Assembly (NCBI RefSeq): GCF_030464885.1
Contig: NZ_JALPRJ010000008.1
Span: forward strand, 111,131-175,130
Length of the DNA stretch: 64,000 nt
DNA from: Caballeronia sp. SEWSISQ10-4 2
GTDB taxonomy: Bacteria; Pseudomonadota; Gammaproteobacteria; Burkholderiales; Burkholderiaceae
Direction of reading: 5' to 3'
How positions within the stretch are numbered: position 1 is the first letter of the stretch; the number at the start of each line of letters is the position of its first letter. The position numbers and the translations under genes are program-made. This document shows, piece after piece, positions 1 to 64,000 of this stretch. The notes under the pieces were generated by a model. It was not told where the DNA came from, did not search any database, and saw only the letters and a list, made by a program, of their open reading frames with translations.

Positions 1-1345
1 CGATCAGCACAGAGCCAATTTCCTTGTTGCCGCGCACGACCGTATCTGCGCCGATGGCCTCGATGTGCCGGAACATCTCCTGCAAGGTGCTGGCAACGGT
101 GATCTCTTCAACCGGATACTGGATCTTGCCGTTCTCTACCCAGAATCCCGATGCGCCCCGCGAATAGTCGCCGGTGACGTAGTTCACGCCCTGCCCCATC
201 AGCTCGGTCAGCAGCAACCCCGTGCCCAGCTTCTTGAGCATTTCCTCGAAGTTATCGCCCGGTTTCGTCAGCGAACTGCGCAGCGACAGGTTGTGCGAAC
301 CGCCTGCGTTGCCCGTCGTTTTCATACCGAGCTTGCGAGCCGAATACGTCGACAGGAAATAGCCTTGCACCACGCCGTCTTCCACCACGTTGCGGCGTTG
401 CGTACGCACGCCTTCCTCGTCGAATGGCGCGCTGCCCATGCCGCCCTTCACATGCGGGTCCTCCAGCACCTGGATGTGCGGCGCGAACACCGGCTTGCCG
501 AGGCTATCGACGAGAAACGTCGTCTTTCTATATAGTGCGCCGCCGCTCACCGCCTGCACGAACGCACCCAGGATGCCGGCCGCCAGCGGCGCTTCGAACA
601 TCACGCGGCATTTGCGGGTATCGAGCCCGCGCGCGCCCATGCGTGCCAGCGCGCGATGCGCTGCGTACCGGCCGATCGCTTCCGGCTCGGCGAGATCGGC
701 GGCGTTGCGCTTCGATGTGTACCAGTCGTCGCGCTGCATGTCGCGCCCCGAACCCGCGATGGGCGCACACGCCACGTAATGGCGCGAGAACGGATAACCG
801 CCCATGAACCCGCGCGACGTGGCCAGCACGAACTGCGAGTGCTGCGCCGAGACGCTCGCGCCTTCCGAGTTCTGAATGCGTTTATCGACGGCGAAGGCGG
901 CATCTTCCGCGCGGCGGGCGAGATCGGCCGCTTCTTCGGCGTCGATGTCCCACGGGTGATAGAGATCGAGATCCTGCGGCGCCATTTCCAGCAGCTCCGC
1001 TTCGGCCAGGCCGGCAGCGCTGTCTTCGGCTGTGAAACGCGCGATGTTGTAGGCGGCGGCGACCGTATCTTTTAGCGCCGCGCGCGTGAAGTCCGAGGTG
1101 CTCGCATTACCGCGCTTATTGCCGATAAACACCGTCACGCCCACCATCTTGTCGCGATTGTGTTCGATGGTCTCGACTTCACCGCGCCGCACGCTCACCG
1201 ATAGGCCGTCGCCTTCGGAGATCTCGGTGGCCGCGTCGGTCGCACCGAGCTCCTTCGCGTGCCGCAGGATATCGGACGCGATTTCCTTCAGCTCGTCCTG
1301 GGTGTGCGGAAAAAAGCGTTGCCTCACGTCCATATCTGCTGCCAT
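1..1345 (-). CDS. pmbA: PmbA/TldE family metalloprotease component, 3' end cut by window
   Basis: Reading the minus strand from an ATG at 1345 gives an open frame to the window edge, about 448 codons, so only the last few residues are missing. The protein begins MAADMDVRQRFFPHTQDELK and ends within GNKEIGSVLI, matching the PmbA/TldE family. PmbA works with TldD in the cytoplasm as a protease that processes small peptides (microcin B17 maturation and CcdA turnover in E. coli). TldD carries the metal site and TldE/PmbA is the partner lacking it; I see no HExxxH in this frame, consistent with TldE. An alternative ATG lies at 1333. The gene is divergent from darP, an arrangement common in Burkholderiaceae. 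Confidence 0.9.
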   Translation of the reverse strand, partial: MAADMDVRQRFFPHTQDELKEIASDILRHAKELGATDAATEISEGDGLSVSVRRGEVETIEHNRDKMVGVTVFIGNKRGNASTSDFTRAALKDTVAAAYNIARFTAEDSAAGLAEAELLEMAPQDLDLYHPWDIDAEEAADLARRAEDAAFAVDKRIQNSEGASVSAQHSQFVLATSRGFMGGYPFSRHYVACAPIAGSGRDMQRDDWYTSKRNAADLAEPEAIGRYAAHRALARMGARGLDTRKCRVMFEAPLAAGILGAFVQAVSGGALYRKTTFLVDSLGKPVFAPHIQVLEDPHVKGGMGSAPFDEEGVRTQRRNVVEDGVVQGYFLSTYSARKLGMKTTGNAGGSHNLSLRSSLTKPGDNFEEMLKKLGTGLLLTELMGQGVNYVTGDYSRGASGFWVENGKIQYPVEEITVASTLQEMFRHIEAIGADTVVRGNKEIGSVLI

Positions 1346-1758
1346 TTTATGTCTGCCTGTGGGTGCTCGACGTGTCGAGCGTGTTCACGTTGTCGGTCGT
1401 GCTGACGGAGCGCGTTAGCGCCTGCCGTGCGCAGGGATGCAGCTTTATGACCGTTTCGTACATCGCACGATCATAGCAAGTTCGTTCGCACTCGGGGTTT
1501 GGTTTGAGGTTCTTGCAATCGTGGCGCTGGGTCGATGCCGAGTTGGTGGTTTGTGCGTCCGTGGCCGGTCTATTCTGGCTGTTCTCTTTATCACTATTAG
1601 CCACTGTGCGTGGCTAATAGTGATAAAAAAATCAGCTCACTCACGCAGACCACTTAAGGCTGAAAGCAGCAACCCGGCATCGACCCAGCCCCCCGCGCCA
1701 GCCGCCCCAAACCCAAAACCCCGAGTGCGAACGAAAGCCCCTCCGCTACAATACCGGG
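1346..1758. other. Divergent intergenic region pmbA/darP
   Basis: This 413-bp stretch separates the divergent pmbA and darP starts. I find no convincing gene. It holds an 18-bp perfect inverted repeat (listed separately). A TACAAT sequence at 1747-1752, only six bases before the darP ATG, looks like a -10 box and would make the darP transcript nearly leaderless. No Shine-Dalgarno sequence precedes that ATG, which fits the idea, but no clear -35 box is visible. Confidence 0.5.
1587..1627. repeat. Perfect 18-bp inverted repeat with 5-nt loop
   Basis: The arm at 1587-1604 (TTTATCACTATTAGCCAC) is the exact reverse complement of 1610-1627, around the loop TGTGC. On neither strand is the stem followed by a T-run, so it is not a standard intrinsic terminator. 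It is AT-richer than its surroundings. It could be a structured leader, a protein-binding palindrome or the relic of a mobile-element end. Confidence 0.8.
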
Positions 1759-2409
1759 ATGAACCGTAAAACCCGCACGCAACCCATCAACCCGGCCGAG
1801 GCCTCCGAACAGGACGGCAGCGAGCACGGCTACGACCGCCCCAGCAAATCCCAGCTCAAACGCGACATGCTCGCGCTCCAAGTGCTGGGCGTAACGCTGA
1901 TCGAGCTGCCGAAAGACGCGCTCAAACGCATGCCGATGCCCGAAAAGCTCGACGACGCCGTACGCGACGCCCGCCGGATCACCGACCACGAAGGCAAGCG
2001 CCGGCAACTGCAGTATGTCGGGCGCGTCATGCGCTCGCTGACCGACGAGGAAACGGCAGCGCTGCGTACCGCGCTGGATTCATATCGCGGTGTAAACCGG
2101 GCTGAAACGGCCAAGCTGCACTGGATCGAACGCACCCGCGAAAAGCTGCTCGCCGACGACGCCGCCCTCACCGACTTCATCCGCCAGCACCCCGGTGTGG
2201 ACCCGCAGGAAGGCCGCACGCTGATCCGCAACGCCCGCAAGGAACGAGAGCAGGCCAAACCGCCGCGCTATTTCCGCGAGCTATTCCAGTGGATCAAGAC
2301 CGCGGCGGGCGTGGAAGACGAGCAAGACGAGAGCCTGAACGAAGGCGAAGCAGAAGACGATGGCGTCGAATTCCCGGAACGAGATAACGACGATGGCTAC
2401 AAAGCGTAA
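1759..2409 (+). CDS. darP: Ribosome biogenesis factor DarP (YjgA, DUF615)
   Basis: A 216-residue basic and acidic helical protein with the DUF615/YjgA signature ([20 protein letters not shown] near residues 30-50, followed by [13 protein letters not shown]). The family associates with late 50S precursors and promotes maturation of the large ribosomal subunit. The C-terminal 40 residues are strongly acidic, typical of beta-proteobacterial members. Its stop lies 17 bp inside the next gene, mogA, so the two are translationally coupled. The proximity of a TACAAT box to the ATG suggests little or no 5' leader. Confidence 0.9.
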
Positions 2410-3013
2410 TCATCCGGACGAATTGGTGATCGGGTTGGTATCGATCAGCGACCGGGCCTCACAGGGCGTATACGAGGACAAAGGTATTCCCTCGCTGCAG
2501 GAATGGCTCACGGGCGCGCTGAGTTCGCCCTGGCGCGCGGAAACCCGGCTGATCCAGGACGACGCCGCGACCATCTCGGCCACGCTGATCGAACTCGTCG
2601 ATGAAACCGGCTGTGACCTGATCCTGAGCACGGGCGGCACGGGCCCGTCGCGTCGCGACGTGACGCCTGAAGCCACGCTTGCCGTCGCCACGAAGCCGAT
2701 GCCCGGTTTCGGCGAGCAGATGCGCCAGATCAGCCTGAACTTCGTGCCGACGGCGATTCTGTCGCGGCAAGTGGCGGTGATTCGCGAGACGGCAGATCAT
2801 GCTGCGCTGATCGTGAATTTGCCCGGTCAGCCGAAATCGATCCGGGAAACGCTGGAAGGATTACGCGATGCTGACGGCAAGCCCAGGGTGCCGGGAATTT
2901 TTGCCGCCGTGCCTTATTGCATCGATCTGATCGGTGGGCCGTACATCGAAACGCGGCCTGAAGTGGTAGCCGCGTTCAGGCCGAAAAACGCGATCCGGCC
3001 GCCAACAGCCTGA
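2393..3013 (+). CDS. mogA: Molybdopterin adenylyltransferase (MogA/MoaB family)
   Basis: About 206 residues starting [20 protein letters not shown]. The motif [15 protein letters not shown] is the MPT-binding signature of the MogA/MoaB fold; these enzymes adenylylate molybdopterin using ATP before molybdate insertion. I chose the ATG at 2393 because family members begin just before the [12 protein letters not shown] strand; an upstream in-frame ATG at 2360 would add 11 atypical residues overlapping darP. It overlaps darP by 17 bp and converges on orn. The molybdenum cofactor it helps to make is needed by the formate dehydrogenase at 55-58 kb. Confidence 0.88.
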
Positions 3014-3036
3014 CCGGTTTTTCGCAACCCGGCCCG

Positions 3037-3657
3037 TTAAACCGGCGCGACGTTGCCGGTCGCCGACGGGATCAGGAAATGCTCGCGGTAATACTTGAGT
3101 TCGTCGATGGATTCGTGGATATCGGCGAGCGCGGTATGCATTGCGCGCTTCTGAAAACCCTTGTAGATGGCCGGCTGCCAACGGCGGCACAATTCCTTTA
3201 GCGTGCTCACATCGAGATTGCGATAGTGGAAAAACGTTTCCAGTTCCGGCATCCACCGGGCCATGAAACGCCGGTCCTGACAGATGGAATTGCCGCACAT
3301 CGGCGACTTGCCCGGCGGGACGTACTGACCGAGGAATTCGCGGATTTGCCGCGTGGCTTCGGCCTCGTTCACCGTCGACGCCCGTACACGTTCCGTCAGC
3401 CCCGACCGGCCGTGCGTGTTGCGGTTCCACTCATCCATTTTGCCGAGCGCCGTTTCGTCCTGATGAATGGCGAGTACCGGGCCTTCCACAAGCTTGTCGA
3501 GCGTCGAATTCGTGACGACCACCGCAATTTCGATAATGCGGTCGGTATCAGGTTCGAGACCCGTCATTTCCATGTCGAGCCACACGAGGTTCATGTCGCT
3601 GCGAACAAGGTCCGACGAGCTGGCGGAAGAAGCGGGATCGAGCACGGGATCGGCCAT
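3037..3657 (-). CDS. orn: Oligoribonuclease
   Basis: DEDDh 3'-5' exoribonuclease that degrades 2-5 nt RNAs and linear pGpG to mononucleotides, an essential end step of RNA decay and of cyclic-di-GMP turnover. The first DEDD motif is seen in [20 protein letters not shown], and the C-terminal [20 protein letters not shown] carries the last catalytic His and Asp. With the ATG at 3657 the protein has 206 residues, about 20 longer at the N terminus than E. coli Orn; a start at the MNLVWLD methionine would give the classical length. It diverges from the M48 peptidase gene. Confidence 0.93.
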
Positions 3658-3780
3658 ATTAGGGCAACCTGAGAGGGGTTTGACGCCTTGCCAGGCGCGG
3701 TTTTGGATAACAAACACAGACCGCGCGCGGCGACGGCCAAGAACCTATAATTCTCGCATAATTCAATCGGATTCCCGCTG

Positions 3781-5049
3781 ATGTCCAATATCAATCTCGC
3801 CTTCTCGGTCGTGTTTGTCGTAGCGCTGGTCGGCATGGTCGCCACCAAGCTGTGGCTGGCTTCGCGTCAGATCCGGCACGTCGCCGCGCATCGCAAGGAT
3901 GTGCCGGTGCAGTTCCTGCAAACCATTCCGCTCGCCGCTCACCAGCGCGCGGCCGATTACACCGTCGAGCGCACGCGCCTGACCATGGTCGAGGTCGTCA
4001 TCAGCGCAGCGCTGCTGATCGCGCTGACGTTGCTGGGCGCCATCCAGCAGATCGATCTCGCGGTTACCGACTGGCTAGGCCGAGGTTACGTGGGACAGAT
4101 GGCGCTGGTTGCCATCGTGGTGGCGATCACCGGCGTGGTCGATCTGCCGTTCGACTACATCCGGCACTTTGTGATCGAAGAGAAATTCGGCTTCAACCGG
4201 ATGACGAAAAAGCTCTTTTTCCTCGATCTGCTGAAAGGCATCGTGCTGGGCGCGGCGATCGGCTTGCCGGTGCTGTTCGTGACGCTGTGGCTGATGAACC
4301 AGGCCGGCGCCTTGTGGTGGCTGTGGGCGTGGGTGCTGCTGGTCGCCTTCCAGATGCTCGTCTTGATCTTGTATCCGACCTTTATCGCCCCGCTGTTCAA
4401 CAAGTTCGAACCGCTGAAGGATGAAGCGTTGCGGGCGCGTATCGAGAACCTGATGTCGCGAACCGGCTTCGCTGCGAAGGGCTTGTTCGTCATGGACGGC
4501 AGCCGCCGTTCGGCGCACGGCAACGCCTATTTCACCGGTTTCGGCGCGGCGAAGCGAATCGTTTTCTTCGATACCCTCCTCGCCCGGCTCTCCGGCAACG
4601 AGATCGAAGCGGTGCTCGCGCATGAGCTCGGCCACTTCAAGCGGCGTCATGTGATCAAGCGTTTGATTGTCACGTTCGTGCTCAGCCTCGCAATGCTTGC
4701 ACTGCTTGGCTGGCTGGCGCAATGCGTGTGGTTCTACGAAGGGCTTGGCGTGCGGCCGTCGCTGCTGGGAAACAACCATGGCCTCGCGCTCGTGCTGTTC
4801 ATGCTGGTGTTGCCCGTCTTCATGTTCTTCGTGACGCCACTGGGCAGCCTGAGTTCGCGCAAGCATGAATTCGAAGCCGATGCGTTCGCTGCGAGCCAGA
4901 CCGATCCGCGCGACCTCGTCAACGCGCTGGTGAAGCTGTACGAGGACAACGCATCAACGCTCACGCCCGATCCGCTTTACACCGCGTTCTACGCGTCGCA
5001 TCCGCCTGCATCGCAGCGCATCGAGCGCTTGATGCAATACGCCGCATGA
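3781..5049 (+). CDS. M48 family membrane metallopeptidase (Ste24/CAAX protease type)
   Basis: A 422-residue integral membrane zinc protease. Zinc ligands are in HELGH (about residues 281-285, within [13 protein letters not shown]) and the distal Glu in [10 protein letters not shown] (about 361-370). Several hydrophobic segments are visible: N-terminal, around 70-90, 95-120, 145-170, 175-200 and 295-350. The long N-terminal membrane region and the VPVQF and EEKFGFN motifs fit the M48A (Ste24-like) subgroup better than short HtpX. The substrate is unknown; a role in membrane protein quality control is likely. A TATAAT at 3746-3751 is a good -10 candidate. The stop overlaps the rsgA start by 4 bp (ATGA). 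Confidence 0.88.
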
Positions 5050-5972
5050 GGGCGCGCAACGCGAAGAAAGCTGCGAACGCGCGCATCGAAGGAAAGGTCA
5101 TTGCCGCACACGGACGGCATTATCTGGTCGCCCCCGCCGACGGCAGCGCCATGCTCCAATGTTTTCCACGCGGCAAGCGCAGCGAGATTGCTGTTGGCGA
5201 CCAGGTGCATTACGAGCAGTCGTCGGCGGATCAGGGGGTGATTGTCGAGATTGGCGAGCGGCGCAACCTGCTGTACCGATCCGACCAGTTCAAATCGAAG
5301 CTCTTCGCCGCCAATCTCGATCAATTAATGATCGTGCTGGGTACGGAGCCGCACTTTAGCGAGGACTTGCTCGGACGCGCGTTGATAGCAGCAGAGGCGC
5401 ATGGCCTCGAGCCATTGATCGTGTTGAACAAGATCGATATGGAAGGACCGCTGGCGGTCGCGCGCAAGCGGTTGGCGCTGTATCGGGAGCTTGGATACAC
5501 GGTAGTGGAGTTATCGGCGAAAGCGGCGCCTGAGCACGTCCATGAAGAACTCGATGCCCGTCTGGCCAACCGCGCCACCTTGCTGCTCGGGCAATCGGGG
5601 ATGGGGAAATCGACGCTGGTGAACATCCTCGTGCCGAATGCCGAAGTCGCGACGCGGGAGATATCGAAGGCGTTGAACAGCGGCCGACACACGACCACGT
5701 TCACGCGCTTGTATCCGTTGCCGGGCGGGGGATCGCTGATCGACTCGCCGGGCTTCCAGGAGTTTGGGTTGCATCATTTATCGGAGGGGCAGCTAGAGCG
5801 TTCGTTCGCGGACTTCCGGCCGTTCCTGGGTAAGTGCCGCTTCTATAACTGCCGGCATCTGCATGAACCGGGTTGTGCGATTCTTGAAGCAATGGCGCAA
5901 GGAAAGATCAGGCCGGCACGACATCAGTTGTATGCGCAACTGGTGCATGAAGCCAGCCAGATTGTTCGATGA
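5046..5972 (+). CDS. rsgA: Ribosome small subunit-dependent GTPase A
   Basis: A 308-residue circularly permuted GTPase: an N-terminal OB fold, then NKID (about residue 128), then the P-loop GQSGMGKST (about 181) and DSPG (about 231), ending in a zinc knuckle with Cys and His in [14 protein letters not shown] (about 264-277). RsgA binds the 30S decoding centre late in assembly and releases RbfA and other factors upon GTP hydrolysis. It is translationally coupled to the M48 peptidase by an ATGA overlap. Length and motif order match the family. Confidence 0.95.
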
Positions 5973-6025
5973 TCTCCATGATTCGATAAGCATGGGCGAC
6001 GTCATCTAAAAAAGATTGCGACGGG

Positions 6026-6352
6026 ATGAAGAAACTGACGCGGGCTCCGAATCTGATTACGGCGCATCACTGGGTGAATGTGCTGGTGACAGCAGGGATA
6101 GGGTGCGAGTTGCACAACCGCTATTTGAGTGGTGCGATGGGCGAGATTCCAGCGGACCAGTGCGCGCCTGAGATCTGGATATTGGATGACCGCGACGAGG
6201 TATTGGCGACGGGAATATTGGACCGCGCAAGAACCGGCCCGATGACAAATGCACGAGGATGGCGCTGCCAGCAATGCGGTGAGTCGCTGGAAGCGCAATT
6301 CACGGTTTGCTGGCAATGCGGAACGGCGAGGGATCCGTTGAACGACGAGTAA
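6026..6352 (+). CDS. DUF2007-type protein with C-terminal zinc ribbon
   Basis: A 108-residue protein. Residues 6-68 resemble the DUF2007 putative signal-transducing domain (ITAHHWVNVLVTAGIGCELH, then PEIWILDDRDEVLA). A zinc ribbon follows, with Cys81, Cys84, Cys95 and Cys98. No function has been assigned to the family. It lies 53 bp after rsgA in the same direction and converges on the CobD-like gene. Confidence 0.75.
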   Translation: MKKLTRAPNLITAHHWVNVLVTAGIGCELHNRYLSGAMGEIPADQCAPEIWILDDRDEVLATGILDRARTGPMTNARGWRCQQCGESLEAQFTVCWQCGTARDPLNDE

Positions 6353-6373
6353 GCACGGCGGAGAAGCAAAGCT

Positions 6374-7312
6374 CTAGGCGAGCCAAACCGCGATGCTCAG
6401 CATGAGCAGCAACAGCATCCAGAGAATCACAGCACGCCAGACCAGCCCGACCGCGGATTGCAGCGTCCTGGGCGTGCAGTCATCGCCCACTGGCAACGGA
6501 CTCGCATCCCCCACGGCCAATGCCTCGACGCTCAGCGGCTCCGCTAACGGTCCCGCCAATCGAGCACCTAGCGCCCCGCTACCGGCAGCGAGCAAAACTC
6601 CTTCGTTGGCATCAGGCCATTGGCGGGCGTGATTGCGCCACGCATAAATAGCGTCCTCGAAATTCCCAACGATCGCGAAGCCCAACGCAGTCAAGCGCGC
6701 CGGCACCCAATCGATGAAAAAGAACGCCCGCTGAGCGAACGTGGAAAACGCCGGCGTGCGTTCGTCGGTCGGCTGGACCCACGACCTCGCCAGATACTCC
6801 GCGATCCGATAAAACACCGCCCCTGCCGGTCCGATCGGAATCAGGAACCAGAAAAACACGCCAAATACATGCCGATGCGACGCCACGACCGCATGAACCA
6901 AGGTATGCCGAACGATCTCGCTCACGGGCATATCGAGCGTATCGATGCCGGTCCACTCGTTGAGGATCTCGCGAGCCCGGGGCACGTCGTCGTTGTTCAG
7001 GGCGAGGTGGATATCGGTGAAATAGTGGCTGAACTGCCGAAAGCCCAACGTGAAATACACGATCACGACGTTCCACAAGAACGCCAGCGCGAAGTTGATG
7101 CGATAGAGCACGTAATAGATAAGCCCGACGGCTAACGTCCATGGCACCACGACCACGAGCCAGGCGAGCACGCCATGCCGCTGCTTGCCGGCATCGAAGC
7201 CATGAGCTGCGGATTCCGCATGGTATTGAAGCAACGCCGAAATGGGGTTCTGCGGCGAGAGCGCGCGCAACTGCTCGATGATGAGAGCCAGCAATACGGA
7301 GAAAAAAGTCAT
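6374..7312 (-). CDS. CobD/CbiB-family integral membrane protein
   Basis: A 312-residue membrane protein beginning MTFFSVLLALIIEQLRALSP, with hydrophobic segments near residues 1-18, 47-85, 145-170 and a C-terminal segment of about 20 residues. The pattern (YFTLGFRQFSHYFTDIHLAL, then VRHTLVHAVVASHRHVFGVFFWF) matches proteins annotated as CobD/CbiB family in Burkholderia. True CbiB makes adenosylcobinamide phosphate, but no cobalamin genes are nearby, so the role may differ (the related AmpE is a signalling protein). It lies downstream of the nudL-like gene on the same strand. Confidence 0.75.
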   Translation of the reverse strand: MTFFSVLLALIIEQLRALSPQNPISALLQYHAESAAHGFDAGKQRHGVLAWLVVVVPWTLAVGLIYYVLYRINFALAFLWNVVIVYFTLGFRQFSHYFTDIHLALNNDDVPRAREILNEWTGIDTLDMPVSEIVRHTLVHAVVASHRHVFGVFFWFLIPIGPAGAVFYRIAEYLARSWVQPTDERTPAFSTFAQRAFFFIDWVPARLTALGFAIVGNFEDAIYAWRNHARQWPDANEGVLLAAGSGALGARLAGPLAEPLSVEALAVGDASPLPVGDDCTPRTLQSAVGLVWRAVILWMLLLLMLSIAVWLA

Positions 7313-7426
7313 GCGATGCGCCGAGACATTCGAGTTTTACGAATTTCTTGTAAAGATAGCACAGCACCGTGCGCGCAAGAGGGACACATCGCCCGCACTG
7401 CTAGCCGGGCCTCGGCACGTTAAGCG

Positions 7427-8215
7427 TCAAGCCGCGAGGAAGCGATAGAAATTGCGTAACATGCCCGCCGTTGCGCCCCAGATGAAATACGGAGCCACAT
7501 TCTCGGCAGGTGAAAAAGGCATCGCAAAAAAACGACGCTCGCCACCTTCCCAGCGAAACACGCGGACCTGGTGACTCGCCGGGTTCATGAGAAACGCGAG
7601 CGGGACTTCGAAGATATCGGCGACTTCGAGGGTATCGGCGTGGAGTTCGAACGGTGGATGCACCAGCGCAACAACCGGCGTCACGCGAAAACCGGTGCCC
7701 GTCAGATACTCGGGCAACTCGCCAAGCACTTCCACGTGCTTCGCCGCGAGGCCCACTTCCTCTTGCGCTTCGCGAAGTGCAGTCGCTGAGGCGTCGAGGT
7801 CTTCCGGCTCGCGGCGCCCGCCCGGAAAGCTGATCTGCCCTGCGTGATCCGAAAGATGGTCAGCGCGTTGCGTGAGCAGCACGGTCAAGCCCGTCTCGCG
7901 TAACACAAGCGCAATCAGCACCGATGCCACGCGTGGATCGCCGCCCAGCGCCTTGATCCTGTCGTCACGCGCGTCCGGCGTCCAGTCGAGCGTCTGCTTG
8001 AACCGTGCGCGCAGTCCGGACGGCGTCAGGAGTTCGTCGCGAAGTCGCGGCAGATCTGCGCCGGTCGATTCGATCGGCAGGATCTGAGGCTCGAGGATAC
8101 GGGGAGTCGACAGCTTGGTCGCAGACACGAGGGGTTTTAGCGTTAGCTCTTGGATGGTTCTTGGAAAAACGCAGTGCTTGAGACGCAAATAAGACGCCAG
8201 ACATGATTTGACCAC
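7427..8215 (-). CDS. Nudix hydrolase, CoA pyrophosphatase (NudL type)
   Basis: The segment LLTQRADHLSDHAGQISFPG followed by GRREPEDLDASATALREAQE and EVGL combines the NuCoA signature (LLTxR...FPGG) with the Nudix box, so it probably hydrolyses CoA to 3',5'-ADP and 4'-phosphopantetheine using Mg or Mn. The start is uncertain: no in-frame ATG exists upstream of the domain. The listed GTG at 8215 gives 262 residues but lies only 8 bp from the rplS terminator; a GTG at 8128 would give about 233 residues. Neither has a strong ribosome binding site. Confidence 0.82.
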   Translation of the reverse strand: MVKSCLASYLRLKHCVFPRTIQELTLKPLVSATKLSTPRILEPQILPIESTGADLPRLRDELLTPSGLRARFKQTLDWTPDARDDRIKALGGDPRVASVLIALVLRETGLTVLLTQRADHLSDHAGQISFPGGRREPEDLDASATALREAQEEVGLAAKHVEVLGELPEYLTGTGFRVTPVVALVHPPFELHADTLEVADIFEVPLAFLMNPASHQVRVFRWEGGERRFFAMPFSPAENVAPYFIWGATAGMLRNFYRFLAA

Positions 8216-8222
8216 ACCAAAG

Positions 8223-8249
8223 AAAAAAGCACCCGTGAGGGTGCTTTTT
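8223..8249 (-). terminator. Intrinsic terminator of the rpsP-rplS operon
   Basis: On the minus strand GCACCC-TCAC-GGGTGC is followed by TTTTTT and preceded by an A-run, just after the rplS stop. Confidence 0.88.
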
Positions 8250-8272
8250 CCGGTGCAGCGCGGTGCAGCCTC

Positions 8273-8659
8273 TTACGCCTTGGAAGCAGCGCGGTCTTTC
8301 GACACGAGCTTTTCCTTGATCCGAGCCGACTTGCCCGAACGATCGCGCAGGTAGTACAGCTTTGCACGACGCACGTCACCGCGACGCTTCACGACGATGC
8401 TCGCCAGCAGCGGCGAGTAGGTCTGGAACGTACGCTCGACGCCTTCGCCCGACGAAATCTTGCGGACGATGAAATTCGAGTTCAAACCACGGTTGCGCTT
8501 CGAGATCACGACGCCTTCGTAAGCCTGGACACGCTTGCGCGTACCTTCGACCACGTTGACGCTGACGATCACCGTGTCGCCCGGGGCGAATTCGGGAATC
8601 GACTTCTCGCCGAGTGCGCGCGCGATTTCTTCTTTCTCTAGTTGTTCAATCAGATTCAT
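8273..8659 (-). CDS. rplS: 50S ribosomal protein bL19
   Basis: A 128-residue ribosomal protein beginning [20 protein letters not shown], with the L19 core ([40 protein letters not shown]) and [15 protein letters not shown]. bL19 sits at the 30S-50S interface. It is the last gene of rpsP-rimM-trmD-rplS, read from the minus strand, and is followed by a terminator. Confidence 0.98.
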
Positions 8660-8800
8660 TACTGACTCCTGGAGCCATCTTGCCGGAGTTGTTTGCCATA
8701 TTAGTGGCCCCGGTAGAGGATGGGTTCACATCTGGCGCCCGCTTGAATTCACAAGCCTGGCACCGCCCTTTCGTCTCGCCTTGTATCCGCCTTCGAGAGC

Positions 8801-9571
8801 CTACTGCGCTTTCGAGCGTTCCTTGGCGAGACTTGCAAGCCATGCCTCATCGGCACGGCTCAACATTTTATTGCTGCGCGCCTTTTCTATCAGATCAGGC
8901 CGCTTTTCCTGCGTATTCTTGAGTGATTCGCGCCGGCGCCACGCTTCGATTTCCTTGTGATGGCCGCCAAGCAGCACATCCGGAACCCGCACACCGCCGT
9001 ATTCTTCCGGGCGCGTGTAATGCGGACAATCGAGCAGGACATCGACAAAACTATCCTGTACCGCCGACTGCGAGTCGTTCAGCACGCCGGGCAACTGGCG
9101 CACCACGGCGTCCATGAGCGCCATGGCCGGCAATTCGCCGCCCGACAACACAAAGTCGCCGAGACTCACTTCTTCATCCACCACACGATCGATCAGACGT
9201 TGATCGATGGCTTCATAACGACCGCACAGCACCACCAGACCTGGCTCCTGAGCGAATTGCATCACGCGCTCATGATGCAGCGTTTTCCCTTGCGGCGACA
9301 TCATCACCACACGCGACCCGCTGATGCCCTGCTCCGCCTGCGCCGCTTTCGCGGCCGAAATCGCATCTTCCAGCGGTCGCGCCAGCATCACCATACCGGG
9401 ACCACCGCCATACGGGCGATCGTCAATGGTTCGATAATTGTCCGTGGTGAAATCGCGAGGATTCCACGTGCGCAAATTGAACCGTTCCTGCTTGACTGCC
9501 CGGCTGGTAATACCCCAATCGGTCAGCGCGCGAAACATCTCGGGAAAGAGCGTTACGACGTCAAACTGCAT
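8801..9571 (-). CDS. trmD: tRNA (guanine-37-N1)-methyltransferase
   Basis: A 256-residue SPOUT methyltransferase starting [20 protein letters not shown]. The family hallmarks [11 protein letters not shown] (about residues 52-62) and the knotted SAM site [20 protein letters not shown] (about 140-160) are present. It methylates G37 of tRNAs that read CNN and some other codons, preventing +1 frameshifting. It sits third in the operon, 27 bp after rimM. Confidence 0.97.
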
Positions 9572-9598
9572 CGCTCTCTCCTTGCAGTGATCGATGGA

Positions 9599-10306
9599 TC
9601 AATAGTCAGGGTCCCAGTCGACGACAATCCTGCGCGCCGCCTGATCCACTGTCTTGACATAAACGCCGACAAACGGAATCAACCGCTCGCCAGTTGTGGG
9701 CGAGCCGTCCTTGCCCGTAGTCGGAAATTCCACGCGCATGATGGAATGCGCGCCGTTGTCGATCATGCCCGCGACCTGGCCTAAAGCCACGCCCGCGTCA
9801 TTCACGACGTCCAGGCCGATCAGATCGACCCAGTAGAATTCGTCGTCGCCAGTCAGCTTCGGGAAATCACTGCGCAACACATGGATGCTGTGGCCACGCA
9901 ATGCGTACGCCGTGTCGCGGTCATCGCAACCGGCAAAGTGCGCGACAACTGTGTCGCTATGCACTTTCGACTGCAGGCACCGAACCGCCTTGCGCTCGTT
10001 TCCCTTGACCAGCCACCAGCGCTTTGCCGCGAGCATTGCGTCGCCGCCATGTCCCGCATGCGCGTGCGGCGCAATCTTGACCCAGCCCTTCAGTCCGTAA
10101 GCGTCGACGATCGCACCCACTTCAATGGCGTCATCGGGCAAACTTTCGACGGTCTCGATCGATCCTGCGCTATCTGAAGCGTCGATAGCCACGCGACGCG
10201 CTGCCGGCTTACGGACAAACGCGCCAAACGTGGCTTCGTCCTGCCCGGGCTTTTCGCCACGTTCGGCTGTCAAACCTGAGTTTGAAGCAGAATCACGCGT
10301 CGACAT
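9599..10306 (-). CDS. rimM: Ribosome maturation factor RimM
   Basis: About 235 residues. The RimM barrel begins at [18 protein letters not shown], and the PRC-barrel segment is [20 protein letters not shown]. RimM binds uS19 and assists assembly of the 30S head. I chose the ATG at 10306 because GGGAG lies about 9 bases upstream; an earlier in-frame ATG at 10336 lacks this. The roughly 50-residue Ser/Glu-rich extension before the barrel is longer than in E. coli RimM and probably disordered. Confidence 0.93.
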
Positions 10307-10385
10307 GAGCCAATCTCCCGCGAACCTCGGCAGCAAAAATCGATCGGATCACAAGTACCCGAACGATTGACTGCAGCAGCTGCAC

Positions 10386-10640
10386 TTAAGCAGCCGGCTG
10401 AGCTTGCTGCGATTGCTTGACCAGACGTGCAACGGTCGGCGACAACTGCGCGCCGTTGTCTTGCCAGTACGTCAGGCGGTCTTGAGCGATGCGCAATGCT
10501 TCGCCTTTGGTCGCGACGGGGTTGTAGAAACCCACGCGTTCGATGAAGCGGCCATCACGGCGGCTACGCGAATCGGTTGCGACGATATTGTAAAACGGGC
10601 GCTTCTTGGAGCCGCCACGAGCCAAGCGGATGATAACCAT
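10386..10640 (-). CDS. rpsP: 30S ribosomal protein bS16
   Basis: An 84-residue protein starting [20 protein letters not shown], the canonical bS16 N terminus, with the [20 protein letters not shown] motif. It is the first gene of the rpsP-rimM-trmD-rplS operon, whose promoter should lie in 10641-10854 between it and the divergent dehydrogenase gene. Confidence 0.98.
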
Positions 10641-10854
10641 GCTGAAATCCTTGAAAACCGGGGTTCGGAACTACCAAAACACGCGATTATAGCGGCAAAA
10701 CGAAGCCTTAACAAACACTTGCGTCGATTAATCAAGATGAAACGTAACCTTCGGCGTGCCGTTCTGCCGGTCGTCGCCCGCCCTGAGGCGCGGTGCTGCG
10801 GGTTTTTCAAGATTTTCGCCGAGCAGCGTGAGGTGTCATTTTGGGGAGACAGAT

Positions 10855-12054
10855 ATGGCTTTGAGCGAAAACCGTTTTTCTCGTTTTTCTTATAGTGACT
10901 CGCGGCGAGCATGCGGTTTCGGCCGATTGCGGGCGCGTTTGGTCCATTTGGCATTTCTAGCGGCGAGCCTGCTAATTGTACTGGCCGGCGCGTTCATCGC
11001 GGCCAGCGCCCGCGCGGCGCTGCCTATCGACCAGATCAAGCTGCCGCCGGGCTTCAGAATCTCCGTTCTCTCCGATGACGTCGAGAGCGCCCGCGCCATG
11101 GTTTTGTCGCCGAAAGGGGTGCTTTATGCCGGCAGCCTCGACGGGCACGTCTACGCGCTCGAATTGCAAAACGGGCACGTGGCAGCGAAACATGTGATCG
11201 CGTCCGGGCTGGACGAGCCAGCGGGCGTGACGTTTCGCGACGGCGCGCTGTACGTCTCTGCCATCTCCCGCATTCTGCGCTTCGATGACATAGACAACCA
11301 CCTCGATGCGCCGCCAAAGCCCGTCGTTGTCACCGACAGACTGCCTTCTGATCGGCACCACGGCTGGAAATTCATCGCGTTTGGCCCGGATGGCAAACTG
11401 TATGTGCCGACCGGCGCGCCGTGCAACATCTGCGAGCCGGATCGCAAGCGCTATGCGCTGATCGGCCGGATGAACCCGGACGGCAGCGGCTACGAAGTGT
11501 TCGCGCACGGCATCCGCAACACGGTGGGGTTCGACTGGAATCCGCAGACGAAAGAGCTCTGGTTCACCGATAACGGCCGCGACATGCTCGGCGACGACGT
11601 CCCCGATGACAAACTCAATCGCGCGCCGAAAGCCGGCATGGACTTCGGTTATCCCTACTGCCATGGTGGCGACGTTGCCGACCCGCAATACGGCGCGGGC
11701 CATCCGTGCTCCGGGTTCACGCCGCCCGTGGCCAAGCTCGGCGCGCACGTGGCCTCGCTCGGCATGCGCTTTTATACAGGCGCGATGTTTCCCGCCGACT
11801 ATAAGAACAACGTGTTCATCGCGGAACACGGCTCCTGGAACCGCAGTACGAAAGTGGGTTATCGCGTGGTGCGGGTCGTAGTGGATGCGAGTGGCGCAAA
11901 ACCACGCATGGAACCGTTCGCGCAAGGCTGGCTTCGCCCGAACGGTGACGTGTGGGGTCGCCCCGCCGATGTCCTGCCGATGCCCGACGGCTCGCTGCTC
12001 GTGAGCGACGACTATGCCGGTGCAATCTACCGGATCACGTATGCGCAACCGTGA
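10855..12054 (+). CDS. PQQ-type sugar (sorbosone/glucose) dehydrogenase family, membrane-anchored
   Basis: A 399-residue protein with an N-terminal hydrophobic segment (about residues 29-52, ending ASARA, a possible signal peptidase site), so the catalytic part is periplasmic. The six-bladed propeller shows HHGWKFIAFGPDGKLYVPTG, GIRNTVGFDWNPQTKELWFT and FIAEHGSWNRS, typical of the L-sorbosone/soluble glucose dehydrogenase family that uses PQQ and calcium. The substrate cannot be inferred. GGGGAG lies eight bases before the ATG at 10855, which decides that start over an ATG at 10756. Confidence 0.85.
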   Translation: MALSENRFSRFSYSDSRRACGFGRLRARLVHLAFLAASLLIVLAGAFIAASARAALPIDQIKLPPGFRISVLSDDVESARAMVLSPKGVLYAGSLDGHVYALELQNGHVAAKHVIASGLDEPAGVTFRDGALYVSAISRILRFDDIDNHLDAPPKPVVVTDRLPSDRHHGWKFIAFGPDGKLYVPTGAPCNICEPDRKRYALIGRMNPDGSGYEVFAHGIRNTVGFDWNPQTKELWFTDNGRDMLGDDVPDDKLNRAPKAGMDFGYPYCHGGDVADPQYGAGHPCSGFTPPVAKLGAHVASLGMRFYTGAMFPADYKNNVFIAEHGSWNRSTKVGYRVVRVVVDASGAKPRMEPFAQGWLRPNGDVWGRPADVLPMPDGSLLVSDDYAGAIYRITYAQP

Positions 12055-12135
12055 TTCAACCACCGTGCACTGAGCCGATTCTCCGCGTGAACGCCGGACG
12101 GCCGCGGGCGTAGAATGCCGCGTCGGCGCGAAAGG

Positions 12136-12177
12136 GTTGCCTCTTGCGCCAATCCGGTTGCCTCTTGCGCCAATCCG
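12136..12177 (+). repeat. Two perfect 21-bp tandem copies upstream of the TM2 gene
   Basis: GTTGCCTCTTGCGCCAATCC plus one G is repeated exactly at 12136-12156 and 12157-12177, between a TAGAAT sequence (12111-12116, a possible -10 box) and the TM2 gene start at 12206. It would lie in the 5' leader. Confidence 0.85.
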
Positions 12178-12205
12178 CCTCCATTGCTTCTTTTTTCGTT
12201 TCCCG

Positions 12206-12700
12206 ATGAACAACCCGTCGTCCACTGCCACGCATCCATCAAACCCGGCGCCGCACGGGCATTTCCGCTCGAAAACGCTGACTGCCGCGCTTGCCTTCTT
12301 TTTCGGCAGTATCGGTGCGCATCGCTTCTATCTGTACGGTTTCCGCGACAAATTCGGCTGGGCGCACATTGTCGGCATCCTGCTTGGCATTGTTGGTTAC
12401 ATGCTGCTCGCAGCGACCGATCGCGCGTCGACACTCGGCTGGATCCTCGTCGTACCCGGCGCAGTTTCGCTGCTGGCGGCGTTTTTGTCGGCGATTGTCT
12501 ACGGCTTACGCCCAGACGAAAAATGGGACTCCCAGTTCAACGCGCAAACCGGCCGGCATAGCGAATCGGGTTGGACCGTCATCTTTGTCGTAATCTTTTC
12601 GCTGCTGTTCGGCGCTTTCCTGTTAATGGCAGGTCTTGCGCTCACCTTCCAGACTTACTTCGAAGGCCAGGTTCAAGCCGCTAAAGAGTTGTCGCAGTAA
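12206..12700 (+). CDS. TM2 domain-containing membrane protein
   Basis: A 164-residue protein. The TM2 domain (KTLTAALAFFFGSIGAHRFY, then LYGFRDKFGWAHIVGILLGI) has two helices joined by the GAHRFYLYG turn, followed by two more hydrophobic segments (about residues 73-95 and 120-148). Proteins of this type are inner-membrane and of unknown function. The ATG at 12206 begins MNNPSSTATHPSNPAPHGHF. An earlier in-frame ATG at 12137 would have to translate through the tandem 21-bp repeat and is unlikely. Confidence 0.8.
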   Translation: MNNPSSTATHPSNPAPHGHFRSKTLTAALAFFFGSIGAHRFYLYGFRDKFGWAHIVGILLGIVGYMLLAATDRASTLGWILVVPGAVSLLAAFLSAIVYGLRPDEKWDSQFNAQTGRHSESGWTVIFVVIFSLLFGAFLLMAGLALTFQTYFEGQVQAAKELSQ

Positions 12701-12752
12701 GGCTGCCGCGGCCGTAGCGGCTCTGCCCGGAGTCGCTGCCGCTCGCCACGCT

Positions 12753-13907
12753 TCAAAACAGCTTCATCTGCGCACTGTCCTCGACCGGACGCTTGCCCAC
12801 CGCGCGCTTGTTCACCACCTTCTCAACGTGCCGAAATTCCGACATATCCAGAATTCCGCGCTGCCGTTGATTCAAACCCAGCCGCTTCGACGCGTTATGA
12901 AAGCGCTGCTTGAGCATGTCGGCCCATAAGCCCTCGCCTTTCATCCGCTTCGAGAAATCCGAGTCGTAGTCCTTGCCGCCGCGCATGTCACGCACGCGCC
13001 CCATCACGCGTTCCGCGCGATCCGGAAAATGCGCCGCGAGCCAGTCCTTGAACAACGGCGCGACCTCCCACGGCAAGCGCAAAACGATATAACTCGCGCT
13101 CGTCGCGCCGGCTTCGGCACACGCCTCAAGCACTCGCTCCATATCCGGTTCCGTGACGAACGGAATCATGGGCGCGACGCTGACGCCTACTGGAATCCCC
13201 GCCTCGCTCAACGCCCGGATGGTGCGCAGCCTCCTTGACGGCGTGGCGGTACGCGGTTCGAGCGTGCGGGCAATCTGCGCGTCGAGCGTGGTGATGGTGA
13301 CGGCAACCATTACTTGGCCTTTTTGCGCCATTGGCGCGAGCAGGTCGATATCCCGCTCGATCAGCGACGACTTCGTGATTGCCGCGAACGGATGCCCTCG
13401 CTCACTCAGGATCTCGACCACGCGCCGCGTAATGCGCAGATTCCGCTCGACGGGCTGGTACGCGTCCGTCACCACGCCCAGTGCGATAGGCTCCGGCTGA
13501 TATGACGGCTTGTCCAGCTCCCGCTCGAGCAATTCGCCGGCGTTGAGCTTCGCGTAGATTCGGCTTTCGAAATCCAGTCCCGGCGATAACCCCAAGTAAC
13601 TATGCGTAGGCCGCGCGAAGCAATAGATACAGCCGTGCTCGCAGCCACGGTACGGATTCAGTGAAACCTCGAACGGAATATCCGGCGACGAATTGCGCGT
13701 AAGAATGCTCTTCGCGCGTTCTTCAAATACTTGTGTGCGCAGGGCCGGCGCACCTTCCGTTTCCCCGTCCTCGCTAACATGCGTCCAGCCGTCGTCAATA
13801 CGCTCGCGCTCGTCCTTCTCGTAGCGTCCCTGAAGGTTCGTGACCGCCCCTCGGCCTTTGAGCGGCGCAGGCGGAGCAACGGGATATTCGCGGTCGTGAG
13901 AAGGCAT
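12753..13907 (-). CDS. PA0069-family radical SAM protein, probably SOS-regulated
   Basis: A 384-residue protein. The cluster-binding motif CxxxCxxC is at Cys89, Cys93 and Cys96 (NPYRGCEHGCIYCFARPTHS), so it should bind a [4Fe-4S] cluster and cleave S-adenosylmethionine. The family (PA0069 in Pseudomonas, Rv2578c in Mycobacterium) is distantly related to spore photoproduct lyase; its substrate is not established. A consensus LexA box lies 25 bp upstream, which supports a role in DNA-damage responses. I use the ATG at 13907; an in-frame TTG lies nine bases earlier. Confidence 0.87.
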   Translation of the reverse strand: MPSHDREYPVAPPAPLKGRGAVTNLQGRYEKDERERIDDGWTHVSEDGETEGAPALRTQVFEERAKSILTRNSSPDIPFEVSLNPYRGCEHGCIYCFARPTHSYLGLSPGLDFESRIYAKLNAGELLERELDKPSYQPEPIALGVVTDAYQPVERNLRITRRVVEILSERGHPFAAITKSSLIERDIDLLAPMAQKGQVMVAVTITTLDAQIARTLEPRTATPSRRLRTIRALSEAGIPVGVSVAPMIPFVTEPDMERVLEACAEAGATSASYIVLRLPWEVAPLFKDWLAAHFPDRAERVMGRVRDMRGGKDYDSDFSKRMKGEGLWADMLKQRFHNASKRLGLNQRQRGILDMSEFRHVEKVVNKRAVGKRPVEDSAQMKLF

Positions 13908-13931
13908 GGCCAACAATCGAAAGAGAGAAAG

Positions 13932-13951
13932 TACTGTATAAATATACAGTA
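13932..13951 (-). promoter_or_regulatory. LexA (SOS) box
   Basis: TACTGTATAAATATACAGTA fits the proteobacterial LexA consensus CTGT-N8-ACAG exactly, with CTGT at 13934-13937 and ACAG at 13946-13949 and an all A/T core. It lies directly upstream of the radical SAM gene and overlaps a possible TATACA -10 box on the minus strand. Confidence 0.85.
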
Positions 13952-13975
13952 AATTACTCCGCTCGCAAGCTCATT

Positions 13976-14464
13976 TCAGGCATCGACGTCGATGGTCAGC
14001 GTCTCCTTGATCTCCTCCATCACTACATAACTTTTCGACTGCACCGCGCCGGGCAGTTGCAGCAGGATGTCGCCGAGCAACTTGCGGTAATCGGCCATTT
14101 CGCCAATACGCGCCTTGATCAGATAGTCGAAATCACCGGAAACGAGATGGCATTCCAGCACTTCGGGAATGCGCTGCACTTCGCGGCGGAACTGCTCGAA
14201 CATGTTGCCGCTTTTGTGATCGAGGGTGATCTCCACGAATACCAGTAGTGACGCACCCAACTGATGCGGATTCACCCGCGCGTAATAGCCCGCGATCACC
14301 TCGTCGCGCTCCATGCGTTTGACGCGCTCGATGCACGGCGTCACCGAGAGCCCGACCTGCTCCGCCAGGTCTTTCATCGCGATACGACCCTCCTTCTGAA
14401 GGATCTTCAGGATACGGCGATCGATCCGGTCGAGCTCCCTTACTGAATTTCGTTGGATTCTCAT
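13976..14464 (-). CDS. Lrp/AsnC family regulator next to dadA
   Basis: A 162-residue regulator: N-terminal winged HTH (LDRIDRRILKILQKEGRIAM, then KDLAEQVGLSVTPCIERVKR, about residues 11-50) and a C-terminal RAM ligand-binding domain (about 75-155). The ATG at 14464 has GGAAAG upstream and begins MRIQRNSVRELD, as in DadR/Lrp proteins. It is divergent from dadA with a palindrome between, so it most likely controls D-/L-alanine catabolism in response to alanine. I do not assign a symbol because Lrp paralogues are numerous. Confidence 0.88.
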   Translation of the reverse strand: MRIQRNSVRELDRIDRRILKILQKEGRIAMKDLAEQVGLSVTPCIERVKRMERDEVIAGYYARVNPHQLGASLLVFVEITLDHKSGNMFEQFRREVQRIPEVLECHLVSGDFDYLIKARIGEMADYRKLLGDILLQLPGAVQSKSYVVMEEIKETLTIDVDA

Positions 14465-14508
14465 TGCTTTCCACTGAAAAGTTAATAAATACAATAACAA
14501 AACCTACC

Positions 14509-14524
14509 ATAGTATCAATACTAT
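14509..14524. promoter_or_regulatory. Palindrome in the lrp-like/dadA intergenic region, likely Lrp-type operator
   Basis: ATAGTAT-CA-ATACTAT is a perfect 7-2-7 inverted repeat, AT-rich like Lrp/AsnC sites, roughly midway between the regulator start at 14464 and the dadA start at 14616. A partial copy (ACCACTATG) follows at 14532-14540. Confidence 0.6.
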
Positions 14525-14615
14525 AGTCGATACCACTATGTAACCCGCTACTCACACGGCTTCAGTCAAAGCGAAGCGAATGACCGGCGGAATGTCACTT
14601 TGCACGGAGCAAGAC

Positions 14616-15908
14616 ATGCGAGTCGTAATTCTGGGAAGCGGTGTTGTCGGTGTCACGAGCGCCTACTATCTGGCGCGCGCGGGCCATGAAGTGACCGTGA
14701 TCGATCGTGCAGCGGGACCGGCGCTTGAAACGAGTTTCGCCAACGCGGGTCAGATCTCGCCCGGCTACGCTTCGCCGTGGGCTGCGCCTGGCGTGCCGCT
14801 CAAGGCGGTCAAGTGGATGTTCGAGAAACACGCGCCGCTCGCGATCCGCCTGGACGGAACATCGTTTCAATTGAAGTGGATGTGGCAGATGCTGCAGAAC
14901 TGCACGCAGGCACGTTATTCGGTCAACAAGGGGCGCATGGTGCGCCTGGCCGAATATAGCCGCGACTGCCTGCAGGCACTGCGCGCGGATACCGGCATTA
15001 ATTACGAAGGCCGTACCGGCGGCACGCTGCAAGTTTTCCGGACCCAGCAGCAACTGGATGGCGCGGCAAAGGACATCGCCGTATTGCGCGACGCGAACGT
15101 GCCGTTCGAACTGCTCACGCCAGCTGAACTGCAAAGTGCGGAACCGGCGCTTGCCGCTGTGTCGCACAAATTGACCGGCGGTTTGCGTCTGCCGAACGAC
15201 GAAACCGGCGACTGCCAGAAATTCACCACGCACCTCGCCGCCATGGCGGAGCAACTCGGCGTCAAGTTCCGCTACAACACGCCCATCGACGCGCTCGCGG
15301 TCAGCGGCGGCCGGATCGCCGGCGTGCAGTGCGGCGGCGAGACCATTCACGGTGATTCATACGTTGTCGCGCTCGGCTCGTACTCCACGAAATTGCTGGG
15401 CAATCTCGTCAATATCCCTGTTTATCCGCTCAAGGGTTATTCGATCACCGCGCCCATCGTCAACGAAAACGCCGCGCCAGTTTCTACCGTGCTCGACGAA
15501 ACGTACAAGATCGCGATTACCCGTTTCGATGACCGGATTCGCGTCGGTGGAATGGCGGAGATCGTCGGCTTCGACAAATCGCTGAGCCAGGCACGTCGCG
15601 AAACGCTGGAAATGTGCGTGAACGACCTGTTCCCCGGCGGCGGCGATACCGAGAAGGCATCGTTCTGGACCGGCTTGCGTCCGATGACGCCGGACGGCAC
15701 GCCGATCGTCGGCCGTACGCCGCTGTCGAACCTGTTCCTGAACACGGGCCACGGCACGCTCGGCTGGACAATGTCATGCGGCTCCGGTCAGTTGCTGGCG
15801 GATTTGATATCGGGTAAACAGCCGGCGATCCAGTCCGACGATTTGTCGGTGCATCGCTATCTGGGCGAAACGCGCACGAGCACCCGTCCTTCTTATGCGC
15901 GTGCTTGA
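14616..15908 (+). CDS. dadA: D-amino acid dehydrogenase
   Basis: A 430-residue FAD enzyme that oxidatively deaminates D-amino acids, chiefly D-alanine, passing electrons to the respiratory chain at the inner membrane. It begins [20 protein letters not shown] with the GxGxxG dinucleotide fold, and has [20 protein letters not shown] and the C-terminal [20 protein letters not shown] typical of DadA. The ATG at 14616 has GGAG eight bases upstream. It is divergent from the Lrp-like regulator and followed by a terminator. Confidence 0.95.
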
Positions 15909-15945
15909 TTCGGATTTGCACGCGTAGCGAAGCGCACGTTTCAAC

Positions 15946-15983
15946 AAAAATGCCGTCCCGACTTTCGTCGGGACGGCATTTTT
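15946..15983. terminator. Bidirectional intrinsic terminator (dadA / acyl-CoA dehydrogenase)
   Basis: The stem TGCCGTCCCGAC/GTCGGGACGGCA with loop TTTC is flanked by AAAAA before and TTTTT after, so it can serve both convergent genes. Confidence 0.93.
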
Positions 15984-16010
15984 CATAGGCGCTGCAAGCG
16001 GCGCAGCGAA

Positions 16011-17801
16011 TCAGAACTGATCCTCGCTCAACGCGAGATATCCTTCCTGCCCATTGCCGCTGACAATCGATGCTTCGATGCCCGGCGCCTGCGACAAAAT
16101 ATGCTCGGCGAAGAACTGCGCCGTCGCGATCTTGGCGCCATAAAACGCTTCGTCCTCGCTGCGCTTCTGCGTTGCCGCCAGCAGCGCGCGCGCCATCTGC
16201 CATCCGCCCAACACAATGCCTGCCAGCTTCAGGTACGGCACGCCGCCGGCGAATACCGCGTTGGGATCGCTTCTCACCTTCGCCACCATGAACTCGACCA
16301 CCCGCGCCAACGCGAGACTTCCGGCGCTCAAATACCGATGCATCGACTTGAACGCCTGCCCGTCGCGGTCGGCCAGCTGCGCGACGGTCTGATCGATCTG
16401 CGCAAAAATCGCCTGCGCGGTCGCGCCGCCGTCGCGTACGGTTTTGCGGCCGATCAGATCGTTGGCCTGGATCGCGGTCGTGCCTTCGTAGATGGTGAGA
16501 ATTCTGGCATCGCGGTAATACTGCGCCGCGCCCGTTTCCTCGATGAACCCCATACCGCCGTGGACCTGCACGCCGAGGCTCGTGACATCGATGGAAAGCT
16601 CCGTGCTCCAGCCCTTCACGATCGGCACGAGAAATTCATAGATATCCTGATGACTGGCTCGCGCCGCTTGATCGGGATGATGGTGCGCAAAGTCGCAATG
16701 CGCCGCCGCGACGTAAGCCAGCGCGCGCGACGCTTCCGTCAGCGCGCGCATGGTCAGGAGCATGCGGCGCACGTCGGGGTGGTGAATGATCGACACAGGC
16801 TGTTTGGCGGAGCCATCGACAGGCCGGCTTTGCACGCGATCCTTCGCAAACGCGACGGCCTTCTGATACGCCCGCTCCGACACGGCCACGCCCTGCAAGC
16901 CGACCGCGAAGCGCGCCGCGTTCATCATGATGAACATGTACTCCAGCCCGCGATTTTCCTCGCCGATCAAATAACCGATCGCGCCGCCGTGATCGCCAAA
17001 TTGCAGCACGGCGGTCGGACTGGCCTTGATCCCGAGCTTGTGTTCAATCGACACGCAATGCACGTCGTTGCGAGCGCCGAGCGTGCCGTCTTTGTTGGTG
17101 AGAAATTTGGGTACCAGGAAGAGCGAAATACCCTTCACGCCGTCGGGCGCCCCGGGCGTACGCGCCAGCACGAGATGGACGATGTTCTTCGCCATATCGT
17201 GCTCGCCGTAGGTGATGAAAATCTTCGTGCCGAACACCTTGAACGAGCCGTCGCCCTGCGGCTCGGCGCGCGTGCGCACCAGCGCGAGATCGGAGCCTGC
17301 TTGCGGCTCGGTGAGATTCATCGTACCGGTCCACTCGCCTGAAATCAGTTTCGGCACATAGAGCTGCTTCTGCTCCTCGGTGCCAGCCGTGAGCAACGCT
17401 TCGATAGCGCCATCGGTGAGCAGCGGGCACAACGCAAACGACAGGTTTGCCGCGTTCAACATTTCGATACACGGTGTAGCGATTAGCTTCGGCAAGCCCT
17501 GACCGTCGTACTCGAGCGGATGCAGCACGCCTTGCCAGCCGCCCTCACCGAACTGGCGGAAAGCTTCCTTGAAACCGGGTGTAGTCGTGACCTCGCCGTT
17601 CTTCCAAAAGCTCGGATTCTTGTCGCCTTCGAAATTCAACGGCGCAACCACTTCGCCGTTAAAGCGCGCGGCTTCTTCAAGTACGGCCTGAGCCGTATCG
17701 AGACTGGCGTCCTCGAAACCCGGTAGTGCTGCAATGCTTTCGATATCGGCTAGTTCCTTCATCACGAACAGCATGTCCTTGACGGGCGCTCTATAGCTCA
17801 T
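16011..17801 (-). CDS. Acyl-CoA dehydrogenase (large, DmdC-like subfamily)
   Basis: A 596-residue flavoprotein, longer than the usual 380-residue enzymes because of a C-terminal extension. Seen are MNLTEPQAGSDLALVRT (FAD/substrate loop), GMGFIEETGAAQYYRDARIL and IYEGTTAIQANDLIGRK, the last carrying the probable catalytic Glu. It introduces the alpha-beta double bond in an acyl-CoA and passes electrons to ETF, encoded just upstream by etfBA. Related enzymes act on medium/long chains or on methylmercaptopropionyl-CoA, so the substrate is open. A terminator separates it from etfA. Confidence 0.9.
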   Translation of the reverse strand: MSYRAPVKDMLFVMKELADIESIAALPGFEDASLDTAQAVLEEAARFNGEVVAPLNFEGDKNPSFWKNGEVTTTPGFKEAFRQFGEGGWQGVLHPLEYDGQGLPKLIATPCIEMLNAANLSFALCPLLTDGAIEALLTAGTEEQKQLYVPKLISGEWTGTMNLTEPQAGSDLALVRTRAEPQGDGSFKVFGTKIFITYGEHDMAKNIVHLVLARTPGAPDGVKGISLFLVPKFLTNKDGTLGARNDVHCVSIEHKLGIKASPTAVLQFGDHGGAIGYLIGEENRGLEYMFIMMNAARFAVGLQGVAVSERAYQKAVAFAKDRVQSRPVDGSAKQPVSIIHHPDVRRMLLTMRALTEASRALAYVAAAHCDFAHHHPDQAARASHQDIYEFLVPIVKGWSTELSIDVTSLGVQVHGGMGFIEETGAAQYYRDARILTIYEGTTAIQANDLIGRKTVRDGGATAQAIFAQIDQTVAQLADRDGQAFKSMHRYLSAGSLALARVVEFMVAKVRSDPNAVFAGGVPYLKLAGIVLGGWQMARALLAATQKRSEDEAFYGAKIATAQFFAEHILSQAPGIEASIVSGNGQEGYLALSEDQF

Positions 17802-17824
17802 GTCTTGTCTCCCCCAACAGATGT

Positions 17825-17857
17825 AAAAAGGGGCGCACGTGCGTCGCCCCCTTTTTT
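17825..17857 (-). terminator. Terminator between etfA and acyl-CoA dehydrogenase gene
   Basis: On the minus strand a GGGGGCGACGCACGTGCGCCCC hairpin is flanked by an A-run and followed by TTTTT, 40 bp after the etfA stop. Confidence 0.85.
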
Positions 17858-17896
17858 CGGTCTTGCTTTCTTTCCAGCCAGTGGCCTTAAAAACGA

Positions 17897-18832
17897 TCAG
17901 CCAAGTTCTTTCACGAGATCCGGCACGACTGTGAACAAGTCACCCACGAGTCCGTAGTCGGCGACGCCGAAGATCGGCGCTTCCGCGTCCTTGTTGATTG
18001 CAACGATGACCTTCGAATCCTTCATCCCGGCCAAGTGCTGGATCGCGCCCGAGATGCCGACGGCGACGTACAGGTTAGGCGCCACGATCTTGCCGGTTTG
18101 ACCGACTTGATAGTCGTTCGGAACGAAGCCAGCGTCCACTGCTGCACGCGATGCACCCAGCGCCGCGCCGAGTTTGTCCGCCAGCGGTTCGAGCACTTTC
18201 GTGTAGTTTTCGCCGCTGCCCAAACCCCGTCCGCCCGACACGATAATCTGCGCCGACGTCAGTTCCGGCCGGTCCAGCTTCGTCAATTCGCGGCTCACGA
18301 ACTTGGAGATGCCCGCGTCGGCCGAAGCTTCGATTTTCTCTACCGATGCACTGCCGCCCTCGGCCGCGACCGGATCGAAACCGGTGGAACGAACCGTGAT
18401 GACCTTGATCGCATCGCTTGATTGAACGGTGGCGATGGCGTTGCCTGCGTAGATCGGACGCTCGAATGTGTCCGCGCTGTCCACTGCCGTGATGTCGCTG
18501 ATCTGCGCCACGTCCAGATGGGCCGCAATGCGCGGCGCGATGTTCTTACCGTAGGCCGTCGCCGGCGCCAGGATATGCGAATAGCTCTTCGCAATCTGAA
18601 GCACCGTTCCGTCGATGTTCTCGGCGAGGCCATCGGCGAGTTGCGGTGCGTCGGCGAGCAACACTTTGCTCACGCCCGCAATCTTCGCTGCTGCATCCGC
18701 TGCTGCTTGCGCGTTGGAACCCGCGACCAGCACGTGGATATCGCCACCGATCTTCGAAGCAGCCGCGATGGTATTCAACGTCGCTGCTTTGATCGATGCG
18801 TTGTCGTGTTCTGCAATTACAAGAATGGTCAC
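17897..18832 (-). CDS. etfA: Electron transfer flavoprotein alpha subunit
   Basis: A 311-residue protein starting [20 protein letters not shown]. The C-terminal FAD domain carries [20 protein letters not shown] and [20 protein letters not shown], the ETF-alpha signature. With EtfB it carries electrons from acyl-CoA dehydrogenases to ETF-quinone oxidoreductase. It lies 13 bp downstream of etfB. Confidence 0.97.
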
Positions 18833-18845
18833 TTTGGAAACTCCC

Positions 18846-19595
18846 TCACAGAACCTTGGCTTCGGTCTTCAACTTCTCGACCAGCGTCTTCACGTCCGGC
18901 ACCTTCACGCCTGCGGAGCGCTGCGGCGGCTCGGCAACCTTCAGCGTCTTCAGACGCGGCGTAACGTCGACACCCAGGTCCGCGGGCTTGAGCGTTTCCA
19001 TCGGCTTCTTCTTGGCCTTCATGATGTTCGGCAGCGTCACGTAACGCGGCTCGTTCAGGCGCAAGTCCGTGGTAATAACCGCTGGCAACGTCAGGGATAG
19101 CGTTTCCGAACCACCATCGACTTCACGCGCAACCGTGACTTTGCCATCAGCCACCGTCACCTTCGAGGCGAACGTCGCTTGCGGCAAACCGGCCAGCGCA
19201 GCAAGCATCTGACCGGTCTGGTTCGAGTCGTCGTCAATAGCTTGCTTGCCGAGGATGATCAGTTGCGGTTGTTCTTTATCGACTAAAGCCTTGAGGATCT
19301 TCGCGACCGCCAGCGGCTGCAATTCCTCAGTCGATTCGACCAGGATCGCGCGATCCGCACCGATCGCCAAGGCCGTGCGCAGCGTTTCCTGACATTGCGT
19401 CACGCCGCACGACACCACAATCACCTCCGTCGCCACGCCCGCTTCGCGCAGGCGCACGGCTTCTTCCACGGCGATTTCGTCGAACGGGTTCATCGACATC
19501 TTCACGTTCGCGATGTCGACCGCACTGCCATCCGGTTTGACCCGGACTTTCACGTTGTAGTCGACCACGCGTTTGACTGGCACCAAGATTTTCAT
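18846..19595 (-). CDS. etfB: Electron transfer flavoprotein beta subunit
   Basis: A 249-residue protein starting [20 protein letters not shown]. It contains the AMP-binding region and the [20 protein letters not shown] segment typical of ETF-beta. TAGGAG lies nine bases upstream of the ATG at 19595, which is preferred over an in-frame GTG six bases earlier. It is first in the etfB-etfA operon; together with the acyl-CoA dehydrogenase it forms a fatty-acid oxidation electron route. Confidence 0.97.
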
Positions 19596-19910
19596 GCACA
19601 CGCTCCTAAGTTACGAATACGTCATCCCAAGCCCATTATAGCGAGTGACTCCCCGCCGCCGAATGCTTAGGGCGGATCGGGCGAAGTCCGTCAGGCTTTG
19701 CACAATCAGTAGACGCTTATTTTTACAGCACGATCGTTCTATTTTACACATAGAACCCCACGGATGACAATCAGGGTTGTGCTCCAAAAACCCGCACATT
19801 TGCGACTTTTTGGCTAGCGGTTCTTGTGACCCTTTTGTTCCAGACAAGCAGCGGGCTTGTGATGTGCAACGGGACTATCATCTGCGGAATCCCGATTTGG
19901 CCGCCAGACC
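19596..19910. other. Divergent intergenic region etfB / hydrolase
   Basis: No gene is evident in these 315 bp. It must hold the promoters of etfBA and of the hydrolase gene. At about 19729-19742 the near-palindrome AGCACGATCGTTCT (perfect core ACGATCGT) is bracketed by TTTTACA repeats. It is a candidate regulator site for the etf operon. Confidence 0.4.
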
Positions 19911-20807
19911 ATGCAAAAACCCGCGCACAGCACGTATTCGACCAGCAGCATCGCCACACGCGATGGCATCGACCTTCATCTTCACCGCTGGCAAGCCGCT
20001 GCAACGTTCCCCAAGCCGCTGGCGAGAATTGCGCTTGTGCACGGGTTGGCAGAACACGCGCGCCGATACGACGCCTTCGCGCTGCGCCTGAACGCGGCTG
20101 GCATCGAATTGATTGCGGCGGATCTGCGCGGCCACGGCAAATCGCCGGGCGAGAGCGTATGGATTGAATCCTTCGACGACTATCTGCTCGACACCGACGC
20201 CCTCCTCAACGCGGCGGAAACGACCGAGCCGCTCAAGACTCCGTTGTTCCTGATGGGACATAGCATGGGTGGCGCGATAGCAGCGCTTTACGCAATCGAG
20301 CGCCTGCCGGAGAACGGTCGGAAACTTGCCGGGCTGATCCTGTCGAGCGCGGCGCTAAAACCGCCGGCGAACGCGCCGCGCTGGAAGCTCAAACTAGGTG
20401 GTTTAATCAGCCGCCTGATGCCGCACTTCGCTGCGATGACCATCGATCCAGCCACGTTGTCGCGCGCGCACGGCGTGGTCGAGGCGAACCGGCGCGATCC
20501 GCTCGTTCATCATCGGCCGATACCTGCTCGAACGGCGGCGCAGATCGTGGCCGCCATGCGGCGCATCGCTGCTGGACGTGCCTCGATCAACCTGCCGTTG
20601 TTCGTGTTTCACGGCACGCAGGACGCGCTCACCAACCCGGACGGCAGCCGCGAATTCGAAGCCAATACCGGTTCGACGGATAGCACGCTGATGATCCTGG
20701 AAGGCAGCTATCACGAGACGCTCAACGACCTCGACCGGGATCGCGTGATCAAGGCGCTGATCGACTGGACGCTCGTGCGCGCAGAGCTTCAGCGAACGCG
20801 CATGTAG
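19911..20807 (+). CDS. Alpha/beta hydrolase, monoacylglycerol lipase/lysophospholipase-like
   Basis: A 298-residue serine hydrolase with ALVHGLAEHARRYDAFALRL (oxyanion region), ADLRGHGKSPGES, the nucleophile elbow GHSMGG (Ser at about 117), and the late catalytic Asp and His in FHGTQDALTNPDGS and EGSYHETLNDLDRD. The pattern is that of the Hydrolase_4/PldB-like family acting on monoacylglycerols or lysophospholipids. No signal peptide is visible. It stands alone between the etf genes and the deacetylase gene. Confidence 0.85.
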   Translation: MQKPAHSTYSTSSIATRDGIDLHLHRWQAAATFPKPLARIALVHGLAEHARRYDAFALRLNAAGIELIAADLRGHGKSPGESVWIESFDDYLLDTDALLNAAETTEPLKTPLFLMGHSMGGAIAALYAIERLPENGRKLAGLILSSAALKPPANAPRWKLKLGGLISRLMPHFAAMTIDPATLSRAHGVVEANRRDPLVHHRPIPARTAAQIVAAMRRIAAGRASINLPLFVFHGTQDALTNPDGSREFEANTGSTDSTLMILEGSYHETLNDLDRDRVIKALIDWTLVRAELQRTRM

Positions 20808-20837
20808 GTTTGCGGTCTTCCCTAAAAGCGCAGACGC

Positions 20838-21761
20838 TCAGATCTCGGCCAGCGCGCGCACATGCGCGACCACGCTGCGCCCGAGCGCCGACAGGTTGTA
20901 CCCGCCCTCGAGACTACTGACAATACGGCCCTTCGCATGCCGCTTCGCCACCGCGCGGATCTGCTCGGTCAGCCACGTGTAGTCGTCCTCGACCAGACCC
21001 ATATTGCCGAGATCGTCCTCTCGATGCGCATCGAACCCTGCGGAGACGAAGATCATCTGCGGCTTGAATTCATCGAGTCTCGGCAGCCACATCAGGTCGA
21101 CGGCTTCGCGCACGGCCATGCCTTTCGTACGCGCTGGCATCGGCAGATTGACCATGTTCGGCGCGTGATTGTCGGCGCCGCTATACGGGTAGAACGGATG
21201 CTGGAAAAAGCTGCACATCAGCACGCGCGGATCGCCCGAGAACGCGGCTTCCGTGCCGTTGCCGTGATGCACATCGAAATCGATGATGGCCACGCGCTCC
21301 AGACCATGCACTTCGAGCGCGTGACGCGCCGCGATCGCAATGTTGTTGAAGAAGCAGAAGCCCATCGCACGCGCCGGTTCCGCGTGATGTCCCGGTGGCC
21401 GCACGCTGCAGAACGCGTTGTCGTAAGTGCCGGCAATCACGGCATCGGTGGCGGCGACCGCGGCGCCCGCCGCGCGCAACGCGGCGTGATAAGAACCCGG
21501 CGACATCATCGTATCCGGGTCGATCTCCGCGCGGCCGACCGAGGGCGCCGTCTCTTTGACGAAATCGATATGCGCCCGCGTATGAACCCGCGCCAGGTCC
21601 TCTTCACTCGCGAGCGGGGCTTCTTCGCGCTCGATCAAGGTGTCGATACGGCTCGCAATCAACTGATCCTCGATCGCCTGAAGACGCGCGGGGCATTCGG
21701 GATGCCACGGCCCCATGTCGTGAAGAAGGCAATCTGGATGGGAATAAAAGCCGGTAGCCAT
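20838..21761 (-). CDS. Histone deacetylase-family amidohydrolase
   Basis: A 307-residue class II-like zinc deacetylase. Active-site residues are visible: His125-His126 in RPPGHHAEPARAMGFCFFNN, the zinc ligands in IIDFDVHHGNGTEAAF (Asp163, His165) and the later Asp in FVSAGFDAHREDDLG. Bacterial members act on acetylpolyamines or acylated small molecules and proteins; the substrate here is unknown. I chose the ATG at 21761 (MATGFYSHPDCLLHDMGPWH), where homology begins; it has only a weak ribosome binding site. Confidence 0.88.
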   Translation of the reverse strand: MATGFYSHPDCLLHDMGPWHPECPARLQAIEDQLIASRIDTLIEREEAPLASEEDLARVHTRAHIDFVKETAPSVGRAEIDPDTMMSPGSYHAALRAAGAAVAATDAVIAGTYDNAFCSVRPPGHHAEPARAMGFCFFNNIAIAARHALEVHGLERVAIIDFDVHHGNGTEAAFSGDPRVLMCSFFQHPFYPYSGADNHAPNMVNLPMPARTKGMAVREAVDLMWLPRLDEFKPQMIFVSAGFDAHREDDLGNMGLVEDDYTWLTEQIRAVAKRHAKGRIVSSLEGGYNLSALGRSVVAHVRALAEI

Positions 21762-22069
21762 GATGGTATGTGCAGCAGGGCGTGCCGTGCCGCGTGTCTC
21801 GAATCGTTTGGATGTTTTTGTCGTACGCGATGCCAACGCTTTCGGCCACCTGCTTCGATAGCAGCCGAACACCGCACCGCGCGGGTCCTTGTTAAGTTAC
21901 CACACTGAAAATGACATCGTCCCGCGCCACCGTTTTTGCGGCCTCCGCGCTCGCCGGCAGGGCTTTCGGGATAGCGCCGAAAACGCGTCGGTTATACTGA
22001 TCCGACTCTCGTATGCCCTGCGCGTTTTTCCAGCGCGCCTCGCGTTACACCGCCACATTTACGCACACT

Positions 22070-23242
22070 ATGACCTTTAAGTTTGCATCGACCGTCTTGC
22101 CTCTTTCGGCGCGAACTGCGCGCTTCGCCTCAGTTGCTTGCCTCGTTGGCGCACTCGGCACACTGGGTATCGGTCAGGCAGTTGCGCAATCGCAGCCGCA
22201 ATCTCCGACACCGCAAGGGCAGATGTTCGAAGAGGAAATCGTGCCGCAGCGTTACGCGAACAATCCCAATGTGGATGCGTTCATCAACGATCTCGTCGCG
22301 CGTTACGACTTCGATTCCGCCGCCTTGCACGACCTGTTCAATCGCGTGAGTTATTCGGCGACGGCCGTGAAACTGGTGCTGCCTTCGCCCACGCCTGCCA
22401 GCAAGAACTGGCGCGCGTACCAGGCACGCTTTGTGGAGCCGATACGCATTGCGGCCGGTGTGAAATTCTGGCGCGCGAATCAGGCCGCGCTGCAGCGTGC
22501 GTCGGATCAATATGGCGTGCCGCCCGAAGCGATTGTCGGGATTATCGGCGTGGAAACCATCTATGGCCGCTACATGGGCAATTTCCGCGCGCTCGATGCT
22601 TTGACCACGCTGACCTTCGATTACCCCGACACGCCGAATCGCGCCGAGCGCCAGGCGACGTTCCGCAAGAATCTCGAGGATTTGCTGGTCTGGACGCACG
22701 GCCAGCAAATCGATCCGACCACCGTGCTCGGTTCGTACACGGGCGCGATCGGCATTCCGCAATTCCTGCCTAGCAGCATCGTTCAGTACGCGGTGGATTT
22801 CGATGGCAACGGCCATATCGATTTGCGGAGCAGTCCCGCCGATGCCATCGGCAGCGTCGCGAATTATCTGAAGCAGCACGGCTGGGAATCGGGACGGCCG
22901 GTGGTCTGGAGGATCGCCGGCGACACCGGCAGTCAAGGCGTTGCGCAAGCCGCCGCCGATGGTCAGCCCGAACCGCACTGGTCGCTCGCGCAACTCACGA
23001 AAGCCGGGATGCTGATGAGCGAGCCGGGGCTCAACACAATGGCGGAAGCGGGTACGCCGGTGACGGTGGTCGACTTGCCCACGCCGGGCCGTGCGACCGA
23101 ATACACGCTCGGCCTGAAGAACTTCTATGTGCTCACACGCTACAACCGCAGCTTCTTTTATGCGCTCGCGGTGTATCAGCTTGGTGAAGCGGTGAAGGCG
23201 CAGATGTCGGCGGGTGATGCGGGTGTTTCAGCGTCGCAATGA
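22070..23242 (+). CDS. mltB: Membrane-bound lytic murein transglycosylase B
   Basis: A 390-residue protein with an N-terminal signal sequence (hydrophobic to about residue 40, ending GIGQAVAQS; no lipobox Cys, so probably soluble in the periplasm). The SLT_2 domain carries the catalytic Glu162 in GIIGVETIYGRYMGNFRALD, followed by GAIGIPQFLPSSI and the DGNGHIDLRSSPADAIGSVA region. It cleaves peptidoglycan glycan strands to 1,6-anhydroMurNAc. The start at 22070 (MTFKFAST) fits the signal peptide better than the ATG at 22013. Confidence 0.92.
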   Translation: MTFKFASTVLPLSARTARFASVACLVGALGTLGIGQAVAQSQPQSPTPQGQMFEEEIVPQRYANNPNVDAFINDLVARYDFDSAALHDLFNRVSYSATAVKLVLPSPTPASKNWRAYQARFVEPIRIAAGVKFWRANQAALQRASDQYGVPPEAIVGIIGVETIYGRYMGNFRALDALTTLTFDYPDTPNRAERQATFRKNLEDLLVWTHGQQIDPTTVLGSYTGAIGIPQFLPSSIVQYAVDFDGNGHIDLRSSPADAIGSVANYLKQHGWESGRPVVWRIAGDTGSQGVAQAAADGQPEPHWSLAQLTKAGMLMSEPGLNTMAEAGTPVTVVDLPTPGRATEYTLGLKNFYVLTRYNRSFFYALAVYQLGEAVKAQMSAGDAGVSASQ

Positions 23243-23289
23243 CATAGCGGTGAGGCGTCGTAGCTGACGCAGGATACAAAAAGGCAGAA

Positions 23290-23323
23290 CACAAAAAGCC
23301 CGGTAGTTGCCGGGCTTTTTGTG
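23290..23323. terminator. Bidirectional terminator between mltB and cysM
   Basis: CACAAAAAGCCCGG/CCGGGCTTTTTGTG is a perfect 14-bp stem with a 6-nt loop; A- and T-runs on both sides let it serve the convergent mltB and cysM. Confidence 0.92.
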
Positions 23324-23361
23324 CGCTTTAGTTTTGGCCTTCGCGTATGACCAAGCCGATG

Positions 23362-24264
23362 TCAGGCCGGGAACACGCCCGTCGACAAGTAGCGGTCACC
23401 GCGATCGCAGACTACGAACACGATGGTCGCATTCTCGACCTGGCGCGCCACGCGCAGCGCCACTTCACACGCGCCGCCGGAAGAAATCCCGCTAAAGATA
23501 CCTTCCACCGATGCCAGCCGCCGCGCCATTGCTTCGGATGCGGCCTGGCTGACGCTTTCCGTGCGATCCACGCGGCTGCGATCGAAGATTTTCGGCAGAT
23601 ACGCTTCGGGCCATTTACGAATGCCCGGGATACGTGAGCCCTCTTCCGGCTGCGCCCCGATGATCTCGATGTTCTCGTTCTGTTCCTTCAGATATTGCGA
23701 CACGCCCATGATCGTGCCGGTCGTGCCCATGGCGGACACGAAGTGCGTGATGCGGCCTTCGGTGTCGCGCCAGAGTTCCGGGCCGGTCGTCTCGTAGTGG
23801 GCGAGTGGATTATCCGGATTCGCGAATTGATCAAGGATGATGCCCTTGCCGTCGCGCTGCATTTGTTCTGCCAGATCGCGCGCGTATTCCATGCCGCCGG
23901 TTACCGGCGTGAGCACGATTTGCGCGCCATAGGCAGCCATGCTTTGGCGACGTTCGATCGACAGGTCTTCCGGCATCAGCAGCACCATTTTGTAGCCGCG
24001 AATAGCTGCGGCCATGGCGAGCGCGATGCCAGTGTTGCCGCTGGTCGATTCGATCAGCGTGTCGCCGGGCTTGATGCGGCCGCGCTCTTCCGCTTTCTTG
24101 ATCATCGAGAGCGCCGGGCGGTCCTTCACCGACCCCGCCGGGTTGTTGCCCTCGAGCTTGCCGAGAATCACGTTGTTGCGGCTGCGAATTTCGTCGTCCG
24201 GAATGCGGACCAGTTGCACCAGCGGGGTATTGCCGATGGTGTCTTCGATAGTCTTGTAAGCCAT
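23362..24264 (-). CDS. cysM: Cysteine synthase B (O-acetylserine sulfhydrylase)
   Basis: A 300-residue PLP enzyme that makes L-cysteine from O-acetylserine and sulfide or thiosulfate. The PLP lysine is Lys47 in NNPAGSVKDRPAL, the substrate loop is STSGNTGIALAMAAAIRGYK, and the length and LVQLVRIPDDE N terminus are those of CysM rather than CysK. Its first codon follows the HHH-protein locus by about 170 bp. Confidence 0.94.
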   Translation of the reverse strand: MAYKTIEDTIGNTPLVQLVRIPDDEIRSRNNVILGKLEGNNPAGSVKDRPALSMIKKAEERGRIKPGDTLIESTSGNTGIALAMAAAIRGYKMVLLMPEDLSIERRQSMAAYGAQIVLTPVTGGMEYARDLAEQMQRDGKGIILDQFANPDNPLAHYETTGPELWRDTEGRITHFVSAMGTTGTIMGVSQYLKEQNENIEIIGAQPEEGSRIPGIRKWPEAYLPKIFDRSRVDRTESVSQAASEAMARRLASVEGIFSGISSGGACEVALRVARQVENATIVFVVCDRGDRYLSTGVFPA

Positions 24265-24434
24265 AGCGGGTCGTGGGTTGCTGCGGTCGATAAGCTATCG
24301 ATTGTAGCCTAGGGGGTTTCTGGGTGCCGGGCGGCCCTATTGGACGGAGGGGATGGTTTGCCGGCGCTTTGGGGGCTGCCGGCGAACGAAGGCGCATCCA
24401 TCGACCGGCGCGCCGAGCGATGCGCCAGCCCGCG

Positions 24435-24764
24435 CTACTTCTTCACAGTAACCGCAGCGCCAGCCGGTTTGGTCCCGGCGGCCGCTGCCGCCACCTGCGC
24501 CCCACCCGGTCCAATGGTCAGCCCCTCGGCCTGCAGACGCTCAACGGTCTTGCCGCCCATGCCCTTGACGCGTTTGCTCAACTCGGCCGCGTCTTAAAAT
24601 GGACCGTGTGCTTCGCGTTCATCGAGAATGGCTTTCGCCTTGGCCGGCCCAATGCCCTTGATGCCGCGTAGAGCGTCGGAATTGGCGTTGTTGATATCAA
24701 CGGCAGCGAACGCCGAACCAATGGATACAGCCAGCATGAAGGCTGCGAGAAGTTTCTTGATCAT
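24435..24764 (-). pseudogene. ComEA-like helix-hairpin-helix protein split by an in-frame stop codon
   Basis: From the ATG at 24764 (AGGGGAG upstream) a signal peptide (MIKKLLAAFMLAVSIGSAFA) leads into the HhH motif DALRGIKGIGPAKAKAILDE and REAHGPF, then TAA at 24596-24594. The same frame continues without a shift as DAAELSKRVKGMGGKTVERL and QAEGLTIGP, ending at 24435. Family members have Lys where the stop stands, so one base change (AAA to TAA) explains it. Such exported single-HhH proteins bind DNA and resemble the ComEA uptake receptor. As read, the product would be a 56-residue fragment lacking the second half of the domain; a sequencing error is the main alternative. Confidence 0.85.
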
Positions 24765-24838
24765 GTGAGTCTCCCCTGAAAACCGGTCGGCGACGATCGC
24801 TGACCGGGAGACCCAGTGTAGGAAAACGGCGAGTGCTT

Positions 24839-25831
24839 TTACAGCTGACCGAACAGCCAACGCACATAGCGATCAACGCCCTCCTGAACCGTCAGGAACG
24901 GTGCATCGTATCCCGCCTCGCGCAACTTCGACTGGTTCGCCTGCGTGAAGCACTGGTACTTGCCGCGCAGCGCGTCAGGAAACGGAATGTATTCGATCAA
25001 CCCACGCTGCACGAGCTCCGCCAGCGACAACGGCGCTTCACCATCAATTGCCCGCAACGAATTCACCACCGTCGATGCAATGTCGTTGAACGGCTGCGCG
25101 CGCCCCGTGCCGAGGTTGAAAATGCCCGACTGCTCCGGATGATCGAAGAAGTGCAGATTGACTTTCGTCACGTCTTCCACGGAGACGAAATCGCGCGTCT
25201 GCTCACCCGCGCCATACCCGTTGTATTCGCCAAAGAGCTTGACCTTGCCCTCGGCGCGAAACTGGTTGAAGTTGTGGAACGCCACTGACGCCATGCGCCC
25301 TTTATGGCTTTCGCGCTGCCCGTACACATTGAAATAACGAAAGCCGGCAATCTGGCTGCGCGCAGTCGGCAAGATCTGGCGGATGACCTGATCGAAGAGA
25401 AATTTCGAGTAGCCGTACACATTCAGCGGCTTTTCCACTTCACGGCTTTCCACGAACTCACTCGATCCGCCATACACCGCCGCCGACGATGCATACAGGA
25501 ACTGCACGCCCTGCTCCAGGCACGTATCAAGCACGTCGCGGCTGTAGCGGAAGTTGTTGTCCATCATGTAGCGGCCGTCGGTTTCCATCGTGTCCGAACA
25601 TGCGCCTTCGTGGAAAATCGCTTTGACCTTGCCGAAGTCGCCACGTTTGAAGCGCGCGACAAACTCGGTTTTATCGAGGTAATCGTCGATCTCGCAATCG
25701 ACCAGGTTCTTGAACTTGTCGGCGCGCGTCAGATTGTCCACCGCGATCACACGGTGTTCGCCACGCTCGTTGAGCGCCTTGACGATGTTGCTGCCGATAA
25801 ATCCGGCCGCGCCGGTAACGATGATTGTCAT
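24839..25831 (-). CDS. hldD: ADP-L-glycero-D-manno-heptose 6-epimerase
   Basis: A 330-residue SDR-fold epimerase starting [20 protein letters not shown] (NADP site) with Ser116 and the YxxxK pair Tyr139/Lys143 ([12 protein letters not shown]). It converts ADP-D-glycero-beta-D-manno-heptose to the L-glycero form for the lipopolysaccharide inner core. The ATG at 25831 is 7 bp after the hldA stop, so the two are one transcription unit; an ATG at 25930 would overlap hldA. Confidence 0.95.
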
Positions 25832-25838
25832 GATGATG

Positions 25839-26805
25839 TCAGGCGAAAAGTTCGTTGTAGTCGACGGTCGCCGTACCCAGTTTCCCGACGACGATTCCCG
25901 CTGCCCGGTTGGCGTAAGCGATGCAGTCAATCAGCGGCACACCCGCGCCCAGCATGGTTGCAACGGTCGCAATGACCGTGTCGCCGGCACCCGAAACATC
26001 ATACACTTCGCGTGCGTCGGCCTGCGTGTGAACCACTTTATCGGCGGTGAAGAGCGTCATGCCCTCTTCCGAGCGCGTGAGCAGCAACGCGCTGATATCG
26101 AGCGATTCACGCAACGCCGTGACACGTGCGAGCAAGTCTTCTTCCGAGTTCCAGCGTCCGACCACTTCGCGCAATTCCGCGCGATTCGGCGTGATCAGCG
26201 TAGCGCCCCGGTAGCGGTCCCAGTCGTCGCCTTTCGGGTCGACCAGCACCGGTTTGCCGGCGCGCTTCGCATTGGCGATCATTTGCGTCACATGCGTCAG
26301 GCCGCCCTTCGCGTAGTCCGACATCAGGATCACATCGTGTTGCGGCAAGAGCGTTTCGAATCGGGCGAGACACGCGCTCAGGACTTCGTGCGTCGGCGAA
26401 TTTTCGAAATCGACGCGCAGCAGTTGTTGCTGCCGCGACAGCACGCGCAACTTGATGGTCGTGAGCAATTCGGGATCGCGTTCGAGGAACGCAGTGACCC
26501 GGCTCTCGCCCAGCAATTCCACAATGCGTTCACCCGGCTCATCATGTCCGACTACGCACAGCAAGCCCGCCTGCGCACCCAGTGCAGCCGCGTTGCGCGC
26601 CACGTTCGCCGCACCGCCAAGCCGGTCTTCCTTGCGCTGCACGTGCACGACCGGCACCGGCGCTTCCGGAGAAATACGGTTCACATCGCCGAACCAGTAG
26701 CGGTCGAGCATCACGTCGCCGACCACCAGCACACGCGCCGCCGCAATGCGCGCACGCGAGACCGGTGGAACGGGAGCGCTCGACCCGACGGCGGGCACCA
26801 TTGCG

Positions 26806-26828
<23 letters not shown>
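25839..26828 (-). CDS. hldA: D-glycero-beta-D-manno-heptose-7-phosphate kinase
   Basis: A 329-residue PfkB-fold kinase with [20 protein letters not shown] and the C-terminal anion-hole motif [20 protein letters not shown]. It corresponds to only the kinase half of E. coli HldE, the usual state in Burkholderia, where the adenylyltransferase (hldC) is a separate gene not seen in this window. It phosphorylates heptose 7-phosphate at C1 for lipopolysaccharide core synthesis. Its start overlaps the end of ugd by 23 bp. Confidence 0.92.
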
Positions 26829-28197
<1,369 letters not shown>

Positions 28198-28325
28198 AAG
28201 CGTTCCGGAGAAACCGGTGATTATCGAAGGATCAGGCCAAAACGGCCGCGAAGTCCGATCGTTTCAAACATTGCACGTCCCGTGCGAGCCGGGCCGCGCT
28301 TGAGTCCGTGGTCACGAATCCGCGT

Positions 28326-29501
28326 TCAGGCGGATGCGGGGATCGGCTCGACGCGGCGCGGCGCATAGGTTTCCCAGCCGCTGCAGCCAGGACACTGCCA
28401 GTAAAAAAGACGCGCGCGGAAACCGCAATTCTGGCACGTGTAGCGCGGCAGGTTCTTGGTCCGCTGCTTGACGAGCGTGCGCATCAGTTCGAGTTCGCTG
28501 CGACGCGGTTCCTCGGCCGTGGCAACCTGCGCTTCCAGCAGCCGCGTCATGCCGGCAACATTGGGCGACGTCTGCATCTGATGGCGAGCGAGCGTGTGTG
28601 CCGCGTCCAGTCCGCGCAGTTCCGCGACGTGCTTGAACGCCACATCGAGCAGATCGTTCGACGGATAGCGATTCACGTAGTCAACGAGCAGATCAACACC
28701 CTCATCCGTTCGGCCGAGTTGCGTATACGCCTGCACGAGCTTTTCCGCGACGAGCGGCAGATACGCAGCATTTTGCGCTTCCACGCGACGCCAGCACGCG
28801 ATGGCGGACTCCAGATCACCACCGGCGGCATCGACGTCGCCAACCAGGATTGTCGCCCGCACGTTGTCGGGATTGGCCGCGAGCGCGAGCTTGAGTTCCT
28901 CCCGTGCTTCCGCTGGATTCTTGCGCTGCAGCGCTTCCTGCGCGAGTTCGCAATGGAATTGTGCGACTTCCTTCTCGAGCGACGCTGCGCCCATCTCTTC
29001 GATCCGCCCGGCGGTTGCAATCGACTTTTTCCAGTCCTTCTCGATCTCGTAGATCGTCAGCAACGCACGCTGCGCGCCGAGCGCATATTCGCCGGCTTCG
29101 AGCGAACGGAACGTCTCCTCGGCGCGGTCCAGCAAACCCGCTTTCAGAAAGTCCTGGCCGAGTTCGAACAGCGCGTGATCGCGTTCGGCAACCGGTAGAT
29201 CAGAGCGGCTCAGCAGATTCTGATGCACGCGAATCGCCCGGTCCGTCTCGCCGCGCCGGCGAAACAGGTTACCCAGCGCGAAGTGCAATTCGATGGTTTC
29301 AGGGTCGAGCTTCGCCACTTCGATAAAAGCGTCGATCGCCTTGTCGTGTTGCTCGTTGAGCAGGAAATTGAGGCCGCGAAAATACGAGCGCGGCAGATTC
29401 GCGTTTTCGGACAGCAGCGTTTTCAGGTCATAGCGGGATGCCATCCAACCCAGAGCGAATGCGATCGGAATGACAAGCAGCCACCAGAAGTCTAGATCCA
29501 T
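28326..29501 (-). CDS. lapB: Lipopolysaccharide assembly protein LapB (YciM)
   Basis: A 391-residue protein: N-terminal membrane anchor (MDLDFWWLLVIPIAFALGWM), about nine TPR repeats, and a C-terminal rubredoxin-like zinc site with two CxxC pairs (YTCQNCGFRARLFYWQCPGC). LapB recruits LpxC to FtsH and so balances lipopolysaccharide and phospholipid synthesis. It lies downstream of lapA as in E. coli and just upstream of ugd-hldA-hldD, giving a cell-envelope cluster. Confidence 0.94.
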   Translation of the reverse strand: MDLDFWWLLVIPIAFALGWMASRYDLKTLLSENANLPRSYFRGLNFLLNEQHDKAIDAFIEVAKLDPETIELHFALGNLFRRRGETDRAIRVHQNLLSRSDLPVAERDHALFELGQDFLKAGLLDRAEETFRSLEAGEYALGAQRALLTIYEIEKDWKKSIATAGRIEEMGAASLEKEVAQFHCELAQEALQRKNPAEAREELKLALAANPDNVRATILVGDVDAAGGDLESAIACWRRVEAQNAAYLPLVAEKLVQAYTQLGRTDEGVDLLVDYVNRYPSNDLLDVAFKHVAELRGLDAAHTLARHQMQTSPNVAGMTRLLEAQVATAEEPRRSELELMRTLVKQRTKNLPRYTCQNCGFRARLFYWQCPGCSGWETYAPRRVEPIPASA

Positions 29502-29576
29502 GCGGATTCGTGAAAAGAGTTAAGGGCCAGCGCGGGGTGCCGGAAGCGGGCACCCGGCCGCACTGGCGCGAGCCGG

Positions 29577-29870
29577 TCAGATCAGCGGCGGCATAGGCGG
29601 TTCCATTGGCACGACGGGGACATCGTGCGCCACACGCAATTCACGTTTGAGCCGGGCATTTTCCATCCGCAGGCGAAACAGCGACGGCAGCGACGAGAGC
29701 AATCCAGCCAGCAAGCCGACGACAAAAAACGCCAGCCCGATGAGAATCAGCGGCGCTTGCCAGAAGTAGCCGGCGAGGAAATTGAGGGTCGCACTTTGCG
29801 TGTTGGCCAATGCCAGCACGAGCAGGAGTACGAAAACCAGTACACGGATCAGCCAGACAAAAAATTTCAT
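29577..29870 (-). CDS. lapA: LapA family inner membrane protein (DUF1049)
   Basis: A 97-residue protein beginning MKFFVWLIRVLVFVLLLVLA, with a second hydrophobic segment at about residues 40-62 and a basic helical tail (LFRLRMENARLKRELRVAHD). LapA partners LapB. I use the ATG at 29870, where the first transmembrane segment begins; an open frame extends much further upstream but has no family features. Confidence 0.88.
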   Translation of the reverse strand: MKFFVWLIRVLVFVLLLVLALANTQSATLNFLAGYFWQAPLILIGLAFFVVGLLAGLLSSLPSLFRLRMENARLKRELRVAHDVPVVPMEPPMPPLI

Positions 29871-30262
29871 AAGGGTCTCTTTGACGGCAATAGCGGAACG
29901 ACGCAGAGGGTAACGCGGGCACCGGATACAGCACCGATACACACCGGGATCCACGAGTGACGCAAAGCGCGGGCCACGCTGCCCTTGGTTGTTGGCGTCC
30001 GGTATTGTAATTGAAGCGTATGGGGCAATGCGCAACGGCTTGGGACGATAGGCCGATCGGCAGGACGTTTGCGGGAGTTTACCGGTGCGCGGCGGCGGGC
30101 AAAATAACGATAACGAACGAGCGTGCGCAACGGCAGCGGGAGCAATGTACGCACGGCCGCGAGGTATAAAAAAAAGCACCCTCACGGGTGCTTTTTTCGG
30201 TCATTTGCCGCTGGCTGTTTCGATCCGCGTGCTGACTTCGACCGAAGCAACGCAGACGCCGC
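29871..30262. other. Intergenic region ihfB / lapA
   Basis: No gene is supported in these 392 bp. They contain the ihfB terminator near 30168-30197 and should hold the lapA-lapB promoter on the minus strand; I could not pick a convincing -35/-10 pair. Confidence 0.5.
30168..30197. terminator. Intrinsic terminator downstream of ihfB
   Basis: GCACCC-TCAC-GGGTGC (30176-30191) lies between an A8 run and a T6 run, so it works on the minus strand after ihfB. Its stem equals that of the rplS terminator. Confidence 0.88.
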
Positions 30263-30601
30263 TTAAACGTCGTCGTCTTCGTCACTGTCCGATTCGTTCG
30301 ACTGCTTCAGCGGCTCTCCCGCCCGCCCATCTACCCGTTCACGCAACTCCTTGCCCGGTTTGAAATGCGGTACGAATTTCTCCGGTACCAGCACCTTCTC
30401 CCCAGACTTGGGATTGCGTCCAACGCGCGATGGACGACGATTGAGGCCGAAACTGCCGAAGCCGCGGATTTCGATGCGATGACCGTTGGCCAAAGCGTCC
30501 GACATCGCATCGAGCATCGTCTTCACCGCGAAATCCGCATCTTTAAGAACAAGTTGCGGAAATCGCAGCGCCAGTTGGGCGACCAATTCCGATTTGGTCA
30601 T
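30263..30601 (-). CDS. ihfB: Integration host factor beta subunit
   Basis: A 112-residue DNA-bending protein starting [20 protein letters not shown], with the beta-arm segment [20 protein letters not shown] and [14 protein letters not shown] is an alpha/beta heterodimer that introduces sharp bends for recombination, replication and promoter architecture. The C-terminal acidic tail ([12 protein letters not shown]) is longer than in E. coli, as is usual for Burkholderia. It lies 21 bp after rpsA. Confidence 0.96.
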
Positions 30602-30622
30602 ACTGCAGCAATACCTTGCGGC

Positions 30623-32338
30623 TTAGCCGTTCTGGCCGTCGAGCTTGGCCTTCAACAGCGCGCCAAGGTTCGTCGTGCCGGTAGCAGCCGTGCTCGAGTC
30701 AGCCGAAGCCAGACCACGGATCGCTTCCTGCTGTTCAGCCGAATCCTTGGCCTTGATCGACAGGTTGATGCCACGCGACTTGCGATCGATGTTGATGATC
30801 ATCGCGTTGACCTTGTCGCCTTCCTTCAGCACGTTGCGAGCATCTTCCACGCGGTCCTGAGCGATTTCCGAGGCGCGCAGATAACCCTCCACGTCCGCCG
30901 TCAACGTCACGACTGCGCCCTTCGCGTCAACCGACTTGACCACGCCGTCAACCGTCGCGCCCTTGTCGTTCATTGCCACGAAGTTGCTGAACGGATCGCC
31001 TTCGAGTTGCTTGATACCCAGCGAAATGCGTTCCTTCTCGACGTCGATACCCAGAACGATAGCCTGGACTTCGTCGCCCTTCTTGTACTTGCGAACAGCT
31101 TCTTCGCCCGTTTCGCTCCATGACAGGTCCGAGAGGTGAACCAGACCGTCGATGCCGCCCGGCAAACCGATGAACACGCCGAAGTCGGTGATCGACTTGA
31201 TGGCGCCTTCCAGCTTGTCGCCCTTCTTGAAGTTGCGGCTGAAGTCGTCCCACGGGTTCGGCTTGCACTGCTTCATGCCGAGGCTGATACGGCGGCGGTC
31301 TTCGTCGATTTCGAGAACCATGACTTCGACTTCGTCGCCCAGCTGCACAACCTTCGACGGTGCAACGTTCTTGTTCGTCCAGTCCATTTCCGACACGTGA
31401 ACCAGGCCCTCGATGCCCGATTCCACTTCGACGAATGCGCCGTAGTCGGTGATGTTGGTGACCTTACCGAACAGGCGCGTGCCCGACGGGTAACGGCGGG
31501 AAATGCCTTCCCACGGATCGTCGCCGAGTTGCTTGATACCCAGCGAAACGCGGTTCTTCTCTTGGTCGAACTTGAGGATCTTCGCGGTCACTTCCTGGCC
31601 AACCGACAGCACTTCGCTCGGGTGACGCACACGACGCCATGCGATGTCCGTGATGTGCAGCAGGCCGTCGATACCGCCGAGGTCCACGAATGCGCCGTAG
31701 TCCGTGATGTTCTTGACCACGCCTTCCACGATCGCGCCTTCCTTCAGCGTTTCGAGCAGCTTTGCGCGCTCTTCGCCTTGGGTGGCTTCGATCACAGCGC
31801 GGCGCGACAACACGACGTTGTTACGCTTGCGGTCAAGCTTGATCACGCGGAATTCGAGGGTCTTGCCTTCGTACGGCGTGGTGTCCTTGACCGGACGCGT
31901 GTCAACCAGCGAACCCGGCAGGAACGCGCGGATGCCGTTGACCATGACGGTCATGCCGCCCTTGACCTTGCCCGTGATCGTGCCGGTCACGAGTTCGTTG
32001 TTGTCGAGCGCTTTTTCCAGCGACAGCCACGAAGCCAGACGCTTCGCTTTGTCGCGCGACAGGATGGTGTCGCCATAACCGTTTTCCAGGGCGTCGATAG
32101 CCACGGAAACAAAGTCGCCCGCCTGCACTTCTACCTCGCCCGCGTCGTTCAGGAATTCTTCGAGCGGGATGTAGGCTTCGGACTTGAGACCAGCGTTGAC
32201 GACCACGAAATTGTGGTCGACGCGCACGACTTCGGCGGAAATGACTTCACCCGCACGCATGTCCTGCTTGGTCAGCGACTCTTCGAACAGAGCCGCAAAA
32301 GATTCGGTAATCGGGGTAGATGTTTGCAGGTCGGACAT
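30623..32338 (-). CDS. rpsA: 30S ribosomal protein bS1
   Basis: A 571-residue protein with six S1 RNA-binding repeats; repeated [24 protein letters not shown] units are visible ([60 protein letters not shown]). bS1 helps mRNAs bind the 30S subunit. The ATG at 32338 begins [20 protein letters not shown]; an open frame continues 27 codons upstream without homology. The 180-bp leader after cmk contains hairpins, fitting the autoregulated leader known for rpsA. Confidence 0.97.
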
Positions 32339-32440
32339 AAAAATCGATAGTTGCGCAGCTGCTTCGCGATGCCTGCCCGAATCAGTTCGGGCCGATGGCA
32401 AAAAAGGCGAGCGCCACACGGGGTTGAGGGGTTAAAACAC

Positions 32441-32461
32441 GCTCCATGTTTCTCATGGAGC
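32441..32461 (-). promoter_or_regulatory. Hairpin in the cmk-rpsA intergenic region
   Basis: GCTCCATG/CATGGAGC with a 5-nt loop, followed on the minus strand by GTGTTTTAA. It may be a weak terminator or part of the rpsA leader. A second stem (AAAGCCG/CGGCTTT) lies at about 32472-32493. Confidence 0.45.
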
Positions 32462-32517
32462 TCCAAAGCAAAGCCGCCAAACGTCGGCTTTTTGCAACAA
32501 ACTACACGTGAATTGCG

Positions 32518-33192
32518 CTAAACCAAATGAAACCAACCGATGATCTGATCGACAGCCTGGTCGACAGATAACCCGGAGGTGTCCAGCGTCTTCGCGTCCG
32601 CTGCGGGCTTGAGCGGTGCGGCCACACGGTTACTGTCCCGTGCGTCACGCTCGCGCAAATCTCTCAGCAAGTCTTCCATATTAGCAGAAAAGCCTTTTTG
32701 TATCAATTGCTTATGCCGCCGGGCAGCCCGCGCTTCAACGCTGGCCGTGAGAAACACCTTGAGCGTTGCATCGGGGAAAATAACGGTGCCCATGTCGCGG
32801 CCGTCGGCAACGAGGCCCGGAGGCTTGCGGAACGCCCGCTGGCGGGCAATCAGCGCTGTCCTGACCTGGGCGTGGACCGCGATTGCGGAGGCGCGATTGC
32901 CGGTTTCCTCGGCGCGAATTTCCGTCGATACATCCACGCCGTCGAGCTGCGCCAGGCCTTCCCGGAACGTGATGTGAAGGTCTGCGACAAGCTCGGCGAG
33001 CGCGTCGCCGTCGTCGGGTTCGATGTTGTAGCGCGCGCTCGCAAGCGCCGTCAGCCTGTACAACGCGCCGCTATCGAGTAAGTGGAAACCTAGCGTGGCC
33101 GCGACAACCGCGGCGACCGTGCCTTTGCCCGAAGCCGTCGGGCCGTCGATAGTGATAACCGGAGTCTGGTGAAAGGGACGAGCGTGTTTCAT
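32518..33192 (-). CDS. cmk: Cytidylate kinase
   Basis: A 224-residue nucleoside monophosphate kinase with the P-loop [20 protein letters not shown] (about residues 17-36) and the Cmk-specific [20 protein letters not shown]. It phosphorylates CMP and dCMP. It precedes rpsA as in most proteobacteria and follows aroA by 76 bp. Confidence 0.96.
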
Positions 33193-33268
33193 CGGAGACG
33201 TCCGGATCGGCGGGCGGCTGCACGCGGGGTCGGGGCTTTCATCGTTACATTTATATTAGTCATGGTCG

Positions 33269-34573
33269 TCACGCCTTCGCGAGCTTTGTAAATTGCTCGA
33301 AGTAATCCGGGAAGGTCTTGCCGACACACTTCGGGTCGTTGATGCGCACCGGCACGCCGCCCAGGCTCACGAGCGAGAAACACATCGCCATGCGATGGTC
33401 GTCGTAGGTATCGATGGCTGCGTTCGGCGTAAGTTGACCCGGTGGCGTCACCACGAGGTAATCCGCACCCTCTTCCACCGTCGCGCCGACCTTGCGCAGC
33501 TCAGTGGCCATCGCGGCGATCCGGTCCGTCTCCTTCACGCGCCAGCTAGCGATATTGCGCAGCGTGGTCGTGCCCGTGGCGAACAGCGCGGCGACGGCAA
33601 TCGTCATCGCCGCGTCGGGAATCAGGTTGAAATCCATGTCGATGGCCATCAGTTTGCCGTCCTCGGACTCCACGCCGCGCACTTCTATCCAGTCGTCGCC
33701 GAGCATCACGTTGGCGCCCATGCGGATCAGCGCATCGGCGAAGTTCACGTCGCCCTGGATGCTCGCGCGGCCGACGCCTTCCACTCGTAGTGGTCCGCCG
33801 CCGAGCGCACCCGCCGCGAGGAAGTAGGACGCCGACGACGCGTCGCCCTCCACCGCGATCGTCCCCGGCGACGCGTAGCGCGCGCCAGCGGGCAACGTGA
33901 AGCTCTTCCAGCCATCGCGCTCGACGATCATGCCGAAACGCTCCATCAGCTTGATCGTGATGTCGATGTATGGCTTCGAGATCAGCTCGCCATCCACTTG
34001 CACGATGATCGGGCCGCGCGTGCTCTGCGCCAGCGGCAAGCTCATCAGCAACGCCGTCAGGAACTGGCTGGAGACATCGCCGCGAACACGGATCGGCTGA
34101 TCGACGGCAATCTCGGCCGGATGAATGCGCAGCGGCGGAAAACCGTCGCTCGCCTCGTAATCGATCCGCGCGCCGATCTGCCGCAAGCCATCGACGAGAT
34201 CGCCGATCGGCCGTTCATGCATGCGCGGCACACCGTGCACACGATATTCACCGCCGTTCAGCGCCAACGCGGCGGTGAGCGGACGCACTGCCGTTCCTGC
34301 GTTGCCAAGAAAAAGCTCCGCCGATTTCACCGGGAAACCGCCGCCCGTGCCTTTAACGACACATCGCTCGGCGTCGTTCTTCACTTCGACGCCGAGCTTG
34401 TCGAGCGCGGCGAGCATCACGCGGGTGTCGTCGGAATCGAGCAGATTTGTAATCACCGTTTCGCCCTCAGCCAGTGCGGCGAGCAGCAAAACACGGTTAG
34501 AAATACTCTTCGATCCGGGTAGCCGGACCGTGCCGGATGCACGTGAAAAAGGTCCGAGATCGAGGTGTTCCAT
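33269..34573 (-). CDS. aroA: 3-phosphoshikimate 1-carboxyvinyltransferase (EPSP synthase)
   Basis: A 434-residue enzyme of the shikimate pathway, joining PEP and shikimate 3-phosphate. The substrate motifs [40 protein letters not shown] and [17 protein letters not shown] C terminus ([13 protein letters not shown]) are visible. GNAGTAxRP marks a class I, glyphosate-sensitive enzyme. It follows tyrA by 31 bp in the aromatic operon. Confidence 0.96.
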
Positions 34574-34604
34574 GGGTCAAGTCCAGTTAGTCAGGTCCAG
34601 CCAG

Positions 34605-35528
34605 CTATTGTGTGGAATCATCGGCGGCTTTGATCGCGCCGCCTTGTTGCCAAACGCTACGCGCGGTGCGCGAGCGTTCGAATGCGGCTTCGAGCGCAGC
34701 GCCGTCGGAGGCATCTATAGCCTCGCGAAAACGCGCAAGCACCTTGGTATAGGCATCGATTTCAGTCAGCAGCGCCGCCCGGTTCGCGATACACACGTCG
34801 CGCCACATTTCCGGGCTCGACGCCGCGATGCGCGTGAAATCGCGAAAACCCCCGGCTGCGAACGAGAACTTTAGCGCGGCGTCCGGCGCTTGCAGAATCT
34901 GCTCGACGAGCGCAAACGACAACACGTGCGGCAAATGGCTCACCGAGGCGAACACGCCGTCATGCTGCTGCGCGCTCATTCGATGCACGCTCGCGCCAGT
35001 CGCAAGCCACATCGCGGCGACCCGCTCCACCGACTCCGGCGTGTTCTCCGGCAACGGACACAGCACTACATTTCGATCGACGTAGAGATCGGGCAATGCG
35101 GCATCGACACCGCTCGATTCGCGCCCGGCAATCGGGTGCCCCGGCACGAACTGCGCAGCGCGATCGCCGAGCGCCGCACGCGCTGCCGCGACGGCGTCAT
35201 TTTTTGTGCTGCCGGCATCGGTGACGATAGTGCGTGCGTCGAGAAACGGCGCGATCCGCCGCAGCAACGGTTCCGTTTGCGCGACAGGAGCTGCGATCAG
35301 CACGAAATCGGCATCACTCAGCGCATGCTCGAGCGCTCGGTCATCGTCGAGAAGCACGGCCGAATCGATCACGCCGAGTTCCAGCGCGCGTTCGACAGAC
35401 TTCATCGAACGCCCGACGCCTACGACCTCGCCGGCCGCACCTGCGCGTTCACGCAAAGCGCGCGCGAGCGATCCGCCGATCAGGCCGACGCCGAAAATCA
35501 CGAGTTTATTGAATGAGAACGCGGCCAC
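34605..35528 (-). CDS. tyrA: Prephenate dehydrogenase
   Basis: About 307 residues from a GTG at 35528 (VAAFSFNKLVIFGVGLIGGS), carrying the NAD fold and the PDH motif FVPGHPIAGRESSGVDAALP. It converts prephenate to 4-hydroxyphenylpyruvate for tyrosine. The start is unsettled: the in-frame ATG at 35621 would read through two hairpins just after hisC, while the GTG lies 11 bp after a T-run terminator and has almost no ribosome binding site. Confidence 0.9.
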   Translation of the reverse strand: MAAFSFNKLVIFGVGLIGGSLARALRERAGAAGEVVGVGRSMKSVERALELGVIDSAVLLDDDRALEHALSDADFVLIAAPVAQTEPLLRRIAPFLDARTIVTDAGSTKNDAVAAARAALGDRAAQFVPGHPIAGRESSGVDAALPDLYVDRNVVLCPLPENTPESVERVAAMWLATGASVHRMSAQQHDGVFASVSHLPHVLSFALVEQILQAPDAALKFSFAAGGFRDFTRIAASSPEMWRDVCIANRAALLTEIDAYTKVLARFREAIDASDGAALEAAFERSRTARSVWQQGGAIKAADDSTQ

Positions 35529-35539
35529 GAGACATCGAT

Positions 35540-35560
35540 AAAAACGCGCCTTTCGGCGCG
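35540..35560 (-). terminator. Terminator-like hairpin just upstream of tyrA
   Basis: On the minus strand CGCGCC-GAAA-GGCGCG is followed by TTTTT and ends 11 bp before the tyrA GTG. A second stem, GCTCGGGCTTT/AAAGCCCGAGC (about 35580-35608), lies between it and the hisC stop. It may end hisC transcripts or attenuate tyrA. Confidence 0.7.
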
Positions 35561-35617
35561 AGGGGTGAGCAATCGAACGAGCTCGGGCTTTATCTAAAAA
35601 AGCCCGAGCGAAACCAA

Positions 35618-36733
35618 TCAAGCCGTAGCCGACAGCGCCTTTTCAAGCGCTGCGATAAATGCTTCGTTTTCTTGCGGCAAGCCAATCGTGATACGCAGCC
35701 ATGGAAACAAGCCATAGTTGGCAACCGGCCGCACGATCACGCCTTGCTTGAGCAATTCGAGGTTCACGCGTTGTCCGGCGGCGTCGTCATGACCCACGCG
35801 CACCATCACGAAGTTGCCGTGCGATGGTACATATTCCAGACCGAGTTTGTCGAAGGCTTCAGTCAGGCGGCGATAACCCGCCGCATTGATCTCTGCGCTC
35901 TTCGCGAGAAACGCGGTGTCCTTCAACGCGGCAATCGCAGCGGCTTGCGCCAGCGAATTGACGTTGAACGGCTGACGCAGGCGATTGAGCAGATCGGTCA
36001 GTTCCGGCTGCGCGATGGCAAAGCCCACGCGCAATCCGGCTAGCCCAAACGCCTTCGAAAATGTCCGCGACACGAGCAGATTCGGATAACGGCGCACCCA
36101 GTCGATGGAATCGTAGCGCTTGTCCTTCGCCAGATATTCCGTGTACGCCTCGTCGAGCACGATCGCCACGTGCCGCGGCACGCGCGCGATGAACGCCTCG
36201 AGCGCCGGGCCTTCGATAAATGTGCCCGTCGGATTATTCGGATTCGCAACGAACACGAGACGCGTGTCGTCGGCGATGCTCTGAAGCATCGCATCGAGAT
36301 CGTGACCGTATTTCACGGCCGGCACGACGATCGCACGCGCGCCCAAACCCTGTGTAGCGAGTGCATACACGGCGAACGAATACTGCGAATAGACAATCGA
36401 CTGGCCCTTCTCGACGAACGCATGCGCGGCGATTTCGAGGATGTCGTTGCTGCCGTTGCCGAGCGTGACCCATTCGGGCGGCACGCCATAACGCTCGCTT
36501 AGCGCGGCCTTCAAATCGAAACCGTTCGAGTCCGGATAACGGCCGAGTTCCGCCACGGCTTGCGCCATCGCGAGCTTGGCGGATTCAGGCATGCCGAGCG
36601 GATTTTCATTCGACGCGAGCTTCACGATGTCCGCTTCGTTCAGTCCGAATTCACGCGCCACTTCCGAGATGGGCTTGCCGGCAATATAAGGCGCGATCGC
36701 GCGCACGTAGGAAGGGCCGAATTGCGATGTCAT
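35618..36733 (-). CDS. hisC: Histidinol-phosphate aminotransferase (HisC2 position)
   Basis: A 371-residue PLP aminotransferase with the lysine motif SRTFSKAFGLAGLRVGFAIA, NPNNPTG, and LASNENPLGMPESAKLAMAQ at the N terminus. In the pheA-hisC-tyrA context this paralogue is usually credited with aromatic amino acid transamination as well as or instead of histidine synthesis. GGAG lies seven bases before the ATG. That ribosome binding site directly abuts the end of the HEARO element upstream. Confidence 0.92.
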   Translation of the reverse strand: MTSQFGPSYVRAIAPYIAGKPISEVAREFGLNEADIVKLASNENPLGMPESAKLAMAQAVAELGRYPDSNGFDLKAALSERYGVPPEWVTLGNGSNDILEIAAHAFVEKGQSIVYSQYSFAVYALATQGLGARAIVVPAVKYGHDLDAMLQSIADDTRLVFVANPNNPTGTFIEGPALEAFIARVPRHVAIVLDEAYTEYLAKDKRYDSIDWVRRYPNLLVSRTFSKAFGLAGLRVGFAIAQPELTDLLNRLRQPFNVNSLAQAAAIAALKDTAFLAKSAEINAAGYRRLTEAFDKLGLEYVPSHGNFVMVRVGHDDAAGQRVNLELLKQGVIVRPVANYGLFPWLRITIGLPQENEAFIAALEKALSATA

Positions 36734-36746
36734 CAGGGTCTCCGTG

Positions 36747-37134
36747 AAACCCCGGACTTCAGGCCGGGGAGGTAAGGAGACGGTTTTAACTCCGTCTCGT
36801 TAAATAGGTGACGGGCTTTCCACCCATCAGGGTCTTGCGACTCTGCCCGTAAGGGCCTAGTAACGCAGTCTTGCGACTCGCTCCCCTCGACAATGTTGTG
36901 CACCGGCATTTCGTCCCGATCCGTTTCGTACTTACCCTGTCGCTTGCCTGCAACCGGGACTTCCAGTGCCGGGGACTGAGGAAGCATCCCAGGGTGGGTC
37001 TTGAACCTATGCACAACGTAGCGCCCGCCCTACTCGGCAATGAAGTCCGGATTAAGCCATCCGGAGCGCTTAGTCTGGTCAACCCGAGCTCGCGGTATTC
37101 TGCAAGCTCCGCCATTCAGGGCGGGGTAGTTGAC
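36747..37134 (-). ncRNA. HEARO / IscB-type omega-RNA, stand-alone (no IscB gene)
   Basis: On the minus strand a structured region of about 388 nt begins with GTCAAC (37134-37129), which pairs with GTTGAC (37083-37078) to close a two-hairpin 5' domain. A TCCGGAT/ATCCGGA hairpin follows, then the core CACCCTGGGAT...CTCAGTCCCCGGCACTG (about 36962-36998). This core matches the characterised IscB omega-RNA of the HEARO class, which I recall as CACCCUGGGA...CCCAGUCCCCGGAACUG. The 3' part has stems GAGACGG/CCGTCTC and CCCCGG/CCGGGG. In IscB systems the guide is the sequence immediately 5' of the RNA, here 37135-37150 in the pheA-distal spacer. The frame where IscB should start is occupied by hisC, so no nuclease gene is present. 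Confidence 0.85.
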
Positions 37135-37164
37135 GTTTTCTCCAGCGTTTTTAAAGGGCTCAAC

Positions 37165-38247
37165 TCAACGAGCGCGCGGATACGAGCCGAGGATCTTGAG
37201 GAACTCCGCTTTTTTACCCAGTTCTTCGAGCGCGGCGGTGACCGGCGCGTCGTCGCGATGTCCTTCCACGTCGATATAAAAGTAGTATTCCCACGTGCCC
37301 ACGCGCGCAGGACGCGATTCAAAACGTGTCATCGATACCCCGTGACGCGCGAGCGGCTCCAGCAATTTCAGCAACGCGCCCGGCTCGTTCGCCACCGACA
37401 CGATCAGCGACGTCTGGTCGTAGCCGCTTACGCCCGTACGCTCTTTGCCGATCATCACGAAGCGCGTGCGGTTGTGCGGGTCGTCCTGGATCAGCGCGCT
37501 CACCACGCCGAGGCCGTAGTGCGTGGCCGCCCGATCGCCCGCGATAGCCGCAATAGTCGGATCGCCAACGGCAAGGCGCGCCGCTTCCGCGTTGCTCGAT
37601 ACCGCCTGGCGTGCAAGCGTAGGCGCGTTCGCGGTGAGCCAGTGCTGGCATTGCGCGAGGGCTTGCGGATGCGCGAACACGCGCGTGACGCCATTGAGCG
37701 TGCCGGATGCGGTGAGCAAATTGTGGTGGATCGGCAACGCCAGCTCGCCGCTGATCACGAGCGACGTTTGCAGCAACAAATCGAGCGTGCGCGATACGGC
37801 GCCTTCTGCGGAATTCTCGACCGGCACGACGCCGAATTCGGCGGCGCCGGCCTCAACCGAGCGAAACACTTCATCGATGGAAGGACACGGCACACCTTCG
37901 ATGGAATGTCCGAAATACTCGAACATCGCCTGCTCGCTGTAGGTGCCGACCGGACCGAGATACGCCGCGCGCAGCGTCTGTTCCAGCGCGCGGCTCGCGG
38001 CCATGATCTCGCGCCAGATCGAGCTGATGTGATCTGCCCCAAGCGGGCCTTCGCTCATCTCCTGAAGCCGCGCGATAACCTGCATCTCGCGCTCGGGACG
38101 AAACACCGGCGCGTTGAAATGCTTCTTCACCTCGCCCACTTCGAGCGCCACGGCGGCACGCTGGTTCAGCAGCGCGATGAGCTGCGCGTCGAGCGCATCG
38201 ATGCGTTCGCGCAGCGGTATGAGTCGTGAATTAAGGTCGTCGTCCAT
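37165..38247 (-). CDS. pheA: Bifunctional chorismate mutase/prephenate dehydratase (P-protein)
   Basis: A 360-residue protein: chorismate mutase domain (residues 1-90, LIPLRERIDALDAQLIALLN), prephenate dehydratase domain (from YLGPVGTYSEQAMFEYFGHS), and a C-terminal ACT domain with the phenylalanine-binding motif MTRFESRPARVGTWEYYFYI. It makes phenylpyruvate, feedback-inhibited by phenylalanine. The ATG at 38247 (MDDDLNSRLIPL) is the family start; an ATG at 38280 is also in frame. The HEARO element begins 30 bp after its stop. Confidence 0.95.
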   Translation of the reverse strand: MDDDLNSRLIPLRERIDALDAQLIALLNQRAAVALEVGEVKKHFNAPVFRPEREMQVIARLQEMSEGPLGADHISSIWREIMAASRALEQTLRAAYLGPVGTYSEQAMFEYFGHSIEGVPCPSIDEVFRSVEAGAAEFGVVPVENSAEGAVSRTLDLLLQTSLVISGELALPIHHNLLTASGTLNGVTRVFAHPQALAQCQHWLTANAPTLARQAVSSNAEAARLAVGDPTIAAIAGDRAATHYGLGVVSALIQDDPHNRTRFVMIGKERTGVSGYDQTSLIVSVANEPGALLKLLEPLARHGVSMTRFESRPARVGTWEYYFYIDVEGHRDDAPVTAALEELGKKAEFLKILGSYPRAR

Positions 38248-38312
38248 GCGTTGTATGAGATGAGTCGATCCGGCTTGCATGCAAGCATCGGATTGGGAGG
38301 CGAGGCCTGGGC

Positions 38313-39395
38313 TCAGGCACTGGCCTGCTCGAATTCCTTCATATACCCAACGAGCGTCTTCACCGCTTCGAGCGGCACCGCGTTATAGATGGACGCGCGC
38401 ATGCCGCCGACCGACTTGTGGCCTTTCAGCTGCAGCAGGCCGCGCGCTTTCGCGCCGGCCAGGAATGCTTCGTTGCGGGATTCGTCGGCGAGAAAGAACG
38501 GTACGTTCATCCTTGAGCGCGACTGGCGCTCGACTTTGTTCAGATAGAAACCGCTGGCGTCGATGGTGTCGTAGAGCAGCGTCGACTTCTCGATGCTGCG
38601 AGCTTCCATCGCCTCCAGGCCGCCCTGTTTTTTCAGCCACTTGAACACGAGGCCTGCGATGTAGATCGCGTACGTTGGCGGCGTGTTGTACATGGAATTG
38701 TTCTCGGCGACGGTCTTCCATTCGAACGCCGACGGGCAGATGGCAAGCGCCCGGTCGAGCAGATCTTCGCGCACGATCACGACCGTCACGCCCGCCATGC
38801 CGATGTTCTTCTGCGCGCCGCCAAACAGCACGCCGTATTTCGCGATGTCCATTGGGCGGGAAAGAATGTGCGACGACGCATCGGCCACCAGCGGAATCGC
38901 ACCGAGATCGGGAATCTCGAAGGTCTCTACACCGTCGATGGTTTCGTTCGTGCAGATATGGACGTAGGCGGGGTCGTCCGAAAGATGCCACTCGTCGACC
39001 TTCGGCACGTGCGTAAAACCCTGCGCCGTCTTGCCGTTTGCGGCGATGTGCGGCGTGCCGTACTTCTGCGCTTCCTTGAACGATTTCTGCGACCACGAAC
39101 CGGTCACGACAAAGTCCGCGGTTTTACGCGCGCCGAGCATGTTCAGCGGCACGATCGCGTTCTCACCGATGCCTCCGCCCTGCAGGAACAAGATCCTGTG
39201 CGACGCGGGCACTTTCAGCAGGTCGCGAAGGTCGGTGAGCGCGGCTTCATGTATCGACATGAATTCAGCCCCGCGATGACTCATTTCCATCACGCTCATG
39301 CCGCTGCCGTGCCAGTCGAGCATTTCGTCGGCGGCTTGACGGAGTACGTCCTCGGGCATTGCTGCAGGACCAGCGGAGAAATTGAACACGCGCAT
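38313..39395 (-). CDS. serC: Phosphoserine aminotransferase
   Basis: A 360-residue PLP enzyme starting [20 protein letters not shown], with the PLP lysine in [20 protein letters not shown]. It makes phosphoserine for serine and also acts in pyridoxine synthesis. It heads serC-pheA-hisC-tyrA-aroA-cmk-rpsA-ihfB. The frame is open for 45 further codons upstream but these overlap a terminator-like hairpin. Confidence 0.96.
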
Positions 39396-39472
39396 CTGAT
39401 AAACACCCCGAAAAGCCGGACGCACTGGGAGAGCGCCGACGAGAAAAGCTGAATAACGCCTGAACCGCGCCA

Positions 39473-39516
39473 CGAAAAACAAATGGCTGTTTGCGTCTGA
39501 ACGCAAACAGCCATTA
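39473..39516 (-). terminator. Long hairpin terminator after the DUF2059 gene
   Basis: AATGGCTGTTTGCGT/ACGCAAACAGCCATT is a perfect 15-bp stem with a 4-nt loop (39482-39515), followed on the minus strand by TGTTTTTC. It separates the gyrA-DUF2059 unit from serC. Confidence 0.75.
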
Positions 39517-39595
39517 TCGCACCGTCCCATAAACCCGCCAAACTACAGCCGCGTGCTTCAGCCACATGAGCGGCGGCGGGTTTCGACAGCCTGGC

Positions 39596-40201
39596 TTACT
39601 TGCCCGGCTTGACAGAAGCCACTTCCTTGTCCGCTTGCGCGCGGGTGGCCTTGATCGATTGCGGCATGTACTTCTGCATCAGACCGTTCACCACGTCACG
39701 ACCAACCTGGTCCTGAACCTGGATGAACTTGCGACCCGTAGGGCTCTTGTAGAACGTCGTCAGGTCTTTGATTTCAGCCGTCGTGTAGTACTTCGCGTAC
39801 GCGTCGTACTGTGCCTGCATGGCGTCCTGACGGAACGAGTCGGTCGCGAAGACCTGACCAGCGGAATCCACCAGCTTCGGTACCGTGTCCTTCTGGAGCT
39901 GAGGAACGGCCGCTTGCTTCTGCTTGTCGTTCAGGGTCTTGTTCTCGCTCAAAGCGTCGGACAGGATGGCCGGAACCAGTTGCTTCGACTGCATTTGTGC
40001 ACTGTTACCAATGGCGCCGACGAGCTTTTGCGCGTCGATTGCATCCAGCAGGTCCTTGATCGCAGCTTGCTTCGCCGGATCCGGTGCCGCTGTGGCTGCA
40101 TCTGCAGCCGGCGTCGTCGCTTGGCTCTGGAGCGATTGAGCCGATGCGAAAGCCGGTACCAAAGCAGCCAGCAACATCCATTGTTTAAACTGTTTTTGCA
40201 T
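39596..40201 (-). CDS. DUF2059 domain-containing exported protein
   Basis: A 201-residue protein with a signal peptide (KQWMLLAALVPAFASA) and a DUF2059 domain in the C-terminal half (YDAYAKYYTTAEIKDLTTFY, KSPTGRKFIQVQDQVGRDVV). The family is periplasmic and of unknown function. Two ATGs are adjacent; GGGAG is five bases before the second (40201), which I use. It lies between gyrA and serC, a conserved Burkholderia neighbourhood. Confidence 0.85.
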   Translation of the reverse strand: MQKQFKQWMLLAALVPAFASAQSLQSQATTPAADAATAAPDPAKQAAIKDLLDAIDAQKLVGAIGNSAQMQSKQLVPAILSDALSENKTLNDKQKQAAVPQLQKDTVPKLVDSAGQVFATDSFRQDAMQAQYDAYAKYYTTAEIKDLTTFYKSPTGRKFIQVQDQVGRDVVNGLMQKYMPQSIKATRAQADKEVASVKPGK

Positions 40202-40320
40202 CATTACTCCCTTAAAAAATTTTCGTTTCCATCGCGGCGCAACTCGGCATGTGCTCAAGTCGCGCAGCTTATCCACTCAAGCTTTCAGGAACAGAACAGG
40301 CGCCGGTCGCGAATAATCGG

Positions 40321-43017
40321 TCAGGACGTGCCGTCCTCATCACCTTCCGACGTGTCGCCCGGATTGTCACCCGTATCAGCAGCATCATCAGCCGATGACC
40401 CGTTGAGAGGTTCGCCGACGTCACCCGCATCACCTTCCAGATCGGCGTCGAGTTCGACTGCTACTTCCGCCTCGGCGATATGCTGCAAGCCGGACAGCTT
40501 GGTGCCGTCGTCAAGACTGATGAGTGTAACACCTTGAGTTGCACGACCCATTTCACGGATCTCCGAGACCCGCGTGCGGATCAGCACGCCGGTATTGGTG
40601 ATCAGCATGATCTCGCTCTCTGGCTCGACGAGCGTCGCGGCGACTACCTTACCGTTACGTTCCGACGTCTGGATAGCAATCATGCCCTTCGTGCCACGGC
40701 CGTGACGCGTGTATTCGTCGATTGGCGTGCGCTTGCCGAAGCCGTTCTCGGTCGCGGTCAGCACCGACTGGTTTTCACCGCCCGCCACCAGCAAGGCGAT
40801 GACCTGCTGCCCTTCTTCCAGTTGCATGCCACGCACGCCACGGGCTTCGCGGCCCATTGCGCGCACGTCGTTTTCATCGAAACGCACGGCTTTGCCCGAA
40901 TCCGAGAACAGCATCACGTCATGCTGGCCGTCGGTGATCGCAGCGCCAATCAGGAAATCGCCCTCATCCAGACCGACCGCGATAATGCCCTTGCGCAACG
41001 GCCGGCTGAATGCTTCCAGCGGCGTCTTCTTCACCGTACCCAGCGAGGTCGCCATGAAGACGTATTTATCCGCAGAAAATTCCTTGATCGGCAACACGAC
41101 GTTGATCTTCTCGCCGTCTTGCAGCGGGAACATGTTGACGATCGGACGGCCGCGCGAGTTCCGCGAACCCTGCGGCACTTCGTAGACCTTGATCCAGTAA
41201 ACACGCCCGCGGTTCGAGAAACACAGCATGTGGTCATGCGTGTTCGCGATGAAGAGCGTGTCGATCCAGTCGTCTTCCTTCATCTGCGTGGCCTGCTTGC
41301 CGCGGCCACCACGCTTTTGCGCCCGATATTCCGACAGCGGCTGCGACTTCACGTAGCCGGTGTGCGACATGGTCACGACCATTTCCTGCGGCGTGATCAG
41401 GTCTTCGGTGTTCAGTTCGGTTGCGTTCAGTTCGATGCGCGAACGACGGTCGTCGCCGAATTCCGCACGAATTGACGCCAGCTCTTCCACGATGATCGCG
41501 CGAATCCGTTCCGGCCGCGCCAGGATGTCGAGCAGGTCGGCGATTTGCGCCATCACTTCCTTGTACTCGCCGACAATCTTGTCCTGCTCGAGCCCGGTGA
41601 GGCGTTGCAGGCGCATTTGCAGAATTTCCTGCGCCTGGACGTCCGACAGCTTGTACAAGCCGTCGGCCTGCATGCCGTACGCCGGATTCAGCCCTTCCGG
41701 CCGATACGCCTGACGCCCGCCCGATTCCTCGGTTTCCGCGCGCGAGAGCATTTCGCGCACGATTTCCGAGTCCCAGGCGTTGTTCATCAAGTCCTGCTTC
41801 GCGATCGGCGGAGTCGGTGCGGCCTTGATGATGCGGATGAATTCGTCGATATTCGCCAGCGCCACCGCCAGGCCTTCCAGCACGTGGCCGCGATCCCGCG
41901 CTTTGCGCAGCTCGTATACAGTGCGCCGCGTCAGCACTTCCCGCCGATGCGACAGGAAACACTCCAGCATCTGCTTCAGGTTCAAGAGGCGCGGCTGGCC
42001 GTCGACCAGCGCGACCATGTTGATGCCGAACGTGTCCTGAAGCTGCGTCATCTTGTACAGATTATTCAGCACCACTTCAGGCACTTCGCCGCGCTTCATC
42101 TCGACCACCACGCGCATGCCGCTCTTGTCGGATTCGTCGCGGATGTCCGAGATGCCTTCAATCTTCTTCTCGTTCACCAGCTCGGCAATGCGCTCGAGCA
42201 GCGTGCGCTTGTTCACCTGATACGGGATTTCGTCGACGATGATCGCCATCCGCTGGCCGCGGTCGATCTCTTCGAAGTGCGTGGTCGCGCGCATCACAAC
42301 GCGTCCGCGACCCGTTCGATAGCCGTCCCTTACGCCCGAGACGCCGTAGATCACGCCGGCTGTCGGGAAATCGGGCGCGGGCACGATCTCGATCAGTTCG
42401 TCAATCGTGGTATCGGGGTTATTCAGCAGATGCATGCAGGCATCGACGATTTCGCGCAGGTTGTGCGGCGGAATGTTCGTCGCCATGCCCACGGCGATAC
42501 CGGCCGAACCATTGATCAGAAGATTGGGAATCCGCGCCGGCAGAACGAGCGGTTCGCTTTCGCTGCCGTCGTAGTTCGGACCGAAGTCGACCGTTTCCTT
42601 GTCGATGTCCGCCAGCAACTCATGGCCTATCTTCGCCATGCGGATTTCGGTGTAACGCATGGCCGCGGCGTTGTCGCCGTCGACCGAACCGAAATTCCCT
42701 TGCCCGTCGACCAGCATGTAGCGAAGCGAGAAAGGCTGCGCCATCCGGACGATGGTGTCGTAGACCGACTGGTCACCGTGCGGGTGATATTTACCGATCA
42801 CGTCGCCCACAATACGCGCCGACTTCTTGTAAGCGCGATTCCAGTCGTTGTTCAGTTCGTGCATGGAATAGAGCGCGCGACGGTGGACTGGCTTGAGGCC
42901 GTCGCGGACATCGGGGAGCGCTCGCCCCACGATCACGCTCATCGCGTAATCGAGATATGAGCGGCGCATTTCCTCCTCGAGGGAGATTGGCAGGGTCTCT
43001 TTGGCGAATTGATCCAT
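40321..43017 (-). CDS. gyrA: DNA gyrase subunit A
   Basis: An 898-residue type II topoisomerase subunit. The catalytic Tyr lies in the later RYTEIRM region (about residue 122-128). The C-terminal beta-pinwheel contains the GyrA box QRGGRG in its variant [12 protein letters not shown]. The tail is unusually acidic ([20 protein letters not shown] onward), as in E. coli GyrA, where it tunes supercoiling. In the quinolone-resistance region [15 protein letters not shown], position 83 is Gln rather than the Ser or Thr of susceptible species, while Asp87 is kept. Confidence 0.97.
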
Positions 43018-43662
43018 TTATCCGTGTCTTGAACTGTGCGGCGCCGGCGCGGAACAAAAGCCCTTTTTTGCGGCGTTTTGCCCGGATTCACCGTCGTTTG
43101 GCATCGGCGCTGCGAACGCAACGCATCACGCGATTCTAACATGCGCGGCATCCGTGCCCGGGACCGCTGCGTATACATAGAGTGAGTCGCCGGGAACCTT
43201 TGCAGGGGGCGCGAACGCAAATGGTAGCGAAAGCTTACAAATTCCCTCACGGAACAAAGTGAAAACGTCAGACTAACCCGCTATCATTCGCCCTCACGGG
43301 TTTTGAGGCCGCCAATTTACGCGCGCAAAATCGTCGAAAAGAATGTATTGATGTTTTGGGAAAAAGTTCCGGGGTGGCACGTATTGTGCGCACGTTTCGC
43401 GCGTATCAAACCCTGCGATTCCCATGCCCCGTCTTGTTGCGCATGCACCACATAAGGTTGCGGGAAGCGGAGGCCAGGGATATTTTTTTCGTTGCAAGGG
43501 AACGATATGGCAAAATGCGAACGCACAAAGTTAGACACTGCTCGAAGTCTACACACAGCGTTTTGTTCCGCGGTAATGTTATACTTCGAGCAATGTATGA
43601 CTTGTCTTTGTCAACAAGGCTCGCAGTAAACCTGCGGTAATCTCAATTTCGAGAGGAGAAAT
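43018..43662. other. Long intergenic region gyrA / ompA-family gene
   Basis: These 645 bp between divergent genes show no credible coding frame. They must hold the gyrA promoter (minus) and the promoter and long leader of the abundant OmpA-family gene (plus). A TATACT at 43580-43585 could be a -10 box. The segment 43340-43520 is AT-richer than its surroundings. Confidence 0.45.
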
Positions 43663-44316
43663 ATGAATAAACTTTCAAAGCTCGCGTTCATTGCAGCTAC
43701 CGCAGTTATGGCTGCATCGGCTATGGCGCAATCGGTCCCGGCTTCGCGTCAGGCAGTGAACGACAACTGGGTGAACGGCACGGGCGAATACGTGTGGATG
43801 AACGGCACGAACGAGCTTTGCTGGCGTGACGCGTTCTGGACCCCGGCAACGGCCAACGCAAAGTGCGATGGCGCGCTGGTAGCCCAGGCACCGCAGCCGC
43901 CGGTCGCACCGGCACCGGCTCCGGTTATCCAAAGCCAGAAGGTTACGTACCAAGCTGACGCTCTGTTCGACTTCGACAAGGCCATCCTGAAGCCGGCTGG
44001 TAAGGCCAAGCTTGACGATCTCGCATCGAAGATTGGCGACCTGAACCTGGAAGTCGTGGTCGCAACGGGTTACACGGACCGTATCGGTTCGGACAAGTAC
44101 AACGATCGCCTGTCCCTGCGTCGTGCACAAGCTGTCAAGGCATACTTGGTCAGCAAGGGCATCGAAGCCAACCGTATCTATACGGAAGGCAAGGGCAAGC
44201 GCAACCCGGTTACCACGGGTTGCAACCAGAAGAACCACAAGCAACTTGTCGCTTGCCTCGCACCGGATCGTCGCGTGGAAGTCGAAGTTGTTGGAACCTC
44301 GCGTCAGCCGCAGTAA
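43663..44316 (+). CDS. OmpA-family outer membrane protein
   Basis: A 217-residue protein with a signal peptide (LAFIAATAVMAASAMAQ) and a C-terminal OmpA-like peptidoglycan-binding domain (YQADALFDFDKAILKPAGKA, then NDRLSLRRAQAVKAYLVSKG). A Pro/Ala linker (APQPPVAPAPAPV) precedes that domain. It lacks the eight-strand barrel of E. coli OmpA, so it is probably periplasmic or anchored by a short N-terminal region. A strong site, GAGAGGAGAA, precedes the ATG, and a terminator follows the stop. Confidence 0.92.
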   Translation: MNKLSKLAFIAATAVMAASAMAQSVPASRQAVNDNWVNGTGEYVWMNGTNELCWRDAFWTPATANAKCDGALVAQAPQPPVAPAPAPVIQSQKVTYQADALFDFDKAILKPAGKAKLDDLASKIGDLNLEVVVATGYTDRIGSDKYNDRLSLRRAQAVKAYLVSKGIEANRIYTEGKGKRNPVTTGCNQKNHKQLVACLAPDRRVEVEVVGTSRQPQ

Positions 44317-44340
44317 TAAGCGACTGATTGCCGCAGGATC

Positions 44341-44368
44341 AAAGCCCCGCTTCGGCGGGGCTTTTTTT
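44341..44368 (+). terminator. Terminator of the ompA-family gene
   Basis: AAAGCCCCGC-TTCG-GCGGGGCTTT followed by TTTT, about 25 bp after the stop. Confidence 0.95.
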
Positions 44369-44512
44369 ATGCACTGCGTGTCTTGGCCTTAAGGTCGCGG
44401 CTACCCCTGCTTGACCGGGACTCCGTCCTTGCCTCGTTTTACCGGCTCTCGCGAGCGCCTATATACTTGGTGCTTGACTGTTTTCGACCTTATGTTTCAA
44501 GGCTATCCGCAC

Positions 44513-45211
44513 ATGATCAATGCCGATCCCCACGAGCTTCAGAAATTCAGCGAGCTGGCTCATCGCTGGTGGGACCCGAATGCGGAATTCAAACCGCTGC
44601 ACGAACTCAACCCTGTGCGGCTTGACTGGATCGACAAACATGCCCATTTGTCGGGCAAGCGCGCGCTGGATATCGGCTGTGGCGGCGGCATCCTGTCTGA
44701 GTCGATGGCCGTTCGCGGCGCCAAGGTAAAAGGTGTGGATTTGTCCTCGAGCGCGCTGGGCGTGGCCGATCTGCATAGCCTGGAAAGCGGCGTCGAGGTC
44801 GAATACGAAGAGATCGCGGCTGAGGCGCTGGCCGCGCGCGAACCCGGCAGCTATGACGTGGTGACGTGCATGGAGATGCTCGAGCACGTACCGGATCCAG
44901 CGGGAATCGTTCACGCGTGCGCAACGCTTGTCAAACCCGGCGGCTGGGTGTTTTTCTCCACGCTCAATCGCAATGCCAGGGCGTATCTGTTCGCGGTCAT
45001 CGGCGCGGAATACATCGCCCGGATGCTGCCGCGCGGCACGCATGATTACGCGCGTTTCATCAAGCCGTCAGAACTTGCGCAATTCGTGCGTTCTGCGCAA
45101 CTTGATATCGTGGAAATCAAGGGGATTACGTACCGACCGCTCAGCAAGCGCTTCAGTCTCTCCGACGACTCCAGCATCAACTACCTGATGGCTTGCCGTC
45201 GCGTAGCCTGA
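44513..45211 (+). CDS. ubiG: Ubiquinone biosynthesis O-methyltransferase UbiG
   Basis: A 232-residue SAM methyltransferase: [21 protein letters not shown] terminus, SAM motif [31 protein letters not shown], and [20 protein letters not shown]. It performs both O-methylations of ubiquinone synthesis. The ATG at 44513 matches the family; an ATG at 44411 would add 34 unrelated residues. gph follows after 11 bp. Confidence 0.95.
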
Positions 45212-45222
45212 CGGGAACGAAC

Positions 45223-46005
45223 ATGAACGAACACCCCAGTGACGCCGATCCCACGCCGCCGAGCGTCATCGAACCTGTACGGACTTTCATGAGCGACGAC
45301 CCGACGCCCCTGCCCCAGCATCAGATCGACAAGTCCCGGCTCAATCTCTGCCACGCGATTTTGTTCGACCTCGACGGCACGATCGCCGATACCGCGCCCG
45401 ACCTCGTCGCCGCCGTCAATAAGATGCGGCATGACCGCGGGCTGGAAATGCGGCCGCTCGAGACCTTGCGGCCATTGGCGTCGGCGGGTGCACGCGGTTT
45501 GCTTGCCGGTGCGTTCGAGATCGGCCCGCAGCATCCTGATTACGCGCCCATGCGCGAGGAGTTTCTCGCCAACTATGAAGCGGATTTGTGCATCGAGACG
45601 ACGCTCTTTCCGGGTATCGACCAATTGCTCGATCAGTTGGACGCACGCGGCGTGCGCTGGGGCATCGTGACCAACAAAGTGACGCGGCTGGCCGAACCGC
45701 TGGTGGCGCTGCTCGGACTCGACGAGCGCGCGGCGTGTCTCGTCTGCGGCGATACCACTCCGCATTCGAAGCCGCATCCGGCGCCGTTGCTGCATGCGGC
45801 GGAACTGATGGAAGAGGCGCCGGAGCGCGTGGTGTACGTGGGCGACGATCTGCGCGACGTCCAGGCCGGTTTCGCGGCCGGCATGGTCACGGTGGCGGCC
45901 GCCTACGGGTACTGCGGGACGGACTTGCCGCCCACCCGGTGGCACGCGGATCACGTGGTGGAAACGACGATCGAATTGCAGCATCTGCTGCGCGACGTAC
46001 AGTAA
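45223..46005 (+). CDS. gph: Phosphoglycolate phosphatase
   Basis: A 260-residue HAD hydrolase with motif I LFDLDGTIADTAPDL, motif II TNK (GIVTNKVTRLAEP) and motif III/IV KPHPAPLLHAAEL and VYVGDDLRDVQAGFAAGMVT. It dephosphorylates 2-phosphoglycolate arising from DNA repair or photorespiration-like reactions. An N-terminal extension of about 45 residues before the HAD core is unusual. It is coupled to ubiG. Confidence 0.92.
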   Translation: MNEHPSDADPTPPSVIEPVRTFMSDDPTPLPQHQIDKSRLNLCHAILFDLDGTIADTAPDLVAAVNKMRHDRGLEMRPLETLRPLASAGARGLLAGAFEIGPQHPDYAPMREEFLANYEADLCIETTLFPGIDQLLDQLDARGVRWGIVTNKVTRLAEPLVALLGLDERAACLVCGDTTPHSKPHPAPLLHAAELMEEAPERVVYVGDDLRDVQAGFAAGMVTVAAAYGYCGTDLPPTRWHADHVVETTIELQHLLRDVQ

Positions 46006-46085
46006 GTGCAGTGACTGCCACGACCGTGCGGGCCCGCTTTGCGGCGAAATCCCGCACGGAACTGTGAGATAATAGCCAATGCTTC

Positions 46086-46454
46086 GGGGGCGACCTGGTT
46101 TCGACAGGGGTTGCGAAGCGGCTAGGGCATACCGAGGACCCGTCACCTCGTAAATCAATGGGAAAAACGTAACTGCAAACGACGAAACGTTCGCACTGGC
46201 AGCCTAAGGGCCGCCTGCCTCTCCCTAGTTTACTGACGGACTAGAGTCGCAAGACCGGTAGCAATACCGCGAGAGGTCATATACGTCAGATAAGCCTTGT
46301 CGGCGTTGCGACGCCAAGGTCGAAAATTTAGTGAATCGCCGAAGCGAAGCGTGTTCGTCCGCGTCGCCAGGTTAAATCAAATGATAGAACTAAGTATGTA
46401 GAACTGGTCGTAGAGCGCTACTGGACGCGGGTTCGATTCCCGCCGCCTCCACCA
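46086..46454 (+). ncRNA. ssrA: Transfer-messenger RNA (tmRNA)
   Basis: The 5' GGGGGCGACCTGG pairs with the 3' GCCGCCTCC-ACCA to form the alanyl acceptor stem, and the T-arm GGTTCGATTCC precedes it. The resume codon GCA at 46175 opens the tag ANDETFALAA, stopped by TAA at 46205-46207. tmRNA rescues stalled ribosomes and marks their products for proteolysis. GATAAT at 46068-46073 is a plausible -10 box. Its 3' end is a classic integrase target and borders a decayed island. Confidence 0.98.
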
Positions 46455-46487
46455 ATAGCCGATTCGGACGAGTGCCGAATCATTCAG

Positions 46488-46521
46488 AACCCCGCGTGCC
46501 GTAAGGCTCAGCGGGGTTTTT
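46488..46521 (+). terminator. Terminator of ssrA
   Basis: AACCCCGC/GCGGGGTT stem followed by TTT, 34 bp after the CCA end. Confidence 0.85.
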
Positions 46522-46631
46522 CATTTCCGAACTCGTTTATCATCATCCGGCCGAATCAGGGGATACTTCCGGGGTACCCGGTGTAGTGGCTTCGACCTGT
46601 ACCCGAGCACAAAGATCACGGGGGGCAACAC

Positions 46632-47142
46632 ACGCTACTTGCAGACACAGCGATTCGCAAAAGCGCCCCAGGCGAAACGCTGTACAAGCTGTTCGACGCT
46701 GGCGGCATGTTTCCGGAAGTGCAGCCGAACGGCGCTCGCTACTGGCGGTTGAAGTACCGGTATGCCGGCAAGCAGAAGTCGCTTGCGCTCGGAGTGTATC
46801 CAGGGGTGCGCGTAAAGAGGCACGAGAAAAGCGAGAGGCGGCGAAGAAAAAACTTGCAGTCGGCGTCGACCCCAGCGAAGCGGGCAAGGCGGAGAATCGA
46901 ACGCAGTTTATTAATGCTGAAAATTCGTTCGAGGCAGGTGCGCGCGAATGGCACGCGAAATTCTCGGGCGAGCTTTCCGAGTCGCATGCGACCCGTAATT
47001 TCAGACGTCTTGAAATACACGCGTCCCGCACATCGGCAAACGTCCGACCATGGAACTAGACGCCCCGCCAATACTCGACGTGCTACAGCGTATTGAGCGT
47101 AAAGCTACACTTGAGACGGCGCACCGCGTGCGCTCTCTTATC
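46632..47142 (+). pseudogene. P4-type tyrosine integrase, N-terminal remnant with frameshifts
   Basis: Three frames together spell the N-terminal half of a P4-family integrase: ADTAIRKSAPGETLYKLFDA and GARYWRLKYRYAGKQKSLAL (to about 46800); then AREKREAAKKKLAVGVDPSE and NSFEAGAREWHAKFSGELSE (about 46820-47020); then VPHIGKRPTMELDAPPILDV and ERKATLETAHRVRSLI (to about 47142). So there are frameshifts near 46805-46820 and 47022. The usual initiating ATG appears as ACG, and the catalytic C-terminal domain is gone. Its place right after ssrA fits integration at the tmRNA 3' end. Confidence 0.88.
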
Positions 47143-47262
47143 CGACTTGAGCACCTTGAACCGGCATTCGACATCTGCAAGCGACTTCTAACGGGTCACG
47201 ACCTCCTGGGCGGCTGGATTCTTTGTATTGGTCACGAGCAGCAGCTTACCGTCCATCATGTT
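47140..47262 (-). pseudogene. IS1634-family transposase fragment
   Basis: The minus strand reads MMDGKLLLVTNTKNPAAQEV, VTR, stop, KSLADVECRFKVLKSD. This is the segment around the conserved DGKLLLVTN...YKSLADIERGFRVLKSE region of IS1634-family transposases, with a stop where Tyr is expected. The fragment joins the integrase remnant directly at about 47140. Confidence 0.75.
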
Positions 47263-47383
47263 GCACGCCGTCGCCGACCGATCAGAAAAGGTAGTCCGAC
47301 CATCTTCGGCTAACCTTTACTTCCTTGACAACCTTGTCGAATGTCCCGCACGAGCGTAGTCTGCTGTTTTTGGGAGAATTGTC

Positions 47384-48190
47384 ATGTCCACGTCCACAAG
47401 CCGAAAGTCGGAAACGGCGCGGCTTTTCAAGCAGGCGGCGAAAGAGCTGGAGCTCACTGGTGCTGCGACGCCTGCTGCCATCCGCAAAATCGTGGCGCGG
47501 GCCGTGCAGGCGGGGCTCGCGCAACTGCCGGCCGGAAGACGGCAGGATTATGTCGTCTCAATCGCAAAGGGCTTTGATGACGCGCTGGCGTCAGTGACCG
47601 CCGCCTCGGCGAAGTTCGTCAACCCGCGCAAAAAGGTCCCTCCTATCGTCGTTCGGGGCGGGGCTCCGGTGGCACGCGCAGACTCACGGGCCGCAGCAGG
47701 ATCAGAGCGGCGCCCCGAGGCGAAGGCTACGCCGACGAAACCCGGTTCGGCCCGTACGCACCGGGTTTCGATGTTCGAGCAGGCGATGACTGCCCGGGCG
47801 AAGCTTGCGGTAGAAGGCAAGCTGCTGACGCCCGCGCAGTTCGTTGAGCGCTCTGGGGTAAGCCGGCAAGCTATCAATCAGCAGATCCAGACGGGTTCGT
47901 TGTTCACCGTCGACGGTCCGCAGGGCGTCAGCTACTACCCGGCCTTTTTCGTGGATGCAGATTATGAACGGCGGGCAGTCCGGCGCGTGGCGCGCGCGCT
48001 GGACGATTTGCCCGGTGCGAGCAAGTGGGCTTTTTTCACGAGCCCACGACTCTCTCTGGGAGGGCTGACGCCGCTCGAGGTAATCGCTGGGGCGAAGCCC
48101 AGGCAGCGCGACGGCGCGGGTGCCGAAGCAAGCAGCAGGATTGATATGTCCACGGTTCTAAAGGCGGCTGCCGCCTACGTGGCGGAGTAA
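47384..48190 (+). CDS. Xre/MbcA/ParS-type antitoxin partner of the RES toxin, with long N-terminal extension
   Basis: A 268-residue protein, larger than the usual 120-160 residue RES antitoxins. Residues 147-180 form a helix-turn-helix (LTPAQFVERSGVSRQAINQQ), and the C-terminal part (WAFFTSPRLSLGGLTPLEVI) matches the toxin-binding domain of the Xre/MbcA/ParS family. Residues 1-120 are a separate helical region followed by a low-complexity linker rich in Arg, Ala and Pro, of unknown role. GGGAG lies before the ATG, and the RES gene starts 2 bp after the stop. It should neutralise the toxin and autorepress. Confidence 0.8.
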   Translation: MSTSTSRKSETARLFKQAAKELELTGAATPAAIRKIVARAVQAGLAQLPAGRRQDYVVSIAKGFDDALASVTAASAKFVNPRKKVPPIVVRGGAPVARADSRAAAGSERRPEAKATPTKPGSARTHRVSMFEQAMTARAKLAVEGKLLTPAQFVERSGVSRQAINQQIQTGSLFTVDGPQGVSYYPAFFVDADYERRAVRRVARALDDLPGASKWAFFTSPRLSLGGLTPLEVIAGAKPRQRDGAGAEASSRIDMSTVLKAAAAYVAE

Positions 48191-48192
48191 CG

Positions 48193-48792
48193 ATGTCAGT
48201 ACGTATTCTCAAAGCACCAGACACCCAGTTCAGCACGCTTTCGCTGAAAATCGTAGCGTTTGCGCCCGAGAAGCTATTTCGGATTTCGTCGCACCTGACC
48301 GGGGAGCCGTACTTTGGTAAGAGCGCAAGCCACCGATTCGACGACCCGGACCGGAAGTACGGCACCTGTTACCTCGGTCTAAACCTTGCCACGGCCGTTG
48401 CGGAATCGATTCTTCACGACCTCGAACCCGTTCAGGGCGGCTACAACATCGCTGCAGACAAAGCAGCGAGCTCGTACGTCCACAGGTTCACCGGCAACCC
48501 GATCCGTCTGGCGGATCTCACCGGGCACCATCTGAACGTGCTGGGCGGCCATGCTGAGTTGTTTGGCACATGGAGTTACGATCTCCCGATGTTATGGTCG
48601 CGCGCAGTCTACGAACACCCGGCGGCCGTAGACGGCTTCATCTATGTGTCCCGGCTGTTGACGCCGAATAAGGCCGTCGTACTATTCGACCACGGAACCA
48701 GCCTTCAGGTGATCAAGGCCAAGTCGACTGCCCTGCCCCAGAGCGCCGCTTTCCGAAAAGTCGAGAGCGACCTGAACATCCGGTACGTCTAA
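48193..48792 (+). CDS. RES-domain NAD-degrading toxin
   Basis: A 199-residue RES family protein. The conserved polar residues are visible: Arg48 in KSASHRFDDPDRKYGTCYLG, Glu71 in LATAVAESILHDLE and Ser153 in GFIYVSRLL. RES toxins cleave or phosphorylyse NAD+ and stop growth when the antitoxin is lost. The gene is intact although flanked by decayed mobile DNA. It is coupled to the upstream antitoxin with a 2-bp gap. Confidence 0.88.
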   Translation: MSVRILKAPDTQFSTLSLKIVAFAPEKLFRISSHLTGEPYFGKSASHRFDDPDRKYGTCYLGLNLATAVAESILHDLEPVQGGYNIAADKAASSYVHRFTGNPIRLADLTGHHLNVLGGHAELFGTWSYDLPMLWSRAVYEHPAAVDGFIYVSRLLTPNKAVVLFDHGTSLQVIKAKSTALPQSAAFRKVESDLNIRYV

Positions 48793-48919
48793 CGCTGCGC
48801 CCGCTTCGTGGCGCGCTCGGGTCTCGCCACTCGCAACGCGTCGCCCCGCGCTCCAGCTCATGATAATCACTTCCTTTCGTGCCGCCTCTCGACCGCCGCC
48901 GACCGTGTACTAAGAAGCG

Positions 48920-49558
48920 CTAACACAATGAAGGTTGCAGTTGCCCCGAGCAGATGATGCCGCAGGCGATTTTCATGAACGCTTCGTGGATGAAGGCGAG
49001 GCGTTCGAATCGAACGCGCAGGCGCCTGAAGTTGTGCCGCCAGGCGATTGTACGTTCAACGACCCGTCGGATTTTGCCAAGGCCACTGCCGTGCAGCTCA
49101 CCCCGACGAGCGATCTGGGTCGTGATGTCGGCGGCGTGTAACGGCCTGCGGTATTTGTCGTGATCGTAGCCACGATCGCGCTGCACGATCGCCCGTGTTG
49201 ACTGCAGTCGGCCCCGCTTGCTACGAATCGACGGGAGGCGTCGATCAGCGGCAGCAGTTGCATAACGTCATGCCGTTTGGCACCGGTCAGAATCAGCGCG
49301 AGCGGGATGCCTTGCGCTTCGGTGACGAGATGGTGTTTTGAACCGGGTCAAGCGCGATCGGTGGGATTAGGTCCTGTTTTTGACCTGATCCCACCGCACG
49401 AACGGAGGAGGAATCGACGATGACACGTGACCAGTCGATGCGATCGGCCGCACGCAGTCTGGCCAGCAGTACTTCGTGCAACCGGTCCCAGACTCCGGCT
49501 TGCTGCCAGTCGCGCAGCCGGCGCCAGCAGCTCACGCCCGAGCCGCAGCCCGAGCCTG
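48920..49558 (-). pseudogene. IS5-family (IS427 group) transposase remnant
   Basis: Minus-strand pieces spell SCWRRLRDWQQAGVWDRLHE, WSRVIVDSSSVRAV (49535-49390), TGAKRHDVMQLLPLID (about 49300-49245), and DRGYDHDKYRRPLHAADITT and VVERTIAWRHNFRRLRVRFE (49180-48920). These are consecutive parts of an IS5/IS427 DDE transposase. The frame changes at least twice, the linker after SSSVRAV is altered, and the N terminus is cut at 49558 against the glycosyltransferase stop. The element is dead. Confidence 0.85.
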
Positions 49559-49559
49559 C

Positions 49560-50636
49560 TTAACTCAGCCGCACACTCGGATTGAGCACATCGCAGGCAA
49601 TCGCCAGATAACGGTCTGCCGTGCTCTGCAACGTCAAGCCATTGAGCGGGCGCGTGGCTCGCGGCTGCGACAACGCCTCGAGCAACGCGCGGCCGTAGGC
49701 ATCGGCGTCGCTGGTATCGAGCAATTCCACGCCCGGGAAATTGTCGGCAAACGCGAACGAAGGAATCGCATTGCCGACCACAGGAATCCCCGACGCGAGC
49801 GCCTCCAGGAACCCGATGCTGTGCGCCTCGAAACTCGACGGCATCGCGAACGCGTGCGAGCTGCGCAAAATCTCCGCGACATTCGACTGCGGCCCGATCA
49901 CCCTCACACGATCCGTCAATCCCAGGTCGTCCACGAGTTTCAAGATGGCCGCGTGATAGTTCAGGTTTTCAATCACGCCACACAGCAGCAGACGCACATC
50001 GGGCGCGGCTGCGGCAACACGCGCGAACGCCTGCACGGTCTGCAACTGGTTCTTCTCCGGGATATAGCGGCCGATCTGGACGATCTGCCTGAATCCCGTC
50101 GATGGCAGCGGCTCGCTCACCTGCTCGAAACGCGAGATATCGACACCGTTCGGCACCACGATCATCGAGGGATGCGAGCCGACTTCCTTCACGTAATCGT
50201 CGATATTCTTCTGCGACACGCCGATCACCGCTTTCGCCCGCCCCGAGAGCAAACGCTCGGCGAACAGCAGCGCATTGTTGGCGAAGTCATTGGCGCCGGA
50301 GTGCATGACCCAGACGATCGGCACGCGCGTAGGCAACGCACGCACATACAAGGCCGGAATGGTGGCGTGCGCGAAGATGATGTCGGGCTTGAAACGGCGA
50401 ATGGCGCGGTGCAGGAACAGCAGCCGGCCGATCTTGCCAAGCGCGCGCTGCGGGAAAAAACAGAGGACATTGTTCGCGCGCAATTCGGCGCTGATATGTT
50501 CAAAATCGTTGTGTTCCGGCATCAGCGAGGTAATGCAAACGTCATGACCGCCTTGCTGATGCCCAATGGCCACGCCTTTTGCAAGCACCTCGGCACCGGA
50601 CAATCGGGGTGCAAGAATGACCTGAAGAATTCTCAT
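49560..50636 (-). CDS. Glycosyltransferase, GT-B fold (GT4-like)
   Basis: A 358-residue protein beginning MRILQVILAPRLSGAEVLAK, with the C-terminal donor-binding domain QIGRYIPEKNQLQTVQAFAR and SSFEAHSIGFLEALASGIPV (EX7E-like). It probably adds a sugar to an envelope or exopolysaccharide precursor; the specific sugar is unknown. GGGGAAG upstream supports the ATG at 50636. Its stop touches the truncated IS5 remnant, so the 3' neighbourhood has been rearranged. Confidence 0.85.
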   Translation of the reverse strand: MRILQVILAPRLSGAEVLAKGVAIGHQQGGHDVCITSLMPEHNDFEHISAELRANNVLCFFPQRALGKIGRLLFLHRAIRRFKPDIIFAHATIPALYVRALPTRVPIVWVMHSGANDFANNALLFAERLLSGRAKAVIGVSQKNIDDYVKEVGSHPSMIVVPNGVDISRFEQVSEPLPSTGFRQIVQIGRYIPEKNQLQTVQAFARVAAAAPDVRLLLCGVIENLNYHAAILKLVDDLGLTDRVRVIGPQSNVAEILRSSHAFAMPSSFEAHSIGFLEALASGIPVVGNAIPSFAFADNFPGVELLDTSDADAYGRALLEALSQPRATRPLNGLTLQSTADRYLAIACDVLNPSVRLS

Positions 50637-51108
50637 ATGATTGTCTTCCCCTCGGCGTTCCGAATGTCCCTTTGCGAGCATGCCGTCATGCGGATAGTGC
50701 TTATCCGCATCCCGCGCCACACGCTTCTCTGGCGTGGACGCCGGCAGCTCGCTTCATTGTTTTTTTATGATAAATAGATGCGTCCAAAATCAAGCACCAA
50801 CTCAATGCACGCATCGATAAGATACCCGAGCGCATCCCATGGACACCGCCATCAAGTAGCATTATTCCGTCGGTAATGAGTGGTAACAGACGCTAAGCTG
50901 GGGAACGCGTTTAAAAGACGCCGGCGCGGCGGAAAGTTGACGTAAAAAGGCAGGGTTAACGCTGTTTGCTCGACACAAGCCGGATGGTTTGGCGGCTTTT
51001 CGACTGCTGCGAGACCTGGCGTTTGCGATGATCGAAAGCAGATCGGCGGCTTCGATGAAAGCCGCCGAGCGTGTGTCCGGACTACTGCGCTATCAGGAGT
51101 CCGGCCGC
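50637..51108. other. Intergenic region upstream of the glycosyltransferase
   Basis: No gene is supported in these 472 bp. An AT-rich stretch at 50755-50780 may hold the glycosyltransferase promoter. A GGCGGCTT/AAGCCGCC stem lies at about 51044-51066 without a T-run. Confidence 0.4.
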
Positions 51109-51372
51109 TTATTGATCCTTCGGACACTGCAGGTTACAGCCGTTCGGATCGCCCAGGTCACCGCGCTTGCGCTTCTCTGACACGCCGCTCTGATACTTGT
51201 CCGTCGGTGCTGAAGCGGCAAACTGCATCTGCGGGTGTTCTTTCAGGCGAAACTGGTCCTGCAGAATGCCGCCAGGGACACCGGGAGAATTCTGGGCAAA
51301 AGCGACGGGCACAAAGGCGACGGCGCTAACAACGAACGCGATCAATGCGGCAACGCTCAAAAGCAATTTCAT
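51109..51372 (-). CDS. Small exported protein of unknown function
   Basis: An 87-residue protein with a clear signal peptide (MKLLLSVAALIAFVVSAVAF, cleavage probably after VAFA). The mature part is hydrophilic, with a basic patch (EKRKRGDLGDPNG) and two Cys near the C terminus (CNLQC) that could form a disulfide or bind metal. I do not recognise the family. It has no operon partner: fdsR starts more than 200 bp away on the same strand. Confidence 0.55.
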   Translation of the reverse strand: MKLLLSVAALIAFVVSAVAFVPVAFAQNSPGVPGGILQDQFRLKEHPQMQFAASAPTDKYQSGVSEKRKRGDLGDPNGCNLQCPKDQ

Positions 51373-51448
51373 GGCGGCAATAACAGTGAGTAAAACGGTG
51401 ATCGGTTAAACGGTTGGTGAGCGGCGTATTCCGGATTCTGCTTACTGA

Positions 51449-51500
51449 GTGACATCAATGGGTGCCATCAATGGGTGCCATCAATGAGCGACATCAACAC
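51449..51500 (+). repeat. Four tandem 13-bp units
   Basis: GTGACATCAATGG, GTGCCATCAATGG, GTGCCATCAATGA and GCGACATCAACAC follow without gaps between the small exported protein gene and fdsR. Unit two is the reference; the others differ by one to five bases. Confidence 0.8.
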
Positions 51501-51598
51501 ATCGCAAGCAAATCCACCGGCCTTCCCCGCTATCCATGAGGTTAGCGCAATTCTAAACGTAAGGCTTTGGATCGGCAGGACACCCAGCCTCTATTTAG

Positions 51599-52687
51599 TT
51601 ACCGCTCGTTTCCTGTCGCCCCGCTGAGGGCCGACTCGAGTTCGAGCAACTGCCCGCAAAAAGCCGGGTCATACCCTTCCAGATGCGTGACGCTCTCACG
51701 AAATGCGTCGCTGCGCAAAATCTCAAGCACGCCACTGAGCCGGGCATCGTCGAGTTTGTCGCGATCGCACGCGAACAAATAGTCCTCTTCGATAACCGGG
51801 ATGAAGTCGAGCGCGAATTGTTGCGCCGCGGGCTGCACGCCGAAACCCAGATCGGCCATGCCGCTCGCGACGAACGCGGCAATAGCCGAATGGGTGAGCT
51901 CGGCGGTGGCGTAGCCGTTGATTGCCGCGGGATTGACGCCGATCTGGCGCAGCGCCAGATCCAGCAGCATGCGCGTGCCCGACCCGGGCTGACGGTTGAC
52001 GAAGCGGATGTCGTCGCGAGCGAGATCCTGCAAGCCGCGTATGCCTTTCGGATTGCCCTTCGGCAGAAACAGGCCCTGCGTGCGCCGCGTCAGATGAATC
52101 AGCCGATGCCGCCCCGCGTCGAGCCATGGCCGGTAGATCTCGGCGCAACTCGCGCGAAATTCGCCGATAGGCAAGTGGAATCCGGCCAGTTCGCACTCAC
52201 CGCGCGCGAGCGCGCTCACCGCTTCGGCGCTCTCGCGGTATTTGATGTCGGCGGGAATTCGCTTGGCCGCCAGCGCACCCACCAGCGCCGCAACCGCGTA
52301 CCCGTGCGACGCGTGAATCCGTATCTCGCCGACCGCGCGCGACAGCCGCCGGTTCAGCTCACCGGCCACTTCGCTCGCCAGCGCCTGGAGCGGCCCATCG
52401 AGCCGCTCGTTCGATAAACGCTGCGCCCGCAACACCGCCTCGCCGAGTTCGGACAGCACCGACCCGCGTCCGCGCGACTTCGTAATCAGCGCGCCACCCA
52501 GCCGTGTTTCAATTTCGCGCAATAGGCCCCACGCGTGCCGATAGGACAAACCCTTAGCCGACGCGGCTTGCGCGATGCTGCCTGTCTGCGAAACCAGCAG
52601 CAAAAGCGGCACGGCCGCGCTGAGACTGGCTTCGCGGCCCGTTGCATCGCGCAGGACAAGTTCAGTACGGCATTCGACATCGATCAT
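51599..52687 (-). CDS. fdsR: ModE-like HTH regulator with periplasmic-binding-like domain, FdsR type
   Basis: A 362-residue regulator: an N-terminal ModE/LysR-like winged helix (SIAQAASAKGLSYRHAWGLL, REIETRLGGALITKSRGRGS, about residues 37-76) and a C-terminal solute-binding-type domain (PF12727-like) with LFLPKGNPKGIRGLQDLARD and NRQPGSGTRMLLDL. It diverges from fdsG. In Cupriavidus the fds operon is preceded by fdsR, a dual regulator of formate dehydrogenase, so this is its likely counterpart. Molybdate, tungstate or formate are possible ligands. Confidence 0.7.
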   Translation of the reverse strand: MIDVECRTELVLRDATGREASLSAAVPLLLLVSQTGSIAQAASAKGLSYRHAWGLLREIETRLGGALITKSRGRGSVLSELGEAVLRAQRLSNERLDGPLQALASEVAGELNRRLSRAVGEIRIHASHGYAVAALVGALAAKRIPADIKYRESAEAVSALARGECELAGFHLPIGEFRASCAEIYRPWLDAGRHRLIHLTRRTQGLFLPKGNPKGIRGLQDLARDDIRFVNRQPGSGTRMLLDLALRQIGVNPAAINGYATAELTHSAIAAFVASGMADLGFGVQPAAQQFALDFIPVIEEDYLFACDRDKLDDARLSGVLEILRSDAFRESVTHLEGYDPAFCGQLLELESALSGATGNER

Positions 52688-52814
52688 ATGTACCTTTAGT
52701 TCCTATTGCCATCGGCCGGATAGCCTCGTATCTTGCATATCACGGGCTCGGTGCTGCAATTATAAGACCGATATATGCATTCATAAAACATATGCCGAGC
52801 AATGGAGATCCCCC

Positions 52815-53315
52815 ATGATCCAGATGTCCCACAACACCCCGAATCAGCCGGCCGGCACGCCCGAAGAGCGCGTCGCGCGTCATCTGAAAAAGGATGCGTC
52901 GCTGCTCGCCGTGCTGCACGCCATTCAGGACGAGGCCGGCTACATTCCCGCCGACGTCATCGGCCCGCTTGCTCAGGCCATGTCGCTTTCGCGCGCGGAA
53001 GTGCACGGCGTGATCACCTATTACCATCATTTCCGCTCCGAACCGCCCGCACGCGTGACCGTGCAGTTGTGTCGCGCCGAGGCCTGCCGGAGCATGGGCA
53101 CGGAGGCGCTGGCGGCGCATATCGAAGGGCATACGGGATGCAAGTTCGATTCCGGTCACCAGCCTGATACTGAACTGGAAACCGTGTATTGCCTCGGACA
53201 ATGCGCGTTGTCGCCGGCCATGACCATCAATGGCGAGTTGTACGCTCGCGTCACGCCGCAGAAGTTCGACCGGCTATATGAAGCGGCGCGCGCGAGCGCG
53301 GAGGACCTGGTATGA
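52815..53315 (+). CDS. fdsG: NAD-dependent formate dehydrogenase gamma subunit
   Basis: A 166-residue NuoE-like thioredoxin-fold protein. Four Cys for a [2Fe-2S] cluster lie in QLCRAEACRSMG and YCLGQCALSP. It relays electrons between the formate-oxidising and NAD-reducing parts of the soluble FdsABGD enzyme. The ATG at 52815 has GGAG upstream; the stop overlaps fdsB by 4 bp (ATGA). Confidence 0.92.
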   Translation: MIQMSHNTPNQPAGTPEERVARHLKKDASLLAVLHAIQDEAGYIPADVIGPLAQAMSLSRAEVHGVITYYHHFRSEPPARVTVQLCRAEACRSMGTEALAAHIEGHTGCKFDSGHQPDTELETVYCLGQCALSPAMTINGELYARVTPQKFDRLYEAARASAEDLV

Positions 53316-54868
53316 CGCGCATCTACGTCCCTTGCGATTCGTCGGCATTGGCGCTTGGCGCCGATCGCGTCGCGCTCGCCGTTGCGGCTGAAGCTCAGAA
53401 ACGCGGTATTGAAGTCGAGGTCGTGCGTAACGGCTCGCGCGGCATGTTGTGGCTCGAACCGCTGGTCGAAGTGGAAACGGCGGAAGGCCGCATCGGTTAT
53501 TCGAATGTCGATGAAGACGATGTCGCCGCTCTCTTCGATGCCGATCTTGCAAACGGCGGCGCGCACGAAAAACGTCTCGGCGTGGTCGATACATTGCCCT
53601 GGCTTGCCAAACAGCAGCGCCTGACGTTCGCGCGCATCGGCATCACGGATCCGCTTTCCACCGATGACTACGTGAAGCATGGCGGCCTCGAAGGTTTGCG
53701 CAAAGCACTCGAAACCGACGGCGATGCCGCTTGCGAAGCGTTGCTCGAATCGGGCTTGCGCGGACGCGGCGGCGCGGCGTTCCCGGCCGGTATCAAATGG
53801 CGCACGGTACGCGCGGCAAAGGCGCCGCAGAAGTACATCGTCTGCAACGCCGACGAAGGCGATTCCGGTACGTTCTCGGACCGGCTGGTGATGGAAAGCG
53901 ACCCGTACATGTTGATCGAAGGGATGATCATCGCGGGGATCGTGACCGGGGCGACGAAGGGCTACATCTATGTGCGCAGCGAATATCCGCACTCGATCGC
54001 CACGCTCAATCGCGCCATCGATCAAGCCCGCGATGCCGGCTGGCTTGGCAAAAGCGTGCTCGGCAGCGACAAGGTGTTCGAACTGGAAGTGGCCAAAGGC
54101 GCGGGTTCCTATGTCTGCGGCGAGGAAACGGCGCTGCTCGAATCGCTGGAAGGCAAACGCGGCGTGGTCCGGGCAAAGCCGCCGGTGCCTGCGCTCGTCG
54201 GCTTGTTCGGCCAGCCGACCGTGATCAATAACGTCATCACGTTGGCGACCGTACCGATCATTTTCGCCAAGGGCGCGGCGTTTTATCGCGACTTCGGCAT
54301 GGGCCGCTCGCGCGGCACGCTGCCGTTCCAGATAGCCGGCAATGTGAAGCAAGGCGGCCTTGTGGAACTGGCCTTCGGCGTGACCTTGCGTGAACTGATC
54401 TATGAATATGGCGGCGGCACGGCAAGCGGCCGGCCGGCGCGCGCGGCACAAGTCGGCGGTCCGCTCGGCACGTATCTTCCGCAAAGCCAGTGGGATATTC
54501 CCATGGACTACGAAGCCTACGCGGCGGTCGGTGCGGTGGTCGGACATGGCGGTATCGTGATTCATGACGACACCTCGAATCTCGCCGATCTCGCCCAGTA
54601 CGCGATGCACTTTTGCGCCGTCGAATCGTGCGGCAAGTGCACGCCGTGCCGAATCGGTTCCACGCGCGGCGTTGAAGTCATCGCGAAGATCCGTGCCGGC
54701 GATACATCGCCGAAACAGGTCACGCTGCTGCGCGATCTCTGCGACACCATGGTGTCCGGCTCGCTCTGCGCCATGGGCGGCATGACGCCGTATCCGGTGC
54801 TGTCCGCACTCGATCATTTCCCCGAAGACTTCGGTCTTTCGCAAAAGCCGTCGCAGAAAGCGGCTTAA
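53312..54868 (+). CDS. fdsB: NAD-dependent formate dehydrogenase beta subunit
   Basis: A 518-residue NuoF-like protein with an N-terminal thioredoxin-like domain, the NADH/FMN sites GLRGRGGAAFPAGIKWRTVR and YVCGEETALLESLEGKRGVV, and the [4Fe-4S] motif SCGKCTPCRIGSTRG. It reduces NAD+ at FMN. Both start and stop are closely spaced with fdsG and fdsA. Confidence 0.94.
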   Translation: MTRIYVPCDSSALALGADRVALAVAAEAQKRGIEVEVVRNGSRGMLWLEPLVEVETAEGRIGYSNVDEDDVAALFDADLANGGAHEKRLGVVDTLPWLAKQQRLTFARIGITDPLSTDDYVKHGGLEGLRKALETDGDAACEALLESGLRGRGGAAFPAGIKWRTVRAAKAPQKYIVCNADEGDSGTFSDRLVMESDPYMLIEGMIIAGIVTGATKGYIYVRSEYPHSIATLNRAIDQARDAGWLGKSVLGSDKVFELEVAKGAGSYVCGEETALLESLEGKRGVVRAKPPVPALVGLFGQPTVINNVITLATVPIIFAKGAAFYRDFGMGRSRGTLPFQIAGNVKQGGLVELAFGVTLRELIYEYGGGTASGRPARAAQVGGPLGTYLPQSQWDIPMDYEAYAAVGAVVGHGGIVIHDDTSNLADLAQYAMHFCAVESCGKCTPCRIGSTRGVEVIAKIRAGDTSPKQVTLLRDLCDTMVSGSLCAMGGMTPYPVLSALDHFPEDFGLSQKPSQKAA

Positions 54869-54882
54869 GAAGGAGCAAAAAA

Positions 54883-57795
54883 ATGTCCAACTCATCCTGC
54901 GGTTCCGGTAATTGCGCGTGCAAGACGAAACTTCGCGATCCCTTCGACGAGACCGACTACGGCACGCCATTGCGCCATGCCGATATCGACGTGACGCTCG
55001 ATATCGACGGTACATCCGTCACAGTGCCGGCCGGAACGTCGGTGATGCGCGCGGCGATCGAGGCCGGTGTCAACGTGCCGAAACTCTGCGCGACGGATTC
55101 GCTTGAGCCGTTCGGTTCGTGCCGTCTGTGCCTGGTTGAAATCGATGGCAAGCGCGGTTATCCGGCGTCGTGCACGACGCCCGTGGAAGCCGGCATGAAA
55201 GTGCGTACGCAGACGGACAAGCTGCAGTCGCTGCGCAAGAACGTGATGGAGCTGTACATCTCCGATCACCCGCTCGATTGCCTCACCTGCCCCGCCAACG
55301 GCGATTGTGAGTTGCAGGACATGGCGGGCGTAGTCGGCTTGCGTGAAGTCCGCTACGGCTATGAAGGTGCCAACCACCTGAAGGACAAGAAGGACGAATC
55401 GAATCCGTATTTCACCTACGACGCGTCGAAGTGCATCGTCTGCAATCGCTGCGTGCGCGCGTGCGAGGAAACACAGGGAACGTTCGCGCTGACTATTGCG
55501 GGGCGTGGTTTCGAATCGCGCGTGGCCGCGAGCGAAAACCAGCCGTTCATGGAGTCCGAATGCGTGTCGTGCGGCGCGTGCGTGGCAGCTTGCCCGACCG
55601 CGACGCTGCAGGAAAAAACCGTGATCATGCTCGGCCAGCCCGAGCATTCGATCACAACAACGTGCGCGTATTGCGGCGTCGGCTGTTCATTGAAAGCCGA
55701 GATGAAGGGCAGCCAGGTCGTGCGCATGGTGCCGAACAAGAACGGCGACGCCAACGACGGCCACGCCTGCGTGAAGGGCCGCTTTGCGTGGGGTTACGCC
55801 ACGCACAAGGACCGCATCACCAAGCCGATGATCCGCGCCAAGATCACCGATCCGTGGCGCGAAGTGAGCTGGGACGAAGCGCTCTCGTACGCGGCCAGCG
55901 AATTCCGTCGCATCCAGGACAAGCACGGCGTGGATTCGATCGGCGGGATTACGTCGTCGAGATGCACGAACGAGGAAACCTACCTCGTGCAGAAACTCGT
56001 GCGCGCGGCGTTCGGCAACAACAATGTCGATACCTGTGCCCGTGTTTGCCACTCGCCGACCGGGTACGGCCTGAAGACGACGCTGGGCGAATCGGCGGGA
56101 ACGCAGACCTTTGCGTCGGTCGACAAAGCCGACGTGATCGTCGTGATCGGTGCGAATCCGACCGATGGCCATCCCGTGTTCGCATCGCGGCTGAAACGGC
56201 GGGTGCGTGAAGGTGCGCAACTGATCGTGGTCGATCCGCGGCGCATCGATATCGTCGATACCCCGCACGTGAAGGCGTCGCATCATCTGGCGTTGCGGCC
56301 CGGCACGAACGTCGCCATGGTCAACGCGCTCGCGCACACGATCGTGACCGAAGGCCTGGTGAAGGAAGATTTCGTCGCCGAGCGCTGCGATCCGCGCGCG
56401 TTCCAGCAATGGCGCGACTTCATCGCCCTTGAAGAAAACTCGCCGGAAGCGATGGAAGCCATCACCGGCGTGCCGGCGCAATCAATACGCGAAGCCGCGC
56501 GCATCTACGCGAACGCCCGCAATGGTGCGATCTACTACGGACTTGGCGTGACAGAACATGCGCAAGGTTCGACGATGGTCATGGGTATCGCGAACCTCGC
56601 AATGGCAACCGGCAACGTGGGCCGCGAAGGCGTGGGCGTAAATCCGCTGCGTGGTCAGAACAACGTGCAGGGTTCCTGCGACATGGGTTCGTTCCCGCAC
56701 GAGTTGCCGGGTTACCGTCATATCAGCGACGCCGCCGTGCGCGCGTTGTTCGAAGAAGCATGGAGCGTGAAGCTGCAATCGGAACCGGGCTTGCGCATTC
56801 CGAACATGTTCGACGCCGCTGTGCATGGCAGCTTCCTCGGCCTTTATTGCCAGGGCGAGGACATTGTTCAATCCGATCCGAATACGCAGCACGTCGCGAA
56901 GGCGTTGTCGTCGATGGAATGCATCGTCGTACAGGACATCTTCCTCAACGAGACCGCCAAATACGCACACGTGTTCCTGCCGGGTTCATCGTTCCTCGAA
57001 AAGGACGGCACATTCACCAACGCAGAGCGCCGCATCTCGCGCGTGCGCAAGGTCATGCCGCCACTGCCAGGCCTGGCCGACTGGGAAGTGACGATCAAGC
57101 TTGCCCGCGCGCTCGGTTATGAAATGAACTACACGCATCCGTCGCAGATCATGGACGAAATCGCGAGCCTGACGCCCACGTTCACCGGCGTGTCGTACAA
57201 ACGTCTCGATGAACTCGGCAGCATCCAGTGGCCATGCAACGCGCAAGCGCCGGATGGCACGCCGACGATGCACATCGATGCGTTCGTGCGTGGCAAGGGC
57301 CGCTTCGTGATTACGAAGTTCATCGCGACGCCCGAGAAGGTCACGCGCAAGTTCCCGCTGCTGCTGACGACGGGCCGCATCCTGTCGCAATACAACGTAG
57401 GCGCGCAGACCCGGCGCACGGAAAATTCACGCTGGCACGACGAGGATCGGCTGGAGATTCATCCGCACGATGCCGAGGAACGCGGGATCAAGGCGGACGA
57501 TTGGGTGGGCATTGAATCGCGTGCCGGGCAGACCGTGCTGCGCGCGAAGATTACCGAGCGGATGCAGCCGGGCGTGGTGTATACAACGTTCCACTTTCCT
57601 GAATCCGGCGCGAATGTGATCACCACGGACTCCTCCGATTGGGCCACGAATTGTCCCGAGTACAAGGTGACGGCGGTGCAGGTGATGCCGGTGGAGCAAC
57701 CGTCGCAATGGCAGAAGGATTATTCGCGTTTCAACACGCAGCAGTTGGAGTTTCTCCAGCTGCGTGATGTGGTTGTCACGTCGTCGGGGAAATAA
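54883..57795 (+). CDS. fdsA: NAD-dependent formate dehydrogenase alpha subunit (Mo-bisMGD)
   Basis: A 970-residue catalytic subunit. In order: a [2Fe-2S] domain (Cys69, Cys80, Cys83, Cys97), a His/Cys [4Fe-4S] site (DHPLDCLTCPANGDCEL), two ferredoxin clusters (CIVCNRCVRACEETQG; CVSCGACVAACPTATL), the [4Fe-4S] cluster of the molybdopterin domain (CAYCGVGC), and the Mo ligand Cys389 with the proton-relay His390 (CARVCHSPTGYGLKTT). Formate is oxidised to CO2 here. AAGGAGC is the ribosome binding site. Neither this gene nor its flank encodes the FdsC/FdhD sulfurtransferase needed to sulfurate the cofactor. Confidence 0.96.
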   Translation: MSNSSCGSGNCACKTKLRDPFDETDYGTPLRHADIDVTLDIDGTSVTVPAGTSVMRAAIEAGVNVPKLCATDSLEPFGSCRLCLVEIDGKRGYPASCTTPVEAGMKVRTQTDKLQSLRKNVMELYISDHPLDCLTCPANGDCELQDMAGVVGLREVRYGYEGANHLKDKKDESNPYFTYDASKCIVCNRCVRACEETQGTFALTIAGRGFESRVAASENQPFMESECVSCGACVAACPTATLQEKTVIMLGQPEHSITTTCAYCGVGCSLKAEMKGSQVVRMVPNKNGDANDGHACVKGRFAWGYATHKDRITKPMIRAKITDPWREVSWDEALSYAASEFRRIQDKHGVDSIGGITSSRCTNEETYLVQKLVRAAFGNNNVDTCARVCHSPTGYGLKTTLGESAGTQTFASVDKADVIVVIGANPTDGHPVFASRLKRRVREGAQLIVVDPRRIDIVDTPHVKASHHLALRPGTNVAMVNALAHTIVTEGLVKEDFVAERCDPRAFQQWRDFIALEENSPEAMEAITGVPAQSIREAARIYANARNGAIYYGLGVTEHAQGSTMVMGIANLAMATGNVGREGVGVNPLRGQNNVQGSCDMGSFPHELPGYRHISDAAVRALFEEAWSVKLQSEPGLRIPNMFDAAVHGSFLGLYCQGEDIVQSDPNTQHVAKALSSMECIVVQDIFLNETAKYAHVFLPGSSFLEKDGTFTNAERRISRVRKVMPPLPGLADWEVTIKLARALGYEMNYTHPSQIMDEIASLTPTFTGVSYKRLDELGSIQWPCNAQAPDGTPTMHIDAFVRGKGRFVITKFIATPEKVTRKFPLLLTTGRILSQYNVGAQTRRTENSRWHDEDRLEIHPHDAEERGIKADDWVGIESRAGQTVLRAKITERMQPGVVYTTFHFPESGANVITTDSSDWATNCPEYKVTAVQVMPVEQPSQWQKDYSRFNTQQLEFLQLRDVVVTSSGK

Positions 57796-57797
57796 TC

Positions 57798-58046
57798 ATG
57801 GATGTGAACAGCCTGATCGAAATGGCGAACCAGATCGGTGAATTTTTCGATTCGATGCCGGATCGCCCGGAAGCGGTCGATAGTGTCGCCGATCACATTC
57901 ACCGGTTCTGGGCGCCACGGATGCGAATCGCGTTGCTTAACGGGCTGGATGATCCGAGCGTTGTTGCCGCGCTTGAACCGATCGTGGTGGAAGCGCTGAC
58001 GAAACATCGGCTGGCGTTGACGCCGGCGGCGGCGCCGGTCGCCTGA
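57798..58046 (+). CDS. fdsD: NAD-dependent formate dehydrogenase delta subunit
   Basis: An 82-residue protein with the FdsD pattern MDVNSLIEMANQIGEFFDSM and HIHRFWAPRMRIALL. FdsD is required for activity and stability of the complex. It follows fdsA by 2 bp. In Cupriavidus, fdsC lies between fdsA and fdsD; here it is absent. Confidence 0.9.
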   Translation: MDVNSLIEMANQIGEFFDSMPDRPEAVDSVADHIHRFWAPRMRIALLNGLDDPSVVAALEPIVVEALTKHRLALTPAAAPVA

Positions 58047-58050
58047 TCGC

Positions 58051-59802
58051 TCACCCCTCTCCCCGCGGCTGCGTCGAACCGAACCACGTTTCACAATGCC
58101 GCAGCAGCGCTTGCGTATCCGACGGCGCGCGCCCTCTCGCCGCGATATATCCATCGGGGCGCACGAGATAAAAACACGGCCGCGTGCGCCCATACGCATC
58201 CGTGAGCGAACGCGTGCCGTCGCCTTCTTTATCGGTGATGCGCCACACGCGCACCGTGTTCGGCAACACCTCTTCCACCGATACCGCCAGCTCGTCCAGA
58301 TCCTTATCGCGGATAGCGTGCGCGACGGTGAGCGTTGCGGGCGCCAGCGCGATATCGTCTTCCGGCGATGGATTCACCAGCAAGAACAACGAGAAACACG
58401 CGGGATCGTGGAGATCGAAAAGACAGCCCACACCCGGCGCCCGTCCGAGCGGGCCATCGATGACATGCACCCACGCGTCCGGCGCGCGTTCACCCGCACG
58501 CGGACCGCCATCGAGCGAACGGTCCAGCGTGAGCGGACTGCGCCGGTATTGAATCGACAGCTCGCTGACCGTGCGCCGCGCGGCATCGCGCAATGGGCCA
58601 ATCGCCGATAACGCCGGCATCACGTGATCGCGAAGCAGCTTCATTGGCCCGTGCTCAGCGGCTGCCATCTGCGTCATGAAACTGGATTGCCGCAGCACTT
58701 CACGCTCGATCGGATGACGCTCGGCGTGATACGTATCGAGCAAGCGATCCGGCGCGACGCCCGCCAGCATCCGCGCAATCTTCCAGCCGAGATTAAACGC
58801 CTCCTGAATCCCCGTGTTCATGCCCTGCGCACCGGCCGGACTGTGGACATGCGCGGCGTCGCCGGCGAGAAAAACGCGGCCTGAACGCAACTGCTCGGCC
58901 ATGCGGTTATTCAGATGAAAATACGATGACCATTCAAGGCTTTTCGCCGTCACGCGATGGTGAATGCGCCGCTCGATAATCGCGCGGCACTCGTCGAACG
59001 TCGGCACTGCGTTTTTATTCAGGCTTTCCACCGCCTCACTCGACGGCGCGCTTGATGTCACGCTTGATGTCGCGCTTGAAGTTGATATCACGCGCTTGTC
59101 CGCGATCAGGCGCACCCGGCCACCGCCCATCGGAAACAACGTGGCGAGACCCTCGCCGGACGCGAAGATATGGAATTCGTCGTCGGGCCATTCAGTGTCG
59201 GCGAGCAGATCGGCTAGCAGGAAGGTTTGTTCGAAAGTCTTGCCGGCGAATTCGACGTCGAGACCATGGCGCACGGTGCTGTGCGCACCATCCGCCCCGA
59301 TCAGGTACGACGGGCGCAACGATTCTTCAGCTCCGTTCGAGTGCCGCAGCGCCGCCTCCAGCCCCGCTGAGCCTTCCCGAAACCGCGTCAATTCCACGCC
59401 GCGTTCAATGCGCACGCCGAACGACGCAAGATGCTCCGTCATCAGGCGCTCGGTGACGGATTGATCGAGGAACAGCAGATACGGATAACGCGTTTGCAGA
59501 GGATCGAAATCGAGCCGCGCGAGGCGCTGGCCGTTCGAATAGAGGTTGGCGACGCGCCCCCGGTGACCGAGTTCGAGAAACGGTTCAACCAGCCGATGCT
59601 GCTCGAAAAGCTCGAGCGTACGTGCCTGGATGCCGATGGCGCGCGACCACGGCGAGGGTTCACGGGCTTTATCGATAAGACGCACGGGAATGCCGGCGCG
59701 CGACAAACTCATGGCGGCGGCGAGGCCCGTCGGACCGGCGCCGGCGATCAGAACCGGCGGCACATCGAGGACTTTGTGTCGATTCGGCTTCAGCGCGAGC
59801 AT
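58051..59802 (-). CDS. FAD-dependent monooxygenase (PheA/TfdB/MhpA family)
   Basis: A 583-residue flavin hydroxylase of group A. The FAD motifs GAGPTGLAAAMSLSRAGIPV (about residues 18-37) and GRVFLAGDAAHVHSPAGAQG (GD motif) are present, and the last 150 residues form the thioredoxin-like domain of PheA/TfdB-type enzymes. It probably hydroxylates an aromatic or polyketide-like ring; the substrate is unknown. The ATG at 59802 has GAGGGAG six bases upstream. It converges on fdsD and faces away from the metal genes. Confidence 0.88.
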   Translation of the reverse strand: MLALKPNRHKVLDVPPVLIAGAGPTGLAAAMSLSRAGIPVRLIDKAREPSPWSRAIGIQARTLELFEQHRLVEPFLELGHRGRVANLYSNGQRLARLDFDPLQTRYPYLLFLDQSVTERLMTEHLASFGVRIERGVELTRFREGSAGLEAALRHSNGAEESLRPSYLIGADGAHSTVRHGLDVEFAGKTFEQTFLLADLLADTEWPDDEFHIFASGEGLATLFPMGGGRVRLIADKRVISTSSATSSVTSSAPSSEAVESLNKNAVPTFDECRAIIERRIHHRVTAKSLEWSSYFHLNNRMAEQLRSGRVFLAGDAAHVHSPAGAQGMNTGIQEAFNLGWKIARMLAGVAPDRLLDTYHAERHPIEREVLRQSSFMTQMAAAEHGPMKLLRDHVMPALSAIGPLRDAARRTVSELSIQYRRSPLTLDRSLDGGPRAGERAPDAWVHVIDGPLGRAPGVGCLFDLHDPACFSLFLLVNPSPEDDIALAPATLTVAHAIRDKDLDELAVSVEEVLPNTVRVWRITDKEGDGTRSLTDAYGRTRPCFYLVRPDGYIAARGRAPSDTQALLRHCETWFGSTQPRGEG

Positions 59803-59868
59803 GCGCGTCTCCCTCAAACTTCACAGTGCCAAGTGTACGCCGGTCGGTTCGCGCCAACGACTGCTCAC

Positions 59869-60906
59869 TCAATGCACGTGCGCCTTAGGCGGTGCCGGCG
59901 AGCGTTCGTGCAGCGCACAGCGATGCTCGGTCGTGCCCCGCTCGACTTGAAGCGTGGCGTGGTTCATCGCGTGATCGCGGCGCAAGGTCCCCACGATGGC
60001 ATCCACGAATACATCGCCGGGATGGCCTTGCGGCATCACCAGATGCGCGGTCATCGCGTTCTCCGTGGTGGACAGTGCCCAGACATGGAGATCGTGGACG
60101 TCGGTCACGCCCGGCAAACCCGCCAGATACCGTTCGATACCCGGCTTGTCCACGCCGGGCGGGACCGCGCCCATCGCGAGGCGCATCGCGTCGCGGCCGA
60201 GACCCCACGTGCCCACCACGATCACACCGACCACGATGATGCTCATCACCGGATCAAGCCAGCTCGCGCCCGTGAACAGGATCACAAGACCGCTGACGGC
60301 GACCGCGGCGGAAATGGCGGCGTCGGCAGCCATGTGCAGGAAAGCGCCGCGCACGTTCAGGTCCTCCTTGCTGCCGCGCATGAAGAGCCACGCCGAGAAG
60401 CCGTTGACGAGCATGCCGAGCGTCGCCACGATAAACACGTCGAGGCCCGCGACCGGCGCCGGATTGAGCAGGCGCTGCACGGCTTCGAGCACGATCGCGC
60501 CGCACGCGAAGAGCAGCAGCGCGGCGTTGGCGAGCGAAGCGAGTATCGACGAACTGCCGAGTCCGAAGGTGTAGCGTTCCGACGGTTTGCGCGTGCCGAG
60601 CCAGACGGCGCCCCAGGCGAGAAGCAGGCAGAGGACATCGGACAAATTGTGGCCCGCGTCGGCGAGCAGCGCAGTGGAATGCGCGATGAAACCGTACACC
60701 GCCTGCACGACCACAATCAGCAGGTTCAGCCCGACCGCAATTGCAAACGTGCGGCCCTGGCCGGCTTGCGGCGCGTGATGGTGATGATGGCCGCCTTTAT
60801 GGTCATGACTGTGCTTGTGGTCATGCTCGTGGTCATCAGCATGCGCGTGAGAATCATGCTCATCCGCGTGCTTATGCTCGTGCTGATGCTTCGATTGAGG
60901 TTCCAT
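59869..60906 (-). CDS. Cation diffusion facilitator (zinc/cobalt/cadmium efflux)
   Basis: A 345-residue CDF transporter with six membrane segments and a His-rich cytoplasmic N terminus (about 20 His in the first 45 residues), a metal-sensing tail common in CzcD/ZitB proteins. The transport-site pairs HxxxD (HSTALLADAGHNLSDV and HMAADAAISAA) are intact. Substrate is most likely zinc, with cobalt or cadmium possible. Its ATG starts directly after the stop of the ArsR gene, so the two are co-translated. Confidence 0.92.
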   Translation of the reverse strand: MEPQSKHQHEHKHADEHDSHAHADDHEHDHKHSHDHKGGHHHHHAPQAGQGRTFAIAVGLNLLIVVVQAVYGFIAHSTALLADAGHNLSDVLCLLLAWGAVWLGTRKPSERYTFGLGSSSILASLANAALLLFACGAIVLEAVQRLLNPAPVAGLDVFIVATLGMLVNGFSAWLFMRGSKEDLNVRGAFLHMAADAAISAAVAVSGLVILFTGASWLDPVMSIIVVGVIVVGTWGLGRDAMRLAMGAVPPGVDKPGIERYLAGLPGVTDVHDLHVWALSTTENAMTAHLVMPQGHPGDVFVDAIVGTLRRDHAMNHATLQVERGTTEHRCALHERSPAPPKAHVH

Positions 60907-61236
60907 TTATTCGTTATCCGGTCGGAAGTCGGCTTGCGGCTCGGCAACGTGCTCGAGCAATTCGGCCAACATGGCGCTGATGTGGTTATCGGCGGCGAGA
61001 TAAAAAACCTGCTTGCCCTCACGCTCGGCGCGCACGATCCGCGCCGCCCGCAGCAAACGCAGGTGATGGCTGACAAGCGACGCCGACAAGCCGAGCGATT
61101 CCGCGATCGCTCCCACCGCGCAGCGCCGGTCAACGCACGTCAGCACGATGCGCAGCCGCGTGGGATCGCCCAGCAGGCGGAACAGGTCGGCGAGCGGAAC
61201 GACGCGCTCATCGGTTGCTACAAAGGGAGAGGACAA
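60907..61236 (-). CDS. ArsR/SmtB-family metalloregulator
   Basis: A 109-residue winged-helix repressor. The recognition helix region is GAIAESLGLSASLVSHHLRL (about residues 42-61), with Cys34 and Cys39 (TCVDRRCA, an ELCVCDL-like alpha3 site), a His-rich alpha5 candidate near DNHISAMLAELLEHVAEP. It should derepress the CDF gene when zinc or a related metal is bound. It is read together with the CDF gene and its operator lies just upstream. Confidence 0.9.
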   Translation of the reverse strand: MSSPFVATDERVVPLADLFRLLGDPTRLRIVLTCVDRRCAVGAIAESLGLSASLVSHHLRLLRAARIVRAEREGKQVFYLAADNHISAMLAELLEHVAEPQADFRPDNE

Positions 61237-61249
61237 AATAGATCAGCCA

Positions 61250-61273
61250 ACATATGAACAGGTGTTCACATGT
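61250..61273. promoter_or_regulatory. Operator of the ArsR/CDF operon
   Basis: ACATATGAACA-N2-TGTTCACATGT is an inverted repeat with 10 of 11 matching pairs, centred 25 bp upstream of the ArsR ATG. It resembles the 12-2-12 sites (TGAACA-N2-TGTTCA core) of SmtB/CzrA/ZiaR-type repressors. Confidence 0.85.
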
Positions 61274-61363
61274 TACAGAAGTGAAACCGGGCGCGTCAAT
61301 GCAAAAATCGGGATCGGCGGCGAACGTGTGTAAAAATGAGGCGTTTGCATTCGATCTTCCTCA

Positions 61364-63226
61364 ATGGATACAGTTTTTGCGCGTGGCTTCGCGGCGCATC
61401 GCGATGGCCGCCTCACCGAAGCGGAACGCGACTATCAGGCCGCGCTTGCCGCAGAGCCCTCCCACGTCGACGCACTTCATCTGCTCGGCGTGCTGCGCCA
61501 TCAACAGGGCCAGCACGCGGAAGCGGCCGAACTGGTGCGTCGCGCGGTGGACCTGCGCCCCGCCGATGCCGGTCTTCAGCTCAATCTTGGCAACGCGCTA
61601 AAGGCGCTGGGCCGGATCGACGACGCCATCGAGCGGTTCCGCAACGCACTGCATCTGCAACCCGGTTTTTCGCTTGCGCAGTACAACCTCGGCAACGCGT
61701 ACGCGGCGGCGGGCCGTCACGAAGACGCTGCCGACGCCTTCGAAAAAGCGCTGCGCCTGCAGCCTCTGGACGCGGCGACCTGGAATAACTTCGGCAATGC
61801 GCTGCTCGGCATGCGACGCTTTGAAGAAGGCGCAAAGGCGTTCCGCCGTGCGTTGCAGATCCGGCCGGGCCACGCGGGCGCGCATAACAATCTTGGCATG
61901 GCGCTCAATGCGCTCGGCGACACTCACGGCGCGATCGACCAGTTCCGCGCCGCCATTGCCGCAGAACCGAACTATGTCGCCGCGCATTTCAATCTGGGCA
62001 ATCTCCTCGATGCCACCGGCCGCCCGCACGAAGCCGTGCCGGTGCTGGAGAAAGTGCTGAGTATGCAACCGCAATTCGCACCGGCGCATTTCGGCCTGGG
62101 CCACGCGCTCGCCGCTGTCGGCTCGCACGAGACGGCGTTGCCGCAATTCGAGCGCGCGGTCGGCCTCGATCCGAAGTACAGCGTCGCTTGGCTCGGGCTC
62201 GGCAATGCGCATCTTGCGCTCGGTGCGCACAAACCCGCGCTGCGCGCCTTCGATCAAGCCTTGCGGCTCGATCCTGGCCTGATCGCCGCGAATCTGAACC
62301 GGGCGCTGACGCTGCTCACCCTCGGCGATTACACGCGCGGCCTGCCCGCCTACGAATGGCGCCTGCGCACGCCGGGCAGCATCAAGCTGCCCTCACTCCC
62401 GGCCTGGAAAGGTGAACCGCTGCCGCGCCAGACGCTGCGGATTCTCGCGGAACAAGGTTTCGGCGATACCCTGCAGTTCGTCCGCTTCGTGCCGTTCGCG
62501 GCGAAGCTCGCCGGACAGATCGTGCTCGAAGTGCAGCCGGAACTCGTCGCGCTGCTGGAGCCTGCGGCGCACGCGGCGGGCGTGACGCTCAAGAGCACGG
62601 CCAACGCCAATGTGGCTGCGCCCATCGATGCAGATGCTTTTTCGCCGCTGCTGAGCCTGCCGCTTGCACTGGGTATATCGAATGCCGACATGGTGCCTTC
62701 GCGCACGCCATATCTCGTGGTGCCGGCGGCGTATCGGAAGAAGTGGCGTGGCTCGCTCGGCGGTCAGTCGAAACGCAAGCTGGGAATCGCGTGGTCGGGA
62801 CGCATTCAGCCGGGCGAGACGCGCTCGGCGCAGCTTGGCCTGCTCGAACCTTTGTTCAAGCTGGAAGGCATCGACTGGATCGTGCTGCAGCCCGCGCTGA
62901 CGGACGAAGAACGCGCGCTCCTCGACCACCATCCGCGCGCCCGCTTCATCCAGCGGCTCGAAGGCAAGCTTGAAAATTTCGCCGATACCGCCGCGATCGT
63001 GGATCGGCTGGACGGCGTGGTCTCCATCGATACCGCCGTCGCGCATCTGACCGGCGCGTTAGGCAAGCCGCTATGGCTGATGCTGCCGTTCGCCGCGGAC
63101 TGGCGCTGGGGTATCGATATCGCATCGACCCCGTGGTATCCGAAAGCGCGCTTGTTCCGGCAACCGAAACCCGGCGCGTGGGAAGCGGTGATCGAACGAG
63201 TGGCCGGCGATATAGGCGCTTCGTAA
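61364..63226 (+). CDS. TPR-repeat protein with GT-B-like C-terminal domain
   Basis: A 620-residue protein. Residues 1-305 contain about nine TPR repeats with consensus units such as NLGNALKALGRIDDAIERFR and NNLGMALNALGDTHGAIDQF. The C-terminal half (LRILAEQGFGDTLQFVRFVP, then VAHLTGALGKPLWLMLPFAA) looks like the TPR-linked glycosyltransferase-like family found in many beta-proteobacteria, related to GT9/GT41 folds. Its acceptor is unknown; such proteins often modify envelope or flagellar components. No signal peptide is visible, and a terminator follows. Confidence 0.82.
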   Translation: MDTVFARGFAAHRDGRLTEAERDYQAALAAEPSHVDALHLLGVLRHQQGQHAEAAELVRRAVDLRPADAGLQLNLGNALKALGRIDDAIERFRNALHLQPGFSLAQYNLGNAYAAAGRHEDAADAFEKALRLQPLDAATWNNFGNALLGMRRFEEGAKAFRRALQIRPGHAGAHNNLGMALNALGDTHGAIDQFRAAIAAEPNYVAAHFNLGNLLDATGRPHEAVPVLEKVLSMQPQFAPAHFGLGHALAAVGSHETALPQFERAVGLDPKYSVAWLGLGNAHLALGAHKPALRAFDQALRLDPGLIAANLNRALTLLTLGDYTRGLPAYEWRLRTPGSIKLPSLPAWKGEPLPRQTLRILAEQGFGDTLQFVRFVPFAAKLAGQIVLEVQPELVALLEPAAHAAGVTLKSTANANVAAPIDADAFSPLLSLPLALGISNADMVPSRTPYLVVPAAYRKKWRGSLGGQSKRKLGIAWSGRIQPGETRSAQLGLLEPLFKLEGIDWIVLQPALTDEERALLDHHPRARFIQRLEGKLENFADTAAIVDRLDGVVSIDTAVAHLTGALGKPLWLMLPFAADWRWGIDIASTPWYPKARLFRQPKPGAWEAVIERVAGDIGAS

Positions 63227-63256
63227 AACGAGCCCGGCAAAGCTGAGCGCACAAAC

Positions 63257-63288
63257 AAAAACCCCCTCGCCATGGCGAGGGGGTTTTT
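63257..63288. terminator. Bidirectional terminator between the TPR gene and the transporter
   Basis: AAAAACCCCCTCGCCATGGCGAGGGGGTTTTT forms a fully palindromic stem with A- and T-runs, serving the convergent genes. Confidence 0.93.
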
Positions 63289-63307
63289 AGTTTCAGAGCC
63301 CGCAATA

Positions 63308-64000
63308 TCAGGCCGTCTTGTACTGATTGCGCGCTTGCGTGGATCGATACAAGACCAGCGTCGCAATCAAACCGCAGACCGCAGCGAGGCCCATCCACAG
63401 ACCCGGCGCCGCCTTGTTACCGGTCGAGTGAATCAGGTACGTGGAGATGGCCGGCGTGAAACCGCCGATCGTCGTTGCGAGGCTGTATGCCAGCGAGAAA
63501 CCGGTCGTACGCACTTCCACCGGCATGACTTCGGTGAGCGCCACGACCATCGCGCCGTTATAGCTGCCGTACAGGAACGAGAGCCACAATTCCACGCCGA
63601 GCAGGCGCAGGAACGACGGATCGGCGACCAGCCACTGCACCGCCGGATACGACGTGAGAACGGTCAGGATCGTGAAGAACAGCAGCACCGGAAACCGGCA
63701 GCCACACGAGATTCGACAAACCGACAAACACCGTCACCACCAGCGCATCGATGGAAGAAAGTTTCAGCACTTCCTTACCGAAGGTCGGCGTATAAGCTGT
63801 GATCATGTAGAACGACACGGTCGTCATGATCACCATGCCCATGCCTGCCAGCACGACGCCCCAGTTCGAGAGCATCGACTTCATGATCTCGCCCATCTTC
63901 GGGTGGTGTTTGCGTGCCAGGAACTCTTCGGTTTCCTGCAACGAGCGGCGAATGATGAACAGGAACGGCACGATCAGGCAGCCGATGATGAACGGCACAC
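63308..64000 (-). pseudogene. MHS-family MFS transporter, internal deletion with frameshift; cut by window edge
   Basis: Two overlapping minus-strand frames make one protein. The upstream one (63998 down) reads RSLQETEEFLARKHHPKMGE, VFVGLSNLVWLPV and then drifts into nonsense. The downstream one starts RFPVLLFFTILTVLTSYPAV and continues to the end at 63308 (LVLYRSTQARNQYKTA). The family joins them as WLPVMGALSDRxGRxPVLLF, so about 30 bases encoding the conserved D-R-x-G-R cytoplasmic loop are missing at about 63688-63698. The sequence resembles MHS citrate- or metabolite-proton symporters. The N-terminal half lies outside the window. As read it cannot make a working transporter; an assembly error is possible. 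Confidence 0.8.

Follow-up and report, generated by a model that had tools for sequence, protein, structure and literature searches.

Introduction

Stand-alone omega-RNAs and gene-less relatives of IS605 are already known, and the locus described here resembles several such systems without coinciding with any of them. It shares with HEARO RNAs (Rfam RF02033), the omega-RNAs of IscB, the scaffold, the core motif, the presumed position of the guide at the 5′ end and an ATGA at the 3′ end, but it lacks an adjoining iscB and forms a 401-bp mobile element of its own. Weinberg, in 2009, reportedly noted HEARO insertion next to ATGA or GTGA, the former being the tetranucleotide found here. The stand-alone (trans-acting) omega-RNAs that Altae-Tran is said to have described in Ktedonobacter in 2021 likewise lie away from iscB, and beyond these we describe ends, empty sites, a start-codon target and a Shine-Dalgarno-like end. 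PATEs, non-autonomous IS200/IS605 elements reportedly introduced by Meers in 2023, have the same small, gene-less build, palindromic ends and absence of target duplication, whereas the element reported here carries an IscB-type omega-RNA and targets a start codon. Finally, IscB and TnpB insertion sequences of Burkholderiales and of enterobacterial plasmids have the same kind of right-end palindrome and an ATGA junction, but they encode the nuclease, and five IscB-type ends that were tested have no Shine-Dalgarno sequence.

Results

A 401-bp element carrying an omega-RNA between pheA and hisC

A cmscan search of the window (the whole 64-kb stretch of DNA that was analysed) places a HEARO RNA on the minus strand between pheA and hisC, with a score of 112.1 bits against a gathering cut-off of 83 (E 2.6e-22) and full coverage of model positions 1–211; no other Rfam family scores above its cut-off in this gap. 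The covariance search thus agrees with a sequence-only reading that had proposed a HEARO or omega-RNA here, and the stems named in that reading are present. Its statement that hisC occupies the place of the nuclease gene also holds: the gap contains no iscB, and hisC is the next gene after the RNA. Because iscB is missing, the locus falls outside the usual definition of an IscB locus. The same scan locates a tmRNA gene elsewhere in the window (46086–46454, plus strand, 204 bits).

Comparison of the pheA-hisC junction with the genus genomes delimits a stand-alone element of 401 bp without target duplication (Table 1). The ends are fixed because eight relatives have the same junction without the element, joined to the base. 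The right limit, previously placed at 37164, lies at 37134, and the last 30 bases (37135–37164) are host spacer, whose part adjoining the scaffold is the presumed guide. Guides of omega-RNAs are about 16 nucleotides long. The host flank that holds the presumed guide is identical over 44 bases to the empty site of one relative (G021), and the presumed guide includes the GGAGA found ahead of hisC in the empty allele. PMC9755519 likewise mentions a spacer region at the 5′ side of HEARO RNA.

Table 1. Features of the pheA-hisC region, in window coordinates
Feature	Position	Strand	Evidence
Complete non-autonomous element, 401 bp, GTCAACTACC...GGAGACCCTG	36734..37134	-	empty sites and five complete genome copies
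HEARO / omega-RNA scaffold	36875..37134	-	RF02033, 112.1 bits
Presumed guide, in the host DNA that adjoins the scaffold on its 5′ side	37135..37150	-	analogy with known omega-RNAs
Hairpin GAGACGG / CCGTCTC inside the element	36777..36798	-	sequence; also predicted by folding
Right-end palindrome CCCCGGCCTGAAGTCCGGGG, of a kind common to IscB and TnpB elements	36750..36769	-	sequence; related ends compared
GGAGA resembling a Shine-Dalgarno sequence, at the element end and 5 bases from the hisC ATG	36739..36743	-	sequence; anti-Shine-Dalgarno duplex
Target ATGA (hisC start codon plus one base), TAM-like	36730..36733	-	follows 7/7 right ends in the window genome
hisC, intact, 371 aa	35618..36733	-	TIGR01141 above cut-off, 350 bits
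pheA, upstream gene	37165..38280	-	chorismate mutase CM_2, prephenate dehydratase PDT and ACT domains

The element is mobile, carries a HEARO RNA of the IscB-guide kind and has no recognisable gene; the two frames that cross it, of 93 and 109 codons, are of a size that chance would give and match no Pfam family. Subterminal palindromes are present at both ends, CCGCCCTGAAGGGCGG on the left in four copies (with one mismatch in the window copy) and CCCCGGCCTGAAGTCCGGGG on the right. Precise insertion, the absence of target duplication, a short fixed sequence adjoining the element and palindromes at both ends are all features of non-autonomous IS200/IS605 elements. By score the RNA is a HEARO, and as far as its anatomy says, the unit resembles a guide-RNA-only element of the IS200/IS605 type.

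Copies and empty sites in the genome and the genus

Among 58 genomes of the genus, eight relatives of the window genome (G021, G036, G034, G033, G030, G009, G050 and G043) have pheA-hisC without the element, query positions 1–196 and 598–771 being contiguous in each (the flank sequences were inspected for three). Two further genomes (G029 and G055) also lack it; here the alignment leaves out 1–2 bases where the flanks meet. Among the matches listed in the 57 other genus genomes (nine candidates scored per genome), none covers nearly the full length of the element.

The window genome (G000) is an incomplete assembly of 9.44 Mb in 212 contigs. It contains five complete stand-alone copies of 365–402 bp, the window copy and four more, as the sequence-only reading had suggested might be found by searching the genome. 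Three of the other four are 98% identical to the window copy and the fourth 89%, mainly through a deletion. Further copies are cut by contig ends (C58, twice, C78 and C82); the 7-kb contig C78 has element ends at both of its ends. An Rfam search finds six HEARO RNAs in this genome, five of them without iscB. The sixth is divergent; 56 bp beyond it an IscB frame begins, of which 42 residues are present before the contig stops, and another contig has a second IscB-type left end at its edge. Joining the flanks of copies recovers four further empty sites (C66, C135, C141 and C58R/C82R), and C58R and C82R are two halves of one insertion; the same joined-flank search found no empty site for C189 or for C58L/C78L, and C58L and C78L as halves of one insertion are unsupported in G021.

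Above-cut-off HEARO RNAs occur in 11 of the 58 genus genomes. In the ten other than the window genome each adjoins an IscB match, some of them broken. Within the genus, stand-alone copies above the cut-off were seen only in the window genome. The stand-alone RNAs score 109–118 bits against 88–108 for the iscB-linked ones of the genus and thus show no sign of decay.

As to an IscB encoded elsewhere, a possibility that the sequence-only reading had raised, an IscB profile search of the contigs finds the fragment of 42 N-terminal residues and no complete iscB. Nor was an intact IS200-type TnpA found in the assembly, where two Y1 loci are present, one a broken IS200-type copy and the other a different Y1 protein that we take to be RAYT-like. 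Contig C78 also carries an IS605-like unit (L084), in which a TnpB-like frame accompanies a TnpA disrupted by a stop and a frameshift.

Elsewhere, five species have an omega-RNA and an IscB at one shared site, with a similar 5′ flank (L026, L028, L029, L031 and G004:C64, whose HEARO loci are L016, L017, L014, L020 and L021). Of the three that were inspected, all have intact IscB frames and none has a right end that we could recognise; in the other two the frames are broken. The IscB at this site is possibly old, immobile and perhaps domesticated.

The elements adjoin ATGA and are associated with start codons

There are several features of the insertion sites to be considered. First, ATGA directly follows all seven right ends found in the window genome. 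It is intact in the empty sites, next to the presumed guide sequence, and if that guide is correctly placed, the anatomy of the empty site fits a TAM located 3′ of the guide-matched sequence, with ATGA as the candidate TAM. It resembles the NTGA TAM of an IsrB that is described in PMC9581776. Second, three of the seven right ends lie at gene starts, namely those of hisC, of an ABC-transporter ATPase (C82) and of a frame with a GNAT domain (C78). The other four are off gene starts, one of them inside a gene that is ImmA-like by eye.

Third, a similar position is seen in IscB-bearing relatives. The sample comprises 29 loci above the cut-off (11 from the genus and 18 from 399 genomes of the order), with readable junctions in 18. 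The ATG at the junction opens a frame of at least 80 codons in 17 of these, compared with 227 of 749 other ATGA or ATGG sequences in the same loci (30%; p 2e-8), noting that these are separate insertion sites of related elements, and that selection against insertions within genes also enriches for tolerated sites. If all unread loci are counted against the association, the figure is 17 of 29. Fourteen of the readable junctions are ATGA and four, all from G543, are ATGG, one of these being the exception. The unread loci are two that are cut or truncated (L025 and L208), one that is masked (L211), six without a recognised right end (L026, L028, L029, L030, L217 and L219) and two with broken frames (L031 and G004:C64), which share an old site with L026, L028 and L029. 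Where no end was recognised, a frame of 80 codons or more near the iscB stop occurs in one locus of the six, L029, and it starts with GTG. Three of the four G543 junctions (L209, L210, L212 and L223) open a long frame, and ATGG is a possible TAM variant.

Fourth, a second sample was gathered with a right-end pattern of which ATGA is not a part. ATGA lies within 40 bases of 32 of the 33 matches, and 24 of the 31 that could be evaluated open a frame that reaches 100 codons, or 60 if it runs off the contig (p 9e-9). A wider pool of right ends gives 36 of 51 evaluable sites with an open frame, against 360 of 1323 in the control. Removed before counting were L097 and L104 (weak right ends and no junction ATGA), L140 (no ATGA), L173 and L175 (where the match stops short), L134 (at a contig end) and repeats of the same site. 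For comparison, an annotated stretch of 49.9 kb has 384 ATGA sequences, of which 18 are CDS starts and 80 are intergenic.

Finally, family scans took 40 of the 53 downstream frames, and 36 of the 40 proteins have a family match; these include HisC, TrpE, ObgE, LepB, YidC, NAD synthetase, and RlmL-like and CopA-like proteins. At seven annotated places in plasmids, a CDS starts exactly at the junction in three (trbC, traX and a DUF4400 gene; in the traX record the aligned part ends 8 bases before the ATG), two records list no genes there and two matches, in Klebsiella plasmids, stop short of the junction and were left uncounted for that reason. In enterobacterial plasmids, two TnpB elements (L171 and L172) run precisely up to the trbC and traX start codons and have GGAGG 7 bases upstream of them. 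Overall, most of the readable relatives look as if they sit at the apparent first codons of genes.

The element end and translation of the downstream gene

Insertion separates hisC from its own GGAGA, which lies 4 bases before the ATG in the empty allele, and the element end GGAGACCCTG presents another GGAGA at a spacing of 5 bases. The predicted duplex of this sequence with the anti-Shine-Dalgarno has an energy of -6.6 kcal/mol (shuffle p 0.004), although equally good binding occurs in 29 of 386 slices of the element. Scoring of 28 distinct right ends, assigned to the IscB type by their end sequence (IscB itself was searched for around loci L092–L140 and L171–L177), gave -4 kcal/mol or better in 20 of 23 ends that are not of the IscB type and in none of the five that are; the shuffle p is 0.05 or lower in 16 of the 23. 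Outside this set, the IscB ends of G416 reach a moderate -3.5 kcal/mol (p 0.03) and those of G543 -1.7 kcal/mol. The iscB stop codon overlaps the host ATG in six of the 18 readable IscB junctions (L225, L226, L218, L027, L222 and L207) and likewise in an annotated Polaromonas plasmid. One IscB copy (L213, 1022–3176) has a frame of 717 aa from the profile start, compared with 419 in sister copies, with an in-frame insertion of about 300 codons.

Folding of the isolated RNA predicts that the GGAGA is paired with the GTTTC just before it, and at least two of the four Shine-Dalgarno bases have a predicted unpaired probability below 0.1 in 19 of 22 distinct scored ends. Since the Shine-Dalgarno is predicted to be paired, it may be masked. 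The predicted hairpin may be opened by ribosomes or may reduce hisC expression, and GGAGAC could owe its conservation to the pairing itself. The right end of the element likely gives hisC a replacement ribosome-binding site.

The sequence-only reading was right that this is a HEARO without its nuclease gene, but it missed the mobile element with definable ends, the identity of the site as the ATGA of the hisC start, and the Shine-Dalgarno-like end at that codon. It had considered a role in cis as an alternative to mobility. With the site at the hisC start ATGA and a Shine-Dalgarno-like end to the element, mobility and a role in cis therefore need not be opposed, and in this family of elements the two may go together.

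Stand-alone relatives outside the genus

The exact right-end pattern of the window copy had no match in a species collection, from which the window genome and very near ones may be absent, and a shorter common pattern was therefore used, which returned 32 loci. An Rfam search of 20 of these revealed three elements of 385–423 bp that contain only an omega-RNA and have the same kind of ends. One is in a Chromatiaceae bin (L109), where the frame at the junction has only 20 codons, and two are in Thiorhodospira sibirica (L123 and L117), at a chemotaxis gene and at trpE. Alignment of eight stand-alone RNAs shows changes on both sides in nine of 40 predicted pairs, in effect a single contrast between two groups. 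Thiorhodospira also has an apparently shortened derivative (L130, near 1602) in which both ends are kept and the omega-RNA core seems by eye to be gone; the Rfam search found no HEARO above the cut-off there. The same type of right end occurs at the start of a gene with a glucosaminidase domain (L103), in a context that is phage-like by eye, and four records of a phage collection have partial matches.

Discussion

We think it probable that the sequence between pheA and hisC is a mobile HEARO element that lies between the hisC ribosome-binding site and the ATG, supplies a replacement site and provides a guide for an IscB encoded elsewhere. The insertion falls immediately before the start codon, parting it from the presumed ribosome-binding site. 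A Y1 transposase (TnpA) acting in trans would read the lower strand and join the element next to TCAT, the complement of ATGA. Because elements at start-codon targets are oriented with the host gene, the host operon would transcribe the omega-RNA, here from the transcript of pheA and hisC, and the ribosome-binding region of that same host gene would serve as guide. IscB made elsewhere would use ATGA as its adjacent motif and cut the element-free allele, after which repair templated by an occupied copy would restore the element. Ribosomes would continue to translate hisC from the GGAGA at the element end, five bases ahead of the ATG; some IscB-bearing relatives seemingly achieve the same through overlap of the iscB stop with the host ATG. 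With somewhat less assurance, and by a narrow preference, we extend this to the whole branch (IscB-bearing, TnpB-bearing and guide-RNA-only), whose members would use the start codon as TAM, the ribosome-binding region as guide, transcription by the host operon, and either a built-in Shine-Dalgarno or an overlapping iscB stop.

Several other accounts deserve consideration. An ordinary conserved pheA-hisC spacer, which the sequence-only reading had named as the observation that would overturn it, or a known cis-regulatory RNA, would suit a location in an amino-acid operon; the first is ruled out by the empty sites, eight relatives lacking precisely these 401 bp, and with copies at unrelated sites and no other Rfam family above cut-off the account as a whole is close to negligible. 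A more serious but still unlikely account is that of a dead insertion, once mobilised and now carrying an inert omega-RNA, with the start-codon position reflecting only what selection tolerated. The lack of a complete IscB or intact IS200-type TnpA in the assembly and the four right ends off gene starts are in keeping with it. However, the stand-alone omega-RNAs score as high as the iscB-linked ones, the identity among copies (the fourth differing mainly by a deletion) suggests recent spread, and since contig breaks fall inside copies and inside iscB, the missing IscB is no proof of absence.

Two further accounts concern the RNA and the element end. The omega-RNA, with IscB or a nuclease-dead relative, could act in trans as a regulatory guide, tuning expression by binding to the leader of pheA-hisC or to other sites, as a presumed guide spanning the hisC ribosome-binding region might suggest; yet such a complex should not bind its own copy, because the element, rather than ATGA, comes after the guide sequence where the site is occupied, and we regard this as very improbable. 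Alternatively, the transposase could require a small DNA hairpin (GTTTC...GAGAC) in which the GGAG forms one arm, its Shine-Dalgarno match being a by-product. This arm does pair with GTTTC in many ends, even where the letters differ (GTTTCTC-GCG-GAGAAAC and GTTTCTC-GCG-GAGGAAC), but a hairpin need not contain GGAG, because the Burkholderiales IscB ends keep GTTT...AAAC without it (none of five has a Shine-Dalgarno match). Moreover, genes needed for growth stand after several such ends; ObgE, LepB and YidC are essential. We consider the hairpin explanation doubtful, and favor the mobile element with a replacement ribosome-binding site.

No start-codon targeting or Shine-Dalgarno sequence in IS200/IS605 ends was found among the papers listed by a literature search or in passages of PMC9581776, PMC9755519 and PMC13180657. 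Within that literature a start-codon target with a translation-rescuing end is unreported, and we make no claim of priority. If true, the proposed organization would explain why the adjacent motifs of the IscB type read ATGA or NTGA, how promoterless guide RNAs are expressed, and how the host is neither killed nor starved by elements that lie before genes such as obgE, lepB, yidC, hisC and trpE. It would also offer a model, directly open to testing, in which guide-RNA-only elements rely on a nuclease and a transposase supplied in trans.
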